Shown here: one piece after another, positions 1-48,612 of the stretch
How the letters are laid out: every line of letters starts with the position of its first letter
Numbering within the stretch: the stretch's first letter is position 1
From: Candidatus Altimarinota bacterium
GTDB lineage: Bacteria; Patescibacteriota; Gracilibacteria; BD1-5; UBA2023
Direction of reading: 5' to 3'
Assembly: GCA_028277205.1 (NCBI GenBank)
Contig: JANQGT010000014.1
Span: 1-48,612 of the forward strand
Length of the DNA stretch: 48,612 nt
Notes under the pieces: model-generated
What the model was told of the DNA's origin: nothing
Database searches by the model: none
Seen by the model: only the letters and a program-made list of their open reading frames with translations
Made by a program: the position numbers and the translations under genes

Positions 1-2
1 CA

Positions 3-632
3 CACGCGAATAAAAAAATCAATACAAACACGCTCTCGGGAAAAACGCAAATAGTGCGCGAGCTTCTTCCCATGCTCAAAAAACTCGCAAACAGCGTAGA
101 GCGGGACGTGCATATCCGCCAGATCGCCGAGACGCTGGGCATCTCCATCGAGAGCGTCTACGAAGAGCTGAAAAAATACCGGGGAAAACCGGTATCCGCA
201 CGCGACGAACCGGTACACGCATTTGATCTGCATGAGCTCATCACGGGATACCTGGGAAGCTACGGGTATTTCGATTTGTTTTTTGCAAATTTCGCGTATA
301 ATCTCGAAAATCTACAGGAGTGAGCCAGCGCTCTGACGCTTCGTCGCATGCTTTCGGCGGGTGAATCGTGGGGAGACGACGACGCTCTCGATCATGATTC
401 CGTCGCGGGCGTGTCCCTCTTTGTCGAGGAGGAAAATACCGGCACAAATGACGAAAGCAGAAAGCAAAAATTTCTCGCACTCGTCCATCGTCTCAATCAC
501 ACCCTCTTCGAACAGGAGCGCACCGAGCTCATAGCGCGTATGGACAGTCCGGACGAGTCCGGTCCCGACACCCTCATGAGCGAGTACGATGCGCTCCTGC
601 GGCGCGGGAAGTCTCTGGGACTGCTGCGATAA
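3..632 (+). CDS. dnaG: DNA primase, C-terminal part (cut by window edge)
   Basis: Last ~209 residues of the replicative primase, which makes RNA primers at the fork; the toprim catalytic core lies outside the window. The visible part fits the helical region after the toprim fold (a KTxIVRELLPMLKKLAN-type stretch, then VERDVHIRQIAETLG) and the C-terminal helicase-interaction region. Under the standard code the frame breaks at TGA 321-323; reading UGA as Gly joins it to the segment ending in TAA at 630-632. It lies 24 bases upstream of rpoD, the classical dnaG-rpoD order, which supports the call. No start is visible because the gene enters from the left. Confidence 0.82.
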
Positions 633-656
633 TACTTTCGAACTATCCCAAACACT

Positions 657-2222
657 ATGCCGAAACAACCCCCGAAAAATCACCGCGATCCGAAAAAAGA
701 CGCTATAGGAAGAAACGCCGAAGAGGTGGATCTTTCGGAGCTCGTCGCCTCCGATCTCTCGCCCGAGCTCGATCAGTTTCTCAAAAAATCCGAGCAGTCC
801 GACGACGCATCGGATGCCTCTGCCTCAAAAGTCCAAAAGCTCGAGCCGACATTCGCCCATACGGGAGACGAGTCCATAGAGGATGATGCGATCGATGATC
901 TCGCAAGTGATGCCGAGCAAATGGAGATCACCGACACCGAACGCGACATCGAAGAGCCTGACTACGAAGATCTCGTCGAGCTCGAATCGGAAGCCGACGA
1001 AGAACCCCTCGATGATATCGCGACCGACGAGCTGGGGCCGCAGTCGAAAGAGCGCTGACTGCGACGCATTCCCATCGATCGCTCCCAGGACAGACGCCGC
1101 ATCGGCAAGGGACTGCAAAAATTCATCGATGTGACCGTGCCATCGGAGATCCTGGAGGGCATGCCCGAGGATATACAGCAGATCATGAAAAAGGGAAAAG
1201 CAGAGGGGCGAATCACCTACGATGAAGTCCTGACCGCCATACCGAAAGCGGAGGAAAACCTCGAGCTCGTGGACGAGATCTACGCCCGCCTCTCAAAGAT
1301 GAACGTCCAACTCGTGGACTCGCTCGACAAGGATGCCCTTTTCAAAGGAGAAAACGCCCCGAAGAAAAAAGAAGAAGAAGTCGTCAATCTCTCGGATATT
1401 TCGGATGACTCCATCCGAATGTATCTCAATGAGATTGGACGTTTTCCGCTCATAGATGCTGAAGAAGAGATTCGTCTCGGGCGCCTCATAAAAAAATGAA
1501 ACCAAGAGGCACGCCGAAAACTCGCCGAGGCGAATCTGCGCCTGGTCGTCTCCATCGCGAAAAAATACATGGGACGGGGACTGGGACTGCTGGATCTCAT
1601 CCAGGAGGGAAATGTCGGACTCTTTCGGGCGGTCGATAAATTTGATCCCGAGCGCGGATTCAAATTTTCGACGTACGCCACGTGGTGGATCCGCCAGGGC
1701 GTCACGCGCGCCATCGCCGATCAGGCACGCACGATCCGCGTACCGGTGCATATGATCGAGACGATCAATCGATTCATGCACACGTATCGGCGTCTGACGC
1801 AGGAGCTGGCACGCGAGCCACTCATGGAGGAGCTGGCTCTGGAGCTGGATATGGACATCCGAAAAGTGCGCCAGATCATGCGTATCTCGCAGGATATCCT
1901 CTCACTCGATTCGCCCGTCGGCGGCGAGGATGATACCACGCTCGGCGATTTCGTGGAGGATGACAAATATCTGACGCCCGACAAATCGGCAAATCTCGCA
2001 CTGCTCAAATCGAATCTCTACGAGATGCTCGATTTTCTGACACCGCGCGAGCGAAAGATCATCATCATGCGATTCGGACTCGACGGCGGCGAGATCCACA
2101 CGCTCGAGGAGGTCGGACGAGAGTTTGGTGTCACGCGCGAGCGGGTACGACAGATAGAGGCGAAAACACTGGAGAAACTGCGCAATCATCCCGCTGCGGA
2201 TAAGATTCGATTTTTTACATAA
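657..2222 (+). CDS. rpoD: Primary RNA polymerase sigma factor (sigma-70)
   Basis: 521-residue housekeeping sigma factor that directs RNA polymerase to -35/-10 promoters. An acidic, low-complexity N-terminus (about residues 1-130) precedes region 1.2 ([15 protein letters not shown]), region 2 ([32 protein letters not shown]), region 3 and region 4 with its helix-turn-helix ([19 protein letters not shown]). Two in-frame UGA codons (residues 134 and 281) must be Gly. The second sits in the LIKKGNQEA segment just before the region 2 NLRLV helix, where related sigma factors carry Gly. Stop is TAA. It follows dnaG. The first ATG is used; the N-terminus is divergent, so the exact start is less certain than the rest. 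Confidence 0.96.
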
Positions 2223-2234
2223 GCAACCACAGCA

Positions 2235-2672
2235 ATGGATCGACGAATATCCTTTCGCGATACACGCAGATACTATTATTATCCGGAGTGATGGCTTGAA
2301 GCAGTACATTTTATAAAAGAGAAATATCAAGACGCCAACTATCCTGATCAGGAAATTTGGGCATGTATAGCAAAAAGGTGGATCAAACAAGAACTCTCGC
2401 CCGCATTTATACAGACAATTCAGGGTATCGTCACAGATAAACACTGATCACAATATTGGAATCAATTGGTATGCGAAATATACAACTTTCGAAGGTATGT
2501 ATGGGAGGAGCTGGGCTGTCCGAATGACGATCCCCGATTTTGGAAACACGTATGACTCTTTTTATGGTGTAACTGTGCATGATGCTTACCGACAGAGGGC
2601 AATATTATTTGTGCTCGCGACCGATTCGCCTCTCGTGCGCAAAAACACCTGACACAGCCATCCGGCAGCTAA
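2235..2672 (+). CDS. Unknown protein with C-terminal cysteine cluster
   Basis: 145 residues, readable only with UGA = Gly (four UGAs, near codons 19, 72, 106 and 115). I do not recognise the family. It opens with an Arg/Tyr-rich stretch (RRYYYYPEGW), has a Trp/Tyr-rich helical middle (EIWACIAKRWIKQE, QYWNQLVCEIYNFRRYVWEE) and a CxCxxC-type cluster followed by another Cys near residues 111-125, which suggests a small zinc site. Base composition is AT-richer than flanking rpoD. It starts 12 bases after the rpoD stop and ends 11 bases before the next start, so it may be co-transcribed. Stop is TAA. Confidence 0.7.
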
Positions 2673-2683
2673 CCCCGCTCTCC

Positions 2684-3049
2684 ATGAATCTCCTCTCCAT
2701 ACCCGTCGGCGATCTTTTGGACAGTCATGCGGGCGATACGCGCGAGTATAGTTTCGAGGGAGAGATCCCCGAGGGGTACTACGACGATCTGGAGTTTTTG
2801 TCTGCACTCTCATTTCGCGTGCGGCTCATCTCACTCGACGACGGCATCGAGGTCATCATCGACTCGCTCTCGGCGCGCGTGCGGCACGAGGGCGGGACAA
2901 AATCCATCTCTCTCTCGGGAATCGGGCGCACGTACAATCGTACATACGATCCGCTCGCACCCGACGATGTCAAGACCGTCAACATGAAACACCACACAAT
3001 CGATCTCTCGGAAGTCGTGCGGGAGGAGATTTTGATTTCGATACTGTAG
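2684..3049 (+). CDS. YceD/DUF177-like protein
   Basis: 121 residues. The arrangement resembles the YceD (DUF177) family: an N-terminal LLSIPVGDLLDSHAG segment, a central all-beta part (FRVRLISLDDGIEVIIDSLS) and the typical C-terminal VREEILISIL, which matches the family's ...REELLLxLP ending. The cysteine pair seen in many members is absent. In other bacteria this family sits before rpmF (L32) and is linked to 23S rRNA/ribosome assembly; rpmF is not seen here. ATG at 2684 is preferred over the upstream in-frame start because that start lies inside the preceding gene. Stop is TAG. Confidence 0.5.
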   Translation: MNLLSIPVGDLLDSHAGDTREYSFEGEIPEGYYDDLEFLSALSFRVRLISLDDGIEVIIDSLSARVRHEGGTKSISLSGIGRTYNRTYDPLAPDDVKTVNMKHHTIDLSEVVREEILISIL

Positions 3050-3060
3050 CGCCCTCCGAT

Positions 3061-3459
3061 ATGCCATCACAGCGCCTCGTGTACACCGCACTCTCACGAC
3101 ACGCGTTTTATGCGAAAGAGCTCGTATGCGCTCATGCATTTCGACAGGGTGTCGTCCCGCTCAATCCGTTTTGCATGTTCGGCTACTTTCTCTACGACCT
3201 CGTGGATCGCGATCTCGTACGCGCGGCGAATATGCGCATCATCGAGACAGTGGATGAAATCTGGCAATACGGAGCCGTCTCCGACGGATGTCTAGCGGAG
3301 ATCCGCCAAGCTCTGATACTTGGAAAGCCGCTACGATTTTTCTCGGTGGGAAAGACCGTGGAGACGATACGCGAGCTATCTGTGGATGAGATTGAGTTTG
3401 AAGCCGTATCAATACGAGAAATATTTACCTCGGAAATACAACCGAAACTCGTACGCTAA
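3061..3459 (+). CDS. Nucleoside 2-deoxyribosyltransferase-like protein (DUF4406/7768 type)
   Basis: 132 residues with no UGA. The features resemble the Rossmann-like nucleoside 2-deoxyribosyltransferase superfamily: an early ACxHAFRQGVVPLNPF segment after strand 1, then AANMRIIETVDEIWQYG, SDGCLAEIRQA and GKPLRFFSVG, the usual 'DE(I/V)W.fG .SDG...EI..A' signature. A nucleotide-sugar substrate is possible but not shown by sequence. ATG at 3061 lies 11 bases after the previous stop. Its TAA overlaps the TAG of the convergent FemAB-like gene by four bases, so no terminator separates the two. Confidence 0.55.
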   Translation: MPSQRLVYTALSRHAFYAKELVCAHAFRQGVVPLNPFCMFGYFLYDLVDRDLVRAANMRIIETVDEIWQYGAVSDGCLAEIRQALILGKPLRFFSVGKTVETIRELSVDEIEFEAVSIREIFTSEIQPKLVR

Positions 3460-4502
3460 TTTTCCCGAAACATCCTGCGCACCGCCCGGGCAATGCAAAA
3501 AAACCGGTATGCGACCGGTCGCGCTATAAATATTTTCGCATCGGACCATTTCGTGATATCTTTGCTAAATTTTCGTTTGAATCGAGTAACGCCCGCGAGC
3601 CGATGATCGCCCTCGTCCGGTGGTGCGATCCCAAGAAAATCATAGACGAGACACGGACGACGCACCGCTTCGCGAATGCTCGACCACTGCAGGAGGTATG
3701 TCGCCATCGCCTTTCGCAGTGCCGGATCACCCGATGATGCGCCGTAGTAGTAGAGCGCGACATTGGCGAAATAGACAAACACACCGGCGGCGGCAAGTCG
3801 CTCGCCCACCCATGCAAATCGCAGCTCGCCAAACCCGGTTTTCGCAAAAAAATCGAGGAGCACCCCAAAGTATCACCGGGAATTACCGGAAAATCGATCG
3901 CGCTCTGTCGTCTCGGAAAACAGTGTATAAAATCGATCAATGTTTTTCGCAGTGATATCCGCGACCTCAATCCGGACACCGGCGCGCTCGGCGGTACGGA
4001 TGGCATGGCGTCCCTTTTGCGTCATACCGGCAAATATGGCGTCCTCGTCTCAAGTAGTATCGATCCGGGCAGTATACTGCTCGATAAATCGTTTGTACGA
4101 TCATGAAAAAAATCCCGGCAGCTCGACATCGAGAAGCGGCTCGCACTGGACAAAGAGCCATCCTTCGCGGCGAGAGAGATCTCGAAGCGCCTGAGAGAGT
4201 GCGTCGGATATACCGGTTTTCTCATCGCGGATGACCGGTCCTCCCACACAAAACCCGGCACGCACACTGAATCCGATCGATCGCTCCTCGACGACGGCAA
4301 ACGCGGATACTCCCTCGCCAGACCGAATCCCGACATACCATCCGGCACCCGCACCGCCCGCCCGTACGAGCATGCGCGTCCACTCCGGATACTGCCATAT
4401 CGGCGAGTGCGGATGACCTGCAAGCGCCTCGAGAATATGACTCTCGAGAGCCGGAGATATGCCGTCCACGGGACAGACGACGATTTCGGATAGGCTTTTC
4501 AT
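3456..4502 (-). CDS. FemAB/FemX-like peptidoglycan bridge aminoacyltransferase
   Basis: 348 residues, the usual length for this GNAT-fold family, which transfers an amino acid from aminoacyl-tRNA to the lipid II stem peptide at the inner membrane face. Seen: HSPIWQYPEWTRML near residue 33, FCVGGPVI, WLFVQCEP, the GxHAIRTAERAGV-like segment, TERDRFSGNSRGYF, and LYYYGASSGDPALRKAMATYLLQW, the family's Y.Y..S...........LLQW signature. It is intact only with UGA = Gly at codons 134, 151 and 210; the standard code splits it into pieces. It stands alone on the minus strand, convergent with the previous gene. Confidence 0.85.
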
Positions 4503-4549
4503 GATGGGAATTTTAGTAGAGTATACGGACGTCCTCGGATTTTGAGAAA

Positions 4550-4570
4550 CCGGTTTTTTACAAAAACCGG
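4550..4570. terminator. CCGG hairpin in intergenic region
   Basis: CCGGTTTTT (4550-4558), a 3-base loop, then AAAAACCGG (4562-4570) form a perfect 9-base-pair stem. The A/T part of each arm gives a U-run in either direction, so it could end transcription both ways. It lies between the FemAB-like gene start and the transposase remnant. Similar AACCGGTT hairpins recur in other gaps of this window. Confidence 0.4.
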
Positions 4571-4619
4571 GATTTTGTATGGCTCTCGACGAGCAGAAAG
4601 TATCCCTATACTCTCTGCT

Positions 4620-4940
4620 ATGTATACCAAAGCGTAAATATCACGATACAAAATAGGAAGAATTTTTTCCTATTTTTTCGAGGATTTTACTGCGACTCAA
4701 ACAGCAAAAATTGTGTGAGTCACGGTGAATCTCTGGTACAATCATTTTCGACAGGCAATTGTCCGTATCTCAATCAATCAAACACAGGAGCTCGGAGAGT
4801 TTGAAGTGGATGAGAGTTATTTCTAAGCAAGAAGAGTATACTGAAAGCGATGAAGGGGTGCTGAAGGGAAGACCCCGGTATTCTGACTCCTGAAACGAGA
4901 TGGCAAGGTGTTCGCCTCCGTCATGAAACGATGCTCATAG
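4620..4940 (+). pseudogene. Decayed IS1595-type transposase fragment
   Basis: One frame reads about 100 codons that resemble the N-terminal half of IS1595-family DDE transposases: a helix-turn-helix part with FTATQTAKIVGVTVNLWYNHF, then GEFEVDESYF, KRGRGAEGKTPVFGLLKR and GKVFASVMKRCS. The EVDESYF motif holds the first catalytic acidic residues. In-frame TAA codons at 4635-4637 and at about 4824 and a TAG at 4938-4940 break it, and the rest of the catalytic domain is missing. Three UGAs fall at family glycines (GKRGRG, VFGLL), so the element was already using code 25 before it decayed. Terminal inverted repeats were not found. Confidence 0.72.
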
Positions 4941-5021
4941 ACCCTCTGTATTTTCACATTAAGAAGTCGTCAAAAAATATTGCGTATACTGGAGTCGTTT
5001 ATTTTCTTGCCTCTACTGCCT

Positions 5022-5399
5022 ATGCCTACCATCGTCCATACCACCATCCCTGTCGACGATGTAGACAGGGCGCAGCGCTTCTACGGATGAGTATTTTGAT
5101 GGAGTCTCCAGGCGGTCGGGTCGGAGGGTCCTCCATACTATTTCGTCATGACGCACGATCCGCAGCCAATGCCCTCGGATATGGGCATGATGCCGAGAAT
5201 AGAAGCAAACATGAAAATCACAAGCTATATCGGAGTCGATAGCATCGACGCGAGTATGGCAAAAGTACGCGAACACGGCGGGATGATCACCATGGAAAAA
5301 ATACCCGTGAAGGGGATGGGATGGATGTGTCATTTTGACGACTCCTGCGGAAATGAGCTGGGACTCTGGGAAACGGATGAAACGGCGGGGACGATGTAG
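5022..5399 (+). CDS. VOC-superfamily (glyoxalase/bleomycin-resistance-like) protein
   Basis: 125 residues with one vicinal-oxygen-chelate unit: VHTTIPVDDVDRAQRFYGGVFGW at the N-terminus (written here in two halves, IPVDDVDRAQ and RFYGGVFGW), YIGVDSIDASMAKVREHGG in the middle, and CGNELGLWE at the C-terminus. Metal-ligand-type His and Glu residues are present, but the substrate cannot be read from sequence. UGA codons at 5088-5090 and 5097-5099 encode the Gly residues of the YGGVFGW motif, a conserved family signature and good evidence for UGA = Gly. Stop is TAG. It stands just downstream of the transposase remnant. Confidence 0.8.
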
Positions 5400-5469
5400 C
5401 GATGAAAAACTTGCGCCCGACAAAAAAACTGCTACCATGGGCGGCAATGTATTTCTTACTTTATTTTCA

Positions 5470-5832
5470 ATGGAGACGCTCGTCAATGTCAAGTCCCGCA
5501 CGATAGCCGACGTTATGATTTTCGAGCTTTCGGGAGAGCTGGATGAGACCAATGCGGATACGACATTTACATCGCTGTATAGCGAGATCGGAGATTTTTC
5601 GGGAAAGAAGCTCGTCTTCAATCTCTCCGGACTCACGTATCTGAATAGCAAATCGATCGGGTATATCGCCGATATTTTTTCAAACATCGAGGAAAACGGC
5701 GGAAAAATGTACCTGACCAATATGAACGAAGAAGTGCGCGACACGCTGGAGCTGGTCGGCATCACATCGATCGTCCCCGTCACCGAAACCGAAGAAAAGG
5801 CGCTCGGAGAGCTCGGCATCTGATCACAGTAA
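5470..5832 (+). CDS. STAS-domain protein (anti-sigma-factor antagonist type)
   Basis: 120 residues covering one STAS domain: DVMIFELSGELDETNA (strand 1 and helix start), KKLVFNLSGLTYLNSKSIGYI around the position of the usual phosphorylatable serine (LNSKS, about residue 67), and DTLELVGITSIVPVTETEEKAL at the end. Such proteins bind anti-sigma kinases or act in stressosome-like switches. No partner kinase or phosphatase is in the window. The reading continues through UGA 5821-5823 (Gly 118) to TAA at 5830-5832. ATG 5470 is chosen because it gives the family's normal N-terminus; the upstream in-frame start adds a non-homologous tail that overlaps the VOC gene. Confidence 0.8.
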
Positions 5833-5859
5833 AAACTGGCACGTGAATACGATAACGAC

Positions 5860-5883
5860 ACTCCCCTCTCGTCCGAGGGGAGT
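5860..5883. other. Perfect 9-bp inverted repeat before the HD gene
   Basis: ACTCCCCTC, a 6-base loop and GAGGGGAGT form a GC-rich hairpin between the STAS gene stop (5832) and the preferred HD-gene start (5909). No T-run follows, so it is not a classical intrinsic terminator. It may be a processing or mRNA-stability element between the two genes. Confidence 0.45.
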
Positions 5884-5908
5884 CAGGCTCAAAAAAATAT
5901 ACAAACAC

Positions 5909-6517
5909 ATGAAAATAGCATCCCCGCTCCTGCGCGAGGCGCACATCATCAGCGAAGCCTACATTCGCGCGCATGATGACTATCCGTATCACAATCTAGA
6001 ACACACCCGCCAAGTGTACGAGCGCGCCGACTATCTGGCGGAGCATGAGGGACTCGATGCCGAGAGTCGCGAGGACCTGCTGGTCGCGGTACTGTTTCAC
6101 GATACGGGATTTTTTGATCGCTATGATGACAATGAAATTATCGGCGCCGAATATGCCGCAAGATTTTTGCGCAATCAGGGAGTGCACGAGACTCGTATCA
6201 ATCATGTGCGTTCGCTCGTAGTCTGCACGATCCCCCTGGCACCGGCGACGACGCTCGCCCATCGCATCATGCAGGAGAGCGATCTGGATAATCTGGGACG
6301 CGAGGACGCCATGATCCGCACGAGCCATCTCTACGACGAGCTGGTACAAAAGGCAGGAAAAAACCTCTCACCATGAGCGTGGCTGGAGGCGAGTCTGGCG
6401 CTATTTTGCGGATTTCAGTTTACGACTCGGACGGGGCTCGCGGAGCGTGAGCCGATGCGTCTGCGAAATGTGGAGAAACTGCGACAGGAGACAGAGAGAC
6501 ACAAAAAGAGCGCGTAA
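5909..6517 (+). CDS. HD-domain metal-dependent phosphohydrolase
   Basis: 202 residues. The metal-binding HD signature is visible: YHNLEHTRQV (His pair), then about 40 residues later VAVLFHDTGFFDR (the HD dyad) and the DNEIIGAEYAARFL helix. This matches small predicted HD hydrolases that act on nucleotides or related phosphoesters; the substrate is unknown. The standard code stops at 6374-6376; UGA = Gly (codon 156) adds ~46 C-terminal residues, ending in TAA. ATG 5909 is preferred over GTG 5843, because the GTG form would add residues encoded by a perfect hairpin (5860-5883). Confidence 0.8.
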
Positions 6518-6633
6518 ACAATTGAGCGGAGGCTTTTTTTCATCATATCTTTTCACCTGCTTTTTTTCGAAAACGTCAATGGTGTATACGGCAATGCACC
6601 ATGCATGATTGTCTTTGAAGTAGGTGATTTCCC

Positions 6634-6661
6634 TTTTCATTTTTGCGTTCTCGCATATACT
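6634..6661 (+). promoter_or_regulatory. Predicted sigma-70 promoter for pnp
   Basis: TTTTCA (6634-6639), a 16-base spacer and TATACT (6656-6661), 27 bases before the pnp ATG. The 16-base spacing matches other promoters in this window. Confidence 0.5.
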
Positions 6662-6688
6662 TCTTCATTATATTTTTCTCTGTAAATC

Positions 6689-8842
6689 ATGATCCCCGGA
6701 CTCCAAGACGCTGACAAAATCCATACCACTCCCGTCACGAAAACCTACACCATCGCTGGAAAATCCCTGACATTTGAAAGCGGGCGCATCGCGCTGCTCG
6801 CACACGGGAGCGTAGTCATCGCCGACGACGACGGCGACTATCTGCTGACGACCGCGGGCGTGCGCAATGAGCTGACTGATATCGGCTATTTTCCGATGCT
6901 GGTCGAATTTCAGGAAAAATACTACGCCTCGGGAAAGATCGGCGGAAACCGATTTATGAAGCGCGAGGGACGTCCGAGTGAGAGCGCGGTGCTAAACTCC
7001 CGGCTCATCGACCGCCCCATTCGCCCCATGTTTCCAAAGAGAGTCGCAAGCGATATCCAAATCATCTCGACGATACTCTCGTCCTCAGGCGTGTCGGACT
7101 TCGGATTTTTTGGCATTACGGGGGCGAGTCTCGCGCTCATGCTCGGGGGTATTTCAGAGTTTGAATGACCGGTGGCGGGCGTACGCGTCGCATCCGACGA
7201 GGCGGGAAATTTCATATTTGATCCGTCGATCGAGCAGACGAGAGGCGCACATCTCGATCTCATCGTCGCCGGGACAGAGGATGCCATCACCATGGTCGAG
7301 GCGCAGGGAAAACAAGCCGACGACGCACTCGTCATGCGCGCGCTCGAGTACGCACACTCCCTCATCCGCGAGCTCTGTGCTGTGCAGCGGGATTTTTTCG
7401 AGGAGTATACGCGGGTCTATCCGATCCCAAATACCCCACTCCTCAAGCGTGAATCGCATCCCGAGACACACACGCTCGTCGCGCCGTACATGACACAGGA
7501 GCGACTCTGAAAGCTGTACAATCTCGGCAAAGTCGATTTTCATACGCAGTTTGATGCGCTGGTCGACGAGGTGAAAACAGGACTCGCAGACAAGGCAAAC
7601 GTGCACGAAGAAGCCGTCAAAGACGTGCACGACAGCGTCCATTCATATGTAAAGCGATACATGCGCGAGCGCGTTTTGACCGAGCGAATACGACTGGACG
7701 GACGCCGCCCCGAGGACTATCGTCCCATCTCGACGACGGTGGGACTGCTGCCGCGAGTGCATGGCTCCGCACTCTTCGAGCGGGGAATCACGCAGGCGCT
7801 CACCGTCACGACGCTCGGCGGTCCGGGCGATGCCCAGCTCATCGACGATATGTACGAAGAGGAGACAAAACGCTACATCCACCACTACAATTTTCCACCG
7901 TACTGCGTCGGAGAAGTGAAGCCGCTGCGGGGTGTCGGACGACGCGAGATCGGGCATGGACGCCTGGCCGAGAAAGCCCTCGAGCCGGTCCTGCCGGCGC
8001 TCGAGGATTTTCCCTATTTCATCCGGGTGGTCTCTGAGATCATGACATGTAATGGATCCAGCTCCATGGCATCGGTGTGCGGATCGTCGCTCTCGCTCAT
8101 GGACGCCGGCGTCCCCATCGCAGAGCCGGTCGCGGGTGTCGCCATGGGTATGATCTACGATGAAAAGACGGGACACTACGAAATCCTGACGGATATCCAG
8201 GCGGAGGAGGATTTTCTGGGGGATATGGATTTCAAAATCGCACGCACAAAAAACGGTATCACAGCCCTCCAGATGGACTGTAAAATCACAGGACTCCCAC
8301 TCGATACCATCGCAAAAGTATTTGCTCGGGCGCGCACGGCGACGGACGGCATCCGCATGGATATGACGCGCCAGCTCTCCGCACCACGCAGCGAGCTCTC
8401 TCCCTATGCACCGTCGATTTTATCGCTGCAGATAGAGATCGATCAGATCCGCGAGGTCATCGGTCGCGGCGGCGAGACCGTCCAAAAAATCGAACGCGAC
8501 TACAGCGTAGACATCCACATCACGGACGAGGGACTCGTCACGATCACGGGACGCAGTCAGCAGACGGGTCGGCTCGCGCTCGAATTTATCCAGTCGATGC
8601 TGCGAGAGCTAGAGGTGGGCGACATCCTAGACGGACGCGTGAATCGCATCATAGAGGGCACGGGCGCCATCGTCGATCTCGGTCAGGGAAAAAACGGCAT
8701 GATCCATATCTCGCGTCTCGGCGCTACAGAGCGCGTGTCCGACATCACACAGTATGTAAATACGGGCGATGCAGTGCGCGTGCGCGTCGTGTCTATAGAC
8801 AAGGAAAAAAATCGTGTAGCGCTGGAGCGTGTGGTCTCGTAG
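6689..8842 (+). CDS. pnp: Polyribonucleotide nucleotidyltransferase (PNPase)
   Basis: 717 residues, full length for this phosphorolytic 3'-to-5' exoribonuclease that degrades mRNA using phosphate. Domain order: first RNase PH-like domain ([17 protein letters not shown]...), an alpha-helical linker, second RNase PH-like domain with the catalytic core ([49 protein letters not shown]), a KH domain ([15 protein letters not shown], about residue 587) and an S1 domain ([19 protein letters not shown]). UGA at codons 160 and 274 encode Gly. Stop is TAG. The gene is monocistronic-looking with its own predicted promoter. Confidence 0.97.
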
Positions 8843-8914
8843 ATCTGGATGCGGGGTTGATTTTTAGAAAAAAATGGATAGTTTTTGAATGATTATTTCT
8901 CTAAAAAAAGAACT

Positions 8915-9019
8915 ATGGCAGATGCAGATATAAAGAGAAAATTTTATGCTTCCTCTGAAAATCAAGATCTACCAGCACCGCCACCACCTACGCAAACTCA
9001 GGAAAATACGAATTCCTAG
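8915..9019 (+). CDS. Possible small Pro/Gln-rich peptide
   Basis: 34-codon frame from ATG to TAG starting 72 bases after pnp. It has a charged start (MADADIKRKFYASS) and a Pro/Gln/Asn-rich tail (LPAPPPPTQTQENTNS). There is no homology I recognise and no clear ribosome binding site. A second short frame overlaps it. It may be a real small protein or chance. Confidence 0.3.
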   Translation: MADADIKRKFYASSENQDLPAPPPPTQTQENTNS

Positions 9020-9040
9020 AGATGCGCAGAAACGTCGATG

Positions 9041-9247
9041 CTACCGACATGTTCGATCCTCGGACATGAGCGCTTTGATCGTCTCGTCCTGATAGTTTCC
9101 CCAGAGCATACGCTCGTGGCGGATCTCGGATCTGAGAATATGACGAAAGACGCAAAGCCCGACACCGACGAGCGCCAGAGACACCAGATATTCGCGAGAC
9201 ATGGGAAAAAAGGGGTAACGAAGCAAGCCGAGAAACTCTGTCCGCAT
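9041..9247 (-). CDS. Small single-span membrane protein
   Basis: 68 residues. One hydrophobic segment (YLVSLALVGVGLCVF, about residues 20-34) is followed by a charged, helical tail (RHILRSEIRHERML, YQDETIKALMSED). Codon choice (CTC, GAG, ATC, CGT) matches the housekeeping genes, which favours it over the overlapping frames. Stop TAG. It lies 53 bases after the next minus-strand gene and is probably co-transcribed with it. Function unknown. The start could also be the internal ATG at MSREYLV. Confidence 0.5.
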   Translation of the reverse strand: MRTEFLGLLRYPFFPMSREYLVSLALVGVGLCVFRHILRSEIRHERMLWGNYQDETIKALMSEDRTCR

Positions 9248-9299
9248 GCGAAAGTCGCGGATTTTACAGGTGCCTTTTTATGGGTAAAATATGACAACC

Positions 9300-9566
9300 C
9301 TACTTTTTGCGCTTTCAAAAGATCATATCGCAGTCTATGTATAGGTTGTCCTTAAAGTATTTTTTCAGACGTTCATGCTCCTCGAGCAGACGAAAATACT
9401 CCTCGCGATAGTCGGTCTGATCCGGCGGTGCAAATCGCGCGGCACGCGTGACCTCGGCTACGAGATCGTACTCGTGCTCATGCACAGGCTCTGGCTCAAA
9501 CTGAAATCTGGATGCAAACTCTGCCTCGGGATCGAGTCCGGATCCGGCTCATGTATCAGTAGGCAT
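9300..9566 (-). CDS. Unknown small acidic protein
   Basis: 88 residues, seen only with UGA = Gly (two UGAs, near codons 6 and 84). The N-terminus is acidic (MPTDTGAGSGLDPEAEF), the middle Glu/His-rich (FEPEPVHEHEYDLV), and a helical part is likely coiled-coil (YREEYFRLLEEHERLKKYF). No family recognised. It probably forms a two-gene minus-strand unit with the small membrane protein downstream. Stop TAG. Confidence 0.62.
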
Positions 9567-9594
9567 AGGAAAAAAAGTGAAAAAGTAGACGACC

Positions 9595-9803
9595 ATGACA
9601 GTGCACGCAAAAGCGGGCAACCGTCCTAGGTCGCCAGACTTATACATTCAATATGGAGTTGCGGGGCAACATCCTCAGGAAATGCGGACGGTTACCCGTC
9701 ATCAATTTCCTATAAGGATGCAGGGATACAAAAATCCCCTCCTCCATATTTTATATATAAGCTGGCACCGTCAGTATATCCCATTTTCCATAGTGTCAAA
9801 CTC
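9595..9803. repeat. Structured noncoding repeat, copy A
   Basis: First of two related intergenic copies upstream of sufD. Arms GGGCAACCGTCC (9615-9626) and GGACGGTTACCC (9686-9697) pair at 11 of 12 positions. The loop holds a perfect GTTGC-GGG-GCAAC hairpin (9658-9670). Downstream are a GGGAT...ATCCC hairpin and a shared end motif GGCACCGTCAGTATATCCC...TGTCAAACTC. The frame open across it under the standard code shows no family similarity and ends at a UGA. Strand of any transcript is unknown. Confidence 0.6.
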
Positions 9804-9872
9804 TGGAGGGAAATACGGCGAAAGTATGAGGATTATGATGTGTTCATGAGTATGTAGTGAAGAAGTAAGGCG

Positions 9873-10068
9873 ATGACAGCGTCCACACGCCCAAAGGACG
9901 ACCGTCCTTGGTCGCCAAACCTTATTCACCTAGAGAAGCTACGGGCATCCAAAGAGAATGGACGGTCGCCCGTCATACCTCTTTGGAAATAAAAAGTACC
10001 GAAGCCCTAAAAAAGATAAATAAGATTTGGCACTGCCAGTATACCCCTCTTTTCCCCATGTCAAACTC
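9873..10068. repeat. Structured noncoding repeat, copy B
   Basis: Second copy, 278 bases after copy A. The shared blocks are ATGACAG at the start, ACCGTCCTxGGTCGCCA, GGACGGTxxCCCGTCAT, GGCACxGxCAGTATAxCCC and TGTCAAACTC at the end. Arms GGACGACCGTCC (9896-9907) and GGACGGTCGCCC (9960-9971) pair at 11 of 12. Compared with copy A, the fifth pair changes from A-T to G-C, which keeps the stem. It ends five bases before the predicted sufD promoter. Confidence 0.6.
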
Positions 10069-10072
10069 GCAT

Positions 10073-10100
10073 TTGCGAATACGGGCATTTTCGATATTCT
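10073..10100 (+). promoter_or_regulatory. Predicted promoter for the sufD-sufS-sufU cluster
   Basis: TTGCGA (10073-10078), a 16-base spacer and TATTCT (10095-10100). It sits immediately after structured repeat B and about 20 bases before the preferred sufD start. Its position argues against the longer TTG start at 10027. Confidence 0.45.
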
Positions 10101-10119
10101 GTACGCACCTTTTTTGCCT

Positions 10120-10806
10120 GTGCAGACACTGTTTCTCTCCGACATTTCACCCGATACGATCACGATCACAGAGCCGACGATCCTCATCGATACGCCGTCT
10201 GTGAGCTCCACGCGGACGATAGAGATCACCGAGTGATGACGTGCTATCCTCCTGGGACTCGTCCATACATCGATCGAGGTACGCAGGCAGATGCGGCTAG
10301 TATGATCGGGAGCGACGATAGAGATCTGATACGTCGTCGTCTCGCAGGCGGATGCGCGTGTGGATGCAGTGCTGGATATCCGGATGATCGCAGACACCAC
10401 GAGCGCGGATATCCGCACACTGGCATTCGCGCTGGATGCCGGTCGCGTCGATCTGGATGCGGGCGTACGCGTCGCACCGGGTATCTCGGACGCAGAGGTG
10501 GCACTGCACGAGCGAAATATCTTTCTAGGATCGAGCGGGACGATCCGCAGCATCCCGGCGCTGCACGTAGCCTCGGAGCGTGTACGCGCTTCGCACGCGC
10601 TCTCGGTAGAGCGACTATCGGACGAGCGACTGTTTTATCTGCGATCACGCGGACTCTCGTCCGAGACGGCGACGCACCTCTGCATAGAGGGACGCATCCG
10701 CGAGACGTACGCTGCCGGTCTGTCCGAATCCGGAGAGCACACAGAGTCGCTCATCCGGCAGGCGATCCGGCACATTATCCCTACAGCTATCCCCTTTTCT
10801 TTATAG
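10120..10806 (+). CDS. sufD: SufD-like Fe-S cluster assembly protein
   Basis: About 228 residues of the SufB/SufD beta-helix family, a subunit of the SufBCD scaffold that builds Fe-S clusters. Recognisable parts are the repetitive beta region (GGRAILLGLVHTSIEV, DARVDAVLDIRMIADTTSA), ALHERNIFLGSSGTIRSIP, and the signature ALSVERLSDERLFYLRSRGL followed by ATHLCIEGRI. Four UGAs (two adjacent at 10234-10239, then near 10303 and 10327) read as Gly. It is shorter than typical SufD, lacking most of the N-terminal helical domain. The start is uncertain: GTG 10120 or TTG 10114 fit the promoter, TTG 10027 would be longer. Stop TAG, one base before sufS. SufB and SufC are not in the window. Confidence 0.78.
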
Positions 10807-10807
10807 T

Positions 10808-12019
10808 ATGCGCGACTACAAAAACGACTTTGGCGTGTATGACACGCATCCGGATCTGGTCTACCTGGACACCACCGCCACCGCTCTAAAGCCGAAATCC
10901 GTCGTGGAGGCGGTCGCGCGGTTTTCCACAGAGGAGTATGCAAATATCCACCGCGGCGCCTATGATCTGTCGGAGGCGTCGGAGATCCGCTACGAGCAGT
11001 CGAAAAAAGACACGGCGCACCTCATAAACGCCGAGTCCTCGGCAGAAATCGTCTATACGTACAACTCCACCTACGCACTCAACTATCTGGCTCTCGCCCT
11101 CAGGCGGGCGGGCAGGCTGGCGCGATGAGATCGGATCCTGCTGTCCGTCGCAGAGCATCATGCGAATGTCGTGCCATGGCACATCCTGGCGGAGGATCTG
11201 GGTATCGAGCTCGTATTCGTAGATATAGACGAGGAGTACGATATTGACTATGACGACTTTGCTAGAAAGTATGATGCGAGGGTGAAAGTCGTCGCGCTCA
11301 CCGCCGTATCAAATGTAACGGGAAAAATATTTTCCCTCGAAAAGATCCGACCGATGATCGGGGCTGATACGCTCTTTGTGGTGGATGCGAGTCAGGCAGT
11401 GCCAAATTACGCATTTGACGTGCAGTCCATTGATTGCGATTTTGCTTTTTTCACCGCACACAAGCTCTACGCAGAAACCGGTCTCGGGATCCTGTACGGA
11501 CGAGAGCGACTCCTGCGGGAGCTGCCACCGGCATTTGGCGGGGGCGGCGCCATAAACTGGGTCCACGAAGAGCGCTACATGCCGGCGGGGCTGCCATACC
11601 GTCACGAGCCGGGGACACCGCACATCATCGGCGCGGTCAGCCTCTCGGCGGCGATATCCTATCTGGACTCCATCGGCGGATACGATACCATCGCAGCAGC
11701 GAAAAAACCCCTGGTCGAGAGGGCGCTCGAGCGCTTGGAGTCGTTTCCCTATGCCGTCGAGCTCATCGGACCGCGAGCAGTGGAGGGACGCGCAGGCGTG
11801 CTGTCGCATGTCGTCCCGGGTGTTCATCTCGCGGATCTCGCGGAGTTTTTGGCGGAGCGCGATATCTGCGTACGCGTCGGGCATCACTGTGCCGAGCCGC
11901 TCATGCGATTTCGCGGTGTCGCCGGAGCACTGCGAGCGAGCATCGGTATTTATAGCACACTCTCGGATATAGACCGGTTTTATGATGCGCTGGAGCAGGG
12001 AATCAAAACACTCGGATAA
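10808..12019 (+). CDS. sufS: Cysteine desulfurase (SufS type)
   Basis: 403-residue PLP enzyme that takes sulfur from cysteine as a protein-bound persulfide for Fe-S assembly. It shows LVYLDTTATALKPKSVV, YANIHRGAYDLSEAS, AEHHANVVPWHILAED, FVVDASQAVP, the PLP lysine in FFTAHKLYAETGLGILYG (K219), GTPHIIGAVSL and the active-site cysteine in VRVGHHCAEPLM (C361). UGA at 11126-11128 is Gly. Stop TAA. It begins one base after sufD and is followed after five bases by the SufU-like gene, so the three are likely one operon. Confidence 0.95.
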
Positions 12020-12024
12020 CACTC

Positions 12025-12429
12025 ATGTCGTCAAACGAACTCATCGCCGCCTACGCAAAAAATCCTCCGAATAAGCACGCCATGGATCACGCCGACATCG
12101 CGCATCGCGAGGAAAATCGTCTCTGCGACGATGCTCTGACGGTCTTCTTGGTGATCCGGGATGGTATCCTGCAGGACGCGAGCTTTACGGGAGAGACGTC
12201 CATGGTGACGACCGCATGCGCGAGCCTGACACTGGAGAGCCTCATAGGAAAAAATATCGAGGAGATCCTCTCACTCGACGAGCACTATATCCGCGACGAG
12301 CTCGGACTTTCGGTCACGCACCGCCGACGGCAGGCGAGCGTATTTGGCATGCTGGCGATACGAAATGCGATCCACCGGTATCGAGCCGACGAGATGACCG
12401 ATGATTTTGCGAGTGTGATGCGGGGATAG
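12025..12429 (+). CDS. sufU: SufU/IscU-like scaffold protein lacking usual cysteine ligands
   Basis: 134 residues, fitting SufU in length and layout: an N-terminal ENRLCDDALTVFLVI segment (C34 and D36 match the first ligands), FTGETSMVTTACASLTLESLIGKN, and a C-terminal RRRQASVFGMLAIRNAI helix. SufU normally has Cys in the G-C-x-I-S segment and again before the last helix (R-x-x-C-A). Here those positions read Ser59 and Gln, and the only other Cys (C65) is six residues later. The position after sufS supports a sulfur-acceptor role, but canonical zinc or cluster binding looks lost. No UGA. Stop TAG. Confidence 0.78.
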   Translation: MSSNELIAAYAKNPPNKHAMDHADIAHREENRLCDDALTVFLVIRDGILQDASFTGETSMVTTACASLTLESLIGKNIEEILSLDEHYIRDELGLSVTHRRRQASVFGMLAIRNAIHRYRADEMTDDFASVMRG

Positions 12430-12468
12430 CGCAGTGTCTGCATGCGCATACTGCACATGCAAGAGAAG

Positions 12469-12496
12469 TGGCACACTCGTATTTTTTCGATATACT
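12469..12496 (+). promoter_or_regulatory. Possible promoter for HIT-family gene
   Basis: TATACT (12491-12496) lies 22 bases before the HIT gene ATG. A weak TGGCAC (12469-12474) lies 16 bases upstream of it. Confidence 0.35.
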
Positions 12497-12518
12497 TGTC
12501 TTTTCCCACTCTCCGCCT

Positions 12519-12971
12519 ATGCAGTACGCCGAGCACGTCCGATCGCTTCCCGCGGACTATTGTCCGTTTTGCGGCGAGGAGATCAGATCGCAGATCATCC
12601 GAGAATTCGCTCACTGGAGACTGATCGCCAATCGCGCGCCGTACGCTCCCGATCACCTCATGCTCATCGCGCGCGAGCATATCGAGCGCATTCATGAGAT
12701 CGCACCCGAAGCATGGAACGAAATGAGAGACATCACCCATCTCGCCTGCAAATGGTTTGAGTCGCGCTGACATCCGGGATATACGTTTTTCGTGCGGGAT
12801 GAGTCCGTCTATGGATCGATGAAAAAATCCGTCAAACACCTGCACGTCCACCTCATACCGTCATGTCTGATCGGGAGGATCGAGGATCGAGCGGATACGC
12901 GCGACTTTCTCGATGATGCGGCTATAGATGCACTCACCCGCGAAATCGCCGACTCATTTCCACGTGCATAA
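12519..12971 (+). CDS. HIT-family hydrolase
   Basis: 150-residue histidine-triad protein, probably a nucleotide hydrolase or transferase. A CPFCG knuckle near residue 15 may hold zinc, as in GalT-like members. The core follows: WRLIANRAPYAPDHLMLIAREH, then FVRDESVYGSMKKSVKHLHVHLIP, which carries the H-x-H-x-H triad. UGA 12768-12770 is Gly. Without it the triad is cut off, so the standard-code reading would be inactive. Stop TAA. The next gene begins five bases later. Confidence 0.88.
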
Positions 12972-12975
12972 CATC

Positions 12976-13440
12976 ATGATCACGATCCTCGTCGTCGCCG
13001 ACTCATTCGATCATTTTCGCACTCCGATAGAGACGTATCTTCAGAGACTTGGCAGTGTTGTTTCTCTCATGAAAATCACGCCGCAAACTCGGGGCGATCC
13101 GCAAACCATCCGAGAGCGCGAGACAGTGCGAATTATCGATTTTCTGCAAAAGCACCCGCGCCTCACTCCCGTCCTCCTGGACGAGATGGGCGAGAGTATG
13201 GATACGCGCGCATTTCATGCGTTTCTTCGGCATTGAGGTATTCACGCGCAAAAACTCTGCCTCATCGTCGGCGGAGCGTACGGCGTCTCACGCGCGACTA
13301 TCACAGAGCATGCTGCCAGTCTCAAAACGCTTCGTCTCTCGGATATGACGCTCCCGCATGCGCTCTCGCTCCTCGTCCTGCTGGAGCAGGTATACCGCAG
13401 TCAGCAAATCGAAAAAAATACCGGCTATCACCATGAGTAG
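12976..13440 (+). CDS. rlmH: 23S rRNA pseudouridine-1915 N3-methyltransferase
   Basis: 154-residue SPOUT methyltransferase that methylates pseudouridine 1915 in helix 69 of 23S rRNA. Seen: KHPRLTPVLLDEMGESMDTRAF, CLIVGGAYGVS (SAM-binding knot; usual form FVIGGAxG), LRLSDMTLPHAL and the C-terminal EQVYRSQQIEKNTGYHH signature. UGA 13234-13236 encodes the first Gly after RH, restoring the knot. Length matches the family (~155). TAG at 13438-13440 directly abuts the stop of convergent ftsX with no spacer. Confidence 0.93.
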
Positions 13441-14358
13441 CTATGCCACCCTCCCCGCCTCCCGCACAAATCGGGACGAGGAAATATAGCCGCTCATCGC
13501 ACCGACGAGCGTGATACCCGCCGTGACGAGTGCGAGTACCGGCATGTACTCGGCGATAAACGCATCGGCAAAATCCGAAAAATCGACAAACACGCCGATA
13601 TCCACAAAGCCCAAAAGCCCCAGAAAAACAAGTGCGCTCACGAGAGCCGAGACGAGCGTGTATATCGCCCCCTGGATCAGAAACGGTCCGTAGATAAAGT
13701 GCGAATCTCCCCCGACGAGGCGGGTGATGCGGATCTCCTCGCGGTAGAAAAAAACGAAATTTCCGATGATAGTGTACACGATGACGAATATCCCAAAAAG
13801 AAAAAATCCGATGATGGCATAGATCGCATACTGCACGGCAGACACCACTCCGATGAAATCGCGGATTTTTTCGTACTGTGCGCGATAGTCCACGAGCGAC
13901 TGACGAGTCGGATCCTCATCATAGATGATGATGCCGCGATACCGTCCCACCGTCTCGTCCAGGCGGTCGTAGTACTCGAGCGAGATGTTCTTCACGAGCA
14001 GGGATGAGGGCAGCGGATTTTCCTCGTCATCCTCCACTATGCCCGCGAGATCGGGATATCGCTCCTCCAGGATCGCAAACGCCGCCTCTTTTGACACGTA
14101 CTCAAGCTCGACCCCCGGGATCCCGCGGACCGCCGCCATGAGCTCGATAACCTCGCTATTCGTCTCGTCATAGCCCGGGCGCAGATTGACAGAGATGGTC
14201 ACCCGATCGTTGACAGAGTCGATGAGCGCACCGGCAGCCGCCTCCAGAAAAAACAGGATATGAATGAAGAATACTATGAGCCCGAGTGTGACGACAGTGG
14301 AAAACGACAGAAACGAATTTCGTACGATATTCGTGAGGGCGTAGCGGAGGATGCGCAT
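13441..14358 (-). CDS. ftsX: Cell-division ABC-transporter-like permease FtsX
   Basis: 305 residues. FtsX couples the FtsE ATPase to periplasmic peptidoglycan hydrolases at the septum. Layout: short cytoplasmic N-terminus (MRILRYALTNIVRNSFLSFS), TM1, an extracellular domain of about 120 residues (VTISVNLRPGY, GVELEYVSKEAAFAILEERYPDL, NPLPSSLLVKN), then three TM segments with FFYREEIRITRLVGGDSHFI between TM2 and TM3, the usual FtsX signature. No UGA. ATG 14358 gives the family N-terminus; the TTG 33 bases upstream is less likely. ftsE is not adjacent. Confidence 0.93.
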   Translation of the reverse strand: MRILRYALTNIVRNSFLSFSTVVTLGLIVFFIHILFFLEAAAGALIDSVNDRVTISVNLRPGYDETNSEVIELMAAVRGIPGVELEYVSKEAAFAILEERYPDLAGIVEDDEENPLPSSLLVKNISLEYYDRLDETVGRYRGIIIYDEDPTRQSLVDYRAQYEKIRDFIGVVSAVQYAIYAIIGFFLFGIFVIVYTIIGNFVFFYREEIRITRLVGGDSHFIYGPFLIQGAIYTLVSALVSALVFLGLLGFVDIGVFVDFSDFADAFIAEYMPVLALVTAGITLVGAMSGYISSSRFVREAGRVA

Positions 14359-14433
14359 AGGAAAATCATGATGGCAAGTCATTGTACTCAAACACCAGAA
14401 AAACGCGAGAGAAATGCCGAGTGAAAAAAGTTC

Positions 14434-14461
14434 TTGACAGAAAAATGTTTTGAAATATAAA
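14434..14461 (+). promoter_or_regulatory. Consensus promoter for 263-residue unknown gene
   Basis: A perfect TTGACA (14434-14439), a 16-base spacer and TATAAA (14456-14461). It lies 24 bases before the gene ATG at 14485 and diverges from ftsX. It is one of the strongest promoter matches in the window. Confidence 0.7.
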
Positions 14462-14484
14462 TTCTAAACTATGTTTTTCTGACT

Positions 14485-15276
14485 ATGCCAGAAAGAGGGA
14501 TTTTCGCACCCGGTCTGATTCAAGACCAAACACTCAATTGAAATACTGATGACCCTACTCGTGTTCGTAGTGAAGCAGTAGCGGCAGCACTCCGTATAAA
14601 TGTTTTTCGACAGCTACGCCTCCCTCGTTGACTATACGCTAACCGAATTCCTATTCGCCATAATCCCCCGTATACCTGACCGTATCAGCGAAGAAACTGA
14701 GATTCGAGCGGCGTCGGAGAGCTGGAAAAGCATTGAATACCGGACGATGTGCAGTCGGACATTGCAGATGACGTCAGAGCAACCGAAAGACTCAGAAAAG
14801 GACTATCCGCCGAAGCACGCGCAGTACTGGAAACATGCAGATATTTTCATCGAGCAAACAGGCAAGCAGTAAGAGGAAAGGGGATGTTCAGATTTCACTT
14901 TATTACAGGGTTTGACATAAATCCACACTATCATGCGCTGTTTCTACGTGAGCAACTCGCCGACCCCTGCAGTTGCCATAAAGGACGAATCGTGCTTGAG
15001 TCATTCCTGCGAAATATGCATACAAAAATCCACGAACATCTTACCAAGAATTTTTCGGATTATTGGAGAATCGTCGCCCTTCATCTCTCGGACGATCGGG
15101 TACACGCATTTCTCAGAAACAACAACGCGCACGCGGCAAGAATTGCCAACATGCTGCAAGGTACGTATAGCGCCGCTCTGCATTCGGATCCGAATAACAA
15201 AGACATTTTCGATCAAAACCCCGATGTAGACCGCATCGAAGAACAACTGCAAAAACTCGGGTTTTCTCTGCGATAA
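14485..15276 (+). CDS. Unknown protein, UGA-rich
   Basis: 263 residues, readable only with UGA = Gly: five UGAs lie in the first ~100 codons, so the standard code shows only the C-terminal two-thirds. No family recognised. The N-terminus is polar (MPERGIFAPGLIQDQTL), the middle basic and helical (DDVRATERLRKGLSAEARAV), and there is a His/Cys-rich part (HYHALFLREQLADPCSCHKG). A C-terminal helix ends EEQLQKLGFSLR. No signal peptide or membrane span. AT-richer than the ribosomal genes beside it. It has its own consensus promoter. TAA stop, convergent with rpmA 16 bases away. Confidence 0.75.
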
Positions 15277-15291
15277 TTCGGATAAAGTGTG

Positions 15292-15570
15292 TTACCCCTC
15301 TCTGACACTCACGTACACATCGCGATACACCCGCCCGTCAAATCGCTCGCGCTTTCGCTCGGTAAACTGTACGACGCCGTCAGCCGTCGCATAGAGCGTG
15401 TAGTCGCTTCCCTGTCGGACGCCGTCCCCCGCCCAAAACGTGTTGCCCTTTTGGCGGACGATGATATTTCCGGCAATGGCGGACTGCCCTCCGTAGATCT
15501 TGACGCCGAGGCGTTTTGCCTGTGAATCGCGACCGTTTGCGGTCGATCCCTGCGCTTTTTTGTGTGCCAT
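15292..15570 (-). CDS. rpmA: Ribosomal protein bL27
   Basis: 92 residues; large-subunit protein whose N-terminus reaches toward the peptidyl-transferase centre. Signature [20 protein letters not shown], then [20 protein letters not shown] and [20 protein letters not shown]. It starts directly with MAHKKA, so no cleaved N-terminal extension of the Firmicutes kind. No UGA. It is the last gene of the minus-strand ribosomal cluster; L21, its usual partner, is not beside it. Confidence 0.96.
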
Positions 15571-15593
15571 AGTCTATGAATGGATGAGAGAAA

Positions 15594-16040
15594 TTATCGG
15601 CGAGCGAAGCGGGCGTTTGCGCGATTTGCCTCCGCCGTTTTATAAATTTCGAGTTTCTTTTTGTAGGCGTTGCCGGTTTCCTGCGAGGCGTCGATGAGCT
15701 CCTGCGCCAGAAATCCAGAGAAGTCGCTCCCGGACTTTGCGCGTGCCGAGGCGAGGATCCAGCGACTTGCGAGCGCGAACTGGCGTGCAGGCGGCACCTC
15801 CTGCGGCACTTGGTAGATCGATCCTCCCACTCGCTTCGGGCGCACCTCGACCTTTGGCATGACATTGTCGATTGCCTTTTCAAAAACCTCTTCGGGCTGC
15901 TTCATGCCCTTTGCGTGCATCGCGTCAAAAGTATCGGTCATGAGCTTGAGCGCGAGGGATTTTTTTCCGTCTTTCATCACGTAGTTGATGAATTTTTGCA
16001 GACGAGACGGACGCTGTGCGGAGAGTGTTTTCGTATCCAT
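15594..16040 (-). CDS. rpsG: Ribosomal protein uS7
   Basis: 148-residue small-subunit head protein that nucleates assembly of the 16S 3' domain. Clear motifs: LQKFINYVMKDGKKSLALKL, FEKAIDNVMPKVEVRPKRVGG, YQVPQEVPPARQFALASRWI, and a C-terminal basic helix. No UGA. It follows rpsL by 18 bases, the standard rpsL-rpsG order; fusA and tufA do not follow here. Confidence 0.97.
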   Translation of the reverse strand: MDTKTLSAQRPSRLQKFINYVMKDGKKSLALKLMTDTFDAMHAKGMKQPEEVFEKAIDNVMPKVEVRPKRVGGSIYQVPQEVPPARQFALASRWILASARAKSGSDFSGFLAQELIDASQETGNAYKKKLEIYKTAEANRANARFARR

Positions 16041-16058
16041 AGAAAAAGGAAATAGCGA

Positions 16059-16478
16059 TTACTTCTTTGCTTTCGGTTTTTTTGCTCCGTAGTGGCTGCG
16101 TCCCTGTCGGCGAGCATCAACTCCGGCAGCGTCGAGTGCACCGCGGATGATGTGGTAGCGCACACCCGGAAGGTCCTTGACACGACCGCCACGGATCATC
16201 ACGACGGAGTGTTCCTGCAGATTGTGCCCCTCTCCCATGATGTAGCAGATGACCTCCTTTCCGTTTGTCAGGCGCACCTTTGCAACTTTTCGCAGAGCGG
16301 AGTTCGGTTTTTTCGGTGTGGCGGTGTAGACCTTTGTGCAGACGCCTCGCTTTTGCGGGCACGACTGAGAAAAAATTTGACGCTTCAGTGAGTTTCGACT
16401 CTCCTGCAGTGCGGGAGATTTGCTCTTGCGCTCTTTGTCGCTGCGAGATTTTCGGATGAGCTGATTTGTCGTCGGCAT
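16059..16478 (-). CDS. rpsL: Ribosomal protein uS12
   Basis: 139-residue decoding-centre protein. It starts [12 protein letters not shown], with the conserved [57 protein letters not shown] and the [13 protein letters not shown] segment. The PKKPN and RVKDLPG loops carry the lysines (43 and 88 in E. coli numbering) where streptomycin-resistance changes occur; both are Lys here. No UGA. Confidence 0.98.
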
Positions 16479-16514
16479 GATGGAAAAGTGTTTTGAAAAA
16501 ATGAGAGAAAATAC

Positions 16515-16910
16515 CTATCGCTTTGACCACTGGATTGCCTTTCGCGCCTTGTGAAGTCCGGGCTTTTTGCGCTCGACTTTGCGCGCATCGCGCTTCAGGA
16601 GTCCCTGCGGCTTGAGGAGTTTTCGCATTTCCGGTGCGGATTTTTCCAGGGCGCGCGCGATACCGAGGCTGATCGCCTGCGCTTGCGCGCTCTCGCCCGA
16701 TCCTCTGACCGTGATCTCGAAATGGTATTTTCCCATGACGCCCGCGGCTTTGAAAGGGGCATGGATCACCTCGAAAAGATCACTGCGAGTGATGTACTCG
16801 TTGAAAGGGCGTGCATTGATAGTCGAGCTCCCCTCTCCGGCATGCAGGCGCACCTGAGCGACGGCGGTTTTTCGTTTTCCGAGAGCGTAGACGTACTGAG
16901 TATCTGCCAT
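16515..16910 (-). CDS. rpsI: Ribosomal protein uS9
   Basis: 131 residues. Signature YVYALGKRKTAVAQVRL, INARPFNEYI, ITVRGSGESAQAQAISLGIARAL (two short blocks) and the basic tail ending in SKR, whose last residues contact P-site tRNA. No UGA. It is four bases downstream of rplM, the universal rplM-rpsI pair. Confidence 0.97.
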   Translation of the reverse strand: MADTQYVYALGKRKTAVAQVRLHAGEGSSTINARPFNEYITRSDLFEVIHAPFKAAGVMGKYHFEITVRGSGESAQAQAISLGIARALEKSAPEMRKLLKPQGLLKRDARKVERKKPGLHKARKAIQWSKR

Positions 16911-16913
16911 GAT

Positions 16914-17357
16914 TTATGAGAGGGTAAGAGGCTTTGGTTGCTGTGCGTCGTAGGGATGCGTATCGCCCGTCTGCAGTTTCAGGCGCAGCATCATGTCTTT
17001 TCGGAGCCGATTCTTCGGAAGCATTCCGGAGACGGCGTTATACAGCATCGTTGTCGGCTTTTTCTCGCGGACAGTCGCAAGCGGAACTTCTTTGAGTCCT
17101 CCGAGGTATCCCGAGTGCCGGCGATACAGTTTTTTCGATTCCTTTGTTCCGGTCGTGGCGATCTTATCGGCATTTAGCACGACGACGTAGTCGCCATTAT
17201 CGACGTGCGGAGAGTAGTCGATCCGGTTTTTTCCGGAGAGCGTGGTCGCGATGAGCGTCGCGAGACGACCGAGCGTCTGCCCCTCGGCGTCAACGACGTA
17301 CCAGGTGCGCTCGTTTGCGGATTGTTGTTTCGGGAAAATCGTTTTCATGGCAGTCAT
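16914..17357 (-). CDS. rplM: Ribosomal protein uL13
   Basis: 147-residue early-assembly protein of the large subunit. Motifs: RTWYVVDAEGQTLGRLATLI, YSPHVDNGDYVVVLNADKI, YRRHSGYLGGLKE and AVSGMLPKNRLRKDMMLRLK. The start is taken as MTAMKTIF; the second Met is equally possible. No UGA. Paired with rpsI. It lies two bases after rplQ, so rplQ, rplM and rpsI are closely coupled. Confidence 0.96.
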   Translation of the reverse strand: MTAMKTIFPKQQSANERTWYVVDAEGQTLGRLATLIATTLSGKNRIDYSPHVDNGDYVVVLNADKIATTGTKESKKLYRRHSGYLGGLKEVPLATVREKKPTTMLYNAVSGMLPKNRLRKDMMLRLKLQTGDTHPYDAQQPKPLTLS

Positions 17358-17359
17358 AG

Positions 17360-17719
17360 TTATACGAGTTCGATCTTGACGAGTTTGGCACTGTCTCCGT
17401 CACGAAGCTTGATCGCGGTGAGGCGGGTGCACCCGGACGTCCGGTCGCTGTAGCGTGGAGCGATATCCTCTATCAGTGCCCGACTCGCCGACTCGGTGTA
17501 GAGAAAAGACGTGATTTTTCGAATCGCATTCATATGATCGGTCGTATTCACCATTCGTACGAGCTCGTCGATGACGCCCGAGAGCGCATGAGCACGCTTT
17601 TGCGTCGTGACGAGCGCTTTGTGCTCAAAGAAGCTCGTGGCAAGATTTCGCAGTACCGAACGCGAGTGTTGATCGGGTTTGTGTCCGAATCGTCGCAGCT
17701 GTTTTTTTCGATGTCGCAT
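17360..17719 (-). CDS. rplQ: Ribosomal protein bL17
   Basis: 119 residues near the peptide exit tunnel. It begins MRHRKKQLRRFGHKPDQHSR, the family's MRHRxxxxKLxRxxxHR form, then LRNLATSFFEHKALVTTQKR and TGCTRLTAIKLRDGD-like ending. ATG 17719 is chosen over an upstream start because it gives this universal N-terminus. No UGA. It follows rpoA by ten bases in the canonical rpoA-rplQ order. Confidence 0.96.
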   Translation of the reverse strand: MRHRKKQLRRFGHKPDQHSRSVLRNLATSFFEHKALVTTQKRAHALSGVIDELVRMVNTTDHMNAIRKITSFLYTESASRALIEDIAPRYSDRTSGCTRLTAIKLRDGDSAKLVKIELV

Positions 17720-17729
17720 GGGAAAAAAG

Positions 17730-18710
17730 TTATTCGTCTCAAAGTAGTCGATATCCCCGCTCTTGCAGTGCATCGCGCACTTCGTTCATCGCCTTTCGTC
17801 CAAATCCTTTGATGGACGAGAGCTTTGCCTCGGTGCAGCGCGTGAGCTGCTCGACAGAGAGAATATCGGCGTTTACGAGCGCATTGAGCGTACGGGGTGA
17901 GAGTCCGATGATCTCGATGGGAGTATACGACTCGCGATCGAGCTCCGAGCGGGCGTTTTGCTTTTCGCGGTCGAGGACCTGGAGGACGTCGCTCAAAAAT
18001 TCTCCCTCGATCTGCAGTCCCTCTTCATTGAAAATACCGAAGTAGGAAACGAGCAAATTTGACGCAAATCACAGCGCATCGCGCGGCGCGAGCACACCGT
18101 TTGTCGAAACGGCGATCTCGAGCGAATCAAGATCGGTCATATCCGCGTACCGGACGTTTGCCACGTCGTAGCGGACATTGGTGACGGGAGAAAAATTCGC
18201 ATCCAAAAGAAGCGTGTGCACGTCGTCCTCGCGGGATTTCAGCTCCTCCATCGACATGTATCCGACGCCCTTTTCTACTCGCAGACTCATATCCAGCTCG
18301 AATCCGTCGCGGTCGATCTCTGTGATAATGTGATCGGAATTGAGGATCGTGATACCGGCAGGCGTCTGGATGTCTCCGGCTGTCACCACTCACGCTTTCG
18401 AGCGGCGGAGGTACACCCACTCGATCCCCGCATCGGATTTGTCGATGACGAGTCCCTTGATATTCAAAAGCATGTCGAGCACCGAATCCTTGATACCGGG
18501 CACAGTCGTGTATTCGTGCGATACGCCTTTCATTTTGACGCCGGTCACGCGCGCTCACGGGATAGACGAGAGCATCACTCGACGCATCGCGTTTCCGAGT
18601 GTGACGCCGTATCCGCTCGGCAGCGGCTTGATGATGAAGAGTCCCTCATTTTTTGCCGTCTGCTCGTACGAGATTTTCGGGACGCCGATGGTATTGTGAA
18701 TGATGTGCAT
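17730..18710 (-). CDS. rpoA: RNA polymerase alpha subunit
   Basis: 326 residues with both domains. The N-terminal dimerisation domain has FIIKPLPSGYGVTLGNAMRR, VMLSSIPGARVTGVKMKGV, HEYTTVPGIKDSVLD, the RDALGFASNLLVSYFGIF segment. The C-terminal domain has PIEIIGLSPRTLNALVNADI and KGFGRKAMNEVRDALQERG, which binds UP elements and activators. Four UGAs (codons 52, 107, 214, 324). The one in SSIPGARVTGV is a near-universal Gly. The reading passes UGA 17739-17741 and ends at TAA 17730-17732, adding Gly-Asp-Glu. It sits in the standard rpsD-rpoA-rplQ order. Confidence 0.97.
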
Positions 18711-18736
18711 AGCGAAAAAGTCGGCGATAAGAAATA

Positions 18737-19360
18737 CTATTTCGAGTAAAACTCGACGATACGGGAGACATCGATCGCCTGATCGAATTCGTCTTTTTCC
18801 GGGAGAGCGTTCACCGTTACCGTCATTTTTTTCGCATCGACCGAGAGCCAGCCGACAGCGCTCACCGTTCCGTTTGGATTTTGCTTTTGAAATTCCTCGA
18901 ACTCGGCGAGAAACGACTTATACAGCGGAGAGTCTTTCAGTCGCTCGCGCAGCTCGATCACATCGCCGACCGAAAGACTGTAGGACGGAATGTCCACTTT
19001 TCGACCGTTGACGAGAAAGTGCGCATGATTGACAAACTGGCGTGCCTGCATGATCGTACGCGCGAGATTGGATTTGAATACGACATTATCAAGGCGAAGC
19101 TCGAGGAGTCTCATCATTTCCTCTCCTGTGATACCCGGTTTTTTGAGCGCTTTTTGAAAATAGGAGGCAAATTGCTTTTCAGAAAGTCCGTACATGCGCT
19201 TCGCCCGCTGTTTGGCGCGCATCTGCTGACCGGAGTCCGAGAGCTTGCCAAATCGCGCAAGCGGCTTTCGGTTTCCCCGCGACAGATCGTATTTTTCCGA
19301 AGCAAAGAGATTGACGCCTTCGCGACGGCAGAGTTTTCGTTTTGGTCCGGTGTATCGCAT
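18737..19360 (-). CDS. rpsD: Ribosomal protein uS4
   Basis: 207-residue 16S 5'-domain primary binder, also a translational regulator in other bacteria. Start MRYTGPKRKLCRREGVNLF, then GLSEKQFASYFQKAL, the S4 RNA-binding fold (RLDNVVFKSNLARTIMQARQ, VNHAHFLVNGRKVDIPSYSL) and the C-terminal FYSK. No UGA. Cluster order rpsM-rpsK-rpsD-rpoA-rplQ is canonical. Confidence 0.97.
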   Translation of the reverse strand: MRYTGPKRKLCRREGVNLFASEKYDLSRGNRKPLARFGKLSDSGQQMRAKQRAKRMYGLSEKQFASYFQKALKKPGITGEEMMRLLELRLDNVVFKSNLARTIMQARQFVNHAHFLVNGRKVDIPSYSLSVGDVIELRERLKDSPLYKSFLAEFEEFQKQNPNGTVSAVGWLSVDAKKMTVTVNALPEKDEFDQAIDVSRIVEFYSK

Positions 19361-19366
19361 AGAGAA

Positions 19367-19756
19367 TTAGAGCTTACGAATTTTCTTTTTTCGGCATCCG
19401 TTGTGAGGGACGGGCGTGACATCGTAGATCGCCGAAAGCTCCACGCCGGCACTCACGACACCGCGAATCGCCTGCTCGCGACCGGGTCCGATACCCTTGA
19501 TATAGACTGTGGCGCGCTCCACTCCATGCAGCGTTTTTGCTTTAGAGACGGCGTTTTCCGCCGTGAGCTGCGCGGCATAGGGAGTTGCTTCACGCGCTCA
19601 TTTGAATCCCGAGCTCCCACCTGTCGCCCAGGTGAGGGTGTTTCCCTCCTGATCGGCGACGACGACGTGTGTATTATTGAGCGATGCCCAGATGGAAATC
19701 CGAACCTCGGGAACGTTTTGACGAGTTTTTTTGGAGCGCTTGAGTGTCTTTGCCAT
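19367..19756 (-). CDS. rpsK: Ribosomal protein uS11
   Basis: 129 residues; 30S platform protein. Motifs: IWASLNNTHVVVADQEGNTL, TWATGGSSGFKGAREATPYA, VYIKGIGPGREQAIRGV and the C-terminal VTPVPHNGCRKKKIRKL. One UGA (19598-19600) encodes the Gly of GFKGAR, essentially invariant in bacterial S11. The standard code misses this gene as a whole, so it is one of the cleanest single proofs of code 25 here. Stop TAA, seven bases before rpsD. Confidence 0.97.
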
Positions 19757-19780
19757 ACGAATATGAGAGTATCGAAAGTA

Positions 19781-20146
19781 TTATTTTTTCTTGTTTGCGA
19801 TGGCGACGGCTTTTCCTTTTCGAGTACGGGCGTTTGTTTTCGTGCGTTGCCCGCGTACCGGCAGGCGCTTTTTATGGCGCTGTCCCCGATAGCAGTTGAT
19901 CTCTTCGAGACGCTTGATATTTTGTGCGCGATCGCGCCGCAGATCTCCCTCGATCAGATAGTCTTTCAGCTCTTCGCGGATACGGTCCAGCTCCGTCTCG
20001 TCCAGGGTTTCGATCTTTCGCGTCGGGCTAATGTCGACCTTTGCGAGGATCGCATCGGCGCTCGTCTGTCCGATACCGTAGATGTACGTGAGCGCGATAC
20101 GAGCGTGCTTGCCGTTTGGGAGATTTATACCGGCGATTCGTGCCAT
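19781..20146 (-). CDS. rpsM: Ribosomal protein uS13
   Basis: 121 residues; head protein that contacts P-site tRNA and the B1 bridge. Start [74 protein letters not shown] and a Lys-rich tail. No UGA. It follows rpmJ by 37 bases. Confidence 0.97.
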
Positions 20147-20183
20147 AACGTGTGGAAAGTACTAAGAAGCGAATACGTAAAAA

Positions 20184-20300
20184 CTATCCCTGTCGTTGCT
20201 TGTGTTTCGGATTTTTTTTGCAGCGGATATAGACCTTGCCACGACGAATGACGACTTGGCATGAGGCGCAGATGCGTTTTACGGAGGGATGGACTTTCAT
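20184..20300 (-). CDS. rpmJ: Ribosomal protein bL36
   Basis: 38 residues, usual length. [20 protein letters not shown] then [18 protein letters not shown]. The zinc-ribbon ligands C-x2-C plus a later Cys and His are present, so this is the zinc-binding (C+) form. Too short for many ORF filters but unmistakable in context between infA and rpsM. Confidence 0.95.
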
Positions 20301-20313
20301 ATGTGCTAGAAAA

Positions 20314-20598
20314 TTACGCAGCGTGCCGCGAAGAAGCGGTATTGTCGTTTGCCGGACTTGGCGGCTTTTTGTGCCGAAATACGATGCGACCCTTTGAGAG
20401 ATCGTACGGAGTCAGCTCTACTTTGACCGCGTCTCCCGGCATGAGCGAGATGGAGTGCTTTCGCATTTTTCCCGAAACGTGTGCGCGAACCATGAATCCT
20501 TCTCCGGCAAAATCATCGGAAAGCCTGACATCAAACGCGCCACCGGGCAACGACTTGATGACGATGCCCTCAACCTCTATCGTATCTTCCTTCGCCAT
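20314..20598 (-). CDS. infA: Translation initiation factor IF-1
   Basis: 94 residues, slightly longer than usual because of a Pro/Asn/Ala-rich tail. OB-fold protein that blocks the A site during initiation. Signature [20 protein letters not shown], then [40 protein letters not shown] and a basic end. No UGA. First gene of the infA-rpmJ-rpsM-rpsK-rpsD-rpoA-rplQ cluster. ATG 20598 gives the family N-terminus. Confidence 0.96.
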
Positions 20599-20646
20599 AG
20601 GCGGGTTTTCACGTAAAGATGAGGAAAGTAAAGAAAGCTCGGGCAT

Positions 20647-20673
20647 TGTATAAAAAAAAACGGAGATTGCAAA
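20647..20673 (-). promoter_or_regulatory. Possible promoter and hairpin upstream of infA
   Basis: On the minus strand TTTGCA (20668-20673) is 15 bases from TATACA (20647-20652), about 50 bases before the infA start. The -35 box lies in a perfect inverted repeat, TTGCAAA (20667-20673) / TTTGCAA (20679-20685). Confidence 0.4.
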
Positions 20674-20753
20674 TGTTTTTTGCAAAAAGCGAGAAACTGC
20701 GACATCGTCCGCATGAATAGTCAAATCTTTAGCAATCCGCCGCGCCGAAAGTC

Positions 20754-21155
20754 TTACACTTCTTTTCGCGCCCGGATCAGCTCTGCGATCATCTCTCGCA
20801 GGCGCGGTTCTTTGTCCCCGAGCAAATGAATCGACTCCTCGATCATGACGACGAGCTCCGTCGGCTCGAGCGCGCGGATACTGGCATTGCGTCGTCATGC
20901 GGAGTTTTTACGATCAAAAAGCGCCATCTCTCCGACGATATCGCTCGGTCCGATATATCCCACGCGAGTCTCCACACCATCACGCACTCTGTATACCTCC
21001 AGCTTGCCGGACTTTACGATATAAAAAGCACTCGCCTCCTCGCCCTCGAAAAAGAGCGACTCGCCTCCCGAAAGCGTTCGCAGCTGGCAAAAAATCTCGA
21101 GCCGTCGCCGCTCGTCCGCGGAAAACATATGAAAAAAATCGATGTCGTCGAGCAT
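20754..21155 (-). CDS. Cyclic-nucleotide-binding (CRP-type) domain protein
   Basis: 133 residues consisting of one cNMP-binding beta-roll without a DNA-binding domain. Seen: [77 protein letters not shown] (the phosphate-binding cassette with GEMAL and, in place of usual R-A/S, NSA-G-R-R) and a C-terminal helix. UGA 20895-20897 is the Gly after NSA; beyond it the helix completes the fold. Such stand-alone domains usually act in protein-protein signalling; the partner is unknown. ATG 21155 is chosen at the domain boundary; upstream sequence is AT-rich and unrelated. Stop TAA. Confidence 0.75.
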
Positions 21156-21356
21156 AGGAATAACGATGTTTTTAGGTACGGTTTTCCAAAGAGTATTATA
21201 AATCGAGAAAAATACAAGCATCCAGTATTGACGAAATGAGTCAACTTGATTGAGTAATTTCCTACCAAGCCGTAAAGATTTTGTCAGGATTTCGCAAAAA
21301 GTGATGCAAAAATCTGGAAATCCCCTATCGAAAACCCACAAGAAAGCGAGAAAGGA

Positions 21357-23879
21357 TTATTTTCGCTCGACGCGCGCATACACCTCCAGCGTGTCGCCCT
21401 CCTGGATACGTACGTCGGTTTTCAGATTGATACCGCACTCGTCCGGCGAGGCGACTTCGCGCACATCGGTCGGTCCGATTTTCAGGCTCGTGATTTCCCC
21501 GTCGCCGACTTTGCGTTCATCGCGGATGATGCGAGCCTTTGCGCGCAGCTCGATCTTTCCCGACTCGACGGCGAGTCCGATGATGAGCCGATCCTTTGAT
21601 CGGTAAAAAATCGCTTTTACAGCGGCGACTCCGATATCCACGTCGTCGTAGCGGATATCGATCATTCCCGTGATGATCGCCTCGATTTTTTCGAGGATGT
21701 GATAGATGACCCGTTTGTTGATAAATTCTATCTTTGAGTCTTCGAGTGTCTGGCGCGCTTGCGGATTGACAGAGACATTGTAGGCGATCAGGAGCGCCTG
21801 CCCCATACCCGCCATATAGACGTCATTATCATTGACGTCTCCTACACCCGTGTGAATAATGTGCACCTGCGTCTCGGCGGTAGAGAGATTGAGCAGTGCT
21901 CCGCGCAGCGCTTCGAGTGATCCGTTCGAGTCCGCCTTGAGCACGATTTTGAGCTGTTTGAGATTTCCGCTTTTGAGCTTTCAGAGCATGGCATCCAGCG
22001 ACGCCCCCTCGAATGTATGGATACTGCGCGTCGCCTTGAGCATTTTAAATTCGTGTGCTTTTTTTTCGGCGACAGGCAGATCGGGAACGACCTGGAGGAT
22101 ATCTCCTCCCTCCACCGCGGCATTCAGTCCGGTGATGATGGCGGGCGTTGACGGTCCGGCGGATTCGATATTTTTACCACGAAAATCCCGAAGCGAGCGG
22201 ATACGACCGTACGCCTCTCCCGAGACGATCGCTTCGGATTTGTGAATTTTTCCGGTATTTATGAGGATCGTGGCGACATGTCCGAGTCGCGGATCCAGAC
22301 GCGCCTCGATGACGGTGGCGACACCGGCGCGGTCAGAGTTTGCCTGCAGCTCCTGCATATCCGACACGAGCAGGATCATATCCAGGAGTGTTTCCATCCC
22401 GAGTCCCGTCTTCGCGGAGACTGGCACCATGACGGTGGATCCTCCCCACTCCTCGGGAGTCAGATCGTGCTCGGCGAGCTGTCATTTGACCAGCTCGGGA
22501 TTGGCGCCCTCCTTGTCCATTTTATTGATCGCGACGACGACGGGTACCTCCGCTGCTTTCGCAAGCTCGATGGATTCGATGGTTTGCGGCTTAGCCCCTT
22601 CGTCGGCGGCGACGACGAGGACGATGATATCCGTGAGCTTTGATCCGCGCGATCGCATGAGTCCGAATGCCTCATGTCCCGGCGTATCGAGAAAGGTGAT
22701 TTTTCGTCCGTCTTTCTCTACCTGATAGGCACCGATGCGCTGGGTGATTCCCCCCTCTTCGCCCTCGGCGACCGCCGTGCTGCGGATAAAGTCCAGGATG
22801 GACGTCTTTCCGTGATCGACGTGTCCCATGATGCTGATGACGGGCGGACGCTGGGTGAGGGTCGACTCGTCGTCCTCCCGGAGAAGCTCGGAAATATCTC
22901 CCTCCAAAATATCGAGCGAGGATACACCCGCCTGCTCCACGCGCTTGACCACGATGCCAAATGATTCACCGACCAGATAGCTCGTATCGAAATCGATGCG
23001 GGTATTGAGATTGACCACCATACCGTTTTTCAAAAGCTCGGCGATGATCTTTCCCATCGGCACTCCGAATTTTTCGGAGAGCTCTTTCACGGTCAGGACT
23101 TCGGGAATTGCGACTTCTTGTCCCGTACGATCGACCAGCACCTGCTGGATTTCCTCGACTTTCTTTTCTTTCTTGGGTTGTGCGTGGGCTTTTTTCGTCC
23201 GACGAAATCCGCGATCATCATCGCCGCGATCATCGACGGCGCCGTGTGTGCGTATTCATCCGCGACGATGCCTCGCACCGTCTGCATCCTCTGAATGGCG
23301 TCGTTCGGATTTTTTGCGCTCGTAGGTTTTCAGGCGGCTCTCCTGTTTCGGCTTGTGAAAAGCGTCAGCTTTCTTTCGTTCGGACTCTGTGGTTGTTTGT
23401 TGTTTTGCGGATGCGGAGGCAGGAGTCTCGGATGCCCGCCTGCGCTCTGGAGTCCTCGGCGATTCGGATTTTTTCGGTATGTCCCGTGGTCCGGATGGCT
23501 CGAATGTCACCGTCGGTCTCGTGTAGCTGCGTCCGCGTCGTTGCTTGGCTGCGACCGATTTTTCCTCGTGTGACTTTTCAGATACGGGCGCGGATGATGG
23601 TCCTGTTTTCTCTGACACATCGGAAACGGGCTCTGTCCGGGGTGGAGCACTCTCGAATGTGATGGGTCGTCCCGCATTTGCGCGCGTTCATTTTTCGGAT
23701 GTCGAAATACTCTCGGGAGTATCGGGCGTATCCTCGACGGGTTTTTCCAGAGTGGATTCGACGACTTTCTTTTTGATCTTTACACGAGTGGTTCTCTTCT
23801 GCTTTTGATCGGATGCGTCTCGTTCGCGCTGCTCGATGTGCGCGTAGTAGTCGTCTACGGATGTCTTCGGGGGTGCCAT
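21357..23879 (-). CDS. infB: Translation initiation factor IF-2
   Basis: 840-residue GTPase that brings fMet-tRNA to the 30S subunit. About 250 residues of charged, low-complexity N-terminus precede an IF-2N-like helix ([20 protein letters not shown]), the G domain ([18 protein letters not shown] near 350, [15 protein letters not shown]), then EF-Tu-like domain II, domain III ([13 protein letters not shown]) and the fMet-tRNA-binding domain IV ([20 protein letters not shown]). Four UGAs read as Gly (23688-23690, 23256-23258, 22482-22484, 21981-21983) in one unbroken frame. It has a TTGACA/TATAAT promoter and a ~100-base leader; nusA is not adjacent. Confidence 0.97.
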
Positions 23880-23931
23880 TCTATAGAGTATCGGGTAAAG
23901 CGGTAAGCTGCATGCCTCGGCACGGGGAAAT

Positions 23932-23957
23932 CGAAAGGCGAGAAAGACGCCGTTTCG
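23932..23957. other. Hairpin in the infB 5' leader
   Basis: CGAAAGGCG, a 7-base loop and CGCC-G-TTTCG pair with one bulged base. It lies between the predicted infB promoter and start codon, about 55-80 bases before the ATG on the minus strand. No T-run follows, so it is not a terminator. Confidence 0.35.
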
Positions 23958-23977
23958 ATATCAAACCTCGTCGTTCC

Positions 23978-24004
23978 ATTATAGGGAAACGAGAAAGATG
24001 TCAA
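23978..24004 (-). promoter_or_regulatory. Consensus promoter for infB
   Basis: On the minus strand a perfect TTGACA (23999-24004), a 15-base spacer and a perfect TATAAT (23978-23983). The transcript would carry a leader of about 90-100 bases. The rest of the 300-base gap (24005-24185) holds a GCTCCCG/CGGGAGC hairpin but no convincing gene. Confidence 0.65.
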
Positions 24005-24185
24005 AGAAGAGCGTCGCCGGCATCGAGAGTTTGGCAGTTTTATCGTGTGATTTTCCCTGGCGAGGACGCGTATTTTCGGGGGACGAGGGCAGCCATCTCG
24101 GCTCCCGAGAGACGGGAGCATGCATGATCTCACCATAACAGCGAACACAACGCCCATTGGAAATTTATGATCCAAGGGCGCCTCG

Positions 24186-24797
24186 CTACTTCAGTGCCTC
24201 TCCTACCTCTCCAGAGAGCTTCATGGACGGATTCAGCGTCTTGTCTCCCGCCGTCCACTTTGCAGGACATGCCGTGCCGGGATTTTGCTCCATGTACTGG
24301 AGCGCCTGGATTTTTCGGAGGAGCTCCTCGCTGTTTCGACCGAGCGGACCGGATGTGACCTCGATCACGCGCACGATGCCGTCCGGATCGATGACAAATG
24401 TCCCGCGTCCGGCAATACCGGTATCCTCGTCCAGGATATTGTAGCGGTACGCCACGTCGCCATTATGATCTGCGAGCATCATATAGGGAAATCCCTGCAT
24501 GAGCGACTCGTGCCGCGTCCATGCCCGATGCGAGTAGATCGTATCCGTCGAGGCGGCGAGCACGATCACGTCCAGCTCGTCAAATCGACTCTTCATATCC
24601 GCCATGTCTCTGAGCTCGGTCGGACAGACAAAGGTGAAATCCGCCGGGTAGTAAAACAGCACGACCCATTTTCCCTTTAGCGAGGCGAGACTGACACTCG
24701 TCTCATCGTCAGTCCCGGGGTCGTAGGCGGGCAGCTCGAAGAGCGGCGCAAGCGTATCGATCTTGACATTTTCGAGATCCAGATCAGTGTCCATCAT
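24186..24797 (-). CDS. 2-Cys peroxiredoxin (AhpC/Prx1 type)
   Basis: 203 residues. It reduces hydrogen peroxide and organic hydroperoxides. Seen: LKGKWVVLFYYPADFTFVCP with the peroxidatic Cys in FTFVCPTEL, STDTIYSHRAW, GRGTFVIDPDGIVRVIEV and the resolving Cys in GTACPAKW near residue 180, typical for a 2-Cys Prx1/AhpC enzyme. No UGA. ATG 24797 is used. No AhpF or thioredoxin-reductase gene is adjacent, so the reductant is unknown. Confidence 0.95.
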   Translation of the reverse strand: MMDTDLDLENVKIDTLAPLFELPAYDPGTDDETSVSLASLKGKWVVLFYYPADFTFVCPTELRDMADMKSRFDELDVIVLAASTDTIYSHRAWTRHESLMQGFPYMMLADHNGDVAYRYNILDEDTGIAGRGTFVIDPDGIVRVIEVTSGPLGRNSEELLRKIQALQYMEQNPGTACPAKWTAGDKTLNPSMKLSGEVGEALK

Positions 24798-24853
24798 AGA
24801 CAATAAAGAGAGGAAATACTGCCCGCAATGGTATCGTGTTTAGCGAAAAAAGC

Positions 24854-24886
24854 AAACCGGGAATTCGTATGCGATACCGGTTTTTA
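24854..24886 (-). terminator. Terminator after winged-helix gene
   Basis: On the minus strand AAACCGG, a ~16-base loop and CCGGTTT are followed by GCTTTTTT. It starts right at the stop codon of the winged-helix gene. The same element is repeated at about 25213-25245 beside the decayed gene copy. Confidence 0.55.
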
Positions 24887-25111
24887 TATATCTGTATCCG
24901 GCATATCAATGGGAAAGTACCTGACGGCATTGCCCTCGCGTACCCGATACAAACGCCCTTGCTCGATGAGCTGTCGGCGTAAATGCCATGAATGAGCGCG
25001 ACCGAGAAACCGGGTTATCTCCGATGCGCGAACACCCGGATTCGCACGCACGAAGTCTACAATATCATGACAAAGCAGTGCGGCATGAGTACGAGAAGAT
25101 CTGTCATCCAT
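24884..25111 (-). CDS. Small winged-helix DNA-binding protein
   Basis: 75 residues. DIVDFVRANPGVRASEITRF, LGRAHSWHLRRQLIEQGRLY and RVREGNAVRYFPIDMP fit a single winged helix (helix-turn-helix plus beta wing) of the MarR/ArsR/transcription-factor kind; the exact family is not recognised. No UGA. Stop TAA. Its promoter carries two direct repeats overlapping the -10 region, which suggests autoregulation. A decayed copy of its 3' end lies upstream. Confidence 0.65.
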   Translation of the reverse strand: MDDRSSRTHAALLCHDIVDFVRANPGVRASEITRFLGRAHSWHLRRQLIEQGRLYRVREGNAVRYFPIDMPDTDI

Positions 25112-25144
25112 ACCAATCCAAATCCAGTGAATGCAAGAAGCATG

Positions 25145-25179
25145 ATCACGTATATACTATATCACGCATATACTGTCAA
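25145..25179 (-). promoter_or_regulatory. Promoter with direct-repeat operator of the winged-helix gene
   Basis: Minus strand: TTGACA (25174-25179), a 17-base spacer, TATATA (25151-25156). On the plus strand two 13-base direct repeats, ATCACGTATATAC (25145-25157) and ATCACGCATATAC (25161-25173), differ at one base, have a 16-base period and cover the spacer and -10 box. Bound protein here would block transcription. Confidence 0.6.
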
Positions 25180-25183
25180 TACA

Positions 25184-25290
25184 TGCCTACAATGGTATCG
25201 CATTTGGTAAAAAAGCAAACCGGGAATTTCTGAGAGCGATACCGGTTTTCATGCGTCCATGTCCGGTTATCAGTGGGAAAATGCCGGCAC
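25184..25290 (-). pseudogene. Decayed duplicate of the winged-helix gene 3' end
   Basis: This block repeats 24819-24925: TACAATGGTATCGCATTTGG versus CGCAATGGTATCGTGTTTAG, then an AAAAAAGCAAACCGGGAATT hairpin in both, then the codons for the end of the wing (the TTTCCCA-TGATA-CCGGA region). The frame and the rest of the gene are lost beyond about 25290. A former tandem pair of regulator genes is the simplest reading. Confidence 0.55.
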
Positions 25291-25400
25291 ACTCATGTCG
25301 ACACACTTTGGAGGCTATGATACCGCATCGGCAAGAAGATGCACAAAGAAAAGAATGGAGGGGTCTTTATCGTGAAAAACCGGAATGCCTGGTGAAACAT

Positions 25401-25428
25401 TTGGTGTTTTTCCGGGTCTTTTTATAAT
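25401..25428 (+). promoter_or_regulatory. Predicted promoter for MAPEG gene and ABC ATPase
   Basis: TTGGTG (25401-25406), a 16-base spacer and a perfect TATAAT (25423-25428), 31 bases before the ATG. Confidence 0.6.
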
Positions 25429-25459
25429 CATCCGGTGTAGTGATAACCCTCCCGGACTC

Positions 25460-25993
25460 ATGCAAAAAGCATACGCACAAGAATCATCCGACGCGACAGC
25501 AGAGGTATCCCCCTCGATTTCGGCGTCGCTTCGCGAATTTTTCGAGCCAGATCCCGGTATGCTCCCTCCGCCCGGAGCACTCGAATTTTACTCGTTGTCA
25601 CTGCTGGCTGTCGCCATATTCGTCATCGTACTCGCGATGCGGGTCGGCTTGGCACGCATAAAGCATAAAGTCAATCCCCCCGCCATGACCGGTCCGCCGG
25701 CGTTTGAGCACGCGTCCCGCATCTATCAAAACACCATCGAACAACTCATCCTCTTTATGATCGTGCTCGTTGTTTTCACGACTGCATCGGGATGGATCGC
25801 GGCGGGTATCGCGACGATTTTATGGCTTTTGGCGCGTATCGTCTACGCCGTCGGATACTCGTATTCTCCGGGGGGACGCATGCTGGGATTCGTCCTCGGC
25901 GTATCCATCGTCGCAGTCATGATCCTCTGGAGTGCGCTCGTATTTGGGACGCGATTATTTCTCATCCTCACCTCGTCGCCCTGACTCTCGTAA
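25460..25993 (+). CDS. MAPEG-family membrane protein
   Basis: 177 residues. After a ~40-residue polar N-terminus, four hydrophobic segments follow (ALEFYSLSLLAVAIFVIVLA, LILFMIVLVVFTTASGWIAA, ILWLLARIVYAVGYSY and GFVLGVSIVAVMILWSALV). The MAPEG signature is present in the FEHASRIYQNTIEQLILF region, where Arg, Asn and Glu contact glutathione in characterised members. It may be a microsomal-glutathione-transferase-like detoxification protein. UGA 25982-25984 is Gly; the frame ends at TAA 25991-25993. The ABC ATPase starts ten bases later. Confidence 0.78.
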
Positions 25994-26003
25994 TTTTTTC
26001 GAT

Positions 26004-26744
26004 ATGAACGATGTGCATACTCTCGCCCTCGAGCTCGACCGAGTATACAAAACCATAGACCGAAAATCCATCCTGCAGGATGTCACACTGCGCGTAAACA
26101 CGGGAGAAGTATTTGGATTTCTATGACCAAACGGCGCCGGAAAAACAACCACGATGAAAGCAATCCTGGGGCTCATCCACCCGGATTCGGGGACGATCCG
26201 CGTACTCGGAAAATCACTCGACGAAAAGACAAAGCATCGTATCGGCTTTATGCCGGAGCAGACATATTTTTATAAATATCTGACGGGGCGGGAGTTTTTA
26301 GATTTCAATGCCCGGTTTTATAGTCTGGACGGCGAGACGAGACGCACGCGCATCGAGGAGCTTTTGGATGCGCTCGCACTCGCGCATGCGGGTGATACCC
26401 TGCTATCCAAATACTCCAAAGGCATGCTCCAGCGCATCGGACTCGCACAGGCGATACTCCATCGACCCGAGCTTGTCTTTTTGGATGAGCCGATGAGCGG
26501 ACTCGATCCCATCGGACGACGTATGGTAAAAGATCTCATGCTCGATCTGAAATCCGAGGGCGTCACGATTTTTTTCAACACGCATATCCTCTCCGACGTC
26601 GAGCGGCTCTGCGACCGATTCGCGATCATCCACGAGGGACGTATCGTAGCACAAAAATCCGTCAATGAACTCACCGAGCCACTTGAGGATTTTTTTATTC
26701 GTACGGTAGAGGAAAACTCGGAACGAGAGCTCGAGATCCGATAG
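26004..26744 (+). CDS. ABC transporter ATP-binding protein
   Basis: 246 residues. Walker A GPNGAGKTTT near residue 42, Q-loop MPEQTYFYKYLTG, signature YSKGMLQRIGLAQA (SKGMxQR form typical of ABC-2 exporters such as CcmA/NatA), Walker B LVFLDEPMSGLDP and switch His in FFNTHILSDVE. The first Gly of Walker A is encoded by UGA (26124-26126), so the standard code would cut an essential motif. Stop TAG. No permease is adjacent; the partner must lie elsewhere. It probably shares the MAPEG promoter. Confidence 0.93.
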
Positions 26745-26757
26745 GACAGCGCAGTAT

Positions 26758-27357
26758 CTATAGAGAGCGCAGTTCTGTCGTGATGCGCTGTCTCAGCTCG
26801 GCGGACCATTTGGTGTTACTGGTACGAAGAAAGAGTATTTTCTTCTCAAGCGTTGTTAGCTCGGTAGTTATACTTCCGCCCTCTAGTCTGCGCGCTTTCA
26901 TTTGAATTCGTCCTATGCGATAGCCAAGTCGCTTATAGAGCATGCTAAACAGTTTCCCCTCGGGAGATCATTTGGCTGCATAGGCATGCATTCATTGGTA
27001 TCGATGCAATTTCATATAAAAAGCAACGAGTATGAAACGGAGTATTGCCTCATCGAGATTCGCATTTATTGCTCTTTTCAGAGGATCTATAGCAACATCT
27101 CATTTTGTAGCGAGAGTATCAAAATCCATCTCTCTTCACAGTATCATCTCTACAACCGTTCTCACGACGAGTTTATGAAAATCAGGGTCTCCCAATCCGT
27201 ATGTCAATTTTGGCAAAATATGCCCTTCGATCACCTTTCATACTCGTACAGCGAGTTCTCATACTTTCGTACTCACCGCTGCTTGTTCTCCTTCGGTCGG
27301 AATGTCGGGAATCACCTCATCCATGATGCGAATGTGAGACGTTGATTCTGAGCTCAT
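26758..27357 (-). CDS. Unknown protein, UGA-rich
   Basis: 199 residues in one frame containing six UGA codons; the standard code shows only short scraps. No family recognised. Content: polar start (MSSESTSHIRIMDEVIPDIP), a helical centre (KVGELAVRVGKVIEGHILPK, DFHKLVVRTVVEMILGREMD, ATKGDVAIDPLKRAINANLD) and a basic, helical C-terminus (KRLGYRIGRIQMKARRLEGG, TLEKKILFLRTSNTKWS). No signal or membrane span, so a soluble, perhaps nucleic-acid-binding, protein is possible. AT-richer than neighbours. Convergent with the ABC gene; stop TAG. Confidence 0.72.
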
Positions 27358-27490
27358 GGCAATACATGATATATGACACCGAGAAGCAAAAGTGTAGAAA
27401 TAAGCCGAAAATGTACAACCACAAACTCCCGAAATTCCGGACTTTTTACCCGTGTCTTGCATACGAGAAAAATCACACTATATTTCACCT

Positions 27491-28066
27491 ATGCAAAAAA
27501 CTCTGACCATCGCCACCGGCAATCCAAAAAAATTTTCGATGATCGCCCATGCATTCGAGTGAATGCCCGAGTGGCAAATCGAGCGCGCGGATATCGATCT
27601 GCCGGAGCTACAAGCCGACACTCTGGAAGAGATCGCCCGTACGAAACTGGAAGCGGCGCGAAGCGCCATCCCGTGAATGTGCCTGGTGGACGATACGGCG
27701 TTTTATCTCTCGGCACTCTCGGGATTTCCGGGAGTATACGCGAAGCATTTTATCAAACGGCTCGGACCGATCCGCATCGCCGAGATACTGGAGCGACTCG
27801 GGGATCCACGCATCGAGATGGAGAGCCTGCTCGCACTCTGGGATGGCGAGGACGTGCGGATATTCACGAGTACGCGTTCGGGGGCGGTGGCATCCACCGA
27901 GCGAGCACGCGGATCAAAAAATCAGCACGACTACGATGCGCTCTTTATCCCCGACGGAGCGGATGCGACATTCGAGCAGATGAGCATGACAGAAAAATGG
28001 ACGTACATCCCGCGAGTCCAGTCCGCACAAAAAGTCGCGGCGTATCTGCGAAAACGCTTTTCATAA
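27491..28066 (+). CDS. rdgB: Non-canonical purine NTP pyrophosphatase (Ham1/RdgB family)
   Basis: 191 residues. It hydrolyses ITP, dITP and XTP to the monophosphates and so cleans the nucleotide pool. Motifs: LTIATGNPKKF (N-terminal T-x-N-x-x-K substrate loop), LEEIARTKLEAARSAIPGMCLVDDTAF across the second UGA (quoted in part: TKLEAARSAIP, LVDDTAFYLSAL), FPGVYAKHFIKRLG, and the C-terminal GADATFEQMSMTEKW in place of the usual G...TFAEM...K.. . UGA at 27560-27562 and 27674-27676 are Gly. Slight drift from consensus, but fold markers are clear. Stop TAA. Confidence 0.88.
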
Positions 28067-28106
28067 TACTGGTTTCGAGCCGAAAATGTGATTTTAGCAT
28101 ACAGCC

Positions 28107-29189
28107 ATGAGTACCAATAATCGCATCCTAGTAGGGCTTTCCGGAGGCGTCGACTCCGCCGTCTCGGCATATCTGCTGCAGCGGGAGGGCTGGGATGTCG
28201 TCGCCGGATTTATGAAAAACTATACGACCGAAGACGACAGCTGCCCCACCCGTCGCGATCGCGACGATGCCCTGCGCGTCGCCGAGCATCTGGGCATCCG
28301 TGATTTCGTCATCATGGATTTTCGTCGTGAATACGAGGCGCGCATCATAGACTATATCTACGAGCGCTACGATCGGGGACTGACGCCAAATCCCGATGTC
28401 CTCTGCAATAATCTCGTAAAATTCGATCTCTTCGCCGAGGAGGCTATAAAGCTCGGATGCGCGGGTGTCGCGACCGGACACTACGCACGCACAGACCGGG
28501 ATGATACCGGTATGCATCTGCTGAGGGGCGTGGATGAAAATAAAGACCAGTCCTATTTTCTGTCGCGACTGTCCGGCGCGCAGCTCCAGCGCGCGCATTT
28601 TCCGGTATGACACCTGAAAAAACCGGCAGTACGCGACATCGCCCGTCGCATCGGACTACCAAATGCTGAGCGTCCCGACAGTCAGGGGCTCTGCTTTATA
28701 GGAAAAGTGCCCATCCGCGAATTTCTGCGATCACGCATCCCGGAAAACCCGGGCGACATCGTGGACACCGCCGGAAACACCATCGGTCGGCACGAGGGAC
28801 TCGCCCACTACACCGTCGGGCAGCGTCGCGGTATCCGGGTCGGTGGTGGTCCCGCCCGGTTCGTCGTGGCGAAAGACCGGAAAAACAATCGCCTCATCGT
28901 CGGCGGCGAGCATGCTCCGGAGCTCTATGACAGCATATGCCACGTGTGCAACTGGCACTGGATCGAGCCTGCGCGAGCATGAGAATTTGAGGCGGGAGTA
29001 AAGATCCGCTACCGCCAGCCGGATCAGCGCGCGACGGTGCGCATCCATCCGGAGGATCATACCGGGACAGTCCGGTTTTCGCAAAGGCAGCGGGCGATCA
29101 CCCCGGGACAGATCATCGTCGCCTACCATGCAGACCGGGTCGTCGGCAGTGCAGAGATCGTATCGGCGGGGGATAATACTATTTGTTAA
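28107..29189 (+). CDS. mnmA: tRNA-specific 2-thiouridylase MnmA
   Basis: 360 residues. It installs the 2-thio group on U34 of Lys, Glu and Gln tRNAs. PP-loop LVGLSGGVDSAVSAYLLQ, then GFMKNYTTEDDSCPTRRDRD (first catalytic-type Cys), LTPNPDVLCNNLVKFDLF, GVATGHYAR, KDQSYFLSRL, the second catalytic Cys in DSQGLCFIGKVPIREFL, and the beta-barrel C-terminus. UGA 28608-28610 is the Gly of FPVGHLKKPAVRDIA, highly conserved in the family; UGA 28980-28982 is a second. Stop TAA. The sulfur source fits the SufS elsewhere in the window. Confidence 0.96.
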
Positions 29190-29197
29190 AAAAAGAT

Positions 29198-29225
29198 TTG
29201 ACAGGGGGAAAAGTGTGCGTATATT
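29198..29225 (+). promoter_or_regulatory. Consensus promoter for unknown gene at 29255
   Basis: A perfect TTGACA (29198-29203), a 16-base spacer and TATATT (29220-29225), 29 bases before the ATG at 29255. Confidence 0.7.
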
Positions 29226-29254
29226 CCCACTTTGATATTTTTTCATGTCAATGT

Positions 29255-29752
29255 ATGGATGCTGGTGTCTGATCGGAGGATGGACCTCTGGAAGGTCCGG
29301 TAGTCTCTCTCGCCGCGTATCGAAAACGCCGAGAAAGAGAATCATGAAAGTGAAAAGACACTGTGTCAAACGCCGCTCATACTGCTGAAGGCAATACACA
29401 GCCCTCGATTTCACGAGTAGCGCAAAAAGCTGCAGAGCGTGCACATGCAGCAATAACGCCCTGACAAACAGACGAAGCAGACATACCCATGGAAGTGCTC
29501 GATATACTACAGGAGGAAACGAAAAACACGATTCGAGAGATAATATGGCAAGTTCTGGTGTTTCAGAGACAAGTGTCACATACCTCCGATGATAAAGCGC
29601 TTTTCGACATATGCTTTGAGCGAGCATGGACAGAATGCTCTTCGATATTCGAATGCGATCGAAATGATAAAGCGGTCTGGATCAGTAGTCGTACACAGGT
29701 TTTATTTGCAGAAGCACGAAAACCAAAAGCTGTAGAACAGTCCTGGACATAG
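29255..29752 (+). CDS. Unknown protein, possibly interrupted by an in-frame TAG
   Basis: 165 residues with four UGA codons in the first ~80. No family recognised. An acidic/Gly-rich start (MDAGVGSEDGPLEGPVVSLA), a charged, Ala-rich helix (SRVAQKAAERAHAAITP) and a more conserved-looking part (MEVLDILQEETKNTIREIIW, ALFDICFERAWTECSSIF). After TAG 29750-29752 the same frame stays open for about 90 more plausible codons up to the trmD start (CIRSIWKQLKNREYRKHANE), so the gene may be a longer one broken by an amber codon, or a second gene without a clear start follows. It has its own consensus promoter. Confidence 0.55.
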
Positions 29753-29981
29753 AACAATCTTGTCTGTATCCGAAGTATATGGAAGCAGCTGAAAAATCGT
29801 GAATATCGAAAACACGCAAACGAATGGATGACATCGACGATCGCCAATTTCTCAACCTCCGATCGAGACAGCCAGAGTCGTTTTTTCCTCTCGCTCCCAT
29901 CACTATGAGTGATATGGGAAAACGCATGCAGACAATCATGCAGTGAAACATGCAGTGAAAAAACAGATAAAATTTTCCCCA

Positions 29982-30009
29982 TTGACCCAGGCGAAAAACG
30001 CGGTAGCAT
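29982..30009 (+). promoter_or_regulatory. Predicted promoter for trmD (near-leaderless)
   Basis: TTGACC (29982-29987), a 16-base spacer and TAGCAT (30004-30009). The trmD ATG begins seven bases after the -10 box, so the transcript would start at or next to the AUG. Confidence 0.5.
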
Positions 30010-30015
30010 AGCCGC

Positions 30016-30666
30016 ATGCATCTGCACTACCTCACCATTTTTCCCCATCTCTTTCCAGCGTATCTCTCGACCAGCATCATGCGCCGCGCCGGAGAAAAGG
30101 GATTGTTTTCATACGAGACGCACGATATCGCCGACTACTCGGACTCGCCGACGCGGCGCGTGGACGATCGTCCATACGGAGGCGGCGCCGGGACGCTCAT
30201 GCGCATAGAGCCGCTCGATCGGGCTATCGAGGCGATTGTTTCGAGAGCGGGAAAGAAACTCCCCATCCTGATCATGGCGGCGCACGGCACGCCGCTCGGA
30301 CAGCCGCTCGCACAAAAATTTGCAAATGAACTGTCTGACGCTATAGTGGTGTGCGGTCACTACGAGGGCGTCGATCACCGCATCGAGCTTCTTCATGAGA
30401 CGATCGCCGTGTCCGTCGGGGACTTCGTCCTCTCGAGCGGTGAGCTCGCGGCACTCGTCCTCACGGACAGTATGGTACGCCTGATCCCCGGCGTCATCAG
30501 TCCAGAGAGTCTCGCGGAGGAATCCTTTGGCGAGACATTCGACGGAAAGCGGGAGTATCCGCAGTACACTCGCCCCGAGACCTATCGGGACCAGAGCGTC
30601 CCCGACGTCCTCCTCTCCGGCGATCATGCGCGCATCCGCGCGTGGCAGCACGATCATCTTCGATAG
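30016..30666 (+). CDS. trmD: tRNA (guanine-37-N1)-methyltransferase
   Basis: 216 residues, a SPOUT-knot enzyme that methylates G37 next to the anticodon and prevents +1 frameshifts. Motifs: LHYLTIFPHLFPAYLSTSIM, VDDRPYGGGAGTLMRIEPLD, VVCGHYEGVDHRIELLHETI, AVSVGDFVLSSGELAALVLT and PQYTRPETYRDQSVPDVLLS. The EGVD and SxGDxVLxGGE-type elements of the trefoil knot are present (here FVLSSGE). No UGA. Stop TAG, one base before the next start. rimM, rpsP and rplS, the usual partners, are not adjacent. Confidence 0.95.
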   Translation: MHLHYLTIFPHLFPAYLSTSIMRRAGEKGLFSYETHDIADYSDSPTRRVDDRPYGGGAGTLMRIEPLDRAIEAIVSRAGKKLPILIMAAHGTPLGQPLAQKFANELSDAIVVCGHYEGVDHRIELLHETIAVSVGDFVLSSGELAALVLTDSMVRLIPGVISPESLAEESFGETFDGKREYPQYTRPETYRDQSVPDVLLSGDHARIRAWQHDHLR

Positions 30667-30667
30667 T

Positions 30668-31381
30668 ATGCAGGATTTTCTGTCCCAGATCACAGCCGTC
30701 GTCATCCATGCGACCACCCAGTTTTTCGAAAGGGCGGTGGCGGCATACGAGCGCTTTCTGGAAAATCTCTCTCTGGAGCTCGCCCTCCAGCTCGTCGTCG
30801 CCTACGCGTTTGTCATCTGGGCGGCATTCGTCATCTGGGTCATAAAGGACATCACAAACCGCTCATCGAGCCTCTTTCTCCAGACGCTGTCGGTATTGCT
30901 GGTCATCGGACTTACGCCGCTTTTCGGTGTGCCGATCTATCTGCTCATCCGTCCATCGACGACGCTCTTGGAGCGCTACTATGCGGAGGTAGCGAGCATG
31001 GACGAGCCGATCGTAGAGGATGTCGTTCCGACTTCCCTGATGCAGTGCCCGGAGTGCTCGGCTCCGATACGAGAGGAGTATCGCTACTGTCCCGCGTGCG
31101 GTGCGAGCCTCACCCTCACATGCGCGGGATGCGGAAAGGAAGTCGAAAAATCCTGGAATATCTGCCCATACTGCGGAAAGCAGCAATGACAGGAGGAGGT
31201 GACATCAAAACTGTCTTCTTCGGCGCAAAGTGTATCCGAGCAATCCGGCGACGAAAATCCGGCACACGAGACGAAAAAAACACCGAATGAAACTCAAAAT
31301 CCTAACGAGGATACAAAATCGCACAATGATCACGAAAAGTACAAACCGCCCGAGGATACGCCTCCTGCCTCGACGATGTAG
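30668..31381 (+). CDS. Membrane protein with double zinc-ribbon domain
   Basis: 237 residues. An N-terminal amphipathic helix and two hydrophobic segments (LALQLVVAYAFVIWAAFVIW, LFLQTLSVLLVIGLTPLFGV; roughly residues 40-95) anchor it. A cytoplasmic-looking part then carries two zinc ribbons, CPECSAPI...YCPACG and CAGCGKEV...CPYCG. The reading passes UGA 31187-31189 (Gly) and continues into a ~63-residue hydrophilic Ser/Asn/Glu/Pro-rich tail, ending at TAG. Zinc-ribbon membrane proteins of this kind are common in CPR bacteria, function unknown. Tightly linked to trmD (one base). Confidence 0.75.
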
Positions 31382-31426
31382 GTTTGAGGTCGCGTTTCCG
31401 CAATCCTTTACAATACCATAAACACA

Positions 31427-32410
31427 ATGCTCCCGGAAATCCTCCCCTACCTCCTGCTCATCCTCGGCTTTTCGGCGGTCATAAAGGGCGCCGATCTTTT
31501 TGTGGAGGGTGCGAGCGACATCGCCAAACGCCTCGGGGTCTCCGAGCTCGTCATCGGTCTCACCATCGTCGCATTCGGGACGAGCGCCCCGGAGCTCGCG
31601 GTCAATGTCCTGGCGGCATTCGGAGGATCGACGGATCTCGCCATTGGAAATATCTTCGGGAGCAATTTTACCAATATCCTGCTCATCCTCGGTATCTCGG
31701 CGCTCATCGCCCCCCTCGTCGTCAATAAAAAAATCCTGCATATCGACATCCCATTCATGGTGCTCGTGATGGCGATGGCGGTCGTCCTGGCAAACGATAT
31801 GCTCCTCTCTCGTGCATCGGAGTCGACAATCGCCAATGGCGACGCGCTGGTGCTCTTGGGATTTCTCTGTGTGTTTTTCGTCTATATGCTGCGATCGGCA
31901 CAAAGTGAAAACGATACGGGCATGCAGGGAAAACCGCGATACTCCTCGACACTCGTGGCAACGAGAGTATTTCTGGTGGGACTCGCGGGACTCGTCCTGG
32001 GTGGAAACTGGGTCGTCTCCGGCGCCACCACCATCGCGAAAACTTTCGGACTCTCCGATACCTTTATCGGGCTCACGATCGTCGCGATCGGGACGTCCAT
32101 CTCGGAGCTCGTGGCATCCGCAGTGGCGGCGATGCGCTGAAAGGCGGATATCGCCATCGGAAACGTCGTCGGGTCAAATATCCTCAATACCGTCTTTGTC
32201 CTGCCGCTGACGGCACTCACGGCGAGTGCTCCCATTGCATTTGACATGAGCTCAAATATCGATGCACTGGTCATGATATCGGCGGGTATCCTGCTCGGGA
32301 TCAGCCTCATCATCGGACAAAAACGCGTCATCGATCGCTGGGCTGGTGTGATCTTTGTCTGTCTGTATTTCGCGTATATGGGTGTGCTCATCTATCGAAA
32401 TGTTGGGTAG
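31427..32410 (+). CDS. Ca2+/cation antiporter (CaCA, YrbG-like)
   Basis: 327 residues, ten predicted membrane segments in two inverted halves. The alpha-1 and alpha-2 repeats that form the ion pathway are visible: GLTIVAFGTSAPELAVNVLA with IGNIFGSNFTNILLILG in the first half, and GLTIVAIGTSISELVASAVA with IAIGNVVGSNILNTVFVLPL in the second. These match the GTSAPE / G-S-N-N motifs of bacterial K+-independent Na+/Ca2+ exchangers. UGA 32138-32140 is Gly, just before the second GSN motif. Stop TAG. Likely exports Ca2+ using Na+ or H+. Confidence 0.92.
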
Positions 32411-32434
32411 GAAAGCCCAAGGTAAGATCTGGCT

Positions 32435-32614
32435 ATGAAAACGACGAAATATCACAATTCGTATACAACGAAAGGCGTCTTTGGCTTCTCTATACTCCGC
32501 AGCAAATCCGGAAAAATCCTCTATCCGCCATCTGACATATACAGTATGACGAATAGCGTAAAGCAAGAAAAATTTGCATCGACACGAGAGCTCATTATAA
32601 TGTGCCTCGTGTAA
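32435..32614 (+). CDS. Possible small ORF overlapping the thrS promoter
   Basis: A 59-codon frame from ATG to TAA (MKTTKYHNSYTTKGVFGF ... ELIIMCLV), AT-rich, without UGA or family likeness. It overlaps the predicted thrS promoter. It is more likely chance than a gene, but it fills most of an otherwise empty 350-base gap. Confidence 0.2.
   Translation: MKTTKYHNSYTTKGVFGFSILRSKSGKILYPPSDIYSMTNSVKQEKFASTRELIIMCLV
32574..32601 (+). promoter_or_regulatory. Predicted promoter of the thrS leader transcript
   Basis: TTGCAT (32574-32579), a 16-base spacer and a perfect TATAAT (32596-32601). It lies 24 bases before the leader-peptide ATG. Confidence 0.6.
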
Positions 32615-32625
32615 TCTCACACCCC

Positions 32626-32685
32626 ATGGCAAAACTTCGCACAAACACCACGACCACACGCCCGGATACTCGGGAGGAGTCGTAG
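32626..32685 (+). CDS. thrS leader peptide (threonine-rich attenuator peptide)
   Basis: 19 codons, MAKLRTNTTTTRPDTREES, ATG 32626 to TAG 32683-32685. Six of the 19 residues are Thr, four of them consecutive (codons ACC ACG ACC ACA after ACA AAC); all four Thr codons are used. It lies between a promoter and a terminator hairpin upstream of threonyl-tRNA synthetase, the arrangement of ribosome-mediated attenuation (compare thrL and pheST leaders of enteric bacteria). If charged Thr-tRNA is scarce, a ribosome should stall in the Thr run and leave 32670-32676 free. Too short to show homology by itself. Confidence 0.75.
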   Translation: MAKLRTNTTTTRPDTREES

Positions 32686-32729
32686 TGTTTTTCTGGTTTT
32701 GTAAGAAGCAAACACCTCGCCGCTCCCGA
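32670..32729 (+). promoter_or_regulatory. Proposed antiterminator pairing in the thrS leader
   Basis: TCGGGAG (32670-32676, in the leader peptide's last codons) is exactly complementary to CTCCCGA (32723-32729, the 5' arm and loop of the terminator). The two structures exclude each other. Between them GTGTTTTTC (32685-32693) can pair with GAAGCAAACAC (32705-32715) as an inner hairpin. A ribosome that finishes the leader at UAG 32683 would cover 32670-32676 and let the terminator form. Confidence 0.6.
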
Positions 32730-32744
32730 AAGGAAGCGGTTTTT
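32720..32744 (+). terminator. thrS attenuator (intrinsic terminator)
   Basis: CCGCTCCC (32720-32727), GAAA tetraloop, GGAAGCGG (32732-32739), then TTTTTATTTTT. Seven of eight pairs form, with one C-A mismatch. It ends 20 bases before the thrS ATG, so it would stop transcription before the gene. Confidence 0.75.
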
Positions 32745-32764
32745 ATTTTTCACCTTTTTGCATT

Positions 32765-34618
32765 ATGCAGCAGATTTCTCTGGAGGCAAAGCGTCATTCG
32801 CTGTCTCATATCCTCGCTCAGGCGGTCGAGTCGCTCTATCCCGACGCGAAAAAAGCGATCGGTCCCGCAGTCGAAAACGGATTTTATTTCGATTTCGATT
32901 TCGGTGATTTTGATTTCAAAGAAGAGCATCTGAAGGATGTGGAAAAGAAAATGCGCCACATCCTCAAACAAAATCAGCGATTCGAGCGCTATGAAATGTC
33001 CGTGGACGAGGCGCACGAAAAGGCGCTGAATACCGAAAAAAATCCGTATAAAGTGGAGATCATAGACGATCTGGTCGCCTCGGAGCATGTCGAGACGGTA
33101 TCGTACTATCAAAATATACTCCCCTCCGGCGCAGCCGTCTACGAGGATCTCTGTCGCGGTCCGCATGTCGAGAGTACGAGCGAGCTCGACGCCGATGCCT
33201 TTCGGCTGGATCGCGTGGCGGGAGCGTACTGGCGCGGCGACGAGAGTCGTACAATGCTCACGCGGATTTACGGTATCGCATTCGAGAGTCGCGCAGATCT
33301 GGACGCGTACGAGAAAATGCGCGAAGAAGCCGCAAAGCGCGATCATCGGGTACTGGGAAAGAAGCTCGGACTCTTTACGATCGATCCGGATGTCGGTCTC
33401 GGTCTACCACTCTGGAAGCCAAAGTGAGCCATGATCGTCAATACTTTGAAGCGGTGGTTTGAAGATGTCCAGCTAGAGCGTGGATACATGCCCGTCCTCA
33501 CGCCGCATATCGGACGAAAAAGCCTCTGGGAGACTTCGGGACACTGGCAATTTTACAAAGATGGCATGTATCCTCCCATCGAGCTCGGCATGTCACTCGA
33601 AGACTATCAAGACAACCGAAAGCCGAGCGAGCATGAGACCTATCTGCTGAAACCGATGAACTGCCCGGGACACGTAAAAGTATTTACGGCGGATCCGCAC
33701 TCATATCGCGATCTCCCGGTGCGACTCTATGAGTTTGGCACTGTGTACCGATATGAGCAAAAATGAGAACTTTCCGGTCTCACGCGCGTGCGCGGATTTA
33801 CCCAGGACGATGCGCATATCATCTGTCGCAGCGATCAGATGCGCGAGGAATTTGCCAAGGTCGTCGATCTCGTCCATTTTGTTCTGCATGAAACTTTCGG
33901 ATTTGAAGTCAAAACCTATATCTCTCTGCGTGATCCGAAAAATACCGAAAAGTATCTTGGCTCAAACGAGCAATGGAATCAGGCGGAAGAGACAATACAA
34001 GAAATATTATCGGAAAAAGGATACACCTTCGCGGCGGATTTTGGAGGAGCAGTATTTTACGGTCCGAAAGCGGACTTCAAAGTGCGCGACTCCATCGGTC
34101 GCGAATGGCAGCTCTCGACTGTCCAGTTTGATTTCAATCTGCCGGAGCGATTTGATATGTCGTTTGTCAATGCGGCATGAGAAAACGAGCGTCCGTATAT
34201 GGTACACCGTGCGCTCTTTGGCTCGCTCGAGCGATTCATGGGCGTGATGATCGAGCACTTCGCCGGACATTTTCCCCTGTGGCTTTCGCCGGTGCAGGCT
34301 CGCATCGTACCGGTTTCCGCGAATTTCATAGAGTACGCACGAGAGGTCGAGCAGACGCTCCGAGATGCCGGACTGCGTGCGGAGACGGACGACTCTGACG
34401 ACGCTCTGGGTAAAAAAATCCGAAACGGCGAACAGGCGCACATCCCCTATCTGCTCGTGATCGGAGAGCGAGAGATGAGTGATCGCACTGTCGCACTGCG
34501 CGACGTACGCGCGAAGGGGCAGGCGGACATGTCCCTCGATGATGCGATATCAAAGCTCGGGGAAGAAGCTCGGGAGAGGAGACTCGGGAGTTTATTGTCG
34601 GCAGGAGCGAGGGGGTAA
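32765..34618 (+). CDS. thrS: Threonyl-tRNA synthetase, without TGS domain
   Basis: 617 residues. It starts almost directly in the N2 editing domain (AKRHSLSHILAQAVESLYPD with the HxxxH zinc/editing motif, and EDLCRGPHVEST with the later Cys and His); the usual N-terminal TGS domain is missing. The class II core has motif 2 (TVYRYEQKGELSGLTRVRGF), FTQDDAHIIC, MNCPGHV with the catalytic-zinc Cys, and motif 3-like HRALFGSLERFMGVMIEHF. The C-terminal anticodon-binding domain follows (PVQARIVPVSANFIEYAREV). Three UGAs (codons 221, 334, 472) are Gly; codon 334 is the near-invariant Gly before ELSGL. Expression is probably controlled by the attenuator upstream. Stop TAA. Confidence 0.97.
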
Positions 34619-34688
34619 CAATCGGTATTCATAATTTGTCATACGCGAAACAATATGAGAAAATAGAGGCGTATATCAATATGCCTCT

Positions 34689-36215
34689 ATGCCAAGACCT
34701 GAACGATCCGACATTCCACCGGTATATCCTATCGCAAAGCCGGACGAGGACGCGCGCCGACTCTACCACCACGACTGGTCACCGCCGCTCTCTCCCGATG
34801 CCGAGGGCGAGATCGCAAGGGGACTCGCCGCTATCGCCGAGCAAAAAGCGGGGGTGCGAGATGAGTGACAAAGAGCGAGAGAAACGCTCCGAGAGGAGAT
34901 CGAGGTCCAGTGTGCGATTGACGCGCTCACGGGTCCGTTCATCGGACGGGACGGGAAAATCGAGGTGGCATTTACGGAGCATCCGGAGTTTGAACGGCAC
35001 TACGAGACTCTGCGATCGGCATGGGAACACCTGCCCGAGGATCATCCGAAACGAAAAACCTTTGAGATAATCAGGGTGGCATATGACTGGCGCGAGGATA
35101 TGCGTCGAGAGGCGCAGACGACATGTGGAGAGGATATCGACTGCATATGGGATAATCATCTCTATACATTGCCAATTGTCTGGGTGCGAGACGGAGAGCA
35201 GGATATTTTCAAAGTCGGATACAAGCATGATGCACGTCGTGACAATTCCTATGCGAGAGCCCATCATGATCGATTTGTCGCGATCGGTGAGCAGGCGTCA
35301 ATGATCATGTTAGAGCCGCATTCGAATAAATCTATAGGGGGATCATTGTTAGCGCTGTGGAATGTTGCGGGGACTGGTCGTGATGTCTGATATGGACTCC
35401 TCGCGCGAGATATTGCGAAGCGCAATCCCGATATCCGGATCGCGGAGATTGATCCTCGGGATGAATCGCGTGGGACATTCGATAAATCAGACTCGACTTT
35501 TATCTGAATACCAATGAATAATGTTGCCTATCCGAGATATGACCCCCAGTTTGGTCTTGCATTTGTACGCTATCTCATGGATATTGACCCGGCGATTTAT
35601 CAAAGGGATGTTGACCGGTATAAGATATTTCGCATCCTCAAGGATATGTCATTTCGGAGTCTCGTTTTCTTCGAAAATTTTGTGGCGCTGCGAGATTTTT
35701 GAATCAAATGAACTCATACGCGTTTCTTTGATGATGAAAATGCGCTTCGCGATCTCCCAACAGGGCGAGAATACGGAAGCTATACACGACTTTTCTCTGA
35801 TGCGATTTGCGCTCTAAAACTCCGATGGCTCGCCCGAAATCGGGAGCGTCTGGGGATCCCCGAGGGACCGATCGTCGAGTTTCAGGGAGCAGCTCATATC
35901 TACGCGCAGACCCTCTTTTTCCAGAATCCCCGCGAGGCGATGCGTCTGCTTGCGAGAAATCCGCACTTCATCCGAGCGCGAGAGTTTTTGCCCGAGTCCG
36001 ATGAATGAAAGCAATATACCCACGAACAAGCTGACATGGAGGCACTCATCCCCGCATTTGATCCCGAGGGTATTGATGAGTTGTTTGACTGGAAACGCTA
36101 TACGGCGCTCGATCGCGATCCCTTTGAGATCTGGATCGCCCGCACGGATGGTCAGGGAAAACTCACGCTCCGGGGGTATGACTTTTCGGGAGCGGAGATT
36201 GTCGACGGGCGATAG
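34689..36215 (+). CDS. Unknown 508-residue protein, hidden by UGA codons
   Basis: One frame with six UGAs (34866, 35391, 35502, 35700, 35706, 36003) from ATG to TAG; the standard code shows only fragments. No family recognised. Visible: Pro/Asp/Arg-rich start, Glu/Arg-rich helices (GLAAIAEQKAGVRDEG), a part with EHPEFERHYETLRSAWEHLP, a beta-like segment LYTLPIVWVRDGEQDIFKVG, YPRYDPQFGLAFVRYLMDID, and a C-terminal half with REAMRLLARNPHFIRARE and FEIWIARTDGQGKLTLRGYD. No signal peptide or membrane span. Codon bias (CTC, GAG, ATC) matches the chromosome. It starts 70 bases after thrS with only a weak promoter candidate between. Confidence 0.72.
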
Positions 36216-36368
36216 TGTCGGCTCGGGAGTGTGCTTTCGAGAGGATAAGGAGGACTGATCTCGACTTGCCGATTTTCAAAACGCCCATGTAACAATCTGA
36301 AACGTCGGGGTAAAAATCCAGACACTCCGAAATCGAAAGAATTCCCAGATATTCTTTTGGTCCATTAC

Positions 36369-38711
36369 CTATCTCGTCAGCGACTGCGTCGGCAGCACAG
36401 TCGCGCCATCACCGAGATGCTGCTCGTTTGTATAGTCGTCGGAGTCCGGACCGTGCGCAGAGGACATCCGATCCGACCAGATGACGCTCGCCTGTGGTAT
36501 ATCGTCCACGCTCGTCGGGAGCGGATCTATATCCTCCGGTGATGCCGTGATGAGTGCGGTGCCGGCGAGACGGGGAATATCGACGACGAGAAAATCATTA
36601 TCCCGGATGCGCTCGGTGCGCGCTCGCAGGGTAAATACGGTCTCATCAGAGATCGTATACCCCGACGAAATGTCGGCGACGAGATAGTTTTGCGAGTCCG
36701 AGTGCAGGGCATAGAGTCGCAGATTCGCCGAGGCGGTGAGATCGACACCGTTTGCGATCAGACGAAACGAGTCGAGTATTCCTCCGTTCGCTCATGAAAA
36801 ACTCGCTCGAGCCGGCACACCGGAAGAATCGTACGAGGCATTGACGAGTGCGCTATCGTCGAGCTCGCCGCGAATACGAAAGACGATCCGGCGAATGGTC
36901 GTCCCGCCTCCCGAGAGCGAGTCAATGCGAAACCGGAAAATGTCCTGATCTCCGGGAATGAGCGTGCCCGAGACGGGATTTGGGACGCTCATAAATGGAA
37001 TGTCCGCGCGTAAAACTTTTTGCGTAAACAGCGAATCGGAGAGCGAGATCATACCGGCGGACGCCTCATCCAGACGAAATGAAACATCCCGGCGAACACG
37101 CGAGGCAGCTCACTCGAGCACGAGTCGGTGCAGCAGGAAATTGAGCGTTTGTCCCGACAGATCATTGTCGGATGTCGGACGGCGCACTTTCGCGCGCAGA
37201 CGTATGGAGTTGATACCGGGTTCGAGCGTGACGTCGGTATTGGCGATCGCGCCATTTGAAAACGGCTCTCCATCATCACTGCGATCCGAGGCGGCGATAC
37301 GATACAGGAGTCCGCTCTGATACTCTAGAAACGCAAGCGGCTCGTAGTCGCTCGCATCGGCAGCGCGGATCTCGATGACGGCATCCTCTATGGGGATGGA
37401 GCTCTGATCGATCACGTAGTCGCCGGGAGACCCGAGCTGTTTATAGGCTCAGACGTCGCCCGTCGCAGCGATGGCGGGGACAAATCCGGTCGTGCGATCG
37501 AGTACGGTCGATCCGGAGAGCGTCGCGATATTCGCAAAAGAAATCCCCCGGACAAAGAACGGCTCTCCCGACACCTGGATCTGCAGCGTCCCGAGCGTCT
37601 CGTAGGTTCGCTCGTCCACGATTTGAAAATTTGGCTCGTCCGACTCCTGTCCGGAGATATCCACCGTATCGTCGTCCTGGTCATCCGTCTCATCGTCCGT
37701 ATCGGCGACTGCCTGACCCTCGTCGTCTCACTCGATTTCGACCGATGTATCAGTATCCCGCATGTCCTCGGCGGCGGCGAGCCGCAGATCCGAGAGCGAG
37801 AGAAAATACAGATACAAAAGGTAGGCGGCACCGATATCCGCGGTATAGCGCGCATCATCAAATTCGCGACTGACGAGTGCACGCCACGTGACGCCTACAG
37901 CTGTCTCGCCGTCCACCGACGAGAGTCCCGTAGCGTCTACGCTTTTCGGATAGAGATTATTTGCCTCGGCGTAGGAATGCAGTGGGAAAAAATCAGCATT
38001 CGCACCAAGTGATAACAGCTCATCGACCGACACCAAAAGCTCGCTCTGCGTCAGAGGACTGCGGGGAGTATCGGCATCGACAGTGGAGAGAGGCGTCATG
38101 TCAAATCCCGGTGCTTTCTGAGACAGGCGCTCCAGAAACTCGTGATACACGCCCTCTCGCATGAGCGTGGTGTCCAGCATGCGAGCAAACTCTATATCGT
38201 CCTCGGCAACGACATGATCTATGAGATGCGCCCGGATATGATCGGACGTACGGACGCTCCGGTACACTTCCCGCGCCGAAAAGAGCATTTTCACTCCCCG
38301 AGAAAACAGCTCGATATACCGCATGCCGCTCTCGCGATCGCCGCGGGCGACACTCGTATCGAGGCGTTCGAGGATCGCTATGAGCGCGCGTATTCCCTCG
38401 TCATGAGCCAGCAGATACATCTCGCGGCGGGCTCGCTCGTCCTCGTCGAGGATCGAGCGCTCGATCGAGCTGGGCAGTACCTGATCGATGGCATCCTGTC
38501 GCATATCGAGAAGCTTTTCAGCGAGATCGGCAAGCCGAGGATGGGCGATCTCCGAGGCTTCGGGGATTTCCTCGGAGAGCGTCTCGGAAAGCTCGATATT
38601 CTGAGGAAACGTCCGAGGAAGTGTGCGCGCAAAGACGGCAGGCGTCACGACTCCCGACACCCCCGTCGTGATGATGAGAATGACGGGAAAGATACGTTTT
38701 GACTCAAACAT
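36369..38711 (-). CDS. Large secreted/surface protein
   Basis: 780 residues, joined across four UGAs (37728-37730, 37449-37451, 37110-37112, 36792-36794). A signal peptide is clear: MFESK-R, a hydrophobic core IFPVILIITTGVSGVV and a cleavage-like AVFA-R. The first ~300 residues are helical (LADLAEKLLDMRQDAIDQVL, GIRALIAILERLDTSVARGD). An acidic Asp-rich linker follows near residues 325-360, then a long beta-rich part with adhesin-like strands (VSGEPFFVRGISFANIATL, NSIRLRAKVRRPTSDNDLSG, GTTIRRIVFRIRGELDDSA). No LPXTG motif or terminal membrane helix was seen. I recognise no family; a cell-surface or attachment role is inferred only from secretion and composition. Confidence 0.75.
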
Positions 38712-38844
38712 GCGATAACGAAAAAAAGGCTAAACACGAGTATACCCCGACAGGATAAAATGTCCATGAAAGAATCGTGAAGTTTTTTGCGTTTACAGTC
38801 CGGGTTTGCTATACTACTGGAGAAAAGACTTTGTATCACCGTCG

Positions 38845-39624
38845 ATGATCATCTCTACGGGAAGCCTCGCGGGCTACGGACTCCATCACGCTTTTTCCCT
38901 CGTGCGGGATGCGGGATTTCACATGGTAAATCTGGATATCGATCCCGCAAACCATGACACGCTCGATGCCGGATATACGACGCGCATCGCCGAGGAATGC
39001 GGCGTCTGCATCGAGAGCGTCACAGCTCCCGAGCGCGGGATGAGCGTGGAGTTGTTTGAGCGTATCGAGTCGTGTGTCGAAGCCCTGGGGGTGAAACATA
39101 TCACGTATTTTCCTCCCACCCGATTTGAAAAAGACATCGAGTGGTTTACGCTGCGCCTCCCGGAGACCGCCAAAAAAAAGCGCAAGACACCCCTCCGCGC
39201 CGTGGCAAACGTCGAGCCGAAAACGGTATTTTTCGTCATCCCGGAGTATCGCGATGCCACCCTCCAGGCGATCAAAAAAACGACAGGGGCGACCGTACTG
39301 GACGTCTCGCGCGTGGATCCCGAGAGCGGCATTGATCTTTTGAAGTCATCGTCCCTGCTTTGAAAAACCGTCAAGCAGGTCTATCTGTCCGACCGCTCGG
39401 GCGCGAAAACCGGCATATTTCCCGGAGCGGGCGAGGCGCCGCTCGAGAGTCTACTGATAAAAATGCGCGATGCCGGCTATGCGGGACAGTTTGTCCTGCG
39501 TGTCAGTCCGAGCGAGCTTTCGGCGGGAAAATCCGACGAAGCGGTGATAGCGCGCCTGCAGGAGGCTCGGGCATTTTGGGAGCGGTATTTTCAGCAAACG
39601 AAAGAAACAACCGGCGATCAGTAA
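38845..39624 (+). CDS. TIM-barrel sugar-phosphate isomerase/epimerase-like protein
   Basis: 259 residues of the xylose-isomerase-like TIM-barrel superfamily. Seen: LAGYGLHHAFSLVRDAGFHM (strand 1/helix 1), VNLDIDPANHDTLDAG, CVEALGVKHITYFPPTRFEK, AVANVEPKTVFFVIPEYRDA, a VLDVSRVDPESGIDLLKSSS strand, KQVYLSDRSGAKTGIFPGAG and FVLRVSPSELSAGKSDEAVI. The E-D-H-E metal set of classical members is only partly visible, so the catalytic activity is uncertain. UGA 39361-39363 is Gly. Stop TAA. Confidence 0.68.
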
Positions 39625-39717
39625 ACTCCCTCCTGTTTAGGAGACAGGGGGCTTTTATCGCCCTGCGGGCGAGTTTCAAACTATGTCCGTCCTCACTATG
39701 GTTCGGATACCCTCCAT

Positions 39718-39743
39718 CTATCGGTTAGTAAACCGGTAGCTTT
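39718..39743 (+). terminator. Intrinsic terminator after the TIM-barrel gene
   Basis: CTATCGGTT (39718-39726), loop AGTA, AACCGGTAG (39731-39739), then CTTTT. Nine pairs with one G-T wobble. A second hairpin (TCGCCC-TGC-GGGCGA) and a CTCC/GGAG hairpin lie between it and the stop codon. Confidence 0.55.
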
Positions 39744-39840
39744 TCGGGGGAATTTATAATCGGGGAATCGGGAAAAATTCGCATTTCTTGAAAATTCTCT
39801 CGGGCTTGCAACACGAGTTTTCGCATTGAAATATCCATAC

Positions 39841-39966
39841 CTCTCAGACGTGACGACACTCCAAAGGATACGCCCGATGGACACACTGCCACGATACAGC
39901 ATACTCTGCGGAACACGTCAGAGAGTTTCGAAAGACACGCCCGATGATACACTGCCATGATACAGC
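39841..39966. repeat. Tandem ~66-base intergenic repeat with long-range stem
   Basis: Two degenerate copies (CGCCCGATG at 39871 and 39938; CACTGCCAxGATACAGC at the ends of both). CTCTCAGACGTG (39841-39852) and CACGTCAGAGAG (39915-39926) form an 11-of-12 inverted repeat around the first copy. It lies downstream of the EGF-like gene (minus strand). A 37-codon minus-strand frame (39838 to 39725, MDISMRKLVLQARENF...) sits beside it but overlaps the terminator and is doubtful. No other gene is seen in the 368-base gap. Confidence 0.5.
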
Positions 39967-39992
39967 TAAAAATGGCATTATCACAGTACGCT

Positions 39993-40817
39993 CTACGGTC
40001 TGAGCATCTCGATTTTTTGTAAAATCCGATCTCGAAAATAGGTGTATACATCTCGTTTGAGTGCGCTGTCGGTCGTCTCGATGCGCTCGTCGGCACGCTC
40101 CGCCACTTGCGTCAAAAGCGCAATTTGCTCGTATCTCGGACGACTGCCGATGATGACCAGGTAGCGATCGATGAGGCGATCCACCCGTTCGTAGAGGACG
40201 AGGCTCACCTCCGTCTCGGCGGGGACGGGCTGGATGGGCTTTGGCATGCATCGCGTCTCCGAGAGATTGAGGGCGTACCCGGCTTTGCAGGCGCACGCAC
40301 CCGTCCGGGGATCGAGCCAGCTATTTACTCCGAAGCGATCGGCGCACGTCATGCAGGCATACCCTCCGCGATCGGTCGGCGCGAGCTCGGAGTCGCGACA
40401 GGCACACCCGTCTATATCCGCATCATAAAAGCTCTCGGTACCGTAGTGACGCTCGCAGTAGTTTTGCGCGCGCACGCACCGGCTCAGTCCGTCGCTGCGA
40501 TCATCCAGGATAAAGCCCTCACCGCAGAGACATCGCTCCGTCTCATCATCGTAGTACGCATGATCACCGAGCGCCGAACGGCATCCTTCTTCGGCGGGGA
40601 CGCAGCGCTTCAGGCGTACGGGCGTATCGTCGTAGTAGAGCGTGCGAAATCCAAATACAAATCCCTCACGACACCCGCAGGAGGAAAATCCCTTTGCGAT
40701 CGCGTCATTGCCATAGAGATTGCGACACTCGTCATCGGTATACGCCGAGACGGATACGACGCCAAAGAAAAAAAACACCGCAAGACTTCACACCGCTCGA
40801 AGCACCGAAACACGCAT
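39993..40817 (-). CDS. Secreted Cys-rich (EGF-like) protein
   Basis: 274 residues. Signal peptide MRVSVLRAVGSLAVFFFFG, with UGA (40788-40790) coding the Gly, and a VSA-like cleavage site before YTDDEC. About six Cys-rich modules of EGF/tubulin-like spacing follow (CGCREGFVFG, CLCGEGFILDDRSDGLSRC, CACRDSELAPTD, CMTCADRF, CACKAGYALNLSETRC). A helical C-terminus comes last (LVLYERVDRLIDRYLVIIG, VAERADERIETTDSALKRD). Secreted EGF-like proteins in CPR bacteria are usually attributed to host or surface contact; that is inference here. ATG 40817 is chosen because it restores the signal peptide. Stop TAG. Confidence 0.78.
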
Positions 40818-41002
40818 ACGAATACGAAAAAGGCAAAGAGAAATTATAGGGGAGAAATAGCCGATTGCAAACGAAAGCGCGAAAAAAGTCAGCAAAAAAA
40901 TTTGACTCTATATGGTGTCGGATTATAAAAAGAAATACAAGATATGGTAGAAATGCTGCCAATCTTGTGCGACTTTTTTCTGTCTCTTATCCGATTTTTT
41001 CT

Positions 41003-43633
41003 ATGAGCGTATCCGAGGTCAAAAAGCGAAATGGAGAGGTCGTCCCCTTTGACCGGGAGCGCATCGAGCGCGCTATCGAAAAAGCGTTTGATGCGGTCAG
41101 CGACACCAATAAAGATATCATTCCCGTCGTCACGGACTTTGTCATAAAGGACGTCGATCACGTCTTTGACGAAATATTCGTCAATCGAGTGCCCGGTGTC
41201 GAGGACATCCAGGACATCGTGGAGCGAAATCTCGTCAAATTTAATAAATACGAAGTCGCCAAACACTACATCCTCTACCGCGAAAAGCGCAAAGAGGAGC
41301 GCGCCGAAAAGCAAGAAAAGCTCGTCAAAAAATTTGAAAAAAACGCGCTCAAGGTCACAAAAGCGGATGGATCAAAAGAGGTATTTGACATAGAAAAAAT
41401 CTATGCGCTGTATGAGCGTGCCGCCGAGGGCTACGAGGACGTTTGTTCGTTTGAGGAGCTCATGGAGGCATTCAAAAAAAATCTCGTGGAAAATATCAAA
41501 ACACGAGACATTTTGCGTCTGCTCGTAAAGACGTGTCTGGATCTCATCACGGTGGAAAACATCGCCTGGCAGGAGCTTGCCGCGCGGTTTCAGCTTTTTG
41601 ACCTGTACAAACAAGCAACGCGAAATCGCAGCATCACGCATGCCGAGATCTACACCCCCGACGCCTATCGGGCGCTCATGGACACCTATATCGAGGAGGG
41701 GCTCTACTACCGGGATTTTTACCAGTACTACAGCGAGGACGACATCCGAAAAGCGGGCGAACATCTTCGTATCCAGACCGACATGGAGTATACGTATACG
41801 ACGATCCTGTCCCTGCACAAGCGCTATCTCCTCAATCCAAACAAATTTGTCCGCGAGCTCCCGCAGGAGGCGTACATGAGCGCGGCGTTGTTTTTGGCGA
41901 TCCCGGAGCCGGCGGAGCGGCGTCTGGAGTTTGCATTTCGCATCTACGATGCCTGCTCGCAGCAAAAAATCTCCCTGCCCACCCCGACATTTCTGAATGC
42001 CCGGACAAACTACCACCAGCTCTCGAGCTGTTTCAAAATCAGCGTGGACGACGATCTGCGAGGCATCTATCATGCCGTGGAAAATATGGCGCAGGTCTCG
42101 AAATTCGGCGGAGGACTCGGCATCTACATGGGAAATGTCCGCTCTCGCGGCGCCTCCATCCGCTACGCGAAAGGAGCATCCGGCGGTGTGACACCCTGGA
42201 TCAAAGTCATAAACGATACCGCCGTCGCCGTCAATCAGCTCGGCTCACGCATCGGTGCGATCTCTGTCACACTCGACGCCTGGCATCGCGACATCTACGA
42301 CTACCTGGATCTGCAGACGGAGACCGGTGACATTCGCGCAAAATCATTTGATATTTTCCCGTCAATGAGCGTCCCGGACATTTTCATGCGGCGGGTGCGC
42401 GATGATGGCGACTGGACGCTTTTTGATCCGCACGAGATAAAAAAAGTCTACGGCTACGGGCTGCAGGACAAATTTTGCGAAGAGTTTGAGGCGGAGTATG
42501 AAGCCATGGAGCAGGACGAGAGACTGGAGCTCAGGACCGTCGTAAAGGCAAAAGATCTCTTCAAAAAATTTCTCAAAGCTACCGTCGAAACCGGTATGCC
42601 CTACGTATTTTTCCGGGATACGGTCAATCGCCTCAATCCAAACCGGCACACCGGAAATATCTACTCCACCCAGCTTTGTACCGAGATCGCGCAAAATATG
42701 AGTCCGACCCGGTTTATCGAGGAGACGATCGAGGACGGAAAGATCGTACTCCGGTACGACCCAGGAGATCTCGTCACGTGCAATCTCGCCTCTATCAATG
42801 TCGCAAAAGTCCACGATCCGAAAACCATCGACGACATCCTGGAGGTGGCGATGCACATCGTGGACAATGTCATTGATCTCAACTACTACGCGATCAAGGA
42901 AGCGGAGCATACCTCCATGCGCTACCGATCGGTCGGTATCGGCTACCTGGGTATGGCAGAGCACCTGGCTACAAACGGATACGCCTACGACTCCGCCGAG
43001 GCACGCGAGTATGTCCGAAATCTCTTTGAGCGGTATGCGCTCGCCACCTACCGGGCATCGGTAGATCTGGCAAAAGAGCGCTGACACTATCAGCTCTACG
43101 ACGGCAGCGACTACTCTCGGGGGATGCTGCTCGGACGCACCGAAGAAGACTTTGTAAAAGAAGCGCAAGACAAGGAATGTGCCAAGCGATGGAAAGATAT
43201 CTTTTCGGATATGCAGCAGTACGGCGTACGATTTTCCTATCACACCGCCCCCGCTCCAAATACCTCCACGGCATGACTCGTGGGCACGACCGCAGCACTT
43301 TTGCCGATTTATAAGAAGTACTTTGTAGAGACCAATCTCTCCTCCCCCACCGTCCGCGTCGCCCCGCGCCTCGATGCTTCGAATTTCTGGCTGTACAAAG
43401 AATACGTCCACATGGACATGAACGACGTCATCGATATGATGTCCGTGATCTACCGCTGGGTCGATCAGGCGATCAGCTTTGAGTGGATGATCGATCCGTC
43501 GCGCGTCAGTCCGCAGATGCTGTATGGCTACTATTTCAAGGCGTGGGAGCAAGGCATCAAGACCGTCTACTATGTGCGGTCGCTCTCGGGGGAGGCGGAG
43601 AGCAAGGATAATTGTGTGAGTTGTAGTGGGTAA
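41003..43633 (+). CDS. nrdA: Ribonucleotide reductase class I, large subunit, two ATP-cones
   Basis: 876 residues. It reduces ribonucleoside diphosphates to deoxy forms. Two ATP-cone domains are seen, about residues 1-95 (VKKRNGEVVPFDRERIERAI) and 115-205 (VTKADGSKEVFDIEKIYALY), each with the cone's K-R/A-x-G-x-x-x-x-F/D pattern. The catalytic barrel follows: LPTPTFLNARTNYHQLSSCF, GGGLGIYMGNVRSRGASI, the thiyl Cys in STQLCTEIAQNMS, the redox partner Cys in GDLVTCNLASINV, and NTSTAGLVGTTAALLPIYKK. The C-terminal CVSC redox pair is the last motif. UGA at 43082-43084 and 43274-43276 are Gly. TAA overlaps the next ATG by one base. Confidence 0.97.
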
Positions 43634-44226
43634 TGACTAAACTAATAATGAGTATGGAACAGGTAATATCGGCACTTGTTGGAGGAGCTCTTTGATTAAC
43701 ATCGGCGCTAGTTTGATCTTATTTTCAACACTACTTGGCTACCAGAAACAATAAGCTTATAGAAATTACAATTATCAACGCACCAGTTTCAAGAAGCTGA
43801 GTCCCACTCGATAAGATATTGGTTTTGATTAAAAACATAGGCAGGACAACAGTGCTAACAACTGACTTTGCTGAAAGTTTAATACTTATATTTCCAGAAA
43901 AACGTTTTAGTACCAGGAAGCAATTCCTGGAAAGATTTCCTGATGAAATTTTTTACTGGGATGTAATAGAGCATCAGGGAGATAACTGATGTATTTTTGA
44001 AAAAAATTACAAAGAACACGAAGCATTACGACACAATATTACAATATCTTCTAAACCAAATTTTATTGAGATATTTCCTTTCTCACTCATACCAGGGAAA
44101 GCATACACTGTAAGTATTGCAAATCATAATATGAAAATGAATGAAAATGAATTGGATATAAAGTGGTGCTTTTCTGAAATTCCTGAGAAAGGAAATATCC
44201 ATCGTATACATATTAATAATATATAG
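43633..44226 (+). CDS. AT-rich unknown protein inserted between nrdA and nrdB
   Basis: 197 residues; four UGAs. One N-terminal hydrophobic segment (VISALVGGALGLTSALVGSY), a connecting QHYLATRNNKL helix, then a beta-rich soluble part (LIEITIINAPVSRSGVPLDK, ILVLIKNIGRTTVLTTDFAE, NFIEIFPFSLIPGKAYTVSI). No family recognised; the membrane-anchor-plus-beta-domain layout recalls small accessory proteins of mobile or defence regions, but nothing specific supports that. The base composition is far more AT-rich than nrdA or nrdB, suggesting recent gain, yet the gene already uses UGA as Gly. Start is coupled to nrdA (TAATG); internal Mets near codons 6 and 8 are alternatives. Confidence 0.7.
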
Positions 44227-44246
44227 TCTAATAATCTCTCTCCCCC

Positions 44247-45320
44247 ATGTCCCCACAAACCACCCCCCACAACCCCCAAGACGAGGCTATGATGCCGTCG
44301 CTCATATTCAACGAGTATGGACGAGATGACGTCTCAAATCGCTCGATCATCAAGGGAAATACGACCGGTCTTTTCAATCTGAATGCGGTCAAATACTCCT
44401 GGGCAAAGAGCATGTACCAGGTGATGATCGGAAACTTTTGGGTACCGGAAAAGGTCTCCGGACTCAAAGACGATGCGCGCATGTTTCGCGAGATGCTGAC
44501 TCCCGCCGAGCAGCGCGCGTACAAAGGCGTGATTTCCTTTCTCACGTTTCTGGACTCCATCCAGACCGTCAATCTCCCCCACCTCTCCGACTATATCACG
44601 AGCCCCGAGGTCAATCTCATCCTCTCCATCCAGGCGTACCAGGAGGCGATCCACTCGCAGAGCTACGCCACCATCATCGAGAGCGTCGTCGATTCGGACG
44701 AGCGCGACGATATCTACTATTTTTGGCGGGAGGACCCGGTATTGCTCAAGCGAAACCGGTACATCGGACAGATCTATCAGGACTTTTTGGATGAGAGCTC
44801 AGACGCCAATTTTTTCCGTGCGATGGTGGCAAACTATCTGCTGGAGGGGCTGTATTTTTACAATGGCTTTGCACTCTTCGACACATTCGTCGATGCTCTG
44901 AAAATGCCCGCGACCGGACGCATGATCGCCTACATCCGCCGGGACGAGCTCACACACGTCGTTATTTTTTCAAATATCATCAAGGAAATCCGAAAAGAAT
45001 TTCCGGAAATGTACGATGAAAAACTCATCCACGAAATGTTTGAGGAGGCGGTGCGCCAGGAAATCGCGTGGGGACATCACATCCTGGGCGATGATATCGT
45101 CGGTATCAGCCGAGAGACGACGACCGACTACACGCGGTGGCTGGCAAACGAGCGACTGGAGCGGCTCGGTGTCGCGCCTCTCTACCCCGACACGATCGTC
45201 AATCCGTACAAACATCTCGAGCGCCTGCAGGACCCGAATACCGACCGGGGAAATTTCTTTGAGAGTACGGTCATAAACTATACGCAGTCGTCGAGTTTGA
45301 AAGGCAGCTGGGATTTTTAA
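44247..45320 (+). CDS. nrdB: Ribonucleotide reductase class I, small (radical) subunit
   Basis: 357 residues. The di-iron and tyrosyl-radical centre is complete: D103 (FLDSIQ), E133 and H136 (QEAIHSQSY), radical Tyr Y140, E200 (YLLEGLYF), E234 and H237 (RDELTHV), in the spacing seen for class Ia/Ib proteins. C-terminus TQSSSLKGSWDF would bind the NrdA groove. No UGA. A 20-base gap after the AT-rich gene, so nrdA, that gene and nrdB may be one transcript. Stop TAA. Confidence 0.96.
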   Translation: MSPQTTPHNPQDEAMMPSLIFNEYGRDDVSNRSIIKGNTTGLFNLNAVKYSWAKSMYQVMIGNFWVPEKVSGLKDDARMFREMLTPAEQRAYKGVISFLTFLDSIQTVNLPHLSDYITSPEVNLILSIQAYQEAIHSQSYATIIESVVDSDERDDIYYFWREDPVLLKRNRYIGQIYQDFLDESSDANFFRAMVANYLLEGLYFYNGFALFDTFVDALKMPATGRMIAYIRRDELTHVVIFSNIIKEIRKEFPEMYDEKLIHEMFEEAVRQEIAWGHHILGDDIVGISRETTTDYTRWLANERLERLGVAPLYPDTIVNPYKHLERLQDPNTDRGNFFESTVINYTQSSSLKGSWDF

Positions 45321-45487
45321 AGAAATTCATACAAAATCTCACTATTCGTGATGCGATCACAGTTGATATCAATCAAGTTGTCAAATTATTGCTACAAATT
45401 GATACATTGCATCACGAATCTATACCTGAATATCTTCAAGAGTCTTTACTTCTAAAGTACACTCAGACGTATAAAGAGTGTCTATAA
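45320..45487 (+). pseudogene. Remnant of a GNAT acetyltransferase N-terminus
   Basis: An open frame overlapping the last base of the nrdB stop reads KKFIQNLTIRDAITVDINQV, then VKLLLQIDTLHHESIPEYLQ and ESLLLKYTQTYKECL, ending TAA. The 'IRDA...DI..VVKLL..ID.LH' layout is like the first strand and helix of GNAT N-acetyltransferases. There is no start codon at the right place and no later motif A, so it looks truncated. AT-rich. The rest of the gap to 45747 holds no gene; it has an inverted repeat (GTAAGTC / GACTTAC) within CCTGTCG direct repeats near 45580-45650. Confidence 0.4.
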
Positions 45488-45747
45488 ACGCGAACATCGT
45501 ACAAGCGTTTGAATATTGTGTTTTTGGCATTGGTGTAGGCGTAGTAGATATACTATAGCGACAAAAGGATATAAGAAAAAGCCTGTCGAATAGCCGAGTA
45601 AGTCACGTACAAAAGCAATATACACCTGTCGGACTTACCGTTTAGACTCTCAATAGCGAGGCAAAGTCTTTACCAATCGCTTGGATATATCTCGATTTAC
45701 TCGTGACATCGAAAGTGTTATTATCATCAGAATCATACTAAGCAGAT

Positions 45748-46113
45748 TTACTCCCGATACGTATAGTACACATCCCCCACCACCAGAAACTCGCGATCCT
45801 CGGCGACCTGCATCGCGCGCATATGCTCGTGCGATCCGACAGAGTCCAGCGACTCGATCTCCGCGATTTTGATAGACAGGAGATTTTCCTCGTGCCGGAG
45901 GGTCTGACGCTCGATCTCCAGATTTCGTATCTCGTATCATTTCGTCGCGTTGGTATTCAGCGACCAGACGTAGTAGACGCCCAGCAGTCCGATGAGAATG
46001 AGGCAGAGGATATACGTCTGTGTGAATGTGAGCATGAAATGCTCGCGCGCGGTTTTTCGATCCGAGCAAAACGGAGTACGAGATTTTTTCAGGACGAGTA
46101 CCTGCGCGTGCAT
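45748..46113 (-). CDS. ftsL: FtsL-like division protein
   Basis: 121 residues. A basic cytoplasmic start, one membrane span (TYILCLILIGLLGVYYVWSL, about residues 33-52), then a coiled-coil-like periplasmic part (EIRNLEIERQTLRHEENLLS, IKIAEIESLDSVGSH). This topology and its position directly after rsmH (13 bases) fit FtsL, which bridges FtsB/FtsQ in the divisome; sequence identity is low by nature in this family. One UGA (near 45935) is Gly. Stop TAA. Confidence 0.62.
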
Positions 46114-46126
46114 AGGCTTTGGCGGA

Positions 46127-47176
46127 TTAGGAAGCGTCGGTGCGTTTTTCGATGATCCGGAGTTTCGCGCTGCGAGCCCGGGGATTTGCTGCGATCTCCC
46201 GGTCTTTCGGGACGATGGGCTTTGTATTTACCCGGGAAAACCGGGCGCGACGGACGGTCTGCCCGGTCAGCTCGTCGCGCTCATCCGTCGTATATCGGGA
46301 AAAAAGCTGCTTGACGAGGCGATCCTCCACGGAGTGAAATGATATGACGGCGATCCGACCGCCGGGCGCAAGCAGTGAAAGCGCCTTTTCGAGAGAGGTC
46401 GCGACCGCATCCAGCTCGTCATTCACGGCGATGCGTATCGCCTGAAAAACCCGGGTCGGACTCTTCGGATCCCGGGATATCTGCGTGACAGTCCGGTACA
46501 GATCGTCAGTGGTCTGGATGTCTCCCCGGGCAAAAGCCGCGAGAATGGCGCGAGCCATCCGATACGGATGCGACTCCTCTCCATAGCGGGCGAGTGCCGT
46601 GGCGAGCGTGTCGATCTCCTGACTGCGAAGCCACTGTGATGCAGTCGGGCGCGCGCCCGTCCGGTCAAATCGCATATCGAGCGGACCGGTTTTTCGATGG
46701 GAAAATCCGCGCGCGCCATCATCGAGATGGGCGCTGCTCACACCCAGATCATAGCACATATGCGTGATTTCTGTGATGTCAATGTCTGCAAGGTGCGCAT
46801 CAATATCGGCAAACGAGCCGCGAATACAGTGAATATTCGCACGATTTTCAGCGGGGATGGTCTGTGATGATTCTGTGAGCGAGTATCGTGCCGCCTCAAA
46901 ATTTTGCATATCAAGCTCGATCCCGACGAGCGTATCTCATGCGCCGAGATGACGGAGAAATTCGCACGAATGTCCACCGAGTCCGAGCGTCGCATCCACC
47001 ACCGTTTTTGGCTCTGTAAAGGCATCGAGCGCCAACCCCGAGACGACCTCCGACATGAGTACGGGAGTATGATGAAAGACTCTTGCATTTGCATTTTCGA
47101 GCACTCGACTGTGGAGAAAATGTGGAAAACTTTTGAAAATACCCTCACGGGCATTCTCAAAGTATCGGTTTTTCAT
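46127..47176 (-). CDS. rsmH: 16S rRNA (cytosine-1402-N4)-methyltransferase
   Basis: 349 residues including a possibly over-long N-terminus. Methylates C1402 in the P-site region. Motifs: FHHTPVLMSEVVSGLAL, TVVDATLGLGGHSCEFLRHL (SAM site), GDTLVGIELD, YDLGVSSAHLDDGARGFSHR, GPLDMRFDRT, FQAIRIAVNDELDAV and GGRIAVISFHSVEDRLVKQ. UGA 46937-46939 is the Gly after HLGA. ATG 47176 lies in an 8-base-pair inverted repeat; an internal GTG about 23 codons later, nearer the conserved HHTPVL, is an alternative start. Stop TAA. Upstream of ftsL, canonical dcw order. Confidence 0.94.
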
Positions 47177-47197
47177 CCCGGGTCAATAGCAGAAAAA
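47164..47197. other. Inverted repeat over the rsmH start
   Basis: Plus strand CGGTTTTT (about 47164-47171) and AAAAACCG (about 47189-47196) are perfect complements around the rsmH ATG (47174-47176). A T-run follows on the plus strand. On the minus strand the sequence TTGACC lies in the loop. It could hide the start codon in mRNA or mark a terminator of the upstream minus-strand gene. Confidence 0.4.
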
Positions 47198-47349
47198 CCG
47201 GTTTTTTTAAAAATATCTTCACAAACTCATAAAAGCCGGTCTTTATTGATTTGTTTCTTACAGATTTTTCACATTTCGAGGCGATATGTCGAAATCGCAC
47301 TCGCACGAAAACCGGTTTCACATATGCGATATACGATCCCAATACCGGA

Positions 47350-47688
47350 CTATGAAGCAGGAACGTGAGGATACCGGTGCGCTAAAAATCGCATGAATCC
47401 CATGAATGCTCCGACAAATCCAAGCTGAGTCGCAAGCATCAGGCATGCTCGGCACGCCCGGGACTCCGGCAGTGTCTCTGCGATACTGGAGACTATGCCC
47501 ATCCCGTCATCGGGTCCGGTCGCTCACCACCCCATACCCGTATATGCAAAGAGTTGTTGATCAAGATGTCATTCTCAGGCAAGACCGAGAATAGCGGCAA
47601 TCGCGAGAGCCGTCCCTCATACGACGAGAGGAGATCGCATGCCCTCCGAGATCATCGTACACAGTGGAGCAGATCGAAGAGTATCCAT
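47350..47688 (-). CDS. Small membrane protein, UGA-rich
   Basis: 112 residues with four UGA codons; not visible under the standard code. N-terminus MDTLRSAPLCTMISEGMRSP, a hydrophobic segment (TALAIAAILGLAG, about 26-38), a Gly-rich polar part (YTGMGWGATGPDDGMGIVSS), a Cys pair (ACRACLM) and a second hydrophobic stretch (LATQLGFVGAFMGFMRF). No family recognised. It has a predicted promoter overlapped by palindromic sites, so it may be regulated. Lies between der and rsmH on the same strand. Stop TAG. Confidence 0.62.
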
Positions 47689-47737
47689 AGTGAAGTGTCA
47701 AGAAATCGGATACTATCCACGGATATTTTTTTGTCAA
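47680..47737 (-). promoter_or_regulatory. Promoter with palindromic operator sites for the small membrane gene
   Basis: Minus strand: TTGACA (47732-47737), a 16-base spacer, TAGTAT (47710-47715). Two palindromes overlap it: TATCC-AC-GGATA (47714-47725) in the spacer and GGATA-C-TATCC (47708-47718) on the -10 box. A third TATCC half-site (47682-47686) overlaps the start codon. A second TTGACA (47696-47701) lies too close to the ATG to serve it. Confidence 0.5.
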
Positions 47738-47758
47738 TACATAATTATCATTCCTGCA

Positions 47759-48612
47759 TTATCCCTTTCGAAAGCGACTCTCCCGACTTTTGAGCTCGAT
47801 ATCCAGGGGCGTCCCGTGAAATCCAAATACATGACGGATCTGATTTTCCAGATAGCGCGGATAGGAAAAGTGAAAGTGTGCTGCATTATTGACACTGATG
47901 ACGAATCGCGGAGGACTGACATCGACCTGCGAACCGTAGTACATCTTTGGCGAGTGCGATTTTCTATTTCCGGTCGGCGGATGCTTCAGCGTCACTTGCG
48001 CAAGAAAATCATTGAACACGGCGGTGGTAATGCGCTTGTTTCTTTCCGTCTCGATACGTACGGCATTTTCCAGAATCTCAGAAATACGCTTTCCCGATAC
48101 GGCGCTGGTAAACACCGGCACGGCATACGACGCGAAATCAAGCCGATTTCTGAGGATCGAGAGAAAGCGATCGACGGCGGTCGCAGGATCGAGATCGGGA
48201 TTTTGGAGGTATTTGTCCCACTTGTTTACGACGACGATGAGTCCCTTTTTCATCTCTGCCACCTCGCCCGCGAGCGCCTGATCCAGGTGCGTGACGCCCT
48301 CCTCGGCATCGATGACGAGTGCTGCGATATCGGCACGCTCAAGCGCTTCGCGTGAGCGCATGACACTCCATGACTCGATCGTATACATGCCGATCTTCCC
48401 AGCGCGACGGATGCCCGCGGTATCCACGAGGAGGATATCGCGTCCCGCATGACAGACCAGCGTATCCACGGGATCGCGCGTCGTACCGGGCATATCGCGG
48501 ACCATGCTGCGATCCGTCTCGGAAAGTGCATTCAAGAGGCTCGATTTTCCGACATTCGGACGACCGATGATGGCGAGTCGGAGGGGTGACGATTGTCCAT
48601 CGGCAGCTGTCT
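47759..48612 (-). CDS. der: Ribosome-assembly GTPase Der (EngA), C-terminal part
   Basis: About 284 residues; the gene enters from the right edge, so the first G domain is missing. The second G domain is complete: AIIGRPNVGKSSLLNALSET (G1), DMPGTTRDPVDTL (G2), DILLVDTAGIRRAGK (G3) and VVNKWDKY (G4), then the KH-like C-terminal domain (ILENAVRIETERNKRITTAV, MYYGSQVDVSPPRFVISVNN, YPRYLENQIRHVFGFHGTPL). The IRRxGK and YxENQIR elements are family hallmarks. Needed for 50S subunit maturation. No UGA in the visible part. Stop TAA. Confidence 0.96.
   Translation of the reverse strand, partial: TAADGQSSPLRLAIIGRPNVGKSSLLNALSETDRSMVRDMPGTTRDPVDTLVCHAGRDILLVDTAGIRRAGKIGMYTIESWSVMRSREALERADIAALVIDAEEGVTHLDQALAGEVAEMKKGLIVVVNKWDKYLQNPDLDPATAVDRFLSILRNRLDFASYAVPVFTSAVSGKRISEILENAVRIETERNKRITTAVFNDFLAQVTLKHPPTGNRKSHSPKMYYGSQVDVSPPRFVISVNNAAHFHFSYPRYLENQIRHVFGFHGTPLDIELKSRESRFRKG

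Follow-up and report, generated by a model that had tools for sequence, protein, structure and literature searches.

A Thr-Rich Leader Conserved Upstream of thrS in an Order of Gracilibacteria: a Probable Ribosome-Mediated Attenuator

The thrS Locus and Its Leader Region

The window, which is the whole stretch of 48,612 nucleotides analysed here, belongs to a draft genome of 1.06 Mb in 52 contigs, from an uncultured bacterium of the Gracilibacteria type. The gene thrS, coding for threonyl-tRNA synthetase (ThrRS), is located on the forward strand at positions 32765-34618 and matches TIGR00418 with 659.6 bits (cut-off 383.65). All features described below are on the same strand. Upstream of the leader region an antiporter gene, also on this strand, ends at 32410. 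The interval from the antiporter gene to the leader contains a 59-codon open reading frame (32435-32614), which spans the candidate promoter described next and stops just past it.

The promoter scan found a -35-like hexamer TTGCAT (32574-32579) and a -10 hexamer TATAAT (32596-32601) before the leader. By consensus match alone this pair agrees at 10 of 12 positions, and 0.8 +/- 0.9 promoter-like sites are expected by chance in the region. The transcription start would be expected near 32608. In most of the relatives, -10-like hexamers are found 30-40 nt 5' of the leader start.

The leader reading frame MAKLRTNTTTTRPDTREES (32626-32685) begins with ATG at 32626, consists of 19 codons and ends with the stop codon TAG at 32683-32685; homologous leaders are present in relatives. 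Six of the 19 codons, in positions 6, 8, 9, 10, 11 and 15, code for threonine. The leader start has no obvious Shine-Dalgarno sequence, and none was seen at any of the window gene starts inspected (28107, 30016, 31427, 32626 and 32765).

The leader RNA folds better than all 200 of 200 dinucleotide shuffles (z -3.1). In the fold predicted for the window RNA free of ribosomes, four structures are present. The protector strand GCAAAACU (32629-32636), which is also the site of the RCAnnACTTG element of the relatives, forms an 8-bp helix with its partner GGUUUUGU (32695-32702). The 5' arm of the 1:2 stem (32643-32654) covers Thr codons and pairs with 32679-32690. A small hairpin, CCCGG-auac-UCGGG (32661-32674, with 32661-32665 paired to 32670-32674), sequesters the antiterminator strand. 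The last structure is an intrinsic terminator (32719-32750) with a stem of 32719-32727 and 32732-32740, one C.A mismatch, a GAAA loop and a U-run from 32740; terminators are found in relatives as well.

The alternative structure is the antiterminator. Its 5' strand UCGGGAG (32670-32676) is a perfect 7-bp complement of the 3' strand CUCCCGA (32723-32729), which overlaps the 5' arm of the terminator, and an inner hairpin (32685-32715, with 32685-32694 paired to 32704-32715) is predicted between them. The antiterminator and the terminator are mutually exclusive, with the strand 32723-32727 common to both. Together with the protector helix, this makes up the full set of three mutually exclusive helices known from classical trp-type attenuators.

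A previous sequence-only reading of this DNA had proposed the order promoter, leader, antiterminator, inner hairpin, terminator with U-run and thrS, and each element is found where it was placed, including the 19-codon leader with six Thr codons and the perfect antiterminator pairing. The protector helix, the 1:2 stem and the small hairpin had escaped it.

Conservation in the Order

ThrRS was used to locate thrS in the 77 genomes of the order, and the upstream DNA was then read. Five thrS loci at contig ends were left out of the assessable set. According to the sequence-only reading, relatives with thrS and without the Thr run and hairpins would speak against attenuation; a homologous leader followed by an intrinsic terminator was found upstream of 56 of the 65 assessable thrS genes. 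This number comprises 46 genomes that were aligned, the window included, and 10 from a second look, several of which have the leader farther from thrS with other genes between. The distance to thrS amounts to 1-4 kb in some genomes, with intervening genes. The leader was not detected at nine thrS genes (G002, G004, G005, G013, G014, G019, G023, G028 and G030), several of which were searched over a short upstream distance only.

The leaders range in length from 11 to 25 codons and have the consensus M-x(1-2)-(L/F)-[A/T/S]-[Q/L/K/R]-L-x-T-(T-rich), or in shortened form M-x(1-2)-(L)-A-Q-L-x-T-(Thr)n. An intrinsic terminator follows the leader in all 46 aligned sequences. The exact 23-base pattern of the leader start, RTGNNNNTNGCACNACTTGNNAC, has matches in 27 genomes, never more than one to a genome. 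Of these matches, 24 are upstream of thrS as located by the protein search, and the other three fall on contigs with thrS absent or truncated. As a control, the pattern was reversed and gave 0 matches. The same arrangement ahead of thrS across the order is thus far beyond chance, and its recurrence in most of the order indicates a real control element, apparently undescribed.

In two of the loci (L016 and L019), the interval between the terminator and thrS contains a short GC-rich stretch bearing the arms CCCCCT...AGGGGG. It looks like a dispersed palindromic repeat.

It is possible to imagine that the hairpin is simply the terminator of the upstream transcript, that the Thr-rich frame arose by chance and that thrS is transcribed from another promoter. 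Intergenic terminators are common, and the antiporter gene does end upstream on the same strand. However, the order as a whole shows conservation and covariation of leader, frame, terminator and antiterminator, and the distance from the U-run to thrS is only about 15 nt, which leaves no room for another promoter. This explanation is already contradicted by the comparative data and appears extremely improbable.

Reading Frame of the Threonine Run

In the 46 aligned leaders, ACN codons after codon 5 account for 183 of 537 in-frame triplets (34%), while the two other frames have 13 of 491 (2.6%) and 10 of 491 (2.0%). Each of the codons ACT, ACA, ACC and ACG is used. Codon 7 or 8 is the first Thr codon of 44 among the 46 leaders, and some leaders have 1-2 Thr codons only. 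As judged from this codon usage, the constraint in the Thr run is on threonine and not on nucleotides. The in-frame enrichment together with the free third positions argues that these codons are read by ribosomes.

This evidence bears on a second explanation, namely that ThrRS regulates its own synthesis by binding a leader RNA that resembles tRNA-Thr, the way E. coli thrS is controlled, with the leader frame being secondary. Self-regulation by E. coli ThrRS is known (noted in PMC2965389), and the leader RNA here is indeed structured. Against it stand the codons apparently read by ribosomes, the terminator after every aligned leader, and the nature of the conserved part, which is confined to a brief stretch where the leader begins and is not a tRNA-like fold. 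The anatomy does not suggest a translational operator of the E. coli type, in which ThrRS binds to tRNA-like domains at the start of thrS. We consider autoregulation of this kind to be very unlikely.

Covariation and Predicted Switching

The antiterminator pairing, between the region of the leader stop codon and the 5' arm of the terminator, was compared with pairings in which the partners were swapped between genera. The energy of the own pairing is -5.45 kcal/mol versus -3.66 +/- 0.33 kcal/mol for the swaps, and 0 of 2000 swaps were as good; the antiterminator thus covaries, a check on relatives that the sequence-only reading had suggested. The covariation of the protector pairing is weaker, with the own pairing better in 1991 of 2000 permutations and 9 of 2000 swaps as good. 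In the control, the stop-codon region paired with the 3' arm of the terminator, the mean was also above all swaps, and base composition within each genome could contribute part of the signal. The own pairing was better in 40 of 46 sequences for the antiterminator versus 26 of 46 for the control.

The folding model of different ribosome positions is an equilibrium model. Over the 46 leaders, the mean probability of the terminator is 0.77 with no ribosome and 1.00 with the ribosome at the stop codon, and it is about 0.39 (median 0.14) with the ribosome at the first conserved Thr codon. The corresponding value for controls with shuffled spacers is 0.99. With the ribosome stalled, the terminator probability is below 0.5 in 28 of 46 leaders and in none of the controls; with no ribosome it is below 0.5 in 11 of 46. 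In 17 of the 46 leaders the model gives no switch, whichever Thr codon holds the ribosome. The switching is stable when the leading edge of the ribosome is set at +10 to +16 nt and becomes weaker at +18.

For the window itself the terminator probability is 1.00 without a ribosome, 0.49, 0.34, 0.48, 0.20 and 0.01 with the ribosome at Thr6, Thr8, Thr9, Thr10 and Thr11, respectively, and again 1.00 once the ribosome has reached codon 15 or the stop. In stalls at Thr codons 6 to 11, the minimum-energy fold pairs 32670-32676 with 32723-32729 and the terminator is lost. Folding thus gives both of the alternatives that had been proposed, the antiterminator for the stalled ribosome and the terminator otherwise. 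The antiterminator is made first during transcription, so that co-transcriptional folding should favour it.

Proposed Mechanism

We propose that the element is a ribosome-mediated transcription attenuator which senses charged tRNA-Thr and controls thrS, and we assign to this reading a probability of about 0.93. The same interpretation had been offered from the sequence of the window, and it is supported by the conservation, by the covariation in the antiterminator and by the switching that the model predicts for different ribosome positions. The anatomy, conservation, reading-frame constraint and covariation are observed, and the switching is found in the model; the transcription start, the arrest of ribosomes at Thr codons, and the direction and extent to which charged tRNA-Thr would regulate thrS are inferred.

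In this mechanism RNA polymerase would start near 32608 and a ribosome would translate the Thr-rich leader. When Thr-tRNA is plentiful, the ribosome would reach the stop codon at 32683 and cover 32670-32676; the terminator at 32719-32740 would then form and transcription would end ahead of thrS. When Thr-tRNA is short, the ribosome would stall at the early Thr codons and mask the protector strand 32629-32636. With the protector masked, 32670-32676 would be able to pair with 32723-32729, the terminator would not form, and thrS would be transcribed. If no ribosome is loaded, the protector helices would sequester the antiterminator, and termination would be the default outcome.

The Conserved Leader Start

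The element RCAnnACTTG corresponds to leader codons 3-5 and to positions 32629-32638 of the window. It is conserved at the nucleotide level in the 46 relatives: for the first three codons of the motif, GCA, CAA/CTA and CTT, the third base is invariant in 46/46, 46/46 and 43/46 sequences, respectively. These fixed third positions indicate an RNA-level signal at the leader start. Part of this conservation is accounted for, on the pairing evidence, by the protector helix. Many relatives have the pairing GCACAAC/GUUGUGC, while the window has GCAAAAC/GUUUUGU, a compensatory change. The TTG of the element matches no helix found.

This might mean that the LAQLxT start of the leader is in addition a nascent-chain arrest or an RNA polymerase pause element, and that stalling within the attenuator is not caused by Thr codons alone. 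The conservation of RCAnnACTTG, with the TTG outside the explanation by the protector helix, would fit such a role, as would the leaders that have very few Thr codons. However, the fixed third positions favour a constraint at the level of RNA over one on the peptide, and SR1 and other families manage without the LAQLxT start. We regard this addition to the attenuator as rather unlikely.

A broader proposal is possible though doubtful, and we offer it tentatively. The sequence RCAnnACTTGnnAC might serve at once as coding sequence, as protector strand and as a pause or arrest signal that synchronises the ribosome and RNA polymerase. The whole would be an attenuator resembling an RNA family, ancestral to the order, in bacteria without Shine-Dalgarno sequences.

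Gene Context and Distribution

In one genome of the order (G076, L305:489-4431) a gene cluster comes after the leader and terminator, running from thrC through a Nudix hydrolase gene, a kinase-like gene and an unknown gene to thrS. The thrC gene matches TIGR00260 with 186.9 bits (cut-off 167.1). The kinase-like gene is of the homoserine/shikimate kinase type; it is closest to homoserine kinase and below the cut-off of that family. Such a position for a Thr-rich leader, in front of clustered threonine genes, is expected if threonine is sensed. Of the 77 genomes of the order, 9 have a thrC match that exceeds the cut-off, and a leader ahead of thrC was found only in G076.

Other synthetase genes were sampled in seven genomes (members of PF00133, PF00587 and PF01409; 479 kb with both strands counted), and no leader with an amino-acid run and terminator was found at them. 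Within that set, which does not include all synthetases, threonine is therefore special. A candidate Leu leader seen in G043 (MKLLLLLLLLRRGNS...) was discarded, since it is located downstream of its own gene and the sequence that follows it reads as the opposite strand.

Beyond the order, further families of the class also have Thr-rich leaders at thrS. They are present in SR1/Absconditabacteria (family f13), for example in L062 (CP006913, MMHLGTTTTTTTSQ), and in families f9, f8, f4 and f29; most of these leaders have terminators, and their starts are unrelated. The Thr leaders of unrelated sequence at thrS are those of L062, L090, L100, L111, L177, L193, L198, L211, L213, L214, L215 and L232. 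Several of the leaders from SR1 and the other families also switch in the folding model. No Thr-rich thrS leader was found in the remaining families of the class sampled, and no Thr leader with terminator at the thrS genes of Paceibacteria and other CPR bacteria among 80 loci fetched from named genomes. No viral contigs bearing thrS were found. Judging by their unrelated sequences, the Thr leaders may have been gained, replaced or rebuilt more than once in the class. The recurrence of unrelated Thr leaders raises the question of why threonine is singled out among the sampled synthetases.

Relation to Known Systems

Searches against Rfam gave no match for the whole window, for the leader (E 10) or for the loci of five relatives. 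Neither the T-box covariance model nor the Thr_leader model of the enteric thr operon was matched, even at E 10.

Ribosome-mediated attenuation is itself a known mechanism. One of the closest systems is the pheST attenuator (pheM) of enterics, in which a synthetase gene is controlled by a terminator/antiterminator switch and by a leader peptide with many residues of the cognate amino acid; these three features are common to both. The present element differs in its amino acid, threonine instead of phenylalanine, in having no sequence relation to pheM, and in belonging to another phylum. It also differs in its UGA=Gly code, its starts without Shine-Dalgarno sequences and a start element that doubles as protector strand. 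The enteric thrL attenuator likewise combines a leader peptide containing Thr codons with a terminator that follows it. However, its target is thrABC and it responds to Ile as well as Thr, and the thrS element has no Rfam match. In Firmicutes, the thrS T-box senses uncharged tRNA-Thr and releases thrS from a terminator, which is the same outcome, but it binds the tRNA directly and has no leader frame, while the element described here is based on a leader and matches no Rfam family.

Attenuation of a single synthetase gene by a leader peptide has been predicted from comparative genomics before, for classical attenuators upstream of Streptomyces trpS and leuS (PMC1262725) and for His leaders of the hisS/hisZ paralogues in bacilli (PMC2965389). 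Those cases concern other amino acids and other phyla, and thrS is not among them in the parts of the two papers available.

Searches of the open literature gave no case of a leader-peptide attenuator for thrS or of any attenuator in Gracilibacteria or Absconditabacteria. The gene, the lineage and the conserved element thus appear undescribed, and the conserved start element may be a variant of the known mechanism. The element indicates that CPR bacteria, which are almost inaccessible to genetic study, couple transcription to translation closely enough for ribosome-mediated attenuation. Charged tRNA-Thr would be sensed in cells that mostly have no detectable threonine synthase. With thrC undetected in most of the order, threonine is probably imported or derived from a host.

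The thrS Gene and Recoding

The thrS gene of the window has three in-frame TGA codons, and relatives have glycine at these positions in 23 of 24 comparisons, which fits genetic code 25 (UGA=Gly). The sequence-only reading was aware of no published thrS case in a UGA-recoded CPR lineage. The absence of a described case stands, as far as the open literature goes. The element is not confined to one genome, however, and it is not tied to recoding, since Thr leaders are also found in families of the class whose thrS has no in-frame TGA.

Across the order thrS occurs in two forms. One was matched over its full length and the other strongly only from about residue 126; the latter has a longer, diverged N-terminal part. 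The leader is present with both forms. The ThrRS of L177 (G139:C10:10032-11786), from another family of the class, is 57% identical to that of the window, while most members of the window's own family show 43-53% identity. Horizontal transfer of the L177 gene, which has a different Thr leader, is possible.
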